From Geobacteraceae bacterium GWC2_53_11 (GTDB lineage Bacteria > Desulfobacterota > Desulfuromonadia > Geobacterales > Pseudopelobacteraceae), in assembly GCA_001802645.1 (NCBI GenBank), contig MGZJ01000041.1, positions 37,893 through 75,458 of the forward strand: a stretch of DNA of 37,566 nt, in the 5' to 3' direction. Positions 1 through 37,566 of the stretch are shown here, in pieces. The notes under the pieces are model-generated. The model was not told the DNA's origin. It worked only from the letters and a program-made list of their open reading frames with translations, and searched no databases. The first letter of the stretch is position 1; each line of letters opens with the position of its first letter. A program made the translations under genes and the position numbers.

Positions 1-256
1 TGACATCCCCCCAGGCAATGCCGGCGGATGTGCAGAGTTCCTGCACGAGCCGTCGCAGCCCGGTGCGAATGAGCGCGGTCATTTCCCCGTAAAGTGACAC
101 GGACCCGAGCGCCGCATCCAGCCGAGAAACCACATCGGCACCAAAACTACGCTGCGGGTTCAGAGCTCCGGCAAAGGCAAGACGTTCTCCGCTGGCGCGG
201 TCAAGCAGCGATGCAGCCAGGGTGGTCGTACCGAGGTCTATGGCAAGGGCGTACAT
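1..256 (-). CDS. ASKHA-domain protein, corrinoid-activator (RACo/DUF4445) type, 5' part only
   Basis: The gene runs off the left edge, so only the first ~85 residues are visible. They begin MYALAIDLGTTTLAAS, the phosphate-1 loop of the actin/Hsp70/sugar-kinase fold, followed by a NPQRSFGADVVSRLDAA segment. That combination is typical of the ATPase domain of reductive activators of corrinoid proteins (RACo, RamA-like). Known RACo proteins usually carry an N-terminal 2Fe-2S domain; this one starts directly at the ASKHA fold, so it is a short version or its start lies elsewhere. It follows alr by 27 bp on the same strand. The ribosome binding site is weak, which leaves the start uncertain. The family call rests on a short stretch; another ASKHA ATPase is possible. 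Confidence 0.6.
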   Translation of the reverse strand, partial: MYALAIDLGTTTLAASLLDRASGERLAFAGALNPQRSFGADVVSRLDAALGSVSLYGEMTALIRTGLRRLVQELCTSAGIAWGDV

Positions 257-283
257 GAAATGAAATTCAGGACCGGCAAAGGT

Positions 284-1423
284 TCATGGAAGATACACCC
301 TCGGTACCCGCTTGCTGATGCCGCAGAATATCGCATAAGGGATGGTGTCGGCCCAGGCGGCCAGCTCTTCGGCGTGAATACAGTTCCCCTGATCGTCAGG
401 CCCCATGAGGGTTACGGTATCCCCCACGGCAACCCCTTCGATACCGGTCACATCAAGCATGATCCAGTCCATGCAGACGGTACCGGCGACTCTGGCCCGC
501 CGGCCGCGCACGAGCGCTTCGCCCCGGTTGGTAAGTGCCCGGGGATACCCGTCGGCGTAGCCAACCGGCACGCTGGCGATCAAGGTACGCTCCCCTGCGG
601 TAAAGCGGCGGGCATAGCTGATGGTCGTTCCCGGTTCCACCCATTTGAGCATGGCGATACGGCTTTTCAGGCGCATGACCGGTTTCAGGTCGAGCTTGCC
701 CTGAAAATCGGCGGAGGGTAGCGCACCGTACATGGTGATTCCCGGCCTGATCAGGTTGCAGTCGGGGATATCGCGCAACATCGCCGCAGCGCTGTTGGCA
801 ATATGAATATAGCGCGGTTTGAAACCGGCTCTGCGGATTTCCGCTAGTGCCCAGGCAAAGCGCTCAGCCTGCAGACGGGTAAAGTACTGCCCCGATTCGT
901 CCAGCTCATCGGCGCTGGCAAAATGGGAGATCACCCCTTCAACAGTAAGGTTCGGCAGTTTCTTCAGCTCGGCAACGAAACCGGGCACATCCTGATAGGC
1001 AACCCCCAGCCGCCCCATGCCGGTATCAACTTTTATATGGACATTAGCCCGGCGGAACAGCTTGCCTCCTGCCGCGGCCTGGTTGAGCGCCTGTGCCTGA
1101 TCCAGCGAAAAGATCGCCGTGGAGATATTGTAGCCGATACATTTTCGTTCCTGACCGGGATACACCCCGCCCAGCAGCAGGATCGGCTTGTCGCAGCCGC
1201 TTTTGCGCAGCTGGATGCCTTCCGCCAGGAACGCAACGCCGAAGGCGTTAACTCCCAACTGCTCCAGCTCCCGGCTGATATCCAGAAAGCCATGACCGTA
1301 GGCATCCGCTTTGACAACGGCCAGAATGTCCGTCCGGCGCGGAATCGACGAGCGGATCAGCTGATAATTATGTTTAAGCGCGGAGAGATCAATCTCGGCG
1401 TAGGTAGGACGTCCATCGTACAC
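284..1423 (-). CDS. alr: Alanine racemase
   Basis: This PLP enzyme interconverts L- and D-alanine in the cytoplasm and supplies D-alanine for peptidoglycan. The 379-residue length is normal for the family. The N-terminal barrel carries the PLP lysine K38 in [11 protein letters not shown]. The second catalytic residue, Y270, lies in [12 protein letters not shown], and the C-terminal MDW (residues 318-320) is also conserved. The start is GTG (complement of 1421-1423), preceded by GAGGAGAA about 8 bases upstream, so the GTG start is well supported. It is probably transcribed separately from ptsP, because a palindromic repeat fills the gap between them. Confidence 0.97.
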
Positions 1424-1446
1424 AGCAATTTCTCCTCAGATTCAAG

Positions 1447-1570
1447 TCCCCCCGCCCCTTGCGGGAGGGGGTCAGGGGGTGGGGGTATGCGCCACATTTG
1501 ACACCGTAGCAACCTCACCCACCCCTCGATCCCTTTAGGCCCCAGTGGGTCCTCCCGTCAAGGGAGGGGA
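1447..1570. repeat. C/G-rich paired palindrome, copy 1
   Basis: Two inverted C-rich/G-rich units flank a short spacer between alr and ptsP. The unit at about 1447-1486 contains a CCCC...GGGAGGGG hairpin followed by a GGGGGTGGGGGT tail. The unit at about 1511-1570 holds the mirror image (ACCTCACCCACCCC at its start and CCTCCC-GTCAA-GGGAGG at 1551-1567). The same architecture occurs at 4182-4263 and 12137-12268. It resembles the REP/BIME-type intergenic palindromes common in many bacterial genomes. Confidence 0.7.
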
Positions 1571-1574
1571 AGCA

Positions 1575-3923
1575 TTACAGAACCAGCTTCTTCCGCGCTG
1601 TGGCCAGACACTTTGCCATATCGACACTGTTGCGGCATGCCAGGGCAGCTTTCGCCAGGCGGCGGCACGCTTCGGCACTGTTGTTCCGGATCGCCTGCTT
1701 CACCACCGGAATACTGGGCGCTGACAGGCTGAATTCGCGGATCCCCATGCCCGTCAAGAGCAGGGCGCACAACGGATCGGCGGCCATCTCGCCACAGAGC
1801 GACACCTTTTTCCCCGCCTTGTTGGCCGCATCGGCAACGCGCTTGATGGAGTGCAGGATCGCCGGATGGTACGGGTCATAATACTGTCTGACACTGGCAT
1901 TGTTACGGTCAGCGGCCAGCGTGTACTGAATCAGGTCGTTGGTGCCGATGCTGACATAATCGACTTCCTGAATCAGGTAATCGATAATCTGCACCGCAGC
2001 CGGCACCTCAATCATGATCCCGAACGGGATATAGCCCGGTACGTCATGCCCTTCACGCAGCAGCTCGTTTCTGACCGATGTCAGGATTTCCCTGATCTGC
2101 CGGATCTCGTCGAGGCTGCTGATGAGCGGAAACATGACCGTTGCAGAGCCGAAGCGGGACGCGAGCAGAATACCGGCCAGCTGTTCCTTGAAAATATCCT
2201 GCCGCTCCAGCGAGACTCGAATCGAGCGCCACCCCAGGAACGGGTTATCTTCGTGGGGATAGGGAAAATAGGAGAGCCCCTTGTCGCCGCCGATGTCGAG
2301 GGTACGGATATTGACGGTCTGGCCGGGGAACCCTTCCAGGATCTTGCGATAAATGGCCGCCTGGGCGTCACGGTCAGGAAACGAGGAACGCGCCATATAG
2401 GGAAATTCGGTACGGTACAGCCCCACCCCTTCGGCGCCATGCAGGTTGGCAACCTTGACATCGGAAATCAGCCCGATGTTGGCGCTCAAGGTAATGGCAA
2501 CGCCATCGGTGGTCACCGCGGGGAGATCGCGCAGCCCTTCCAGCTCCTTCATGCGACCGGCGTATTCCTGCTCAAGACGAACGTACTCCTTTTTGATGCC
2601 CGCATCAGGATTGAGGTAGACCTGCCCCGAAGTACCGTCAACGATTATTTCATCCTTGACGTTGGCGGCATCCATCACCCCCCGCACGCCAAGCACTGCG
2701 GGGATGCCCAGCGACTTAGCCATGATGGCGGCGTGGGAAAAGGCGTTCCCCTTTTCGGTAACGATGCCGAGAATCTTGTTCGGATCAAGCATGGCAAGAT
2801 TGGAGGGGAAGATTTCATCCGCCACCAGCACCCGCTTCTCCTTGAGCGTCACCTCGTTGGTATCACTCCCTTCAATCGCATCGATAATGCGCCGCCCGAT
2901 ATCTTCCATATCAGCCGAGCGTTCCCGCAGGTACGGATCCTCCATGGCGGAAAAGGCCTGCACATAGTGCTGTACCACATCATGTACGGAGCGGGTCGCC
3001 CCCACCCCGCGCTCGATCAGATCCATAACCTTTGCGGAAAAACTCCGGTCTTCCAGTATCATCAGGTGGGTATGGAAGATGGCGGCGTCATCGGCCGAAA
3101 GCGTCTCGCTCACCCGCTTTTCCATATAAATGGTCTGGATCTTGGCCTTTTCCAGGGCCTGACTGAATTTATTCCGTTCTTCGGCAGCAGTCCCGACCTT
3201 GGCCAGCTTGATAACCTTATCGTTAAAACGGTCGAGGATATAAATCTTCCCCCGGCTGAAACCGGCCGACACCGCAGTCCCGGTGAGCGTCCGGGAAACC
3301 TGGCCCCGTCTGGCGCTCCCCGGAAGGGACGAGGCGACATCTCCTGCCGAACCATTGCGGACCTTGGCCAGTTCGCTTTCGAACCAGGCCCGTTCCTGTT
3401 CCTTGTGCTGAATCGAATCAAGCAGTCGTGCCGTATGCACAATGCTGCCGATCTGAAACGTGATCGTACGCAGGATACTTATTTCATCATCGCTGAAGCT
3501 GCGAGTTTCACGGGTCTGCACGACGATGACGCCGATGGGCGCCTTGTGCTCAAACAGCGGCAGGCCGAGAAACGACAGGAACCGTTCCTCTTTGGCCTCC
3601 TTGAAATATTTGTAGCGGGGATGCGACGGGGCATTATCAGTCATGACCATGGCGCGGGTTTCAATGGCAAGACCGGTCAAACCCTCATGGACCTTCATGG
3701 ATACCCGGCCGACCGAGGCCTTGGAAAGGCCTTTGGTAGCCTTCAGGGTCAGTGTCTCGCCATCCTTCTCCAGCAGATAGATCGAGCAGACATCGCTCCC
3801 CATGCGCTTGGCAACCAGGGTTACGATGTTGTCCAGGGTATCCTGAAGATCGTGGGAGTGGAGGATAATCGAACTGATATCTTCCAAAGTGCGGAGGCCG
3901 AGTGATTGCTGGGGTTCTTTCAT
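1575..3923 (-). CDS. ptsP: Phosphoenolpyruvate-protein phosphotransferase PtsP (enzyme I-Ntr)
   Basis: First component of the nitrogen-related PTS: it autophosphorylates from PEP and passes phosphate to NPr, a regulatory rather than sugar-transport chain. An N-terminal GAF domain spans about residues 15-170, the PTS enzyme I N-domain about 215-350, and the swivelling phosphohistidine domain contains H397 in GNAFSHAAIMAKSLG. The PEP-binding barrel runs from about 465 to the end, with LYRTEF (R504) and the active-site cysteine C710 in LCGEMA. At 782 residues it is slightly longer than E. coli PtsP (748). An AAGG ribosome binding site lies 6 bases before the ATG, right at the edge of the large palindrome at 3931-4121. 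No NPr gene is visible in the window. Confidence 0.95.
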   Translation of the reverse strand: MKEPQQSLGLRTLEDISSIILHSHDLQDTLDNIVTLVAKRMGSDVCSIYLLEKDGETLTLKATKGLSKASVGRVSMKVHEGLTGLAIETRAMVMTDNAPSHPRYKYFKEAKEERFLSFLGLPLFEHKAPIGVIVVQTRETRSFSDDEISILRTITFQIGSIVHTARLLDSIQHKEQERAWFESELAKVRNGSAGDVASSLPGSARRGQVSRTLTGTAVSAGFSRGKIYILDRFNDKVIKLAKVGTAAEERNKFSQALEKAKIQTIYMEKRVSETLSADDAAIFHTHLMILEDRSFSAKVMDLIERGVGATRSVHDVVQHYVQAFSAMEDPYLRERSADMEDIGRRIIDAIEGSDTNEVTLKEKRVLVADEIFPSNLAMLDPNKILGIVTEKGNAFSHAAIMAKSLGIPAVLGVRGVMDAANVKDEIIVDGTSGQVYLNPDAGIKKEYVRLEQEYAGRMKELEGLRDLPAVTTDGVAITLSANIGLISDVKVANLHGAEGVGLYRTEFPYMARSSFPDRDAQAAIYRKILEGFPGQTVNIRTLDIGGDKGLSYFPYPHEDNPFLGWRSIRVSLERQDIFKEQLAGILLASRFGSATVMFPLISSLDEIRQIREILTSVRNELLREGHDVPGYIPFGIMIEVPAAVQIIDYLIQEVDYVSIGTNDLIQYTLAADRNNASVRQYYDPYHPAILHSIKRVADAANKAGKKVSLCGEMAADPLCALLLTGMGIREFSLSAPSIPVVKQAIRNNSAEACRRLAKAALACRNSVDMAKCLATARKKLVL

Positions 3924-3930
3924 TGAAGCG

Positions 3931-4121
3931 CCTTAGGAGTTGTAAAATAAATGACTTGGTTAATATTGCGCTCAGATTCGGGTCAGATTTGGCTGAACTG
4001 ATTGAGGCAAACCACAGACGTAGCAGAGCTACGTTGAGGATTTGGTGATTGAAGTTCGGTCAAAGATGGCCTGAAGATGAGATGCAAGATGGCCATGTTA
4101 TTTTTTTTACAGCTCCTCAAT
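3931..4121 (+). repeat. Long imperfect palindrome (about 94 + 3 + 94 bp) upstream of ptsP
   Basis: Left arm 3931-4024 and right arm 4028-4121 are inverted repeats around AGA (4025-4027). The core ACGTAGC/GCTACGT is perfect. About 60% of positions across the arms are complementary without needing a shift in register, except for one compensated base around 3961-3970. Matching patches include the TGTAAAA segment at 3941, the TTTG/CAAA patches and GAACT near 3996. Most transition mismatches would be G-U pairs in plus-strand RNA (3940, 3953, 3960, 3980, 3983, 3992, 3994, 4017) against two C-A (4012, 4015). The outer end overlaps the ptsP ribosome binding site. It could be a structured RNA, a non-autonomous mobile element or two inverted copies of a repeat. 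Confidence 0.75.
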
Positions 4122-4181
4122 GGATATTTGACGTAACGGCATTGCTGCTGACAACTGGTTACTGGAACTCTTTTCTTCGTA

Positions 4182-4263
4182 AACCAACCCCCCTCAATCC
4201 CCCCTTATCAGGGGGGAGCTTTTAAGTCTCCCCTGACAAGGGGAGGTTTGGAGGGGTTGGGTA
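4182..4263. repeat. C/G-rich paired palindrome, copy 2
   Basis: Two hairpins in inverted orientation: CCCCCC-TTATCA-GGGGGG (4199-4216) and CTCCCC-TGACAA-GGGGAG (4228-4245). They are flanked by ACCAACCCCCC on the left and GGGGTTGGGT on the right, so the whole unit is also one large inverted repeat. It lies just beyond the 3' end of the channel gene (minus strand) and could terminate its transcript. Same family as 1447-1570 and 12137-12268. The rest of the 3924-4281 gap is the palindrome at 3931-4121 plus about 60 bp in which I see nothing. Confidence 0.75.
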
Positions 4264-4281
4264 TTGATGATACTGCACTAC

Positions 4282-5817
4282 CTACATTCCGAAAAAATAT
4301 TTCAGCCGTTGCAGATAATCTTCGTTGCGCGGCAGCGCCGCGACGGTTTCGCTCCGGCTGGCTCTGCTTGCCCGGCTTTTCCGTTCCCGCTCGACGAGGA
4401 TCGTGCTCAACGCGTCAAGCATGGCAGGATTGGCGTGCAGGATCGGCTCCATGATCTCCTTGGTAATCTCCGCCAGCCAGACTTCGCTGGTCGCACGAAC
4501 CGTTGCCGTGCGCGGCTCACCGGTCAGCAGCGACATCTCGCCGAAAAACGACCCCTGGTGAATGCTCCCCACCGGTGTTCCGGCAATGGAAACGTCAAGG
4601 GTTCCTTTAAGAACTATGAAAAGCGAACTCCCCATTTCGCCCTGTCGGACGACGATTTCATCCGCCCCATACACGGCAATCGGCGCCTGTTCTACCAGCG
4701 CTGCAACCTGCTGAACCTCAAGCATGGCAAAGAGCCCGGAATCGCGCAGATAGCCGGCAATCTGTTCTTTGGAAAACTCAAACGGCTGGCGGCTTTCTGA
4801 CGTAACAATTTGACGGTGCGGATAGGGGAAACTGTAGCCGACACGATTCACGGCATACCAGATCTGGCTGTAGAGGGAATCCTGTACCGGAATCCGGCGT
4901 GAAGGATCATCAATACTGAATCTGAGTTGGTAGGTAATTCCACTGTCGTTCAGCGCAATCAGCCGTACGAGCGGTTCCGGATCGTCAATAACCTCCCGGT
5001 CTTCACGAATAACCTTGAGCAGCAGCGCCTTTGCCATTTCGGGAGGCATGTCATAGCCAAGCATGACGTTCACCTGCAATGCAGGTTTTTCCTCGGTTCC
5101 CCGGTTACCGTGATAGGTGACGATGTTCTGCATGATGACGCTGTTCGGCACCATGATCAGGTAGTTTTCCGGGTTTTTCAGGGTTGTATAGCGAAAGCCG
5201 ACATTGACGATTTCGCCGAAAATGTCTTTTTCCTTGATTGTTATCCAGTTGCCGCGCGACAAGAGCTGATCCGACTGAATCGAAAAACCGGACAGGGCGT
5301 TGGTCAGCGTACTCTGCATGGCAAAGGCGATAGTCGCGGTGATGACCGTCGTTGTGGTGACTATCGCCGAGAGATCTATTTTGAAAACCAGCCGCAATGA
5401 AATGATTCCGACCGCCAGGTAGACCACCAGGCGGACGGAATCCCGGAGAAACGAGGGAACTTCCCTCTGCGTGTGAATGCGGAGATAGACGTCAACCGTG
5501 AGGTACGTCACCAGTCTGGCCAGACAGAGCAGCACGACGATCGTCTGCACTCCCTGGATAATGGCCTGATAGCTTGGCAGGCTGGACATCGCCAGCTCGG
5601 CATAGAGCAGAATAAAACCGAACAGGGACAGCTTGATCGGGCCTGTTATACCGGGGCCCGCATCCTGCCGGTGAGTGCGCCGCAACAACGCCACAACACA
5701 GAAGAACAGCAGCGTGACCACCAGCACGAAAATGCGGTTGATCAAAATAAAATTAAGATCTATCAGCGACACGACCGGCGCACCGGATGCGGCCTGTACC
5801 AGCGGGTTCATTGCCAT
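4282..5817 (-). CDS. Mechanosensitive (MscS-type) ion channel with C-terminal cyclic-nucleotide-binding domain
   Basis: Inner-membrane channel of the MscS superfamily. Hydrophobic helices lie at about residues 22-45, 62-80, 88-108 and 128-145. The pore-lining/beta-domain region follows at about 150-340, with the typical GEIVNVGFRYTTLKNPENY and MVPNSV stretch at 201-227. Residues ~380-475 form a cNMP domain with the phosphate-binding cassette FFGEMSLLTGEPRTATV (R436). This matches the bacterial cyclic-nucleotide-gated MscS-like group, in which ligand rather than tension may gate the channel. The pyrD stop codon overlaps its GAGGAA ribosome binding site, so it is probably cotranscribed with pyrK-pyrD. 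The start could be M1 or M3. Confidence 0.9.
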   Translation of the reverse strand: MAMNPLVQAASGAPVVSLIDLNFILINRIFVLVVTLLFFCVVALLRRTHRQDAGPGITGPIKLSLFGFILLYAELAMSSLPSYQAIIQGVQTIVVLLCLARLVTYLTVDVYLRIHTQREVPSFLRDSVRLVVYLAVGIISLRLVFKIDLSAIVTTTTVITATIAFAMQSTLTNALSGFSIQSDQLLSRGNWITIKEKDIFGEIVNVGFRYTTLKNPENYLIMVPNSVIMQNIVTYHGNRGTEEKPALQVNVMLGYDMPPEMAKALLLKVIREDREVIDDPEPLVRLIALNDSGITYQLRFSIDDPSRRIPVQDSLYSQIWYAVNRVGYSFPYPHRQIVTSESRQPFEFSKEQIAGYLRDSGLFAMLEVQQVAALVEQAPIAVYGADEIVVRQGEMGSSLFIVLKGTLDVSIAGTPVGSIHQGSFFGEMSLLTGEPRTATVRATSEVWLAEITKEIMEPILHANPAMLDALSTILVERERKSRASRASRSETVAALPRNEDYLQRLKYFFGM

Positions 5818-5824
5818 CCGTTCC

Positions 5825-6763
5825 TCAGGTTTCCAGCGCGCCGATCAGGCTTTTAATGTCGGCAACGCCGTTGGCAATCAGCCATGCTTCCATATCTTCA
5901 GCGATTGTCTGGGCGGCGCCCGGATTGATGAAACTGGCGGTACCGACCTGGACGGCCGTGGCACCGGCCAGCATGAATTCCAGCGCATCGGTCGCGTTCA
6001 TGATGCCGCCGATGCCGATGATCGGCAGTTTGACCGCTTTGGCCACCTGCCACACCATGCGCAGGGCGATCGGTTTGATGGCCGGTCCGGAAAACCCGCC
6101 GGTGATATTGGCCAGTACCGGACGGCGTTTGTTCAGGTCGATTGCCATGCCGGTCAGCGTGTTGATTAGCGACAGAGCGTCGGCGCCGGCGGCTTCGCAC
6201 GCCTTGGCCATGACCACCACGTCGGTCACGTTGGGAGACAGTTTGACGATCAGCGGTTTCTTTGTCGCAGCACGGCACGCCGAAACCACCGATGCCGCAC
6301 TGTCCGGGTCGGTGCCGAACACGATGCCGCCATGCTTGACGTTGGGACACGAAATGTTTATTTCCAGCCCCGCTACCTCGGGGATTTCATCGAGACGGCG
6401 GGTCATCTCAGCATATTCGTCAACCGTGTTGCCGAAGAAGTTGGCGATGGCCGGTGTCTTGACCGTACGCAGGAACGGGACCTTCTTGGCAATAAACGCC
6501 TCGATCCCCACATTCTGCAGGCCGATGGCATTGAGCATCCCGCCGGGGGTTTCCACGATGCGCGGCGTCGGATTGCCGGCCCGGGGGTTGAGAGAGAGCC
6601 CCTTGGTCACAAAGGCGCCAATGGTTTCCAGATCGACGTATTGGGCAAATTCCTGGCCATAGCCAAAGGTGCCGGAGGCGGTCATTACCGGATTGCGCAG
6701 CGGAATACCCGCCAGGTTGACGGTCATATCGGGTTTCATGGCAGATTTCATAGTAGTAGTCAT
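5825..6763 (-). CDS. pyrD: Dihydroorotate dehydrogenase, class 1B catalytic subunit
   Basis: Oxidises dihydroorotate to orotate in pyrimidine synthesis, passing electrons through the PyrK partner to NAD. The 312-residue FMN-binding barrel has the catalytic cysteine C139 in [10 protein letters not shown], as in class 1 enzymes (class 2 uses serine). Other family hallmarks are ASGTFGYG (29-36) and the C-terminal [20 protein letters not shown] chose the ATG at 6763 because GGAGGG sits 7 bases upstream; an in-frame ATG five codons earlier would overlap pyrK and lacks such a site. It begins 2 bp after the pyrK stop, so the two subunits are translationally linked. Confidence 0.96.
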
Positions 6764-6765
6764 GG

Positions 6766-7584
6766 TCAATCCCTCCACTTCAGTTCGCCCGATTCAAATA
6801 CCGGACCATCGGTGCAGACACAGCGGAAGTCGGGGGTTTCCGGCGAATGGGTATGCCCCGGAGCGACGCAGCCGAGACAGGCGCCAACGCCGCACGCCAT
6901 GTACCCTTCCAGCGACACCTGGCAGGGGATGTCCCGTTTTGCCGCGATACCGGCCACGGCGTTCAGCATGCCGTGCGGGCCGCAGGCATAGATGGTTGCC
7001 TTTCCCTGCAGCTCGTCCAGCCGCCGCACCAGCGCTTCGGTGACCAGGCCGCGTTCGCCCAGCGAACCATCCTCGGTGGCGGTGTAGCACTCGACGCCGA
7101 GCCGTTCGAATTCGGTGATGCAGAGGATATCGTCCCGCGTCCGGCCGCCGGCAAAGAGCCGTACCTTCGAGGTTGCCACCAGTTCTTTTGCCAGCAGGTA
7201 GAGCGGTGCCAGCCCGACTCCGCCGCCGACGATCAGCTTTTCCTCTTCCACTTCGCCCAGGTCAAATCCCTTACCGAGCGGAGCAAGCACGTCAAGCAGG
7301 TCGGTTTCGTGCAGGGTTGCCAGCATGGCGGTCCCCTTCCCTACCACGCGATAAAGCATCTCCAGATACGGCTGCGAATTGGCGCCACTCTGGGCGGGAA
7401 CATGGGTGCCGACATCGAAAATGCCGAACGGCCGCCGCAGCAGCGGGTCGATGGCGCCGTTGACCCGCACCATCATGAACTGGCCGGGTTGTGCCGAGGC
7501 ACATTCGGGGGGAGCGGTCATGCGCATCCGCCAGTAGCCGGGCGAGACCTCCACGTTGGAAATAATAAGTGAAGTAAACTGCAT
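6766..7584 (-). CDS. pyrK: Dihydroorotate dehydrogenase electron transfer subunit
   Basis: FAD and 2Fe-2S subunit that links class 1B PyrD to NAD+. The order is an FAD-binding barrel (about 1-100, [10 protein letters not shown]), an NAD-binding domain ([16 protein letters not shown] near 110-130), and a C-terminal cysteine cluster in [11 protein letters not shown] plus [10 protein letters not shown] that holds the 2Fe-2S centre. I chose the ATG at 7584 (272 residues), which has AAGGAG 8 bases upstream; the longer reading frame adds 12 residues not expected in the family. It leads the pyrK-pyrD-channel gene run. Confidence 0.95.
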
Positions 7585-7642
7585 TACGGGTTCTCCTTGC
7601 GTATGGGATATAACCTGCAAAACATTAAAAACTTTTTTGCCT

Positions 7643-7708
7643 CACGATTACCATGATTACTCTAGATTTTGATTCTATAAATCATGAAGTAATCTCGAAG
7701 TAATCGTG
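7643..7708. repeat. Inverted repeat built from four GATTAC-type half-sites
   Basis: CACGATTAC (7643-7651) is mirrored by GTAATCGTG (7700-7708), and GATTACT (7655-7661) by AGTAATC (7688-7694), giving an interrupted stem of about 20 bp around an AT-rich loop. It lies between the toxin gene's 3' end and pyrK's start. No run of T follows directly on either strand, so a simple terminator is not convincing. It could be an operator for the pyr operon or the edge of the toxin-antitoxin insertion. Confidence 0.5.
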
Positions 7709-7733
7709 TAGCTAGAATAGACAAGGAAAATAC

Positions 7734-8120
7734 TTAAACCGTCACAATCCCGTCACCATACAACGAAATGTGACTATCGGCGGTCAACAGCACCATTCCC
7801 TCGGTTCGTGCCTGGGCAATCAGAATACGGTCGAACGGGTCTTTGTGCAATGGGGGAAGTATTTCTACCGCAAGTGCATGATCCGACGAGACAGCCACTT
7901 CTTCATAGCCATTGATGACGAGCTGTTTCAACAAACGCAGCGGATCAACCTTGAAATCATCGCGCCCCAATCCGCGCTTGATGACAATCTCCCACATACT
8001 TGCAGCACTGAAATAAAGGATATTCGACGGATCAAGCAGCAGGGTGCGCGCCTGTTCGGAAAGTTTTTCCGGCTGGCCAGCCGACCAAAGCAGAATGTGG
8101 GTGTCCAGCAGTAGCTTCAC
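7734..8120 (-). CDS. PIN-domain toxin (VapC family)
   Basis: 128-residue PIN-fold ribonuclease, the toxin of a type II toxin-antitoxin pair. The acidic metal-binding residues are visible: D6 in LLLDTHILLW, E44 in SMWEIVIK, D97 in DPFDRILIAQA (D94 is nearby), and D115 in LLTADSHI. Family toxins cleave RNA, often tRNA; the target here cannot be read from sequence. It overlaps the antitoxin by 4 bp, typical of translational coupling. The pair is inserted between pyrK and rimI, consistent with mobility of such modules. Confidence 0.92.
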   Translation of the reverse strand: MKLLLDTHILLWSAGQPEKLSEQARTLLLDPSNILYFSAASMWEIVIKRGLGRDDFKVDPLRLLKQLVINGYEEVAVSSDHALAVEILPPLHKDPFDRILIAQARTEGMVLLTADSHISLYGDGIVTV

Positions 8121-8365
8121 AGCTCTTCTCCGTCAAACAGAGCAATGATCGCACCACCATGCATACTGTCAAAATCATCGGGCACGGATATTTCACCAGA
8201 CATAAAACCAAGACGGCGCTCGGAACCAGGTTCAACCAAAGAAAAAGGAATAACCTTGACCATCGGCTTGCCCGCCTTGGCAATAATAAACGGCTTACCG
8301 TGTGCGGCATCCTCAACAAGACGGGATAAATGGGTTTTTGCTTCATGAATATTAACGGCCAGCAT
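8117..8365 (-). CDS. Antitoxin of the Phd/YefM type
   Basis: 82 residues. The N-terminal half (MLAVNIHEAKTHLSRLVEDA, then KPFIIAKAGKPMVKV) is the Phd/YefM DNA-binding fold. The C-terminal half (RRLGFMSGEISVPDDFD) is the usual toxin-wrapping tail of antitoxins paired with PIN toxins. GGGAGGTG precedes the ATG by 4 bases. A palindrome 20-37 bp upstream of the start is a likely site for autoregulation by the pair. Confidence 0.9.
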   Translation of the reverse strand: MLAVNIHEAKTHLSRLVEDAAHGKPFIIAKAGKPMVKVIPFSLVEPGSERRLGFMSGEISVPDDFDSMHGGAIIALFDGEEL

Positions 8366-8384
8366 ACGACACCTCCCATCAATG

Positions 8385-8402
8385 GACTAACCAAAGTTAG
8401 TC
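8385..8402. promoter_or_regulatory. Probable toxin-antitoxin operator palindrome
   Basis: GACTAAC-CAAA-GTTAGTC is a perfect 7+7 bp inverted repeat 20-37 bp upstream of the antitoxin start. Position and symmetry fit autorepression by Phd-type antitoxins. The assignment is inferred from position. Confidence 0.55.
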
Positions 8403-8433
8403 TACTACCAAAACCGTTTACAGACAAGAAAAT

Positions 8434-8886
8434 TTACCTCAAACATTTCTCCATCAAAACCGCATCATCCCTGCCTTCATAATACTTTTCCCGCACGCCG
8501 GTCCGGACAAAACCGCACCGCTCATACAGGGTAATGGCCGAACTGTTGGTGGAGCGTACTTCAAGAGCCAGCACTTCGGCTTTCTTTTCCCGCGCCACCG
8601 CCACCGCATGGTCCATCAGCAACTGCGCAATGCCCTTCCCCCGCTGCTGCGGTGCCACGGCAATATCCAGTATCTGCGCCTCCTCAAACAGCGACATCAG
8701 GCATACATAGCCGACGATGCTGCCACTGGACTCGGCAACAAACGGGAACGAATGGGGCGCGGCCATTTCGTGTTCAAAATGTTCACGCTGCCACGGCACG
8801 GAAAACGAAGCCTGCTCGATATTCAGGATGGCGTCGAGGTCAGCTGGCGCCATGGGGCGGATGACTATTCCGGATGGTATGGACAT
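8434..8886 (-). CDS. rimI: Ribosomal protein S18-alanine N-acetyltransferase
   Basis: GNAT-family acetyltransferase of 150 residues that acetylates the N-terminal alanine of ribosomal protein S18. The acetyl-CoA loop is VAPQQRGKGIAQLLMDHA, preceded by EEAQILDIAV and followed by LALEVRSTNSSAITLYERCGF, the usual RimI signature. The start region has only a weak ribosome binding site. It is divergent from the EndoQ-like gene. A closely related GNAT of other specificity is possible, but the motif spacing favours RimI. Confidence 0.9.
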   Translation of the reverse strand: MSIPSGIVIRPMAPADLDAILNIEQASFSVPWQREHFEHEMAAPHSFPFVAESSGSIVGYVCLMSLFEEAQILDIAVAPQQRGKGIAQLLMDHAVAVAREKKAEVLALEVRSTNSSAITLYERCGFVRTGVREKYYEGRDDAVLMEKCLR

Positions 8887-8950
8887 GACTCGGCATGATA
8901 TGCAAGCGCGGAGCTCTTGTAAACGGTTTTCAGACCATTCACGTCAGTTT

Positions 8951-8959
8951 GTGGTATAG
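8951..8959 (+). promoter_or_regulatory. Extended -10 promoter for the EndoQ-like gene
   Basis: TGG-TATAGT fits an extended -10 element about 44 bp before the ATG of the downstream gene. No good -35 is present at 17 bp spacing, which is acceptable for the extended class. Predicted by eye only. Confidence 0.4.
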
Positions 8960-9002
8960 TTCGAGCCCTCAAAAATATCGCAAGGAAACCGGAACTGTAA
9001 CC

Positions 9003-10277
9003 ATGAACTACATCGCCGATCTGCACATCCACTCCCCCTTCTCCCGGGCCACCAGCAAAGGCAGCACCCTGAGCGGACTGGCATCCTGGGCCCGCATCAA
9101 GGGCATCCAGGTCGTCGGCACCGGCGACTTCACGCATCCCGGCTGGCTGAACTGCCTGAAAGACGAGCTGACACCGGCCGAACCCGGCCTGTTCCGGCTG
9201 AAGGACGAAACGAGGCTGACCTCACCCCTGCCGGGGGTGGCGCTGCCGAAGGGCCCGGTCCGCTTCCTCCTGACCGCCGAGGTGAGCAGCATCTACAAAC
9301 GCCACGGCCAGGTGCGCAAAGTCCACAACCTCCTCTACGTCCCGGATTTCGGCTCCGCCGAACGGATCAACGCGAAACTCGCCGCCATCGGCAATATCAC
9401 GTCGGACGGCAGGCCGATCCTCGGCCTCGACAGCCGTGACCTGCTGGAGATCCTGCTGGAGCAGGCGCCGGAAGGGTTCCTCGTGCCGGCCCACATCTGG
9501 ACCCCCTGGTTTTCCCTGTTCGGCTCCCGTTCCGGCTTCGACGCCATCGAGGAATGTTACGGCGACCTGACCCCGCACGTGTTCGCCCTGGAAACCGGGC
9601 TCTCCTCCGACCCGGAGATGAACCGGCTTATCTCAGCCCTCGACCGCTTCGCCCTCATCTCCAATTCCGACTGCCACTCCCCCCAGAAGCTCGGCCGCGA
9701 GGCGAACCTCTTCGACACGGAACTGAATTTTCATGCCCTCCGCGACGCCATCAGAGGGAACCGGCGCGAAACCTTTCGCGGCACCGTCGAGTTCTTTCCG
9801 GAAGAGGGAAAGTACCATTTCGACGGCCACCGCGCCTGCAACGTCTGCCTCGATCCCCATGAAACGCGGCGACTCGGCCTCCTCTGCCCGGCCTGCGGCA
9901 GGCCGCTCACCGTCGGGGTCCACCACCGGGTCATGGACCTGGCCGACCGGGACGCGCCGCTCTTTGGGCCGGACACGCCTCTCGTCCACAGCCTCATCCC
10001 GCTCCCGGAACTGCTGAGTGAACTGCTCGGCGTCGGGCCTGCCTCAAAAAAAGTCATGCTCCGGTATGCCAGCGTCATCGCCCGCTTCGGCTCCGAATTA
10101 AACCTGTTTCTGCAAACTCCGCTCGACGAAATCGCCTCCCATGCTCCGCTTCTGGGCGAGGCGGTCAAACGCGTCCGCGAAGGCCGGGTAATCCGCCAGC
10201 CCGGCTACGACGGCGAATTCGGGATCATCACCGTCTTCGAAGCCGGGGAAATTCACTACTACCCGCCCCTCATCTGA
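9003..10277 (+). CDS. Endonuclease Q-like PHP-domain protein
   Basis: 424 residues, the same size as archaeal endonuclease Q, which nicks DNA 5' of deaminated bases (uracil, hypoxanthine) and abasic sites. The N-terminal PHP metal-binding motif is DLHIHSPFS (H8, H10), with GTGDFTHPG (39-47), HIW near 164-166, and SNSDCHSP (D223, H225). A four-cysteine zinc site follows: C279, C282, C295, C298. The tail has a helix-hairpin-helix-like LLGVGPASKKVMLRYASV. I chose the ATG at 9003 because the PHP motif starts at once and GGAAACC precedes it; a longer frame adds 36 unrelated residues. Divergent from rimI and on its own promoter. Function is by homology. Confidence 0.87.
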   Translation: MNYIADLHIHSPFSRATSKGSTLSGLASWARIKGIQVVGTGDFTHPGWLNCLKDELTPAEPGLFRLKDETRLTSPLPGVALPKGPVRFLLTAEVSSIYKRHGQVRKVHNLLYVPDFGSAERINAKLAAIGNITSDGRPILGLDSRDLLEILLEQAPEGFLVPAHIWTPWFSLFGSRSGFDAIEECYGDLTPHVFALETGLSSDPEMNRLISALDRFALISNSDCHSPQKLGREANLFDTELNFHALRDAIRGNRRETFRGTVEFFPEEGKYHFDGHRACNVCLDPHETRRLGLLCPACGRPLTVGVHHRVMDLADRDAPLFGPDTPLVHSLIPLPELLSELLGVGPASKKVMLRYASVIARFGSELNLFLQTPLDEIASHAPLLGEAVKRVREGRVIRQPGYDGEFGIITVFEAGEIHYYPPLI

Positions 10278-10328
10278 ACCGTTTTTCCCTCCCGCTTCAA
10301 CCGAAGTCATTCTCTCTTTATGTAAACA

Positions 10329-10356
10329 TTGACAGCATACATATTATCTGCATAAT
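10329..10356 (+). promoter_or_regulatory. Promoter of the marR-efflux operon with overlapping operator
   Basis: TTGACA (10329-10334), a 16-bp spacer and CATAAT (10351-10356) form a near-consensus sigma-70 promoter about 32 bp before the marR start. The -10 lies in the palindrome ATTAT-CTGC-ATAAT, a plausible binding site for the MarR product, implying autoregulation of the whole efflux operon. Confidence 0.7.
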
Positions 10357-10387
10357 GACAATATCCCTGCATACGAAGGACGCACCT

Positions 10388-10831
10388 ATGTACGACATCG
10401 AAAACAGCATCGGATTCCTGCTTGCCAAGGCGTACCAGCGGGCTTGGGCCGTCATGAAGGAAGAGATCGAACCGTATGACCTCACCCCGCCGCAGTTCGC
10501 CCTGCTCTCGTTTCTCTGGCAGCAAGATGGCTTGACCCAGGTTGAATTGTCCGACAAGGGGCAGATCGACCGTTCCACGGTCGGCGGACTCATCGATCGA
10601 CTGGAGAGAGGCGGCCTGTTGGAGCGCCGTCAGCACCCGCAGGACCGCCGGGCGCACCTGATATTCCTTACCGAACATGGCAAGGCGATGGAGGACACCC
10701 TCTCCGCCTGTGCCGAGCGCTCTCTGAAACGCATTACCACGGGACTCAGCGAAGACGAGATCAAAGAGTTCAGACGGATGCTCAATATTTTGCGGGGAGA
10801 GAGGAGAGTCTATGAAATTCCTTCATGTTAG
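10388..10831 (+). CDS. MarR-family transcriptional regulator
   Basis: 147-residue winged-helix dimer regulator, probably the repressor of the efflux operon it leads. The MarR signature DKGQIDRSTVGGLIDRLERGGLLERRQHPQDRR at about 57-90 covers recognition helix and wing. I chose the ATG at 10388 because AAGGA lies a few bases upstream and the preceding promoter fits; the upstream in-frame ATG falls inside the promoter region. The 3' end overlaps the TolC-like gene by 20 bp. The ligand is probably a substrate of the pump, but cannot be read from sequence. Confidence 0.93.
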   Translation: MYDIENSIGFLLAKAYQRAWAVMKEEIEPYDLTPPQFALLSFLWQQDGLTQVELSDKGQIDRSTVGGLIDRLERGGLLERRQHPQDRRAHLIFLTEHGKAMEDTLSACAERSLKRITTGLSEDEIKEFRRMLNILRGERRVYEIPSC

Positions 10832-12074
10832 CCTCATAGCTGTTGTCTGCCTCGGCATGTCGGTTCCTTCCTGGGGGGCGACGCTTTCCCTGAATGATTG
10901 CCTGCAAAAGGCGCGCGACAACAATCCGGTGCTGAAAAGCAGCAACTGGGACAGCCGGATCGCCGAAGAAAACAGCCGGTTGGCCACGGTAGCGCGCTAT
11001 CCACGCCTCGACGCCCAGGCCGGTTACACCATGCAGTTGGAACCCCAGGCGGTAAAACTGGGAGGTGTCACGGCGGAAACCCAGGAACCGAACTTTGCCT
11101 TTGCCGGCATAGCCGCCACCTACACGCTCTATGATTTCGGACGGCGCGACGCCAGGATCCGGCAGTCCACCGCCGTTGCCGGGGCAACCGGGCAGGAGTT
11201 CATGGCGGGCAGCGGCGACGTCGCCCTGCAGGTCATCGAAGCGTACTACCGGATTCTGGAAGCGGACAGGAACGTTCAGGCGGCGGCTGAAGAGGTCGTG
11301 CAGATAACCGAGCATCGCCGGGCCGCCCAGGTATTCTTCGAAGAGGGTGTGGTAACCCGAAACGACGTATTGCAGGCAGATGTGCGGCTCGCATCGGCAA
11401 AACAGAAGCTGATGGCCGCCACCAACCGCCGGGAGAATTCCTGGCTGCTGCTCAACTTCCTCACCGGCAGTAACGCCGCATTCCGGGGCGAACTTGAAGA
11501 GACGGCAGCGCTGACCGTGCCTCCGGCGGGTGAAGATACCCCGGACAACCGCCACGACCTCAAGGCCCAGAAGCAGATGCTCGAAGCGCGCGAGTTTACA
11601 GTCCAGGAAAATCGCGAGAACTATATCCCGGAAATCTACACCCGCCTCGGCATGGATTACGTCCAGAACGACAAGGTGCGCGAGCAGGCGATCTATTCCG
11701 CCACCCTCGGCATCCGCGTCAACCTGTTCGACGGCTTTGCCGCCCAGGCGTCGCGGGAAAGAGCGGTAAAACAGCGCTCGAAGCAACAGGACCTCCTCAG
11801 GCTGGCCGAACAGCGTGCCCGGCTGGAAATAGCCACCGCCCGCAACGACGCCGCTACGGCACACGAGCGGATCACCGTCACGGAAACTGCGATCCGCCAG
11901 AGCGAGGAGAACCTGCGCATCAACAAGGAGCGTTATCAGGAGCGGGTCGGCATCGCCTCCGAAGTGCTGGACGCCCAGACGCTGGTCACCCAGGCAAAAA
12001 CCGAGTATTACCGGGCGCTCTACGACTACCAGACCGCTTCGGCGCGCCTGCAGAACGCCCGCGGGGAATTGTAA
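10812..12074 (+). CDS. TolC-family outer-membrane efflux channel
   Basis: 420 residues with a signal peptide (about 1-22, ending VPSWGA). Two outer-membrane efflux protein repeats follow, with long helical tunnel segments. Conserved pieces include SLNDCLQKARDNNP at the mature start and a C-terminal ERYQERVGIASEVLDAQTLVTQAK with the repeat-end YRALYDYQTASARLQ. It forms the outer-membrane exit duct for the adaptor and pump encoded next. It is coupled to marR by overlap. Downstream, the junction to the adaptor gene is interrupted by a 200-bp palindromic element. Confidence 0.93.
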   Translation: MKFLHVSLIAVVCLGMSVPSWGATLSLNDCLQKARDNNPVLKSSNWDSRIAEENSRLATVARYPRLDAQAGYTMQLEPQAVKLGGVTAETQEPNFAFAGIAATYTLYDFGRRDARIRQSTAVAGATGQEFMAGSGDVALQVIEAYYRILEADRNVQAAAEEVVQITEHRRAAQVFFEEGVVTRNDVLQADVRLASAKQKLMAATNRRENSWLLLNFLTGSNAAFRGELEETAALTVPPAGEDTPDNRHDLKAQKQMLEAREFTVQENRENYIPEIYTRLGMDYVQNDKVREQAIYSATLGIRVNLFDGFAAQASRERAVKQRSKQQDLLRLAEQRARLEIATARNDAATAHERITVTETAIRQSEENLRINKERYQERVGIASEVLDAQTLVTQAKTEYYRALYDYQTASARLQNARGEL

Positions 12075-12079
12075 AACTA

Positions 12080-12314
12080 TTATTCAAATGGAGGATTGTC
12101 CGTAGATAATTGCAAGCCATGAGAAGTATGTTTTTAGCCCCCCTCCTGTTTTTAAGGAGGGGCTGGGGGTGGTCAGGTTTTGGCTTTTGACTTCGCTTTT
12201 TATCCTTATAGATTAATGAAAATCAAATGCAACCACCCCTAACCCCTCCTTGAAAGGAAGGAGGGGGACAAAATGCAAAAACCAAACCGGACAAAGCTTA
12301 TTCAAATGGAGGAT
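12080..12314. mobile_element. Palindromic MITE-like insertion flanked by 17-bp direct repeats
   Basis: TTATTCAAATGGAGGAT occurs at 12080-12096 and again at 12298-12314. The second copy is the adaptor gene's leader and ribosome binding site; the first lies just after the tolC stop. Between them, the ends carry TTGTCCG (12096-12102) and its inverse CGGACAA (12288-12294), and the interior holds paired C/G-rich palindromes (12137-12175 and 12231-12268). Removing one repeat plus the insert restores a normal gap of about 24 bp between the two genes. This fits insertion with duplication of the target; 17 bp is longer than most transposon target duplications. Confidence 0.65.
12137..12268. repeat. 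C/G-rich paired palindrome, copy 3
   Basis: Unit 12137-12175 reads GCCCCCCTCCT, a short T-rich loop, AAGGAGGGG and GGGGGTGGTC. Unit 12231-12268 is its inverted copy (AACCACCCC, AACCCCTCCTT, AAGGAGGGGG). The spacer is about 55 bp of AT-rich DNA. Same family as copies at 1447 and 4182, here inside the direct-repeat-flanked insertion. Confidence 0.75.
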
Positions 12315-12316
12315 AT

Positions 12317-13429
12317 ATGGCAGCAGAAACACCAGCAACGGAGCCGCAAGCGTCCCAGGAAAACCGTCCGGCGGAATCCGCGCCAAAGCAGAAAGGGAGC
12401 AAGAAAACCAAAGGTCTGATTATCCTGCTGACAGTCTTCATCGTCGTGGGGGTATTCGGCCTCAGGTGGCTCATATCCAGCAGGTCCAACATCGAGACCG
12501 ACAACGCCTTTATCGAGGCCCGGATCGTACAGGTATCATCCAAGGTATCCGGCACCGTGGCCCGGGTTCTGGTGGCCGACAACCAGTTCGTCAGAAAAGG
12601 CGACCTGCTGCTTGAGATCGACGGGCGGGACTACCAGGTAAAGATTGCCAAAGCAACCGCCGACGTCGGTATTGCTGAGAATGAGAGCGGCGGCGAACTA
12701 ATGAAGGTAGAAGTAGCCCGTGCGGCGCTGCAGTCGGCAAAAGCCCGTTACGACCAGGCCGTGCAGGATCAGAAACGGGGTGAAAAACTGTTCAGCCGCG
12801 ACGTCCTTCCCAAAGAGCAACTGGATCGGCTGACCACCGCCCGGCGCGTCAGTGAAGCCCAGCTGAAAGAGGAAGAGGAAGCGCTCAAACGCGCCCAGGC
12901 GGAAGCAGGCCAGGCAGGAAAGAGCGGCAACAAGGCCAGGATTCTTCAGCGAAAGGCTCAACTGGACGAGGCGGAACTGCAGCTGTCATACACAAAAACA
13001 TACGCCCCCCGGGACGGCTACATCACCCGCAAATCGATCGAAGCCGGCGTCAACATCCAGGCCGGCCAGCCGCTGATGGCGCTGGTACCGCTGCAGGAGG
13101 CCTGGATTACCGCCAACTACAAGGAGCGCCAGATCACCTATTTGAAACCGGGGCAGAAGGTGGAGTTCACCGTTGACGCCTACCCCGGCAAAACGTTTCA
13201 AGGCACGGTTGACAGCATCATGGCCGGTACCGGTGCAGCCTTCTCCCTGCTCCCCCCCGAAAACGCCTCCGGCAACTACGTCAAGGTCGTCCAGCGGGTG
13301 CCGGTCAAGATCACCATCGACAAAAACTCCGACCCGGAGCGCCTGCTGCGCGTCGGAATGAGCGTCATTCCGGTTATCAAAACCGGCAGATCCAGTGGCG
13401 ATGTGCTCAAGGAATTGAGTCCGTTTTAA
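12317..13429 (+). CDS. EmrA/HlyD-type membrane fusion protein
   Basis: 370-residue periplasmic adaptor that joins the inner-membrane pump to the TolC-like channel. A cytoplasmic tail precedes one transmembrane helix (about 35-53, GLIILLTVFIVVGVFGL). Then come a lipoyl-like half (IETDNAFIEARIVQVSSKVSGTV), a coiled coil (about 110-220, rich in A, E, K, Q), and the second lipoyl half and beta-barrel (YVKVVQRVPVKITI). GGAGGAT precedes the ATG and is part of the 17-bp duplicated repeat. The stop codon is followed directly by the MFS pump ATG. Confidence 0.93.
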   Translation: MAAETPATEPQASQENRPAESAPKQKGSKKTKGLIILLTVFIVVGVFGLRWLISSRSNIETDNAFIEARIVQVSSKVSGTVARVLVADNQFVRKGDLLLEIDGRDYQVKIAKATADVGIAENESGGELMKVEVARAALQSAKARYDQAVQDQKRGEKLFSRDVLPKEQLDRLTTARRVSEAQLKEEEEALKRAQAEAGQAGKSGNKARILQRKAQLDEAELQLSYTKTYAPRDGYITRKSIEAGVNIQAGQPLMALVPLQEAWITANYKERQITYLKPGQKVEFTVDAYPGKTFQGTVDSIMAGTGAAFSLLPPENASGNYVKVVQRVPVKITIDKNSDPERLLRVGMSVIPVIKTGRSSGDVLKELSPF

Positions 13430-14983
13430 ATGAGTGACGAAAAAACCATAAATAAATGGCTGATCACCATCACCGTCATGCTCCCCGCCATCATGGAGAT
13501 CATCGACACCTCGGTCGCCAATGTCGCCCTGCCGCACATGCAGGGGAGCCTCAACGCCGGGACCGATGAAGTCACCTGGGTGCTGACCTCCTACCTCGTG
13601 GCCAATGCCGTGGTGCTCCCCATGACCGGCTGGCTGTCGCGGGTGTTTGGCCGCAAGCGTTTCCTGATGACCTGTATCGTGCTGTTCACGCTGGCATCCC
13701 TGCTCTGCGGCGCCGCGCCCAACCTGGCCACGCTGATCTTCTTCCGCGTCCTGCAAGGAGCGGCGGGCGGGGCATTGATTCCGATCAGCCAGGCGATCCT
13801 GATGGAGACATTCCCCCCCAACCAGCGCGGCATGGCCATGGCCATCTTCGGGATCGGCGCCATGTTCGGCCCGATCGTCGGCCCGGCTCTCGGCGGCTGG
13901 ATCACCGACAACATGAGCTGGCGCTGGATCTTCTACATCAACCTCCCGATAGGCGTCATCGCCATGATCATGTGCGCCTTTTTCATTTTTGATCCGGATT
14001 ACCTACGCAAAAAGGCCGAAACGTTCAAGATCGACTATTGGGGGCTGTTCCTGCTGGTGGTGAGCATGGGGGCGCTGCAGATCGTGCTGGACAAGGGGCA
14101 ACAGGAGGATTGGTACAATTCATCGTTCATCATCGGCTTCAGCATCGTCACCGTCGTATCCCTGATCGCACTGATCTGGGTTGAGCTGACCCACGAACAC
14201 CCGATCATTAACCTGCGACTGTTCAAAAACGTGTCGTTCTCGGCGGGCAACCTGATCATGTTCGTGGTCGGCTTTGCCCTCTACAGCTCGATCATGCTGA
14301 TCCCGCTGTTCCTCCAGACGCTCATGGGGTATTCGGCCACCGACGCGGGCATGGTCATGGCCCCCGGCGGCGTGGCGACCCTCTTCACCATGCCGCTGGT
14401 CGGCGCGGCGCTGGCCAAGCGGGACGGCCGCAAGATCGTCTTTTTCGGGCTGCTGCTCGGCGCGACCTCCATGTTCATCATGCAGGGACTCAATCTGGAA
14501 GGGGCGTTCTGGAACTACACCTGGCCCCGCATCGTGCTCGGTTTCGGGCTGGCCATGATCTTCGTGCCGCTCACCACGGTCACGCTCGCCTCGATCTCCC
14601 GTGAAGAGATGGGCAATGCCACCGGCATGTTCAGCCTGCTGCGCAACATCGGCGGCAGCGTCGGCATTGCCGTGGCCGCCACCCTGCTGACCCGCTACCA
14701 GCAGTTTTACCAGACCTCCCTGTCGGGCCACGTCAACCCGTACAATCCGGTATGGCAGATGCGTTTCGAGAACTTGAAACAGGCGCTGATCGCCAAGGGG
14801 ATCAACGCTACCCAGGCCGACACCACGGCGCTTGGCATGATGTACGGAGTCGTCAAGCGGCAGGCGGGCGCCCTGGCCTTCAACCACATTTTCTTCATCA
14901 TCGGCCTGGCCTTCCTGGTCATAATCCCGTTCCTGTTTCTGCTCAAGCGCCCGTCACACGCCGTCGAAGGCGTAGGGCATTAA
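13430..14983 (+). CDS. DHA2-family (EmrB/QacA) MFS drug exporter
   Basis: 517 residues with about 14 predicted transmembrane helices, the size of proton-driven EmrB-type multidrug pumps. Helix 1 carries the DHA2 motif IMEIIDTSVANVALP. The loop after helix 2 has motif A (GWLSRVFGRKRF), and helix 5 has the antiporter motif C (GIGAMFGPIVGPALGGW). It starts immediately after the adaptor stop (TAAATG), so expression is coupled. With MarR, TolC-like and EmrA-like partners it forms a complete tripartite exporter. Substrates are unknown. Confidence 0.95.
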   Translation: MSDEKTINKWLITITVMLPAIMEIIDTSVANVALPHMQGSLNAGTDEVTWVLTSYLVANAVVLPMTGWLSRVFGRKRFLMTCIVLFTLASLLCGAAPNLATLIFFRVLQGAAGGALIPISQAILMETFPPNQRGMAMAIFGIGAMFGPIVGPALGGWITDNMSWRWIFYINLPIGVIAMIMCAFFIFDPDYLRKKAETFKIDYWGLFLLVVSMGALQIVLDKGQQEDWYNSSFIIGFSIVTVVSLIALIWVELTHEHPIINLRLFKNVSFSAGNLIMFVVGFALYSSIMLIPLFLQTLMGYSATDAGMVMAPGGVATLFTMPLVGAALAKRDGRKIVFFGLLLGATSMFIMQGLNLEGAFWNYTWPRIVLGFGLAMIFVPLTTVTLASISREEMGNATGMFSLLRNIGGSVGIAVAATLLTRYQQFYQTSLSGHVNPYNPVWQMRFENLKQALIAKGINATQADTTALGMMYGVVKRQAGALAFNHIFFIIGLAFLVIIPFLFLLKRPSHAVEGVGH

Positions 14984-14995
14984 CGCATCAAATTC

Positions 14996-15042
14996 ATTTT
15001 GCTAGATCGGTCTAGTGTTTTTACTAGATCGATCTAGTAAAA
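14996..15042. promoter_or_regulatory. Paired CTAGATC palindromes forming a 15-20 bp hairpin
   Basis: CTAGATCGGTCTAG (15002-15015) and the perfect palindrome ACTAGATCGATCTAGT (15023-15038) can also pair with each other as one long stem around GTTTTT. T residues lie 5' and A residues 3', the reverse of a rho-independent terminator on the plus strand. Such near-identical 14-16 bp palindromes look like operator sites of a TetR-type repressor, yet no such regulator or promoter-driven gene is adjacent. It lies between the MFS gene and a convergent lipoprotein gene. Confidence 0.45.
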
Positions 15043-15096
15043 AAACCATGGGGCCCTTGAAAAAGGAATTTTGATAATGCTTACAGCTTGCAGCGG

Positions 15097-15255
15097 TCAG
15101 TGCCCTTCATGATGTCCCCCGCGACGATCACCGCCACGGTCCCGTTCATAACCGCCACCGCGACGTCCGCCTTCTACCGGTATCAGGAGGCATGCCGACA
15201 GCGCAGAGGCTGTTAACAGCAGGATTACCAGTTTAACCAACAGTGAATTTTTCAT
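15097..15255 (-). CDS. Tiny Gly/Arg/His-rich lipoprotein
   Basis: 52 residues: a lipoprotein signal peptide ends in the lipobox LSAC (C22), leaving a 31-residue mature part rich in Gly, Arg and His (GGRRGGGYERDRGGDRR, then GHHEGH). GGAGAA lies about 6 bases before the ATG. The frame ends at a TGA complementary to 15097-15099. The His-rich tail could bind metal, but that is a guess. It sits 36 bp downstream of another small lipoprotein gene on the same strand and probably shares its transcript. Confidence 0.65.
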   Translation of the reverse strand: MKNSLLVKLVILLLTASALSACLLIPVEGGRRGGGYERDRGGDRRGGHHEGH

Positions 15256-15291
15256 GGTAAATTTCTCCTTTTTCAGATGTGCGGAGCACGA

Positions 15292-15510
15292 TCATTTTAC
15301 CGATTCCTTGATTTTTTCCCCGGCTTGCTCGACCTTATCACCGGTTTTATCGATCACTTTATTAATCTGCTGCCCGGTTTTTTCTACTGCCTTATCAATC
15401 CCCCTGCCGGTTTGCTCCATCGGACCGTCGTTTTTCTTGCAGCCGGAAACTCCGGCAAGCAGGACGCCCAACACCAGTGCTGCAACAATGTTCCTTCCGT
15501 TTTTCATCAT
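15292..15510 (-). CDS. Small lipoprotein with amphipathic 11-residue repeats
   Basis: 72 residues. The signal peptide ends in the lipobox VSGC (C24). The mature part consists of near-repeats of 11 residues (GRGIDKAVEKT, GQQINKVIDKT, GDKVEQAGEKI), which should form an amphipathic helix. It recalls entericidin-like or LEA-like small envelope proteins, but no specific family is certain. I chose the ATG at 15510 (followed by a second ATG) because GGGAG lies about 8 bases upstream; the longer frame has no signal peptide at its start. Confidence 0.75.
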   Translation of the reverse strand: MMKNGRNIVAALVLGVLLAGVSGCKKNDGPMEQTGRGIDKAVEKTGQQINKVIDKTGDKVEQAGEKIKESVK

Positions 15511-15920
15511 GTGAAATCTCCCTTTTTTAGTGGTATGTGGTTGTCCAGGCAACGCAAGTCTCCTGGTTTTGCACACCATCACCACAAGTGTACAAAGGCA
15601 ACTAACATGCCAGAGGAAACCCGGAGCCAGGCAGATGTAACAATCTGATTGTTAGGGTAAAATCAATGTACTGCGTGTGGAGAAAAGAAAAGCTATCGAC
15701 AGAATCCGTCAGGTTCAACGTATCCGTCATATTTGGCAGGAGCGTTTTGCAACTTTAGAAGTAAGTAGTTTTTTAATTGGTGAAGCCAGAGGTGCATGGT
15801 ATATTCCCGCCGGATTGATATGAGAAATTACGTATCACCTGTTTCAGAGGGATCAAGGGGAAAAAAGAGGATGCTGAATTGGAAAACAGAATATTGCCGT
15901 CTTGAACTGAGACTTGCGTG
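15511..15920. other. Intergenic stretch with no convincing gene
   Basis: The stretch becomes AT-rich towards the right. One short frame (15677-15823, plus, GTG start) would encode a basic 48-residue peptide (VEKRKAIDRIRQVQRIRHIW...); it has protein-like composition but no ribosome binding site, and I do not recognise it. It may be a gene remnant. Otherwise I see nothing before the palindrome cluster at 15922. Confidence 0.4.
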
Positions 15921-15921
15921 A

Positions 15922-16070
15922 TTCCTTATATAGGTAACATGTTACCAATATTGGGAACTTCAGTGATAAGTAAAAAAATCAGCAAAATCTACTTATATAA
16001 GGAACATGCGGGTTCCCTATATAGGCTGCTAATTCCGTATATAGGGAACAAGTACCGTATATACGGAAAC
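15922..16070. repeat. Cluster of five TATATA-centred palindromic boxes
   Basis: Boxes approximating TTCC-N-TATATA-N-GGAA occur at 15922-15937, 15990-16005, 16013-16026, 16033-16049 and 16053-16070. Box 4 (TTCCGTATATAGGGAAC) is nearest to the consensus, and box 5 contains the perfect palindrome CCGTATATACGG. A further perfect palindrome, GGTAACATGTTACC, lies at 15933-15946. Spacing is irregular, so it is neither a CRISPR nor a classical iteron array. It ends about 50 bp before an exported-protein gene and could be a multi-site operator, recombination site or replication remnant. Confidence 0.6.
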
Positions 16071-16118
16071 CCACTAATAAGATGTTGAACAGAACATATT
16101 GAAACAAGGAAAAACCGA

Positions 16119-16814
16119 ATGATAAAAAAGTGCTTATTCTCCCTTTTACTTTTGACACTCGCTTTAAGTCCCAATCTCGTTTTTGCAGAGAAAGTTTCTA
16201 CGTCGCCTAAAATAACCGAAGAAAACATACCCAATTTTCAAAATATTAAATACGCGGACCTATCTGAGGTAACAGAACTCTTTCACCCAAATTTAGCAGA
16301 ATACGCCCGAGCCGCTGACATTGACATGAAGCGGATAGTCTCTGTCTTGAAAATCTCGGCTCAACAAAAAGAGAGTACACCTATCTACTTCGTACCAAGC
16401 AACCGTTATAGAACCAGAGGTTACAGAAGTGCTACTACAAAAATATTTGAAATCGTACGAGTCCGAATGGGTGAGAAAAGGAAGATTCTGGTTCTTTTTA
16501 ATGATCAGACGATTGATGAGAACAACGTTGAGAAATTTCATAAGGGGTGGAAATTAGCAGAATTATCTGAGAAATACGAACTAGACAAATTACATGACTT
16601 CTTCATTATTTCAAAACACCCTTGGCCTGGTGGAGAGGCTATCTACACGAATTTGAACATCAAGAAAAACAAACTCGAAGTTGCAATCACTTATGAGCAA
16701 CCAATTCGAGGATATGAGCTTCATAGTGAATGTAAATATTTGTTTTCTCCATCTAAAGAGACTCTTGTTTTTAAGAAGGTGACTGAATCTACTGAGGAAG
16801 GGCCTGTGCCCTGA
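16119..16814 (+). CDS. Exported protein of unknown function (cassette gene)
   Basis: 231 residues with a clear signal peptide (about 1-23, ending LVFA). I do not recognise the mature part. It contains a basic middle section (SNRYRTRGYRSATTKIFEIVRVRMGEKRK), then a mixed alpha/beta region (LVLFNDQTIDENNVEKFHKGWKLAELSEKYEL) and KHPWPGGEAIYTNLNIKKNKLEVAITYEQP. AAGGA lies 8 bases before the ATG. The codon use is AT-rich, unlike the GC-rich neighbours. An attC-like site follows 7 bp after its stop and a GTTGAAC heptamer lies 29 bp before its start. That is the layout of an integron gene cassette. Confidence 0.75.
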   Translation: MIKKCLFSLLLLTLALSPNLVFAEKVSTSPKITEENIPNFQNIKYADLSEVTELFHPNLAEYARAADIDMKRIVSVLKISAQQKESTPIYFVPSNRYRTRGYRSATTKIFEIVRVRMGEKRKILVLFNDQTIDENNVEKFHKGWKLAELSEKYELDKLHDFFIISKHPWPGGEAIYTNLNIKKNKLEVAITYEQPIRGYELHSECKYLFSPSKETLVFKKVTESTEEGPVP

Positions 16815-16821
16815 CTATAAT

Positions 16822-16890
16822 GTCCAACACGCGCTCAGACCATGACCGGGCCAAAACCCGCCCGGCAGGTCAAGCGCAAAGCCGTTGAAC
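16822..16890 (+). other. Integron attC recombination site
   Basis: The R'' box GTCCAAC (16822-16828, RYYYAAC) and R' box GTTGAAC (16884-16890, GTTRRRY) pair at six of seven positions. Inward come an asymmetric unpaired spacer (2 against 6 bases), stems GCGCT/AGCGC (16831-16835, 16873-16877) and GACC/GGTC (16838-16841, 16868-16871) with extra-helical bases, and a terminal hairpin CCGGGC/GCCCGG (16846-16851, 16860-16865). This order matches known attC sites. The next gene starts 25 bp after R'. No integrase gene is in the window, so it belongs to an orphan cassette or an array whose integrase lies elsewhere. Confidence 0.7.
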
Positions 16891-16914
16891 ATAAATAACG
16901 TGAAGGAGTAATAC

Positions 16915-17427
16915 ATGGCAATTCCCAGAGTTTTTATAAGTTCAACGTTTTATGATTTAAGACAGGTTAGAGAGGATTTAGAACGGTTTATAAAAGAACT
17001 TGGTTATGAGCCTGTGCGTCATGAAACAGGTGCAATACCATATGGAAAAGAAGACACCCCTGAAGCGTACGCTTATCGAGAAGTAGAGCTCTGTGACATC
17101 ATAATCACAATAATTGGTGGCAAATATGGCACAGCTTCACAACACGAGCATGGATATTCTATTACTCAAAATGAACTTAGACGCGCCTTAGAAAAAGGGA
17201 TACAAGTATTCATTTTCATTGAAAAAAGTGTTTTATCTGAATTTTCAACATATAAAATAAATAAAGATAATAAGTCCACTAAGTACAATTTTGTGGACGA
17301 CATAAAAGTTTATGAATTTATTGAACATCTTTACAAATTGCCAAGGAATAATCCGATATCCGGATGGTCTGGTAGGCAGGAACATACCTTTGCCTGCTCG
17401 AATCATGGCGCTGGCAGATGTGTATGA
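16915..17427 (+). pseudogene. Truncated DUF4062 protein (N-terminal domain only)
   Basis: The first ~150 residues are a DUF4062 domain: PRVFISSTFYDLRQVREDLERF at the start, then a REVELCDIIITIIGGKYGTAS strand-turn stretch and SITQNELRRALEKGIQVFIFIE. DUF4062 usually sits at the N terminus of larger proteins, often with NTPase or effector domains linked to defence or signalling. Here the frame breaks near 17356-17365. The last ~20 residues are out-of-frame translation of an HD-GYP fragment. GGAG precedes the ATG, so the short protein might still be made. AT-rich, and directly after the attC site, it looks like the head of a second cassette. Confidence 0.75.
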
Positions 17428-17608
17428 CGCGTTACGATCAGACAGGTGTTACCGCAAAGGCATGAATCATGATCAAGCCAGAACTATTATTCTTGAAGGC
17501 GATGGCAAGCACTTTGATCCTGAAGTGGTCATGGCGTTTTTACGGATCGAAGTTGTTTTTGCCGGAACGGACTGTAACAACACAAAAGCTACCGGGAGAA
17601 CAGTATGA
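17357..17608 (+). pseudogene. HD-GYP phosphodiesterase gene, 3' remnant
   Basis: About 83 codons encode the C-terminal end of an HD-GYP domain: YPDGLVGRNIPLPARIMAL, ADVYDALRSDRCYRKGM and HFDPEVVMAFL, the usual order after the GYP motif. The HD catalytic residues and any receiver domain are missing. Upstream the frame runs into DUF4062 DNA in a different reading frame, so this is a deletion or fusion product without a start of its own. Base composition is closer to the core genome than to the AT-rich DNA on its left. Its stop overlaps the next gene's ATG (ATGA). Confidence 0.85.
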
Positions 17609-17931
17609 AATGGATTTTTACCATCATTGCCGTTGGCATCGCGCTTTCAGCCAATCTTGCTTCTGCCGACAACTTCCGCTGCCCCAATGACAACATCGTC
17701 TCCACCGGAGACAGCATCTCCACCGTTGCCTCCAAATGCGATTCCCCTGACTTCTCGTTCAAGCGGGAGGAACCGATGACGGTCGTAGACACGAGAGATG
17801 ACGGGAGTACGAGGCCAAGGACCATCTACGTTGAGGTACAGGAGTGGACGTACAATCAGGGTTTATCGCATACCTTGATATTCCGTAACGGCATCCTGAC
17901 GGAGGTTCGCTTTGGCGGTTTTGCCAAATAA
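17605..17931 (+). CDS. DUF2845 exported protein
   Basis: 108 residues with a signal peptide (about 1-21, ending LASA). The mature protein starts DNFRCPNDNIVSTGDSISTVASKCDSP, the DUF2845 pattern with two cysteines that may form a disulfide, and ends with YNQGLSHTLIFRNGILTEVRFGGF. The fold resembles small periplasmic SmpA/BamE-like proteins, but no function is known. GGGAGAA precedes the ATG. Its start overlaps the stop of the HD-GYP remnant, so an HD-GYP gene may have been its natural upstream neighbour. Confidence 0.88.
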   Translation: MKWIFTIIAVGIALSANLASADNFRCPNDNIVSTGDSISTVASKCDSPDFSFKREEPMTVVDTRDDGSTRPRTIYVEVQEWTYNQGLSHTLIFRNGILTEVRFGGFAK

Positions 17932-18086
17932 TTTTAGCAGCCGGCCTGACCTCTCATCCCGGAGGGAGTAGCCCTTGACACGTGACAAAAGATAAAAAAC
18001 GCTATAAATTAGGGGTTCCAGCCAGCTGGAAGCCTGTCACCAAAGTTCAGACCTTGGCAGAGCTGTGAAGAATTCAAGGAGTTACG

Positions 18087-18539
18087 ATGAATCCGGAGAC
18101 AGGCAAAATTGCCCAGAAGGAATTCGATCGGGCGCAACAGGAACTTGACAGCAACAATGTCCTGGCTGCACTTGCCAGCCTGGAACGGGCACTCGGCATC
18201 TGGGATGATCCACTCTGGTATTCCCGTCTCGGGTTCTGTATCGCAAAACAGCGCGGACATCTTACCCGGGCATTCGAACTGTGCCGCGCTTCACTTGAAT
18301 ACGACCCGGACAATCCGCTCCACTACCTGTATCTTGGCAAAGTCCATCTTATCGCAGGAAACAAAAATGAAGCACTTCAGGCTTTCAGGCAGGGGATGGC
18401 ACGTGGCGGCACTCCGCAACTGGAGCAGTTCCTTGCTGCCCTGGGGAACAGAAGACCTCCGGTCATACCCATTCTTTCACGTGATAATCTGCTGAACAAA
18501 TATCTTGGAATCCTTTTTGCCCGTCTTGGCTTAAGATAG
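18087..18539 (+). CDS. TPR-repeat protein
   Basis: 150 residues without signal peptide. At least two tetratricopeptide-like units are visible: AQQELDSNNVLAALASLERALGI and the pair AFELCRASLEYDPDNPLHYLYLGKVHLIAGNKNEALQAFRQGM. A C-terminal tail (PVIPILSRDNLLNKYLGILFARLGLR) is less repetitive. TPRs mediate protein contacts; the partner is unknown. AAGGAG stands 6 bases before the ATG. It lies 42 bp upstream of the diheme cytochrome on the same strand, probably in one transcript. The 155-bp gap before it contains a TTGACA (17975) but no well-spaced -10. Confidence 0.85.
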   Translation: MNPETGKIAQKEFDRAQQELDSNNVLAALASLERALGIWDDPLWYSRLGFCIAKQRGHLTRAFELCRASLEYDPDNPLHYLYLGKVHLIAGNKNEALQAFRQGMARGGTPQLEQFLAALGNRRPPVIPILSRDNLLNKYLGILFARLGLR

Positions 18540-18581
18540 GCGTCTTGAATTCAGCCCCTTTACCGGTAAATGGAGGATGAC

Positions 18582-19109
18582 ATGAAGATAACTATCATTG
18601 CAGTTGCACTACTCGCCTGGAGTATCCCTGCCCTGGCCGAAGAGGTCAATTTCAGTACCCACCTGTATCCCAAATTCCAGACCAAAGCATGCACCACCTG
18701 CCATGACTACTTTGAGAAGGATCGCGGAGGACTGGCCTTCAAGAGCCATAAGGGGCGGTCACCGGACATATGCATCTATTGCCACACGGATGGGGTAACC
18801 GGCTTCAAGCACGCAGATGAATGGTTTGCCCAACCAGGACTGTACACATCGGGTATGAACCCGCAGCAAACGTGTGAAACCATGAAATCCGCAATTAACG
18901 CAAAGTTCAAAAACAAGACGCTGGTTGCCCGGCAGATCGAGCATCACCTTTTTGAAGACCCCCGGGTGCTGTGGGGCATCGAAGGCGCCACTCCCAAAAG
19001 CGGCCAACTCCCCAGCGACGGGAAAGAGAGCGATCTGGTAAAAGGTGGCCTGACGAAATGGAAGGAACAGGTCAAGGCGTGGATAGATGGCGGAATGAAG
19101 TGCCAATAG
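18582..19109 (+). CDS. Periplasmic diheme c-type cytochrome
   Basis: 175 residues with a signal peptide (about 1-19, ending PALA). Two heme c motifs, CTTCH (37-41) and CIYCH (64-68), lie in the N-terminal third. The remaining ~105 residues have no further CxxCH but contain HH (near 120) and a lone cysteine at the C terminus. It should carry electrons in the periplasm, in line with the cytochrome-rich physiology of Geobacter relatives. I chose the ATG at 18582, which has GGAGG 5 bases upstream and starts the signal peptide. Its specific partner is unknown. Confidence 0.88.
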   Translation: MKITIIAVALLAWSIPALAEEVNFSTHLYPKFQTKACTTCHDYFEKDRGGLAFKSHKGRSPDICIYCHTDGVTGFKHADEWFAQPGLYTSGMNPQQTCETMKSAINAKFKNKTLVARQIEHHLFEDPRVLWGIEGATPKSGQLPSDGKESDLVKGGLTKWKEQVKAWIDGGMKCQ

Positions 19110-19140
19110 CAGAGGAACTATCGACACGGAGGTAACCGTC

Positions 19141-19425
19141 GTGTGCAGGAACATCAAAACGCTGTACAATTTTGTGCCACCTGCGACTGAGGAAGAGATC
19201 CACGCGGCTGCTCTACAGTATGTGCGGAAAATCAGCGGCTTTGCCAGGCCTTCCGCTGCAAACGAAGCGGCGTTCAACCATGCGGTTGCAGAGATCGAAC
19301 GGGCGTCCTCCGGATTGTTCGCCTCTCTCGTAACAGCCGCCCACCCTAAAAACCGTGACATCGAAGCCGTAAAAGCACAGACCAGAGCGAAACGAAGAAC
19401 GCGCCGCGAGATAATCCATGGATAA
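19141..19425 (+). CDS. DUF2277 family protein
   Basis: 94 residues beginning MCRNIKTLYNFVPPATEEEIHAAALQYVRKISGF, the near-invariant start of DUF2277 proteins; the family is small, cytosolic and of unknown function. The start is GTG with GGAGG about 8 bases upstream. The 3' end overlaps the glycosyltransferase start by 8 bp. The C-terminal tail is basic (AQTRAKRRTRREI). Confidence 0.92.
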   Translation: MCRNIKTLYNFVPPATEEEIHAAALQYVRKISGFARPSAANEAAFNHAVAEIERASSGLFASLVTAAHPKNRDIEAVKAQTRAKRRTRREIIHG

Positions 19426-21052
19426 CGGGTCGAGGACCGGCGAGCTGCACGGTGCCAGGCTGGTCAGGTTCGGATGCTTCGCTTTTGCCGCTTTGCTGAT
19501 AGTTGCCGCGTTATACTGCCGCATACGTCTTCTTTCAGTACCGCTGGAGCGGGATGAGGGGGGCTTTGCGTATATCGGCCAGCAGTTGCTGAATGGTATT
19601 CCTCCGTATGTCAGCGGCAACATGAAGGTACTGGCCGGAATCCACTTCGCATACGCCGTGATCATGGCCCTGTTCGGAGAGAGCTCCGCGGGAATCCATG
19701 CAGGACTTCTGGCGGTCAACACGGCAAGCATGGTGCTTCTGTATTTCCTGGCACGCCGGATACTGCCCATCGAAGGGGCGTCAGTAGCGGTGGGCGTTTT
19801 TGCGTTCCTCTCCGTAACCCCATCCGTACTGGGTATTTTTGCCCATGCGACAAACTTTGTCATACTGTTTATACTCGCCGGTCTGGTAACCATGATGGCC
19901 GGACTTAAGAGGAACCGACTCTCCCTGATCCTGGCAAGTGGCGCCTGCTTCGGCCTTTCCGTACTTATGAAGCAACACGGGGTGTTCTTCTGTCTGTTTG
20001 CCTGCGGCTATCTTTTTTGGGAACTCCAGGCACGTAAACAGGGCCTGCAGAGTACGTTGCGTCACTTTTCTCTGCTGTTTCTCGGCATGCTTGTTCCCTA
20101 TGCCGCAACCTGTGCTTACATGTGGGCAAATGGTGTTTTTGGCGAATTCTGGTTCTGGACCGTGACACGGTCCCTGGATTATGCGACTGAAATACCCCTC
20201 TCCGTCGGTCTGCATCGTTTGAAGTCCTACGTTGGAACAGTCCCCCAAAATGTGCTTTTGTTCTGGTATCTGGCCGGCGGCGGCCTGATTGCTCTCCGCT
20301 ACCGGGACTGCCGCATCCGGCACCGCTGGTTTGTTGTTTTCTTCCTGTGTGCCTCGATAGCAGCTATTCTTCCGGGATTGACCTTCTATCCCCACTATTT
20401 CATCCTGCTGCTCCCCGCAGTTTCAATTCTGGCCGGGATCGCTTTTGTGGCTCTGACGCAAATTCCGGTGCCGGTCCCGGCTCAATCTGCCAGGCGGCAG
20501 GCGGCAGTGGCACTGATGTTACTGGCCGCCTGTTTCGGCATATACCAGCAGCGCGGTTACCTCTTCACCATCAAACCCGTAGCGATAAGCCGGATGATCT
20601 ATGGCGGAAACCCGTTCCCCGAATCGATCGAAATTGCCCGGTACATCAGGGAACACAGCATCCCCGGCACACAGATCGCGGTTCTCGGCTCAGAGCCGCA
20701 GATCTATTTCTATGCAAACAGACCTTCGGCTACGGATTACCTGTTCATGTACCCGTTGGTTGAACAACAACCCCATGTTGAACAGATGCAGGATGAAATG
20801 ATCCGCGAAATTGAACAGGCATACCCTGAATTCATTGTACTCGTGGGGATTCCATCCTCATGGCTCTATCAAAGTGAGGCGGGAGCCCGGCTTATCAAGT
20901 GGGCTGACACGTATTTGTCCGGAAATTATCACAAGGTGGGAATAATTGAATTATTGAGCAGCAGCCAGACCAATTACTATTGGGGTAGAGACGCGGAAGA
21001 ACGGAAGGTATCTTCGAAGCTGTTCATTGTTCTGTTTCAGCGAAACAGTTGA
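19418..21052 (+). CDS. Membrane glycosyltransferase, family 39 (ArnT/PMT-like)
   Basis: 544-residue polytopic membrane protein with about 10-12 transmembrane helices followed by a soluble C-terminal part. The acidic pair in LERDEG (D46, E47) in the first periplasmic loop is the catalytic site of lipid-linked sugar transferases of the GT-C fold. The family moves a sugar from polyprenyl phosphate to a protein or lipid acceptor on the outer face of the inner membrane. The periplasmic tail contains REHSIPGTQIAVLGSEPQIYFYANRPSA, typical of GT39-like proteins. The acceptor cannot be inferred. It overlaps the DUF2277 gene and ends facing a convergent lipoprotein gene. Confidence 0.88.
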   Translation: MDNGSRTGELHGARLVRFGCFAFAALLIVAALYCRIRLLSVPLERDEGGFAYIGQQLLNGIPPYVSGNMKVLAGIHFAYAVIMALFGESSAGIHAGLLAVNTASMVLLYFLARRILPIEGASVAVGVFAFLSVTPSVLGIFAHATNFVILFILAGLVTMMAGLKRNRLSLILASGACFGLSVLMKQHGVFFCLFACGYLFWELQARKQGLQSTLRHFSLLFLGMLVPYAATCAYMWANGVFGEFWFWTVTRSLDYATEIPLSVGLHRLKSYVGTVPQNVLLFWYLAGGGLIALRYRDCRIRHRWFVVFFLCASIAAILPGLTFYPHYFILLLPAVSILAGIAFVALTQIPVPVPAQSARRQAAVALMLLAACFGIYQQRGYLFTIKPVAISRMIYGGNPFPESIEIARYIREHSIPGTQIAVLGSEPQIYFYANRPSATDYLFMYPLVEQQPHVEQMQDEMIREIEQAYPEFIVLVGIPSSWLYQSEAGARLIKWADTYLSGNYHKVGIIELLSSSQTNYYWGRDAEERKVSSKLFIVLFQRNS

Positions 21053-21073
21053 ATTTCACCTGGCAGTATAACA

Positions 21074-21099
21074 AAATGCCCCCCGGTTTCCCGGAGGGC
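21074..21099 (-). terminator. Rho-independent terminator of the MliC-like gene
   Basis: GCCCTCCGG (complement of 21091-21099) pairs with CCGGGGGGC (21078-21086) around a 4-base loop with one mismatch. On the minus strand it is followed by ATTTTGTT. It sits 30 bp past the lipoprotein stop and may also slow the convergent glycosyltransferase transcript. Confidence 0.65.
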
Positions 21100-21129
21100 G
21101 TTCATTCAAAGCAATCTTTTTCCGGCCGG

Positions 21130-21486
21130 CTACTCCACGCCCCTTCCGCTGAACACGAGCTTGCCGTCAAGCCAGAGCAGCACGCCACCGTCGGTTTCCC
21201 AGAGCGTCAGGTGGTCATCCCGGTAGCGCCCCTCCGTTCCCACTATCTCCGCTGGCAGTATCGCAAGCCGGTCATCGGGCAGTTTAACGATGACGACGCC
21301 GGTGCCGGCATCATGGACAACCTCCAGCTTCTCGCCCGCTGCTGAGAGGTACACCGTCGCCTGCCCCAGAACGCGGGTTTCTGCCGGAACCGGCATGGAC
21401 TGCTGCACCGGAGTGCTGACGGTCGGCGCTGTTGCACATCCCGCACTGCACAGCAGGACAGCTGCGAACAGCAGAGGACCCCTCAC
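21130..21486 (-). CDS. MliC-like lipoprotein
   Basis: 118 residues with a lipoprotein signal (lipobox SAGC, C17). The mature C-terminal half (VVIVKLPDDRLAILPAEIVGTEGRYRDDHLTLWETDGGVLLWLDGKLVFSG) follows the pattern of MliC, the membrane-bound inhibitor of C-type lysozyme, where the RYRDD...LTLWE region forms the inhibitory beta strand. MliC proteins normally keep a disulfide; none is obvious here, so this may be a fold relative rather than a true inhibitor. It overlaps the end of pap by 4 bp, so it follows pap in one transcript. Confidence 0.6.
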   Translation of the reverse strand: MRGPLLFAAVLLCSAGCATAPTVSTPVQQSMPVPAETRVLGQATVYLSAAGEKLEVVHDAGTGVVIVKLPDDRLAILPAEIVGTEGRYRDDHLTLWETDGGVLLWLDGKLVFSGRGVE

Positions 21487-22967
21487 TTCCCGAGCGCCTT
21501 CTCGATCCGCTCACAGAGGGTCTTCAAGACCTTGATGCGGGCATAGTACTTGTCGTTGGCCTCCACCAGCGTCCAGGGGGCGATTTCGGTGCTGGTGCGG
21601 TCGATCATGTCGCATACCGCCCGTTCGTACTCGTCCCATTTATCCCGGTTGCGCCAATCCTCGTCGGTGATCTTGTAGCGCTTGAAGCCGATCTTCTCCC
21701 GCTCCTTGAAGCGGCGCAGCTGTTCTTCCTTGGTGATGGAGAGCCAGAATTTGACGACGACGGTCTTGTTGCGCACCATCTGTTCTTCAAAATCGTTGAT
21801 TTCCCCGTAGGCACGCATCCAGTCCTTGTGCTCGCAGTACCCCTCGACCCGCTCCACCAGAACGCGCCCGTACCACGTACGGTCAAAGATGGCAAAGCGG
21901 CTTTTGCGGGGGATGCTGCGCCAGAAGCGCCACATGTAGGGCTGGGCCCGCTCTTCCTCGGTCGGCGCCGCAACCGGAATAACCCGGTATTGACGGGCAT
22001 CGAGCGCCTGGATGATGCGCCGGATACTACCGCCTTTACCGGCGGCGTCGTTCCCTTCGAAAGCGACCACGACCGACAGCTTTTTGAACTCGGGGTGACG
22101 GGTCAGCAGGTTGAGCTTCCCCTGGTATTTTTCCAGTTCGCTTTCGAACTCGTCCTTTTTCAGCTTCTTGCTCATGTCGAGCGTATGCAGAATCAGCAGA
22201 TCGTCAATAGTCGGCATGATGGGGGGAATAGGCTCTTCGTGACGGGGCGGCTCGGGAGCGTCCAGCCGTTGCCGCATGGCGGTGAGAATCGCCTTGCCGA
22301 TGGTCAGGTAGCGGTAACGCGGGTCGGTCCCCTCGACGATGGTCCAGGGGGATTCGGCGGTGCTGGTGGTGCGCAGCATTCGCTCGGAAACTTTGCGGAA
22401 TTTGTCGTATTGCTTGTAGTGGTCCCAGTCGGTATCGGTGACCCGCCAGCGGGTTTTGGGATCTTTTTCCAGCAGCTTGAGCCGTTTTTTCTGCTCATTC
22501 TGGGAGAGGTGCAGCCAGAACTTGAGCACCAGCGCACCTTCGTCGCAGAGCATCTTCTCGAAATGTACGATCCGCTCCAGGCGCTGATCCAGCTCGGCGT
22601 TCTTGATGGTGCCGTAGACATTCTCGACCAGCGGCCCCGAATACCAAGTGCCGATGAAGACGCCAACCTTACCCTGGGGGGGAAGCACCCGCCAGTAACG
22701 CCACATCTGGGGCCGTTCCAGCTCCTCATCAGTCAGGTCGCGCAGAGCGTGGGTTTCAATGTGGCGCGGATCCATCCATTCGTTGAGCAGATTTACCGTT
22801 TCCCCTTTGCCGGCACAATCGACGCCTGCCACCAGTATGATGACAGGAAACTTTTTCGACTGGAACAGGTCGAGCTGGGCATCCAGCAACCCCTCGCGCA
22901 GCTCCGGTATTTCCCTCTTCCATACTTCCTTGCTGATCTTGTGACCCAGTTCGGCGGATTCAAACAT
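21483..22967 (-). CDS. pap: Polyphosphate:AMP phosphotransferase (two-domain PPK2)
   Basis: 494 residues: two PPK2 kinase domains in tandem, as in class II PPK2 enzymes that make ADP from AMP and polyphosphate. Domain 1 (about 10-230) has Walker A GVDCAGKG (48-55). Domain 2 (about 255-494) has Walker A GNDAAGKG (305-312). The FDRTWYGR motif near 361 in domain 2 is degenerate in domain 1 (FIGTWYSG), with Asp and Arg lost, so catalysis probably rests on domain 2. GGAGGGTATC precedes the ATG. It sits head of a short operon with the MliC-like lipoprotein gene. Confidence 0.95.
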   Translation of the reverse strand: MFESAELGHKISKEVWKREIPELREGLLDAQLDLFQSKKFPVIILVAGVDCAGKGETVNLLNEWMDPRHIETHALRDLTDEELERPQMWRYWRVLPPQGKVGVFIGTWYSGPLVENVYGTIKNAELDQRLERIVHFEKMLCDEGALVLKFWLHLSQNEQKKRLKLLEKDPKTRWRVTDTDWDHYKQYDKFRKVSERMLRTTSTAESPWTIVEGTDPRYRYLTIGKAILTAMRQRLDAPEPPRHEEPIPPIMPTIDDLLILHTLDMSKKLKKDEFESELEKYQGKLNLLTRHPEFKKLSVVVAFEGNDAAGKGGSIRRIIQALDARQYRVIPVAAPTEEERAQPYMWRFWRSIPRKSRFAIFDRTWYGRVLVERVEGYCEHKDWMRAYGEINDFEEQMVRNKTVVVKFWLSITKEEQLRRFKEREKIGFKRYKITDEDWRNRDKWDEYERAVCDMIDRTSTEIAPWTLVEANDKYYARIKVLKTLCERIEKALGK

Positions 22968-23034
22968 GATACCCTCCTGATCGTTCAGCCTTGAAAACTA
23001 TGGAAAGTATACCAGTAAACCTGAAAAAAACATG

Positions 23035-23189
23035 TGCCACAGAGGCGCAGAGACACAGAGAAACCATTAGAAAGAAATCCACAAAATATTTTGGTTTGTT
23101 TTTACTAACTGGTTAGAAAATCACCAATCTCTGTACATCTCTCTGTGTCTCGCTTAAAAGCGCCTACTTTTGGCTGAGCCTCTGTGGCA
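23035..23189. repeat. CACAGAG-type inverted repeat element
   Basis: Left arm 23035-23061 starts TGCCACAGAGGCGCAGAGA. The right arm is its inverse in two pieces, CTCTCTGTGTCTC (23139-23151) and GAGCCTCTGTGGCA (23176-23189), separated by an insert with its own hairpin CGCTT-AA-AAGCG (23151-23162). It fills the gap between pap and proC. CCACAGAGGCACAGAG-like repeats recur in many bacterial genomes and behave like non-coding palindromic elements. Confidence 0.65.
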
Positions 23190-23197
23190 AAAATATT

Positions 23198-24010
23198 TTA
23201 TTTCCCGGCCAGTTCCTTTGATTTGAGGGTCGCGGCTTCGACACAGTTCATGATCACCCCGCGAAAACTGCCGTTCTCAAGGGCGTGCAGCCCGGCGATG
23301 GTTGTTCCCCCCGGCGATGTCACTTTTTCCTTCAGCAGCGTCGGATGCTCACCGGTTTCAACGACCATCCGGGCGGAGCCGAGCACCGTCTGGGCAGCCA
23401 GTTGAGTTGCCACATCACGCGGCAGGCCGTTTTTGACACCGGCATCGGAAAGCGCCTCGATGAAGGTAAATACATAGGCAGGACCGCTGCCGGAAAGACC
23501 GGTCACCGCATCCATCAGTTTTTCATCCACGGAGACGGCAACCCCGATCAGGGCAAATATTTGCCGGGCAAGGTCCAGGTCGTCCGAAGTTGATTTGCGC
23601 CCGGCACTGACGGCGGTCGCCCCGGCTCCGATCAGAGCAGGTGTATTGGGCATCGCCCGTATAACCCGGCAACCGGGGTGCAGATTGGCTTCGATCTTTG
23701 ACGTTGGTATGCCGGCCATGATCGAGATCACCAGTTTTTGCGGCGTCACGACCTTTTCGATCAGGTCGAAGGCACCCTCGGCCTGCTGCGGTTTGATCGC
23801 CAGCACGATAACCTCGCCCCACTCCGCCGCTTCAGCCGCATCACCCACTACCCGAACATTGGGAAACCGTTCCGTCAGCTCGTCGCGCCGCTTGGGGCTG
23901 ATTTCCGCCACACAGATTCCGACCCCCACATCCTCACGCAACAAGCCGCGAATGATCGCTTCAGCCATGTTGCCGCCGCCGATAAAGGCGATTTTACGTA
24001 TAGTCAGCAT
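23198..24010 (-). CDS. proC: Pyrroline-5-carboxylate reductase
   Basis: Last step of proline synthesis, reducing pyrroline-5-carboxylate with NAD(P)H. The 270-residue protein has the dinucleotide loop IAFIGGGNMAEAII at the N terminus and the family signature TGLSGSGPAYVFTFIEAL with TSPGGTTIAGLHALE near the C terminus. I chose the ATG at 24010, which has GGAGGGG 6 bases upstream; an in-frame ATG five codons earlier has no such site. It is the last gene of a hpnJ-hpnK-transporter-proC run, 22 bp after the transporter. Confidence 0.96.
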   Translation of the reverse strand: MLTIRKIAFIGGGNMAEAIIRGLLREDVGVGICVAEISPKRRDELTERFPNVRVVGDAAEAAEWGEVIVLAIKPQQAEGAFDLIEKVVTPQKLVISIMAGIPTSKIEANLHPGCRVIRAMPNTPALIGAGATAVSAGRKSTSDDLDLARQIFALIGVAVSVDEKLMDAVTGLSGSGPAYVFTFIEALSDAGVKNGLPRDVATQLAAQTVLGSARMVVETGEHPTLLKEKVTSPGGTTIAGLHALENGSFRGVIMNCVEAATLKSKELAGK

Positions 24011-24032
24011 TTCAGTCCCCTCCAAAAATTAT

Positions 24033-24413
24033 TTAATTCACGCTGCTTCTCGTCACCAGAGCAACCCCGACGCAGATCAGGCAGATACCGGCCCAGCGCA
24101 TCCCGCCCACCTGTTCACCCAGAAACCACTGTGCCAGAAAAGCGACCACAAGATAGCTGAGTGCCTGCAGCGGCAGCGCCACCGACAGATCCTCCCACGA
24201 CAGCACCGCCAGCCAGAGGCCGAAATAGACCGCCTGAAGCGCGGTACCGAGGATCAAGCGCCAGTTGGTCAGGGCACCCAGCGCCGTGGCGATGATCTGG
24301 CGAAAATTCATCGCCGAAAGATCCCCAGTGCTCTTCATTCCCTGGGTCAGAAAGATATCACCAACCGCTCCGGCGGTTATGGCCAGCAGCATGACGACCA
24401 GCGTCTTCAGCAT
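24033..24413 (-). CDS. Small EamA/SMR-type membrane transporter
   Basis: 126 residues with four predicted transmembrane helices, the size of half-length DMT proteins such as SMR exporters and the ArnE/ArnF lipid flippase subunits. The conserved end of helix 3 (LSVALPLQALSYLVVAFLAQWFLGE) followed by RWAGICLICVGVALV matches the EamA pattern. It overlaps hpnK by 7 bp (ATGCTGA), so the two are translationally coupled; that context suggests a lipid-linked substrate, an inference only. Small-drug export is the alternative. Confidence 0.82.
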   Translation of the reverse strand: MLKTLVVMLLAITAGAVGDIFLTQGMKSTGDLSAMNFRQIIATALGALTNWRLILGTALQAVYFGLWLAVLSWEDLSVALPLQALSYLVVAFLAQWFLGEQVGGMRWAGICLICVGVALVTRSSVN

Positions 24414-25267
24414 TTCACTTCTCCGCGGTAGTTTTGCACCTGAATCTGCAGTTCGCGCAATCGCTCCCTCACCTTCGGGCTGGTGATGGCAGCCAGCTCT
24501 TCCTGGTGCCGGTAATCCGGCATGCGCCGGCTGATCTCAGTGTCCGGCAGTATTCCGGGATGAAAATAGAACTCCGTCAGACCGTCCTGCATTCCGTCAA
24601 TGATGTTGAGAACATACTCCTCGGTCATTCGCCCCGAATTCAGCAGACCTTTGACCTCTGCAGCGTAACGGATACCCAACCGGTCAAGTTCCGGACGAGC
24701 CTGATCGGTCAAGCGACGAAAAATATACGTTTCGATGGTTTTACCAAAACGCCGCTCACGATCAAAGCGGAGGTTTTCAGCCAGCCGCTCCCGGGCGAGA
24801 CGAAAGGTGGTGATACCATAGCGGGGCATCAATTCGACCAGGATCCGGAACAGGGTCGGATGCAGATGGATATTCAGATGGCCGTCGATGTGCGTCAGCG
24901 GAATTCCCGCATCAAGCACCTTCACAATCTGGGCTTCAATTTCCCGCTTCAGCTGGCAGTACAGACCTCTGTCCATGAAATAGCGAAAACCGGCAGCGAC
25001 CGGGTTATTGCTGAAGTTGCCGTCTTTATCCACCAAGCCGGGTATATCGCCTGGCGGCAGCACCGCCCGCCCCTGCACCAGCGTCAGGTGCAGCCCGACC
25101 TGAAGTCCGGGATTGCGTCTCGCAATTTTAACCGCTTCGCCAAACGCCGCCGCACCGGACATGATCGAGGCGCACGTCAGAAGGCCGTCACGCCACCCCT
25201 GCTCCACGGCGCGGTTGACACCGCCGGACAGGCCAAAGTCGTCGGCGGTGATGATCAGGCGTTTCAT
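24407..25267 (-). CDS. hpnK: Hopanoid biosynthesis associated protein HpnK (YdjC-like)
   Basis: 286 residues of the YdjC/ChbG-like deacetylase fold. The metal site begins with ITADDFG (D9, D10) and includes THIDGHLNIHLHP in the middle; NPGLQVGLHLTLVQGRAV is also family-typical. HpnK genes occur in hopanoid clusters, where the protein is thought to act on the polar head of the lipid. The ATG at 25267 has no clear ribosome binding site, only a direct repeat (AATCAAAAG twice) upstream, so the start is less certain. It follows hpnJ across a palindromic repeat and is coupled to the transporter. Confidence 0.88.
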   Translation of the reverse strand: MKRLIITADDFGLSGGVNRAVEQGWRDGLLTCASIMSGAAAFGEAVKIARRNPGLQVGLHLTLVQGRAVLPPGDIPGLVDKDGNFSNNPVAAGFRYFMDRGLYCQLKREIEAQIVKVLDAGIPLTHIDGHLNIHLHPTLFRILVELMPRYGITTFRLARERLAENLRFDRERRFGKTIETYIFRRLTDQARPELDRLGIRYAAEVKGLLNSGRMTEEYVLNIIDGMQDGLTEFYFHPGILPDTEISRRMPDYRHQEELAAITSPKVRERLRELQIQVQNYRGEVKC

Positions 25268-25301
25268 AGACAAAACGGAATCAAAAGAATCAAAAGAATT
25301 G

Positions 25302-25396
25302 TTTCACGCAACGACGCAACGACGCGACGTTTTAAAATCGTAAAACAGGACGTTTGCTTTAAAGCCGTTCGTTGCGTCGTTGCGGCGTTGCGTGAG
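25302..25396. repeat. ACGCAACG-type inverted repeat between hpnJ and hpnK
   Basis: Arms 25302-25329 and 25369-25396 match in 26 of 28 positions as inverse complements (TCACGCAACG repeated with CGCAACGACGC) around a 39-base AT-rich loop. Within each arm a CGCAACGA motif repeats. It fills the gap between hpnJ and hpnK and is likely a member of a dispersed palindromic family. It could act as a processing or attenuation site within the operon. Confidence 0.7.
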
Positions 25397-25421
25397 ACCG
25401 GTTTTGCCGTCATATTTTGAC

Positions 25422-26840
25422 CTAACAAGATTCCTTCCTCTTCCGCATATATTCCAGATACTGCTTTCCCTCTTTTAGCAGCTTGCGCCGTTCGTCACCA
25501 TCCATAATCATCCGTCCGATGCTGCGGGCAATATATTTGGGACGGAAATAGAACTTGTTGTAGAACTCCTCGACCGAGTTGAAAATTTCCGTATTGGACA
25601 GGTTCGGATAATTGATGACGCACTTCTGATGGCCGCTGGCGTCAAGGAAGCTGTCTGAAGAAATCCATCCTTCCTCTTTGCAGAGATCGTAAAATTCCGT
25701 GCCCGGATACGGGGAAGCAAGCGACGCCTGAATCGAATTGAGATCGAGCTGTTTGGCAAAGTCGATTGTCTGGCGGATGGTGTCTTTTGTCTCGCCCGGC
25801 AACCCCATGATGAACGCGCCGTGGATCGACAGCCCCAGCTTTTTGCAGTCCTTGGCAAACTGCACCGCCTGGGCGACCGTGACCCCTTTTTTGATATTCT
25901 TCAGGATCTGGTCGTTGCCACTCTCAAAGCCGACCACCACATGGCGCAGTCCGGCCTCGCGCAGGACTTTCAGGGTTTCGTAATCGGTGTTGGCGCGGGC
26001 ATTGATCGTCCAGGATATACCGAGCGGCTTGATCAGTCCGGCAATATCGCGGGCATGCTGCCGGTTGGCGGTAAAGGTGTCGTCGTCGAAAGAGAGTTCA
26101 CGCATCTCCGGAATGTTATCGACGATCCACTTTATTTCCTCATAGACATTTTGCGGGGAGCGAACACGCATGGTGCGCCCGGAAAAGGTCTGCGGCCAGA
26201 GACAGTAGATGCAGCGGGAGGGACAGCCGCGACTGGAGTAGATCGACACATAGGGATTCTTGAAATGGGGGATAACGTATTCGGAAATAGGCAGATCCCG
26301 CTTATAGACCGGCGCCACAAACGGCAGGGCGTCCAGGTCCGCAATCGGCGGGCGGTTGGCGGTATGCACGACCTGGCCGTCCTCGAAGAAGCTGATGCCG
26401 TCCACCCGGCTCCATTCACGCCCCTCGCAAAGCTCTTTGGTGGAATAATCGAACTCGCCCCGGCAGACGATATCAATTGCCCCTTTGCCTGCCCGCAGCG
26501 ACTCTTCCGGCAGCACGGAGACATGCGGACCGGTCAGCACCGTCACCATGTCCGGCTTGACCGCCTTGATGCGGCGGGCGGTCTCGATATCGAGCGCCAG
26601 GGTCGGCGTCGAGGTGTACATCACCACCATGTCGAAATCCATGGCAATGGCTATGCATTTTTCCAGGTCAAACTTCTGCACCGGCGCATCAACAACGCGG
26701 CTTCCCTCGATCATGCCGGCGGGAAAACAGAGCCAGGTCGGATACCAGAAGGAGGTCACTTCACGGGAGGCCTGATAGCGGGCACCGGCGCCGCCGTCAA
26801 AGTCCTCGAATGTAGGCGGGTTTAAAAAAAGCGGTTTCAT
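25422..26840 (-). CDS. hpnJ: Hopanoid biosynthesis radical SAM protein HpnJ
   Basis: 472 residues: an N-terminal B12-binding-like domain (about 1-180, with TVLTGPHVSVLPEESL) and a radical SAM domain with the 4Fe-4S motif CPSRCIYC (C206, C210, C213). It matches HpnJ, proposed to contract the ring in making bacteriohopane cyclitol ether. The start, ATG at 26840, has AAGGAG five bases upstream; the longer frame adds ten unrelated residues. With hpnK and a small transporter it forms a side-chain module; the squalene cyclase genes are not in the window. Confidence 0.9.
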   Translation of the reverse strand: MKPLFLNPPTFEDFDGGAGARYQASREVTSFWYPTWLCFPAGMIEGSRVVDAPVQKFDLEKCIAIAMDFDMVVMYTSTPTLALDIETARRIKAVKPDMVTVLTGPHVSVLPEESLRAGKGAIDIVCRGEFDYSTKELCEGREWSRVDGISFFEDGQVVHTANRPPIADLDALPFVAPVYKRDLPISEYVIPHFKNPYVSIYSSRGCPSRCIYCLWPQTFSGRTMRVRSPQNVYEEIKWIVDNIPEMRELSFDDDTFTANRQHARDIAGLIKPLGISWTINARANTDYETLKVLREAGLRHVVVGFESGNDQILKNIKKGVTVAQAVQFAKDCKKLGLSIHGAFIMGLPGETKDTIRQTIDFAKQLDLNSIQASLASPYPGTEFYDLCKEEGWISSDSFLDASGHQKCVINYPNLSNTEIFNSVEEFYNKFYFRPKYIARSIGRMIMDGDERRKLLKEGKQYLEYMRKRKESC

Positions 26841-26914
26841 TACAGCTCCTTGCATCATGTATCGCAGCACACGAATAGCAGGTATACCGCTGAAAAGTCA
26901 AGGTTTACGCGTCT

Positions 26915-26950
26915 GCACAAAAAACAAGGGCACCCGAAAACGGATGCCCT
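26915..26950 (-). terminator. Rho-independent terminator after the helix-hairpin-helix gene
   Basis: On the minus strand AGGGCATCCG (26950-26941) pairs with CGGGTGCCCT (26936-26927) around TTTT, with one G-U pair, and is followed by TGTTTTTTG. It ends the transcript 28 bp past the stop. Confidence 0.85.
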
Positions 26951-26977
26951 GATTGCTGCGGCTGTATCGTGCGGAAC

Positions 26978-27376
26978 TTACTTCTTGCCGGTCGGCTTGG
27001 CTGCCGGTTTCTCAGCTTTCGCCGGCTGCTTGGCAATGATGCGATCCTTGATCTGTTCATACAGCGGAATGGGAAGGATTTTCCGGGATTTAAGCTGGGT
27101 CTTGTTGGCATAGGGGCGACCGGCAATAATCTTGGCGGCAAACGCATCGCCCACACCCGGAATCGCTTTCAACTCGGCATCGGTAGCGGTGTTAATATCG
27201 ACAATGGCTGATTTGGCGGACGCCTTTGCATCGGCTGCTGCAGGAACAGCTTTGGGGGCGGTTTTAGCCGCGTCTCCCGGCGTTTTGGCCGGGGCTTTCA
27301 CATCGGCGGCAAAGCCCAGCCCGGCGGACAACAGCAGCGAAACAGCGATCAAAGCAGTTCTGACAAAAATTTTCAT
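26978..27376 (-). CDS. Exported helix-hairpin-helix (ComEA-like) protein
   Basis: 132 residues: a signal peptide (about 1-23, ending GFAA), an Ala/Lys/Pro-rich linker (24-58), and a ComEA-type helix-hairpin-helix domain: VDINTATDAELKAIPGVGDAFAAKIIAGRPYANKTQL. A second Lys/Pro/Ala-rich tail closes the protein. Such domains bind DNA non-specifically and in ComEA serve DNA uptake; the basic linkers would fit DNA contact. It is a single-gene unit with its own terminator. A natural-transformation role is inferred, since no other com gene is in the window. Confidence 0.85.
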   Translation of the reverse strand: MKIFVRTALIAVSLLLSAGLGFAADVKAPAKTPGDAAKTAPKAVPAAADAKASAKSAIVDINTATDAELKAIPGVGDAFAAKIIAGRPYANKTQLKSRKILPIPLYEQIKDRIIAKQPAKAEKPAAKPTGKK

Positions 27377-27444
27377 ACACGTACCTCCCGAATGAATGTA
27401 ATTACGGCTCTTCTACAAACAACCCCTGCGGATGTCAATCAGGA

Positions 27445-28206
27445 TTATTGCCCCGCCAGCCATCCGGCAAGATTGACGGCCAGTTTACGGTTATTTTCAT
27501 CCAGATAGCGATTCTGAAAGAGCGCATCATCGCCGAAGACAATGAAACTACCGGAGCCAAGCGTTCCTGATACGGCAACAGTGAAAGCGCCGATCATATC
27601 CCCTTTTGACAGGACCTTGTTACCATCCAGATCAATCCAGGCATCGGGAGAGGTCTGGGCAACCGGCGTGCCGGTTTTACCTGGATCAAGTGCCCAGCAA
27701 CCGTAGACGGAAAACTGTGTCAGACCGTTAAAGAGCGGAGAAGCGGACAACGCAGTGACCCGGAAATTGTTATTGTTGTCAATCACGTTGCGGCGTTCAT
27801 AGAGAACCGCGTTGGAGTGGTCAAGATCCAGTCTGGTCAGTAATCCGGTCAACGGTGAACCGATATGCAGCATGACTGCCAACCGCCCTCCCCTCTCAAC
27901 AAAACGAGCAACCGCCTCAACCTCTTCCGGCTTGAGCGCCTCAAACGGGCCGGAAATAACAAGCGCGGAAATATCCTTCAACACCTCATCGGTTAAAGCC
28001 TTTTTTGTGGAAGCCACCTGCGAGCCGCGACTCCGTATGATATCGGCAACTCCTGACAGGTGAAGAGCACCAGTTTCCTCTATCAGAAAGCGCTGATCAT
28101 GTCCCTGATCAATCAAAGTCCGCACCACGCGCTCATCAGCCCCGGCAGTGCCGGCCCACAGCAACAGTACCGCAACAACCATTCGCACACCCATCAAGTT
28201 TGCCAT
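27445..28206 (-). CDS. DUF4350-type exported protein
   Basis: 253 residues with a signal peptide (about 1-23). The mature part has a glutamine-amidotransferase-like Rossmann layout: RTLIDQGHDQRFLIEETGALHLSGVADIIRSRG, then ALVISGPFEALKPEEVEAVARFVERGGRLAVML, then GSGSFIVFGDDALFQNRYLDENNRKLAVNLAGWL. This matches DUF4350/GATase-like proteins thought to bind rather than catalyse; the nucleophile cysteine is absent. GGAGG lies upstream of the ATG. Function is unknown. Confidence 0.75.
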   Translation of the reverse strand: MANLMGVRMVVAVLLLWAGTAGADERVVRTLIDQGHDQRFLIEETGALHLSGVADIIRSRGSQVASTKKALTDEVLKDISALVISGPFEALKPEEVEAVARFVERGGRLAVMLHIGSPLTGLLTRLDLDHSNAVLYERRNVIDNNNNFRVTALSASPLFNGLTQFSVYGCWALDPGKTGTPVAQTSPDAWIDLDGNKVLSKGDMIGAFTVAVSGTLGSGSFIVFGDDALFQNRYLDENNRKLAVNLAGWLAGQ

Positions 28207-28368
28207 AACGAAAAGACCTCCGCGTAATAAGACCTTAATTATCCTTTTATAGCCATGAGCACTTTATATTGCAAGAAATTCTTTTCCTTGTCGGCCCGAT
28301 ATGGTAGGTAGACAAGTATGTAGTAAGGATCAATTGCGATTACCACACCTCAAAGGAGAAAAAAACTG

Positions 28369-28743
28369 ATGAGCAGCAAAAAACCTGAATTAACCTTTAA
28401 ATATGTTTTCAACTACGGCTACAACCCTTCCTACGTTAATGGTGCCCAGGGCGGGTTTTCACCGCGTGGCGAAATGGTAATCAACTTTTATCTCGAACGT
28501 CAGCCCCTGCCGGAAGCAATTTCACACGAAATCACCCCCGAAGGCGCAATCGGCCGTGAAGTCAGCGTAGAGCCCAAAGACCTGGCTGCAAGCATGGTGC
28601 GCTACATCGATACGGGTGTTGTCATGAGTTACGATAATGCCAAGGTTTTCCATGCCTGGATGGGTGACAAGCTGCGCGAAGTCGAGGAGATGCACAAGGC
28701 ACGCACGGCTTTTGAAGAATCACAGCCCGTAGGCCAGGCATAA
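28369..28743 (+). CDS. Conserved small protein of unknown function
   Basis: 124 residues, no signal peptide. The sequence starts PELTFKYVFNYGYNPSYVNGAQGGFSPRGEMVINFYLER and ends in a charged tail. I recognise no catalytic motif; the SPRGE...NFYLER pattern recalls DUF3467-like proteins, but that is tentative. AAAGGAG stands 10 bases before the ATG. It lies 18 bp upstream of the DUF3108 gene on the same strand and likely shares its transcript. Confidence 0.75.
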   Translation: MSSKKPELTFKYVFNYGYNPSYVNGAQGGFSPRGEMVINFYLERQPLPEAISHEITPEGAIGREVSVEPKDLAASMVRYIDTGVVMSYDNAKVFHAWMGDKLREVEEMHKARTAFEESQPVGQA

Positions 28744-28761
28744 CCGGACGAAGGTGATAAT

Positions 28762-29535
28762 GTGAATATATTTTCCGGTCACGTCATATCTCGCGCCGCA
28801 AGTGTAGCTCTTGCGGCGTTTATGCTTTTTTCAACGACCGCTTCTGCCTCGGCATTTTCGGTTCCGGAGCGATTGGAGTTTGAACTATCCTACACCGGAA
28901 TAACCGCCGGGCACGCTGTTCAGGAAGTCAAGCAGGTCAACAATGAAACCCTGATCGTTTCCACAGCGCGCTCCGCCGACTGGCTGCGCTTCTTTTTTCC
29001 GGTGAATGACCGCATTGAATCTTATCTAACCCCGGCGACTTCACCCCTCCAGATCGGCCTGCCGCGCTTGTATGTGGAGAAAAAACATGAAGGAAAGACG
29101 ATAACCGACCGTGAAGGGCGCTTTGACCGGCAGAAAATGGAAGTCCACACGATTGACCATCGCAACAAGAGAGAGAAAAAAGAACCCATCACCAAAAGAA
29201 CCTACGACCTCCTTTCCAGCTTCTTCTATTTTCGCACAATCCCGCTACAGGTGGGAACGTCCTATTTTATCGACATCTACGACTGCAACCGGATCTGGAA
29301 CACCGAGGTAAAGGTGCTGCGCCGGGAAGAACTGGTCACTCCGCTGGGACGCTTCAAAACCATTGTGATCCACCCCTTGCTGAAATCGGAAGGAATTTTT
29401 GCCCGGACCGGCGACATGTTCATCTGGTTGACTGACGACGAACGGCGTATTCCGGTACAGATGAAATCAAAAGTCGTCGTGGGAAGTATCACTGCAACCT
29501 TGACAGGAGGAAGTTACTGGCCGGGCAAAAAGTGA
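28762..29535 (+). CDS. DUF3108 exported protein
   Basis: 257 residues with a GTG start (GAAGG upstream) and a signal peptide (about 1-30, ending TASAS). The mature region matches DUF3108: FELSYTGITAGHAVQEVKQ, then STARSADWLRFFFPVNDRIESYL, YDLLSSFFYFRTIPLQVGTSYFIDIY and TPLGRFKTIVIHPLL, ending DDERRIPVQMKSKVVVGSITATL. The fold is a beta-rich, LolA-like periplasmic structure, and its function is not settled. It overlaps nothing but is 21 bp ahead of the permease gene. Confidence 0.87.
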   Translation: MNIFSGHVISRAASVALAAFMLFSTTASASAFSVPERLEFELSYTGITAGHAVQEVKQVNNETLIVSTARSADWLRFFFPVNDRIESYLTPATSPLQIGLPRLYVEKKHEGKTITDREGRFDRQKMEVHTIDHRNKREKKEPITKRTYDLLSSFFYFRTIPLQVGTSYFIDIYDCNRIWNTEVKVLRREELVTPLGRFKTIVIHPLLKSEGIFARTGDMFIWLTDDERRIPVQMKSKVVVGSITATLTGGSYWPGKK

Positions 29536-29556
29536 CGGTTACACCGCTAATCCGCC

Positions 29557-30312
29557 ATGCCTTCTGAACTTCTTCTTCCGCTCCTTTTCGCAGCAGCCTT
29601 CGTCGCCGGCCTGATCGACTCAATCGCCGGCGGCGGAGGCCTGATCACCGTCCCGGTCCTGATGGGCATCGGGCTCCCCCCTCAAATCGCACTCGGCACC
29701 AACAAACTCCAGGCTTCCTTCGGCTCCGGCAGCGCCATGCTCCATTTTGTGCGGGCCGGCACCGTAAAATTGAGCGACTGTTGGGCGGGAATCATCTGGA
29801 CAACTATTGGCGCGGCACTGGGCGTCTGGTCGGTACAGCTCTTGGACGCGACCGTTTTAAAGCAGTTGATCCCCTGGCTGTTGGCGGCGATTGCCGTCTA
29901 CACCCTGTTCTCGCCGCAGTTAGGCGTTGAAGACGAACACGCCCGTATGAAGCCGGGGCTGTTCTACCTGCTGTTCGGACTTTCGATAGGCTTTTATGAC
30001 GGTTTCTTCGGTCCGGGAACCGGTTCGTTCTGGACCATGGCGCTCATGATGCTGCTCGGCTACTCCATGTTGCGGGCGACCGCCGCCACCAAGGTCATGA
30101 ACTTCACCAGCAATTTTGTGGCACTGATCTTTTTTCTGTCGGTCGGGCAGGTCCGTTTTATGGAGGGGCTTGTCATGGGGGCCGGGCAGTTTCTGGGGGC
30201 ACGGGTGGGGTCAAAACTGGTCATCAGGCGGGGCACCGCCTTTATCAGGCCGGTATTTATCACGATGGTGCTGGCGCTGGTCGGGCGGCTGATCTACCTG
30301 AACTTCAAGTAG
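29557..30312 (+). CDS. TSUP-family permease (TauE/SafE type)
   Basis: 251 residues with about eight transmembrane helices. Two family motifs are clear: AGLIDSIAGGGGLITVPVLMGIGLPPQIALGTNK near the N terminus and GFYDGFFGPGTGSFWTMALM in the middle, the duplicated half-site of the TauE/SafE family, which exports sulfur compounds, sulfite or organosulfonates. The substrate is not known. It overlaps the 3' end of the convergent YajD-like gene by 8 bp. Confidence 0.92.
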   Translation: MPSELLLPLLFAAAFVAGLIDSIAGGGGLITVPVLMGIGLPPQIALGTNKLQASFGSGSAMLHFVRAGTVKLSDCWAGIIWTTIGAALGVWSVQLLDATVLKQLIPWLLAAIAVYTLFSPQLGVEDEHARMKPGLFYLLFGLSIGFYDGFFGPGTGSFWTMALMMLLGYSMLRATAATKVMNFTSNFVALIFFLSVGQVRFMEGLVMGAGQFLGARVGSKLVIRRGTAFIRPVFITMVLALVGRLIYLNFK

Positions 30313-30622
30313 TCTTAGAGAGATACTCCCCCAGCACCCCGCGAGAATGTTCATCATCATGGCAGTGAATGCAGAGGTTTTCCCAGTTGGAACCGTCGGG
30401 CGGGTTATTGTGATGGTTGCCGTCCTTGTGGTGAACGGTCAGCAGATTGAGACTGGCCTGATCGAATTCCCGGCCACACTTGGCACAGATCGCTCCATGA
30501 ATTTTGAGCGATTTCGAGCGATAGTTCTCGTTGCTTTCGGTCTCGCCGCGCATTTTTTTGACGAGTGCCGCCGTCTGCTCAGCGGTCGGGAGGACAACGG
30601 TCCGGGGTGCTCGCTGTTTCAT
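30305..30622 (-). CDS. HNH-endonuclease-like protein of the YajD type
   Basis: 105 residues with an HNH fold: CAKCGREFDQASLNLLTVHHKDGNHHNNPPDGSNWENLCIHCHDDEH. Two CxxC pairs bind zinc and HHKDGNHHNNP carries the catalytic histidines. YajD-like proteins are small HNH proteins of unclear biological role. It is convergent with the TSUP gene (8 bp overlap) and divergent from the SPFH gene. Confidence 0.9.
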   Translation of the reverse strand: MKQRAPRTVVLPTAEQTAALVKKMRGETESNENYRSKSLKIHGAICAKCGREFDQASLNLLTVHHKDGNHHNNPPDGSNWENLCIHCHDDEHSRGVLGEYLSKTT

Positions 30623-30759
30623 TATTTTTTCCTTTTTTGCGTTCCCTGTTTTTTTTATAGTAGAATCATCTCCAGCCGGTTGACAAGCATAATCCGGCTT
30701 GACCTCGACCAGATTCGCGTTACCCTGACACCATACATATCAAACGGAGGAACAACACC

Positions 30760-31860
30760 ATGTCAATATGGGAAAAAGCCGTAGCGGAACTGCTGGACAT
30801 TATCGAATGGACCGACGACTCAAACGATACGATGGTGTGGCGCTTTCCCCGCTTTGACAACGAGATCAAGTACGGTGCGCAGCTGATCGTACGACAGGCC
30901 CAGGCCGCTGTTTTCGTTGACCGGGGGCAGATTGCCGATGTTTTTCCCTCCGGGCAGCATAGCCTGACGACCAACAACCTTCCGGTCCTCACCACGCTCA
31001 TGGGGTGGAAATACGGCTTTCACAGCCCGTTCAAAGCCGAAGTCTATTTCATCAATACCCGCAACTTTACCAACCTCAAATGGGGAACAAAAAACCCGGT
31101 TATGCTTCGTGATCAAGAATTCGGTCCCGTCCGGTTGCGCTCGTTCGGAACGTACGTGGTACGGGTCAGTGATCCGGCAAAATTCATCCAGGAAATCGTC
31201 GGCACCGGCGGGCATTTCACTCTTGATGCAATCTCGGAACAGCTGAGAAACCTTATTGTGAGCCGCTTCGCCGATGCGCTGGGAGAATGCGGCATTCCGC
31301 TGCTTGATATGGCTGCGAACTACAATGAACTGTCCTCTTTCCTGACAAAAAAAATCGCCCCCGAATTCCTGGAATACGGACTTGATGTGACCAAACTGCT
31401 GATCGAGAACATCTCCCTGCCGCAGGAAGTTGAAGAGGCACTGGATAAAAAGAGCAGCATGGGCATCATCGGCAATATGGACAACTATGTAAAATTCCAG
31501 TCTGCTCAGGCCATGGAAGCCGCGGCCAAAAATCCCGGTGGCGATGCTTCGGCCGGGGTCGGCATGGGAATGGGCTTTGCCATGGCCAACCAACTGGGGA
31601 AGATGATGACGGCTCCCCAGGAGAGTGCGCCGGGCGCGCCGCCTCCGTTGCCGGAAGATGGACAGATCAGCTATTTCGTCGGCGAAAATGGGACAAGGAA
31701 AGGTCCGTTTGACCTGAGCAGTATCCTCGGCCAGGTGCGTGACGGAGGCATCACGAAGGACACCCTGCTCTGGAAGCAGGGAATGACTGCCTGGAGTAAG
31801 GCTGAAATGTTCGACGAGCTGAAAGCGCTGATTCAGACGACGCCTCCTCCCTTACCATAA
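30760..31860 (+). CDS. SPFH-domain protein with C-terminal GYF_2 domain
   Basis: 366 residues without a transmembrane segment at the start. Residues ~25-240 form an SPFH/Band-7 domain of the YdjI-like group (VRQAQAAVFVDRGQIADVFPSGQHSLTTNNLPVLTTLMG, later LDAISEQLRNLIVSRFADAL). A Gly/Met-rich stretch follows, and residues ~295-360 are a GYF_2 domain (YFVGENGTRKGPFDLSSILGQVRDGGI, then LLWKQGMTAWSKAEMFDEL). GGAGG lies upstream of the ATG. It is 20 bp ahead of a zinc-ribbon gene in the same transcript. The SPFH part would assemble rings or scaffolds at the membrane; the GYF_2 part probably binds proline-rich partners. Exact role unknown. Confidence 0.88.
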   Translation: MSIWEKAVAELLDIIEWTDDSNDTMVWRFPRFDNEIKYGAQLIVRQAQAAVFVDRGQIADVFPSGQHSLTTNNLPVLTTLMGWKYGFHSPFKAEVYFINTRNFTNLKWGTKNPVMLRDQEFGPVRLRSFGTYVVRVSDPAKFIQEIVGTGGHFTLDAISEQLRNLIVSRFADALGECGIPLLDMAANYNELSSFLTKKIAPEFLEYGLDVTKLLIENISLPQEVEEALDKKSSMGIIGNMDNYVKFQSAQAMEAAAKNPGGDASAGVGMGMGFAMANQLGKMMTAPQESAPGAPPPLPEDGQISYFVGENGTRKGPFDLSSILGQVRDGGITKDTLLWKQGMTAWSKAEMFDELKALIQTTPPPLP

Positions 31861-31880
31861 CTTTTGTACAAGGAGACTCC

Positions 31881-32585
31881 GTGGCAAACTGCGCGAACTG
31901 TTCAGCCCCTCTTCCGGACGGCTCGATACGCTGCAACTATTGCGGCAGCCGTAACGATATCGACCTGAAAGGGGTACATTACTATACGACCCATGAACTT
32001 GAATCAGAACGGACCTGCCCGCGCTGCGGCATCGGCCTCCGAACCATCGATCTAAAGGTAAACGGCACATTTCTGATCGAACGCTGTGACGAATGCCTGG
32101 GGCTCTTCTTCGACCCGAATGAACTGGAAGCGGTGCTGGAAGCCACCGTTACCAACGTCTTCGCCATCGACCGGAGCCGGCTGGACAGTATAAACAGTAC
32201 CAAATCCGGCGACTACGGCATCTCATACATCAAATGTCCGGTCTGCCGGAACCTCATGAACAGGGTCAACTTCGGGACAAAGAGCGGAGTTATCGTTGAT
32301 CGTTGCAGGGAACATGGTGTCTGGCTTGACGGCGGGGAACTGCGGCATCTGTGTGAATGGATGAAAGCCGGCGGAAAGCTGTTGCAGCAGGAGCGATTTG
32401 TGCAGCAGAAGCAGATTGAAGAGCGGGAGCAGGAGCGGGAAAAACGCAGGATAGCGGCTCAGCCGCCACCGGGCGGGGTGTATGGAGATGATTCAGGTTT
32501 CGACCTGTTCGGAGGTCCGTTACGGCATTCAGACCCGGATCTGTTTGATATTGTGACAAGCGCTATCAGGTTTTTCATGAAATAG
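31881..32585 (+). CDS. Zinc-ribbon (zf-TFIIB-type) protein paired with the SPFH gene
   Basis: 234 residues; GTG start with AAGGAG 5 bases upstream. At least three zinc ribbons: CANCSAPLPDGSIRCNYC near the start, a zf-TFIIB unit CPRCGIGL...ERCDECLGLFFDPNELE, and a second CPVCRNLMNRVNF...VDRCREHGVWLDGGEL. A charged coiled coil (QQKQIEEREQEREKRR) and a short C-terminal hydrophobic patch follow. The tandem zf-TFIIB layout is common in proteins beside SPFH or similar membrane modules; no function is established. It is the likely partner of the preceding gene. Confidence 0.85.
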   Translation: MANCANCSAPLPDGSIRCNYCGSRNDIDLKGVHYYTTHELESERTCPRCGIGLRTIDLKVNGTFLIERCDECLGLFFDPNELEAVLEATVTNVFAIDRSRLDSINSTKSGDYGISYIKCPVCRNLMNRVNFGTKSGVIVDRCREHGVWLDGGELRHLCEWMKAGGKLLQQERFVQQKQIEEREQEREKRRIAAQPPPGGVYGDDSGFDLFGGPLRHSDPDLFDIVTSAIRFFMK

Positions 32586-32592
32586 TACGGAT

Positions 32593-33372
32593 TTACTCAG
32601 GCTTGCGCAGCTCCGCCACCATCTTGTCCACCAGCACCCAATTCCGTTTATAGTCCAGGTGGGTGCCGCCCTCTTTCCGTATCGCATCGCTGATACAGCG
32701 GTTGATGCGCTCCTGATCCGACTTGAGGATATGGATAAATCGGAATCCGCAGCGAAAACCTTCTTCAACATGCTGTTCCCAGACCGTCTCCGCCAGCGTA
32801 CAGACCGGAAGGCCGTCATCAAGTTCGATAAAAAACATGGAGAGCGGCGTCGGACGGTTGTTTGTGTCTACGGTAATCCCGATCCCGCCGGCGCTGAGGT
32901 TGATGGCGGTTTCCTGCAGGACAAGCCCCGGCAGCACCCCGTTGCTGCGGAGATGATCCATGACCCGCCGCCACTCCTTTTTGAAAAATGCGAGCGGAAA
33001 ACTTCCCCGCAGTTGAAACATTTTGGCTGAAAGCTCCGCACGGGGCACGATGCGCCGTTGAAACAATTCCAACGTGCCGTGCATGCGAAATTGAAAGTTA
33101 TTGCCCGTCACTATGCCGACCAGGTCGGCCAGCACCTGAATTCCGCTCCCCAGGGCCTCACTCGTCAGCTTATAGGTTACTTTTCCTGCTTCACTGTCAT
33201 GCCCGCCATGGGTGATCATCAATTCGAGAGAATCCACGCTGCTCTTGGTGACAACGCCGCTCAGCGACTCATAGATATCGCTGTTGCGCTCCTCCGACAT
33301 ATTGACCAGATAGACTTTCTGTCTCGGGCTGAAGTAACGGCTGTAATCATTGCAAAGCAAGTGAGGAGACAT
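32593..33372 (-). CDS. PilZ-domain c-di-GMP-binding protein
   Basis: 259 residues. An N-terminal YcgR-N-like part (about 12-110) is followed by a PilZ domain (about 105-230) with RRIVPR, giving the RxxxR motif, and NLSAGGIGI, the D/NxSxxG motif; RCGFRFIHI closes the domain. It therefore probably binds c-di-GMP. No ribosome binding site is evident at this ATG, so the start is not certain. It converges on the zinc-ribbon gene with only 7 bp between, and lies 140 bp from the histidine kinase gene. Confidence 0.85.
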   Translation of the reverse strand: MSPHLLCNDYSRYFSPRQKVYLVNMSEERNSDIYESLSGVVTKSSVDSLELMITHGGHDSEAGKVTYKLTSEALGSGIQVLADLVGIVTGNNFQFRMHGTLELFQRRIVPRAELSAKMFQLRGSFPLAFFKKEWRRVMDHLRSNGVLPGLVLQETAINLSAGGIGITVDTNNRPTPLSMFFIELDDGLPVCTLAETVWEQHVEEGFRCGFRFIHILKSDQERINRCISDAIRKEGGTHLDYKRNWVLVDKMVAELRKPE

Positions 33373-33512
33373 TTTGGTGGTCCGTGTGTTGCAGCGTGCG
33401 GACGGAATCGGCCGCGGGCGTCTCTTTGGAGTATCTAACAGGTGTATAGTACCTCAATCCGGCTGCAATTACCAGATGGCTGGAGCGGTTTTTTTAATGA
33501 AAACCCCGCCCG

Positions 33513-35591
33513 TCATTTCAGCATCTCCTCGATCTTTCTGACCAGGTCAACCGGGAAAATAGGTTTCATGAGCAGTTCCTGGTTGTCATCAACAAGCCCC
33601 TTGCTGCGAATAAAATCGGCAGTATAACCGGTCAGAAACAGGATCTTTATTCCCGGGCGCATTGCACGTATCTCTTCGTAGGTTTCGGTGCCGCTCTTCT
33701 TCGGCATGATCACATCAAACACCAGCAGATGAATGTCATTCTGATGCTCCTTGAATTTTTCAAGCGCGTCGTTGCCGTCTTCCGCCTCGATCACGGTATA
33801 GCCGAAGTCTCTGAGCGTGGTTGCAAGCAGACTGCGTATGGATGGCTCATCCTCCGCCAGCAGAATCGTCTCTGTGCCCCCCTCGGGAAAGCGGAGAACC
33901 TCTTTTGCCGCAACCACTTCACCTGACGTCAGCAAGGGGAGGAAAATCCTGAAGGTGGTCCCGTGGCCGGGTTCGCTGTAGACGTTAATATAACCGTTAT
34001 GCTGCTTGACGATCCCGTACACGATGGCCATCCCCAGGCCGGTCCCCTTGCCGGTTTCCTTGGTGGTAAAAAAAGGGTCGAAGATCTTTGCACAGGTATC
34101 CTTGTCCATGCCCATGCCGTTATCGGTTACCGAAATCAGGGCAAACGGGCCGGTTTTGCCATACCCGTGGCTCTTGATGAAACTGTCGTCCAATTCCACC
34201 GATTCCGTCTGGATGATCATGCGGCCTTCACTGCCGATGGCATCCCGGGCATTGGTGGCAAGGTTCATCAGCACCTGCTCTATCTGATTGCTGTCGGCAA
34301 GAATAAGCAGATCCTCTTCCTTGAAATTGGTTTCAAGCAGAATGTTCTCGCCGATGACCCGCTTCAGGAACTTTTCCACGTTCCGGACGATATCGTTCAG
34401 TTTTTCCGTTTTTGGATTCATGGCCTGTTTGCGGCTGAACGCCAACAGGCTGCGAGTGAGATGCGCCGCCCGCTCCGCAGCTTCGATAACGTGATCCGCA
34501 TACCCGCGCAACGGGTCAGCTTCATTGATCTTCTTCTGCAGCATGTTGCCGAACCCCATGATTACCGTGAGGATATTGTTGAAATCATGGGCAATACCTC
34601 CGGCCAGCTGGCCGATAGCCTCCATTTTCTGGGATTGGACGAGCTGCCCCCGCAAGGCTTCCCTTTCCCGCTCCAGGCGTCTGCGCTCGGTAATGTCCTG
34701 GAAAACGATAACGGCTCCCTCGATTGCCCCATTCTCGCGCAGTGGCGTACAGACATACTCCACGGTGAAATCGGAACCGTCCTTTCTCTGAAAGACGTCA
34801 TCAAAAACCTGCTGGCGGCTTCCTTCCCGCAAGGTGAGCGAGATAGGGCACTGGTCGAGAGAAAGAGCATCCCCTCCGGATGTCCGGTGGTGCAGCATAT
34901 GGTGCAGAGGCCCGCCCAACAACTCATCCTGGCTGAAGCCGAGCATTTTTGCGGCGGCAGGGTTGACGAACGTGGCATTGCCGTCACGATCAAGTCCGCA
35001 AATCCCCTCTCCCACCGAATCCAGAATCATGGTATTGCGATAGCTCAAATCATGAAGAGCCGTTTCTGCCGTTAGCCGTTCCGTAATGATGCTTTTCGTA
35101 TAGGCTTCATTACTTCGGCAGAGCTGAATGGCTTTGGCAAAGTTGCCGAGCACAGGCTGAAACAACTGGGTAAGAGGAAGGTTGCTGTCAGGCAGACGGG
35201 AGGAAAGCAGCAGGATCACGCCACAGTCGCTTACGGGCAGCTTCAGAAAGGCCCGGTAATAATCCCTGCGGCAGGGGAGCAGGGAGAGCAGGTCGGCAGT
35301 TTCCGAAAGTTCGGCGCCCCCTTGAAGCAGCGCGGAGGGAAGCCGGATCAAAGCACCCTGATATTGGGAAAGTTCAAAATCGCCGATCGACGTTTCCAGA
35401 CGTATATCCGCCATGCTGCCTGTTTGACCGGCTGACGTTCCTTCCGGATAGAGCAGCACCATCCCGCACGGAAAGGAGGTATGAAACAGCAGGCGTTGCA
35501 GCGTCTTGGTCAGCAGCGGCTGGACCTTGGTCTCACCGCCGATAACGATAGCCATCTCATACAGTATGGACAGGATCTGCTCACGATTCAT
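33513..35591 (-). CDS. PAS-containing hybrid sensor histidine kinase
   Basis: 692 residues from the ATG at 35591. Order: an N-terminal GAF-like sensory region (~10-160), a PAS domain (~183-300), a HisKA with the phosphoacceptor H335 in [10 protein letters not shown], a HATPase (N447, DNGMGM at 490, GKGTGLG at 514) and a C-terminal receiver with D626, T654 and K676. No transmembrane segment is seen, so it senses a cytosolic signal. It overlaps the FIST gene by 11 bp on the same strand. The longer frame adds 33 residues inside that gene. The receiver end of the phosphorelay partner is not in the window. Confidence 0.93.
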
Positions 35592-36744
35592 GGCGATCCC
35601 ATGTACAGCAGACGATTGCGCCGTTATGGAAGGAGGGATATCCCCCTTGCATCGAATGGCCGATTTCCCCCAGTGAAAGAGCGCCGGCAACCTGCATGGC
35701 TCCGGTAGCCTGCTGTATCTCCGTCAATTCGCACTCCGCCCGTTCCCCCAGGTGAATACGCCGGCCGGCACAATAAAAGGAGAGGATGCTGCCGCCCGCC
35801 AGCGTACCGCCAAGATCACGCAAACCATGGGCAAGCTTTTCCACGGTCTGAAGCGAATCCACCGCCGGGGCCTGCAAGAGCGTCAAAAGTGCGTTGGGTG
35901 GGACTTCTCCGACGCAGAATACGGAACCATCCTCTTCCAGGGCAACCGGCATGCGCACGATGATCTCGTTGTTGGCCCGCATGATTCCGAACGGAAAGTG
36001 CACGGCCAGTTGATAAAAATTTTCCCGATTGATGGTGACGTTGTATTGCGCTTTCACAACCTCCTGATAAACCTCGAAGGCGGGACGCCAGTCAATGGAG
36101 ATGATCCGGTTCCCTTCCGTTGAGGTGGCGGAAAGCACCTGTTCAGGAGCCTGATAGCAGTGTTCCGTCACGGCTCCCGGGTGGTCCGGCAGCAGCATAA
36201 ACAGTGCGCCGTTGCTCACCTGCCGGTTATTGTCGAACAGACATGGCATGGGCTGGAACGTTTCGCTGCCGGCGTTGGCGCCCATGTAGCGTACACGGTC
36301 GGCAAGCTTCAGGTATATCTCATCCAGAATAGTGGCAATGGTCGGTATCATGGAGTCGAAGATCATGCAGAGAGTACCGCTGCGCGGCCGGTCGAGACGA
36401 CTGACCACATCATCGGACATACGCCGGATGGTGTGATCGTATTCGGGATGCAGGGGAGAGAGAGAATCATAGAGGGCGGCATACGGCATGACATCGAAGC
36501 GAAGCAGCAGACAACCAGTGGTGCGAAAACGCGCATCAACAATCAGGGCAGGAAACACGGCACCGCACAGCGGTACCTTCATACGGCGGCAGACGTCCTG
36601 AAGCAGCGGCACCATGGTTTCACGATCAGACTCGGCCACCAGTGCCAATACGCCCATGGACGGACAACAGCGGCGCCACTCACCTAAACATGCCTCGATT
36701 TCCTCTGGCGCCTTGTTCTCGAAATATACGGTGCCGGTCGTCAT
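35581..36744 (-). CDS. FIST-domain sensory protein
   Basis: 387 residues: a FIST N domain (~20-215) and a FIST C domain (~225-370), the latter with MPVALEEDGSVFCVGEVPPNALLTLL and LGGTLAGGSILSFYCAGR. FIST proteins are proposed to bind small ligands such as amino acids. There is no signal peptide or transmembrane helix, so it is cytosolic. Its 3' end overlaps the histidine kinase start by 11 bp, so the two are coupled and FIST likely reports to the kinase. It is the first gene of its operon. Confidence 0.9.
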   Translation of the reverse strand: MTTGTVYFENKAPEEIEACLGEWRRCCPSMGVLALVAESDRETMVPLLQDVCRRMKVPLCGAVFPALIVDARFRTTGCLLLRFDVMPYAALYDSLSPLHPEYDHTIRRMSDDVVSRLDRPRSGTLCMIFDSMIPTIATILDEIYLKLADRVRYMGANAGSETFQPMPCLFDNNRQVSNGALFMLLPDHPGAVTEHCYQAPEQVLSATSTEGNRIISIDWRPAFEVYQEVVKAQYNVTINRENFYQLAVHFPFGIMRANNEIIVRMPVALEEDGSVFCVGEVPPNALLTLLQAPAVDSLQTVEKLAHGLRDLGGTLAGGSILSFYCAGRRIHLGERAECELTEIQQATGAMQVAGALSLGEIGHSMQGGYPSFHNGAIVCCTWDRHES

Positions 36745-36876
36745 AACGGTTTCCTTTCTGCATCAGGATGTTCAAGACTAAGTCACTCCGGTAGGTCGTG
36801 CACCATATCATTAATTTTACCACAAAAGAAATTTGATTCATCTGTCAGGCCGATATTTTATTGATTGCCGCGGGCA

Positions 36877-36906
36877 TAAAAAAAGCCGCCCATGCGCAGG
36901 CGGCTT
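36877..36906 (-). terminator. Rho-independent terminator of lysA
   Basis: On the minus strand AAGCCGCC (36906-36899) pairs with GGCGGCTT (36890-36883) around an 8-base loop, followed by a run of T (36882-36877). It lies 9 bp after the lysA stop. Confidence 0.92.
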
Positions 36907-36914
36907 AATCAATC

Positions 36915-37566
36915 TCACGGTGTAAAGCAATCCGGAGTGAAGTTAGTCGTGATGAAGTAGTCCTCGACCGTCTCGGCCCGGCGGATCAGTTCGACCGTGC
37001 CGTCGCTGCGGAGCAGCAACTCCTTGGGGCGCAGTCTGCCGTTGTACTGGAAACCCATGGCGTGGCCGTGGGCGCCGGTGTCATGGATGACCAGGATATC
37101 GCCGTCATCGATTGGCGGCAGTTCACGCTGAATTGCGAACTTGTCGTTGTTCTCGCAGAGGGAGCCGACCACGTCGTAGGTTTCGCTCTGCGGCAGGTCT
37201 TCCTTGCCGAGGACATCGATGTGGTGGTAGGCGTCGTAGAGTGCCGGGCGCATCAAGGCGGTCATGCAGGCGTCAACACCGATGTAGTTGCGGTAGGTCT
37301 GCTTGGCGTTGATTGCCGTCGTTACCAGGCAGCCATGCGGTCCGGTGATAAAGCGGCCGCTCTCCATCAGCATCTTCGGCGCAAAACCGTTGGCGCTCCG
37401 GAAGGCGTCGAAGAGGGCAGTGATCTCCGTAGCCATGGCGGCGAGGTTAAGACCTTCGTGCTCTGGGCGGTACGGGATGCCGAGGCCGCCGCCGATGTTG
37501 ACGAATTCGAGTTCAATGCCGAGTTCCTTCTTGAGCAGGGCGGTCAGTTCGAGGAGCATCCGTGCC
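36915..37566 (-). CDS. lysA: Diaminopimelate decarboxylase, 3' part
   Basis: The gene enters from the right edge; about 217 codons are present. The enzyme makes lysine from meso-diaminopimelate with PLP. Visible motifs are NIGGGLGIPY, the phosphate-binding glycine loop, ESGRFITGPHG, and the C-terminal SLCENNDKFAI (catalytic cysteine) with HDTGAHGHAMGFQYNGRLR. The pattern is the long LysA type found in Bacteroidetes and deltaproteobacteria. An ATG at 37559 is internal, not the start. The PLP lysine lies outside the window. Confidence 0.93.
   Translation of the reverse strand, partial: ARMLLELTALLKKELGIELEFVNIGGGLGIPYRPEHEGLNLAAMATEITALFDAFRSANGFAPKMLMESGRFITGPHGCLVTTAINAKQTYRNYIGVDACMTALMRPALYDAYHHIDVLGKEDLPQSETYDVVGSLCENNDKFAIQRELPPIDDGDILVIHDTGAHGHAMGFQYNGRLRPKELLLRSDGTVELIRRAETVEDYFITTNFTPDCFTP

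Follow-up and report, generated by a model that had tools for sequence, protein, structure and literature searches.

A short mobile palindrome upstream of ptsP, with covarying ends and a plus strand kept foldable into one long hairpin

What is the long imperfect palindrome upstream of ptsP in Geobacteraceae bacterium GWC2_53_11, and what favors the folding of one of its strands? The window (the whole stretch of DNA analyzed, 37,566 nucleotides of contig MGZJ01000041.1) carries ptsP at 1575-3923 on the minus strand and, beyond the palindrome, a gene at 4282-5817, also on the minus strand, for a protein with MscS-like and cyclic-nucleotide-binding-like parts. An earlier note on this DNA had described arms about 60% identical at 3931-4024 and 4028-4121; compared without gaps, they agree at 57 of 94 positions, which is the top score among palindromes of the window with 94-base arms and a 3-base loop (the runner-up reaches 46). 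The note had also tallied eight G-U against two C-A mismatches on the plus strand, right in direction and short in number, as the actual figures are 11 G-U and 3 A-C. Folded as RNA and compared with shuffled sequence, the two strands are unequal, as that note had proposed to check: the plus strand gives -92.8 kcal/mol (z -12.5) and the minus strand -52.7 kcal/mol (z -6.0). With DNA folding, the plus strand lies at z -8.8 relative to shuffles.

The arms stand as they had been placed, and the borders obtained from aligned copies reduce the element proper to 3936-4116 rather than the full 3931-4121. The covariance model of the family, R1, matches the window copy at 3937-4115 with 181.1 bits on the plus strand and 55.9 bits on the minus strand. 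The element and its flanks are as follows.

3936 to 4116, plus strand: mobile element of 181 bp, a single long irregular plus-strand hairpin (borders from aligned copies)
3933 to 3935, no strand: left flanking triplet TTA, target duplication (from the TWA pattern of other copies)
4117 to 4119, no strand: right flanking triplet TCA (window sequence, positioned by comparison with other copies)

The outer end had been said to reach the ptsP ribosome binding site. The likely Shine-Dalgarno sequence, judging by its letters (CCTT on the plus strand, 3931-3934), does adjoin the element, just outside its left end. The copy is antisense to both neighbors, and since both genes lie on the minus strand, readthrough from ptsP would yield the weaker-folding strand. 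A sigma-70-like promoter was sought at this copy and none was found. Across the whole window, no Rfam 15 covariance model matched at gathering score, and in 3900-4280 the 15 matches up to E=10 were all at 4177-4267, none within the element. A second inverted repeat, C-rich and about 80 bp long, occupies 4181-4262, between the element and the next gene; Rfam gives it sub-threshold microRNA-like matches only, and it owns 36 of the 40 rows of the blastn search against the genome itself (both strands of one place counted apart).

Besides the window copy, blastn found three further copies in the same genome, and R1 listed six matches, one of which is the other strand of the window copy, leaving five places. 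A blastn match was present in 21 of 58 relatives. With R1 (genome counts made with strict filters), matches were obtained in at least 75 of 141 genomes of the order, at least 51 of the 103 better ones, and at least 21 of 29 genera. Across the phylum, at least 33 of 297 sampled genomes matched, 20 of these 33 with a best E-value of 2.7e-16 or lower; the remaining 13 were weak (best E-values from 6.7e-8 to 8.1e-4), which could reflect chance or distant relatives. An exact-pattern scan of contigs returned at least 119 stretches, and the matches listed came from Deltaproteobacteria, Geobacter, Syntrophus, Desulfobulbaceae, Nitrospirae, Nitrospinia, Scalindua, Brocadiaceae, Methylococcaceae, Gammaproteobacteria, and others; as most of these records are metagenome-assembled genomes (MAGs), some could be misbinned single contigs. 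The MAG CSMAG_2994 (G058, 2.8 Mb, the genome of locus L060) had 329 forward and 334 reverse end matches, that is, roughly 330 copies, and a Gammaproteobacteria MAG had 81 and 73. Plasmid and phage records gave no blastn match. One contig binned as the archaeon Methanolliviera (L171) has the same sequence to the left of the element as a CSMAG_2994 locus (L163), and its assignment is probably a binning error.

A role specific to ptsP is not supported by this distribution: copies are hosted by many unrelated loci, for which reason a ptsP regulatory RNA was rejected, and orientation to neighboring genes is near even. Among 174 non-redundant full-length copies, 94 lie between tandem genes, 55 in the sense orientation and 39 against (p=0.12, not significant), 36 between divergent genes, 17 between convergent genes, and 3 within a gene, while 24 were too close to an edge to be classed.

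Aligned in one orientation, copies start with GG and finish with CC, adjoining TTA or TAA; GG at the tips is also found in the Tourist MITEs of the PIF/Harbinger group. Length was 178 to 181 bp in 144 of the 174 copies, and the flanking triplets were equal TWA in 112, unmatched TWA in 16, and other in 46, of which 4 had equal triplets. The border-finding scripts reward TAA or TTA on either side and not the equality of both; 13 matches were dropped at this step, including 8 at contig edges. The 36 full copies found in 408 kb of the high-copy MAG had equal triplets in 24 cases, unmatched TWA in 10, and other triplets in 2. The right triplet of the window copy, TCA, is read by comparison as a mutated TTA.

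Empty sites point the same way. Joined host flanks aligned unbroken in relatives at five of six loci; the query was short of one or two bases at some of the joins. For the window copy only the ptsP side aligned, and the five do not include its empty site. Base by base, the empty sites were clean only at L278 (two relatives) and L234 (one relative), the L279 junction having been misplaced by the aligner. At L278 the empty site has one TTT and the filled site two; the gap is 183 bases long in both relatives, and this clean case is a duplication of TTT and not of TWA; at L234 the gap is 181 bases. The element thus inserts with a short, mostly TWA, target duplication. It is short and dispersed and, in the loci read, holds no transposase between the ends of a copy, as is characteristic of bacterial MITEs.

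Why the plus strand folds so well was addressed with an alignment (A1) of 39 divergent copies, below about 93% similarity, picked from 73 usable ones. RNAalifold returned a single 63-pair hairpin in which 40 pairs show double changes. Paired cells amounted to 93.2%, against 78.2% in shuffled alignments (sd 0.5), compensated double-change cells to 381 against 124.0 (sd 9.6), and the covariation score to 0.453 against 0.179 in shuffles and 0.113 in the best slid control, none of 500 shuffles reaching any observed value of the three, although these control figures are not probabilities, because the structure was derived from A1 itself and the shuffles ignore relatedness. G-U cells outnumbered A-C cells 316 to 48 (206 to 48 when three near-invariant wobbles are left out), and in none of the 39 copies did A-C equal or exceed G-U. 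The outer 14 pairs, counted over 140 distinct end combinations, were Watson-Crick in 1,718 of 1,960 cells, as terminal inverted repeats should be, with 146 G-U and 33 A-C; the 49 of these combinations that were absent from the earlier set gave 52 and 11. Under RNA parameters the plus strand folded better than the minus strand in all 174 copies, and under DNA parameters in 172 of them. It is the plus strand, and not the minus, whose ability to fold over its full length into a single long irregular hairpin has been kept. The earlier note had suggested selection on the plus strand and had looked to homologous copies for covariation, and on both counts the present data agree with it: compensatory changes were found, against shuffles, in many genomes, and the folded plus strand seems to be under selection, be it as RNA or as single-stranded DNA.

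Conservation along this hairpin is uneven. Outer positions 4-12, compared over 80 copies, are weakly conserved yet paired, with a mutual information of 0.7 to 1.4 bits, and the tip GG and an AATAA at positions 14-18 are conserved. The inner core is also conserved, with CGCTCAGATT-GGTCAGATTTG opposite CAAAGATGGCC-GAAGATGAGATG. In the window copy, these parts are placed as follows.

3936 to 3949, plus strand: left terminal repeat, variable among copies and complementary to the right one (outer-position covariation)
4103 to 4116, plus strand: right terminal repeat, complementary to the left one (outer-position covariation)
3975 to 3976, plus strand: first tandem G-A mismatch, GA opposite GA at 4076-4077 (A1 conservation)
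3986 to 3987, plus strand: second tandem G-A mismatch, GA opposite GA at 4065-4066, 11 positions inward of the first (A1)
4000 to 4005, plus strand: symmetrical internal loop, GATTGA opposite GATTGA at 4047-4052 (A1 columns 70-75 and 120-125)
4018 to 4034, plus strand: apical hairpin ACGTAGC-AGA-GCTACGT (sequence; A1 helix 5, 94.6% of cells paired)
4082, plus strand: bulged A, shared by all 39 copies of the alignment (A1 column 155)

At the first tandem G-A, the left G is kept in 39 and the left A in 34 of the 39 copies, and the right G and A in 35 each; at the second, the figures are 38 and 32 on the left and 33 and 37 on the right. Three wobble pairs are nearly invariant, being kept in 36 to 38 of the 39 copies. 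These irregularities of the conserved core exist on one strand only, the opposite strand having C-T and A-C mismatches there. Two MAGs have other palindromes inside the loop region of the element. In CSMAG_2994, a nested palindromic repeat family ending in GAAGGATGCC recurs at the same point of the loop (L211 5028-5138, L217 17516-17627, and similar cases). In the Gammaproteobacteria MAG Modern_marine.mb.35 (L062, L088, L094, and other loci), a different G+C-rich palindrome replaces the apical hairpin, so that the stem is extended and not broken.

Bacterial MITEs are as a rule recognized by their conserved ends, the middle being dispensable, and an ordinary MITE would explain part of these data: its ends would be complementary because one transposase binds both, and its strand bias would be inherited from one founder. 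The copies are related, and the cells counted above are therefore not independent. Within the high-copy MAG, the end mismatches of the 36 full copies comprise 16 G-U, 13 A-C, and 20 others, so that no bias is visible within one burst. Ends there do fit the opposite end of the same copy better than an end drawn at random (383 of 432, against 357 with sd 5.7), and some end pairs are mosaic, yet equal triplets flank 24 of the 36 full copies, which suggests that matched ends may be unneeded. On the other side, the middle of this family is its most conserved part and the ends the least, opposite to what MITEs usually show; the excess of G-U is seen again over distinct end combinations; and conservation across long distances extends to features that exist on one strand only, such as the G-A pairs and the bulged A. 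We consider an ordinary MITE an improbable explanation.

A different reading is that the plus strand is transcribed into an RNA with a function of its own, acting on the stability or processing of host transcripts or in trans as a small RNA, with mobility incidental, as has been argued for ERIC. The strong covariation, the wobbles fixed in nearly all copies, the invariant bulged A, and the excess of G-U over A-C would all be expected of it, and there is a slight lean to the sense strand at tandem genes (55 of 94). Geobacter annotators listed "predicted short RNA elements" that are probably the identical family (available sections of PMC2700814), and ERIC RNA affects mRNA stability according to the part of PMC2229807 at hand. 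Against this, the lean in orientation is not significant, the window copy is antisense to both neighbors and has no promoter-like site, and no Rfam family matches. The near-even orientation and the lack of a sigma-70-like promoter at the window copy make a passive transcript a poor reason for the strand polarity. We regard a functional RNA as a serious possibility, though one clearly below even.

The earlier note had further raised a palindromic element with an RNA intermediate. That the palindrome is mobile has held up; its RNA intermediate has not. A retroelement, the hairpin RNA of which would be reverse transcribed and then inserted, would account for a strand-specific fold. The duplications are 3 bp long and mostly TWA, however, and left truncations are not in excess: in the same 408 kb, non-edge truncated copies lacked the left part in 9 cases, the right in 7, and both in 1, and once those cut at a nested insert are set aside the numbers, small as they are, become 3 and 5. 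A DNA transposon fits these two observations better than an RNA intermediate, and a retroelement appears highly improbable.

We therefore favor, with slightly better than even confidence, the reading of the window palindrome as a single member of a family of non-autonomous DNA mobile elements (a MITE) whose mobility cycle involves the folded plus strand. A 3-bp staggered cut would be made by a transposase acting in trans, as suggested by the TWA duplication, which is the signature of PIF/Harbinger elements; staggered cuts of this kind are also made by some bacterial IS5-family elements, and TNA duplications occur in some IS5 relatives. The folded plus strand would take part in the cycle, to which the covariation up to the tips, the near-even gene orientation, and the lack of a sigma-70-like promoter at the window copy all point. 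The conserved irregular core would serve recognition and strand choice, and the terminal stem would only have to be complementary, so that the sequence of the ends could drift through compensated changes. That the arms change together in favor of a one-strand fold suggests that the folded strand matters for spread. We lean slightly toward single-stranded DNA rather than transcribed RNA as the folding form; an RNA would be no worse a match for the fixed wobble pairs and the tandem G-A mismatches. A bolder version, which we offer tentatively and hold to be doubtful, is a structure-directed transposition in which an enzyme would read one folded strand (RNA or single-stranded DNA) through its core of tandem G-A pairs and bulged A, need only complementary ends, and leave a 3-bp TWA duplication. 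If true, such a route would leave the ends free to diversify even within one genome and would help the element to pass between phyla.

In the search for a helper, no TWA-flanked transposase with matching ends appeared in the loci read, and PF01609, the one transposase family searched genome-wide, gave few hits in three genomes. The intact PF01609 transposase of genome G044 (L183) was rejected as helper, its own inverted repeats being different. A hit to terminal inverted repeats in G044 (L179) was a solo left end, and three other such hits had no convincing partner end. Candidates for an autonomous version, taken as distance hits, also comprised loci such as L060, L100, L109, L168, L194, and L174; of those considered individually, L093 proved to be a host gene lying between two copies, L135 contains a nested palindrome, and L214 is by its coordinates two adjacent copies.

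If the favored reading is true, the family offers a testable case in which selection on a mobile element acts through its folded single strand, and it would account for a set of orphan "short RNA elements" in Geobacter annotation; the covariance model R1 can be used to annotate its members.

A literature search, mostly of non-subscription sources and these seen in part, yielded no description of the family as a mobile or transposable element. Its closest antecedent is in Aklujkar et al. 2009 (PMC2700814), where intergenic "predicted short RNA elements" were reported from related hosts and Desulfotalea. The central palindrome given there, GRCGTAGCGCTGCTACGCC, is the reverse complement of the apical hairpin of the L024 and L149 copies, and these metallireducens elements are, by sequence, probably the same family as glimpsed by annotators; the available sections do not call it mobile and describe no target duplication, ends, or strand-specific covariation. 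One member, Gmet_R1005, was sought by its locus (dapB/dapL), and no R1 match was found at dapL in eight other species.

A MITE of the same host group is Chunjie of Geobacter uraniireducens, known to us through a review seen in part (PMC10969869), with a size range of 178 to 235 bp that is shared with the element. Genome G090 has two nearly identical phosphate operons, one with an insert (L271, about 8776-9008) and the other with a clean empty site (L270), and the insert fits the published Chunjie-1 MITE. R1 run on L270 and L271 up to E=10 gave no match, while true copies of the element lie elsewhere in G090; with other ends and no R1 match in the L271 insert, identity with Chunjie was ruled out.

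REPINs resemble the element in being short, non-autonomous, intergenic, present in many copies per genome, and marked by compensatory changes, and the accessible text of PMC3116915 presents them as mobile hairpins kept by such changes, read there as single-stranded DNA or mRNA. Their ends (REPs) are highly conserved and their spacer is not; in the element conservation runs the opposite way, with variable ends and a conserved core in place of two conserved ends around a variable spacer, and unlike REPINs it has a 3-bp duplication. The ERIC/IRU sequences of enterobacteria, as far as PMC2229807 was available, are likewise imperfect palindromes, intergenic, and foldable as RNA along their length, but they measure 127 bp with TA termini, whereas the element has about 180 bp, TWA triplets, and other hosts. 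PIF/Harbinger elements and their MITEs share the 3-bp TWA duplication and differ in being eukaryotic, and the duplication of bacterial IS5 is given as ANT (both from the part of PMC4482050 at hand); a 3-bp TWA duplication of the PIF/Harbinger or IS5 type is what the element shows. Set beside these systems, the family is a bacterial fold-back MITE, unusual for ends that vary yet covary, an irregular core that is conserved, a strand polarity, and a distribution over several phyla.
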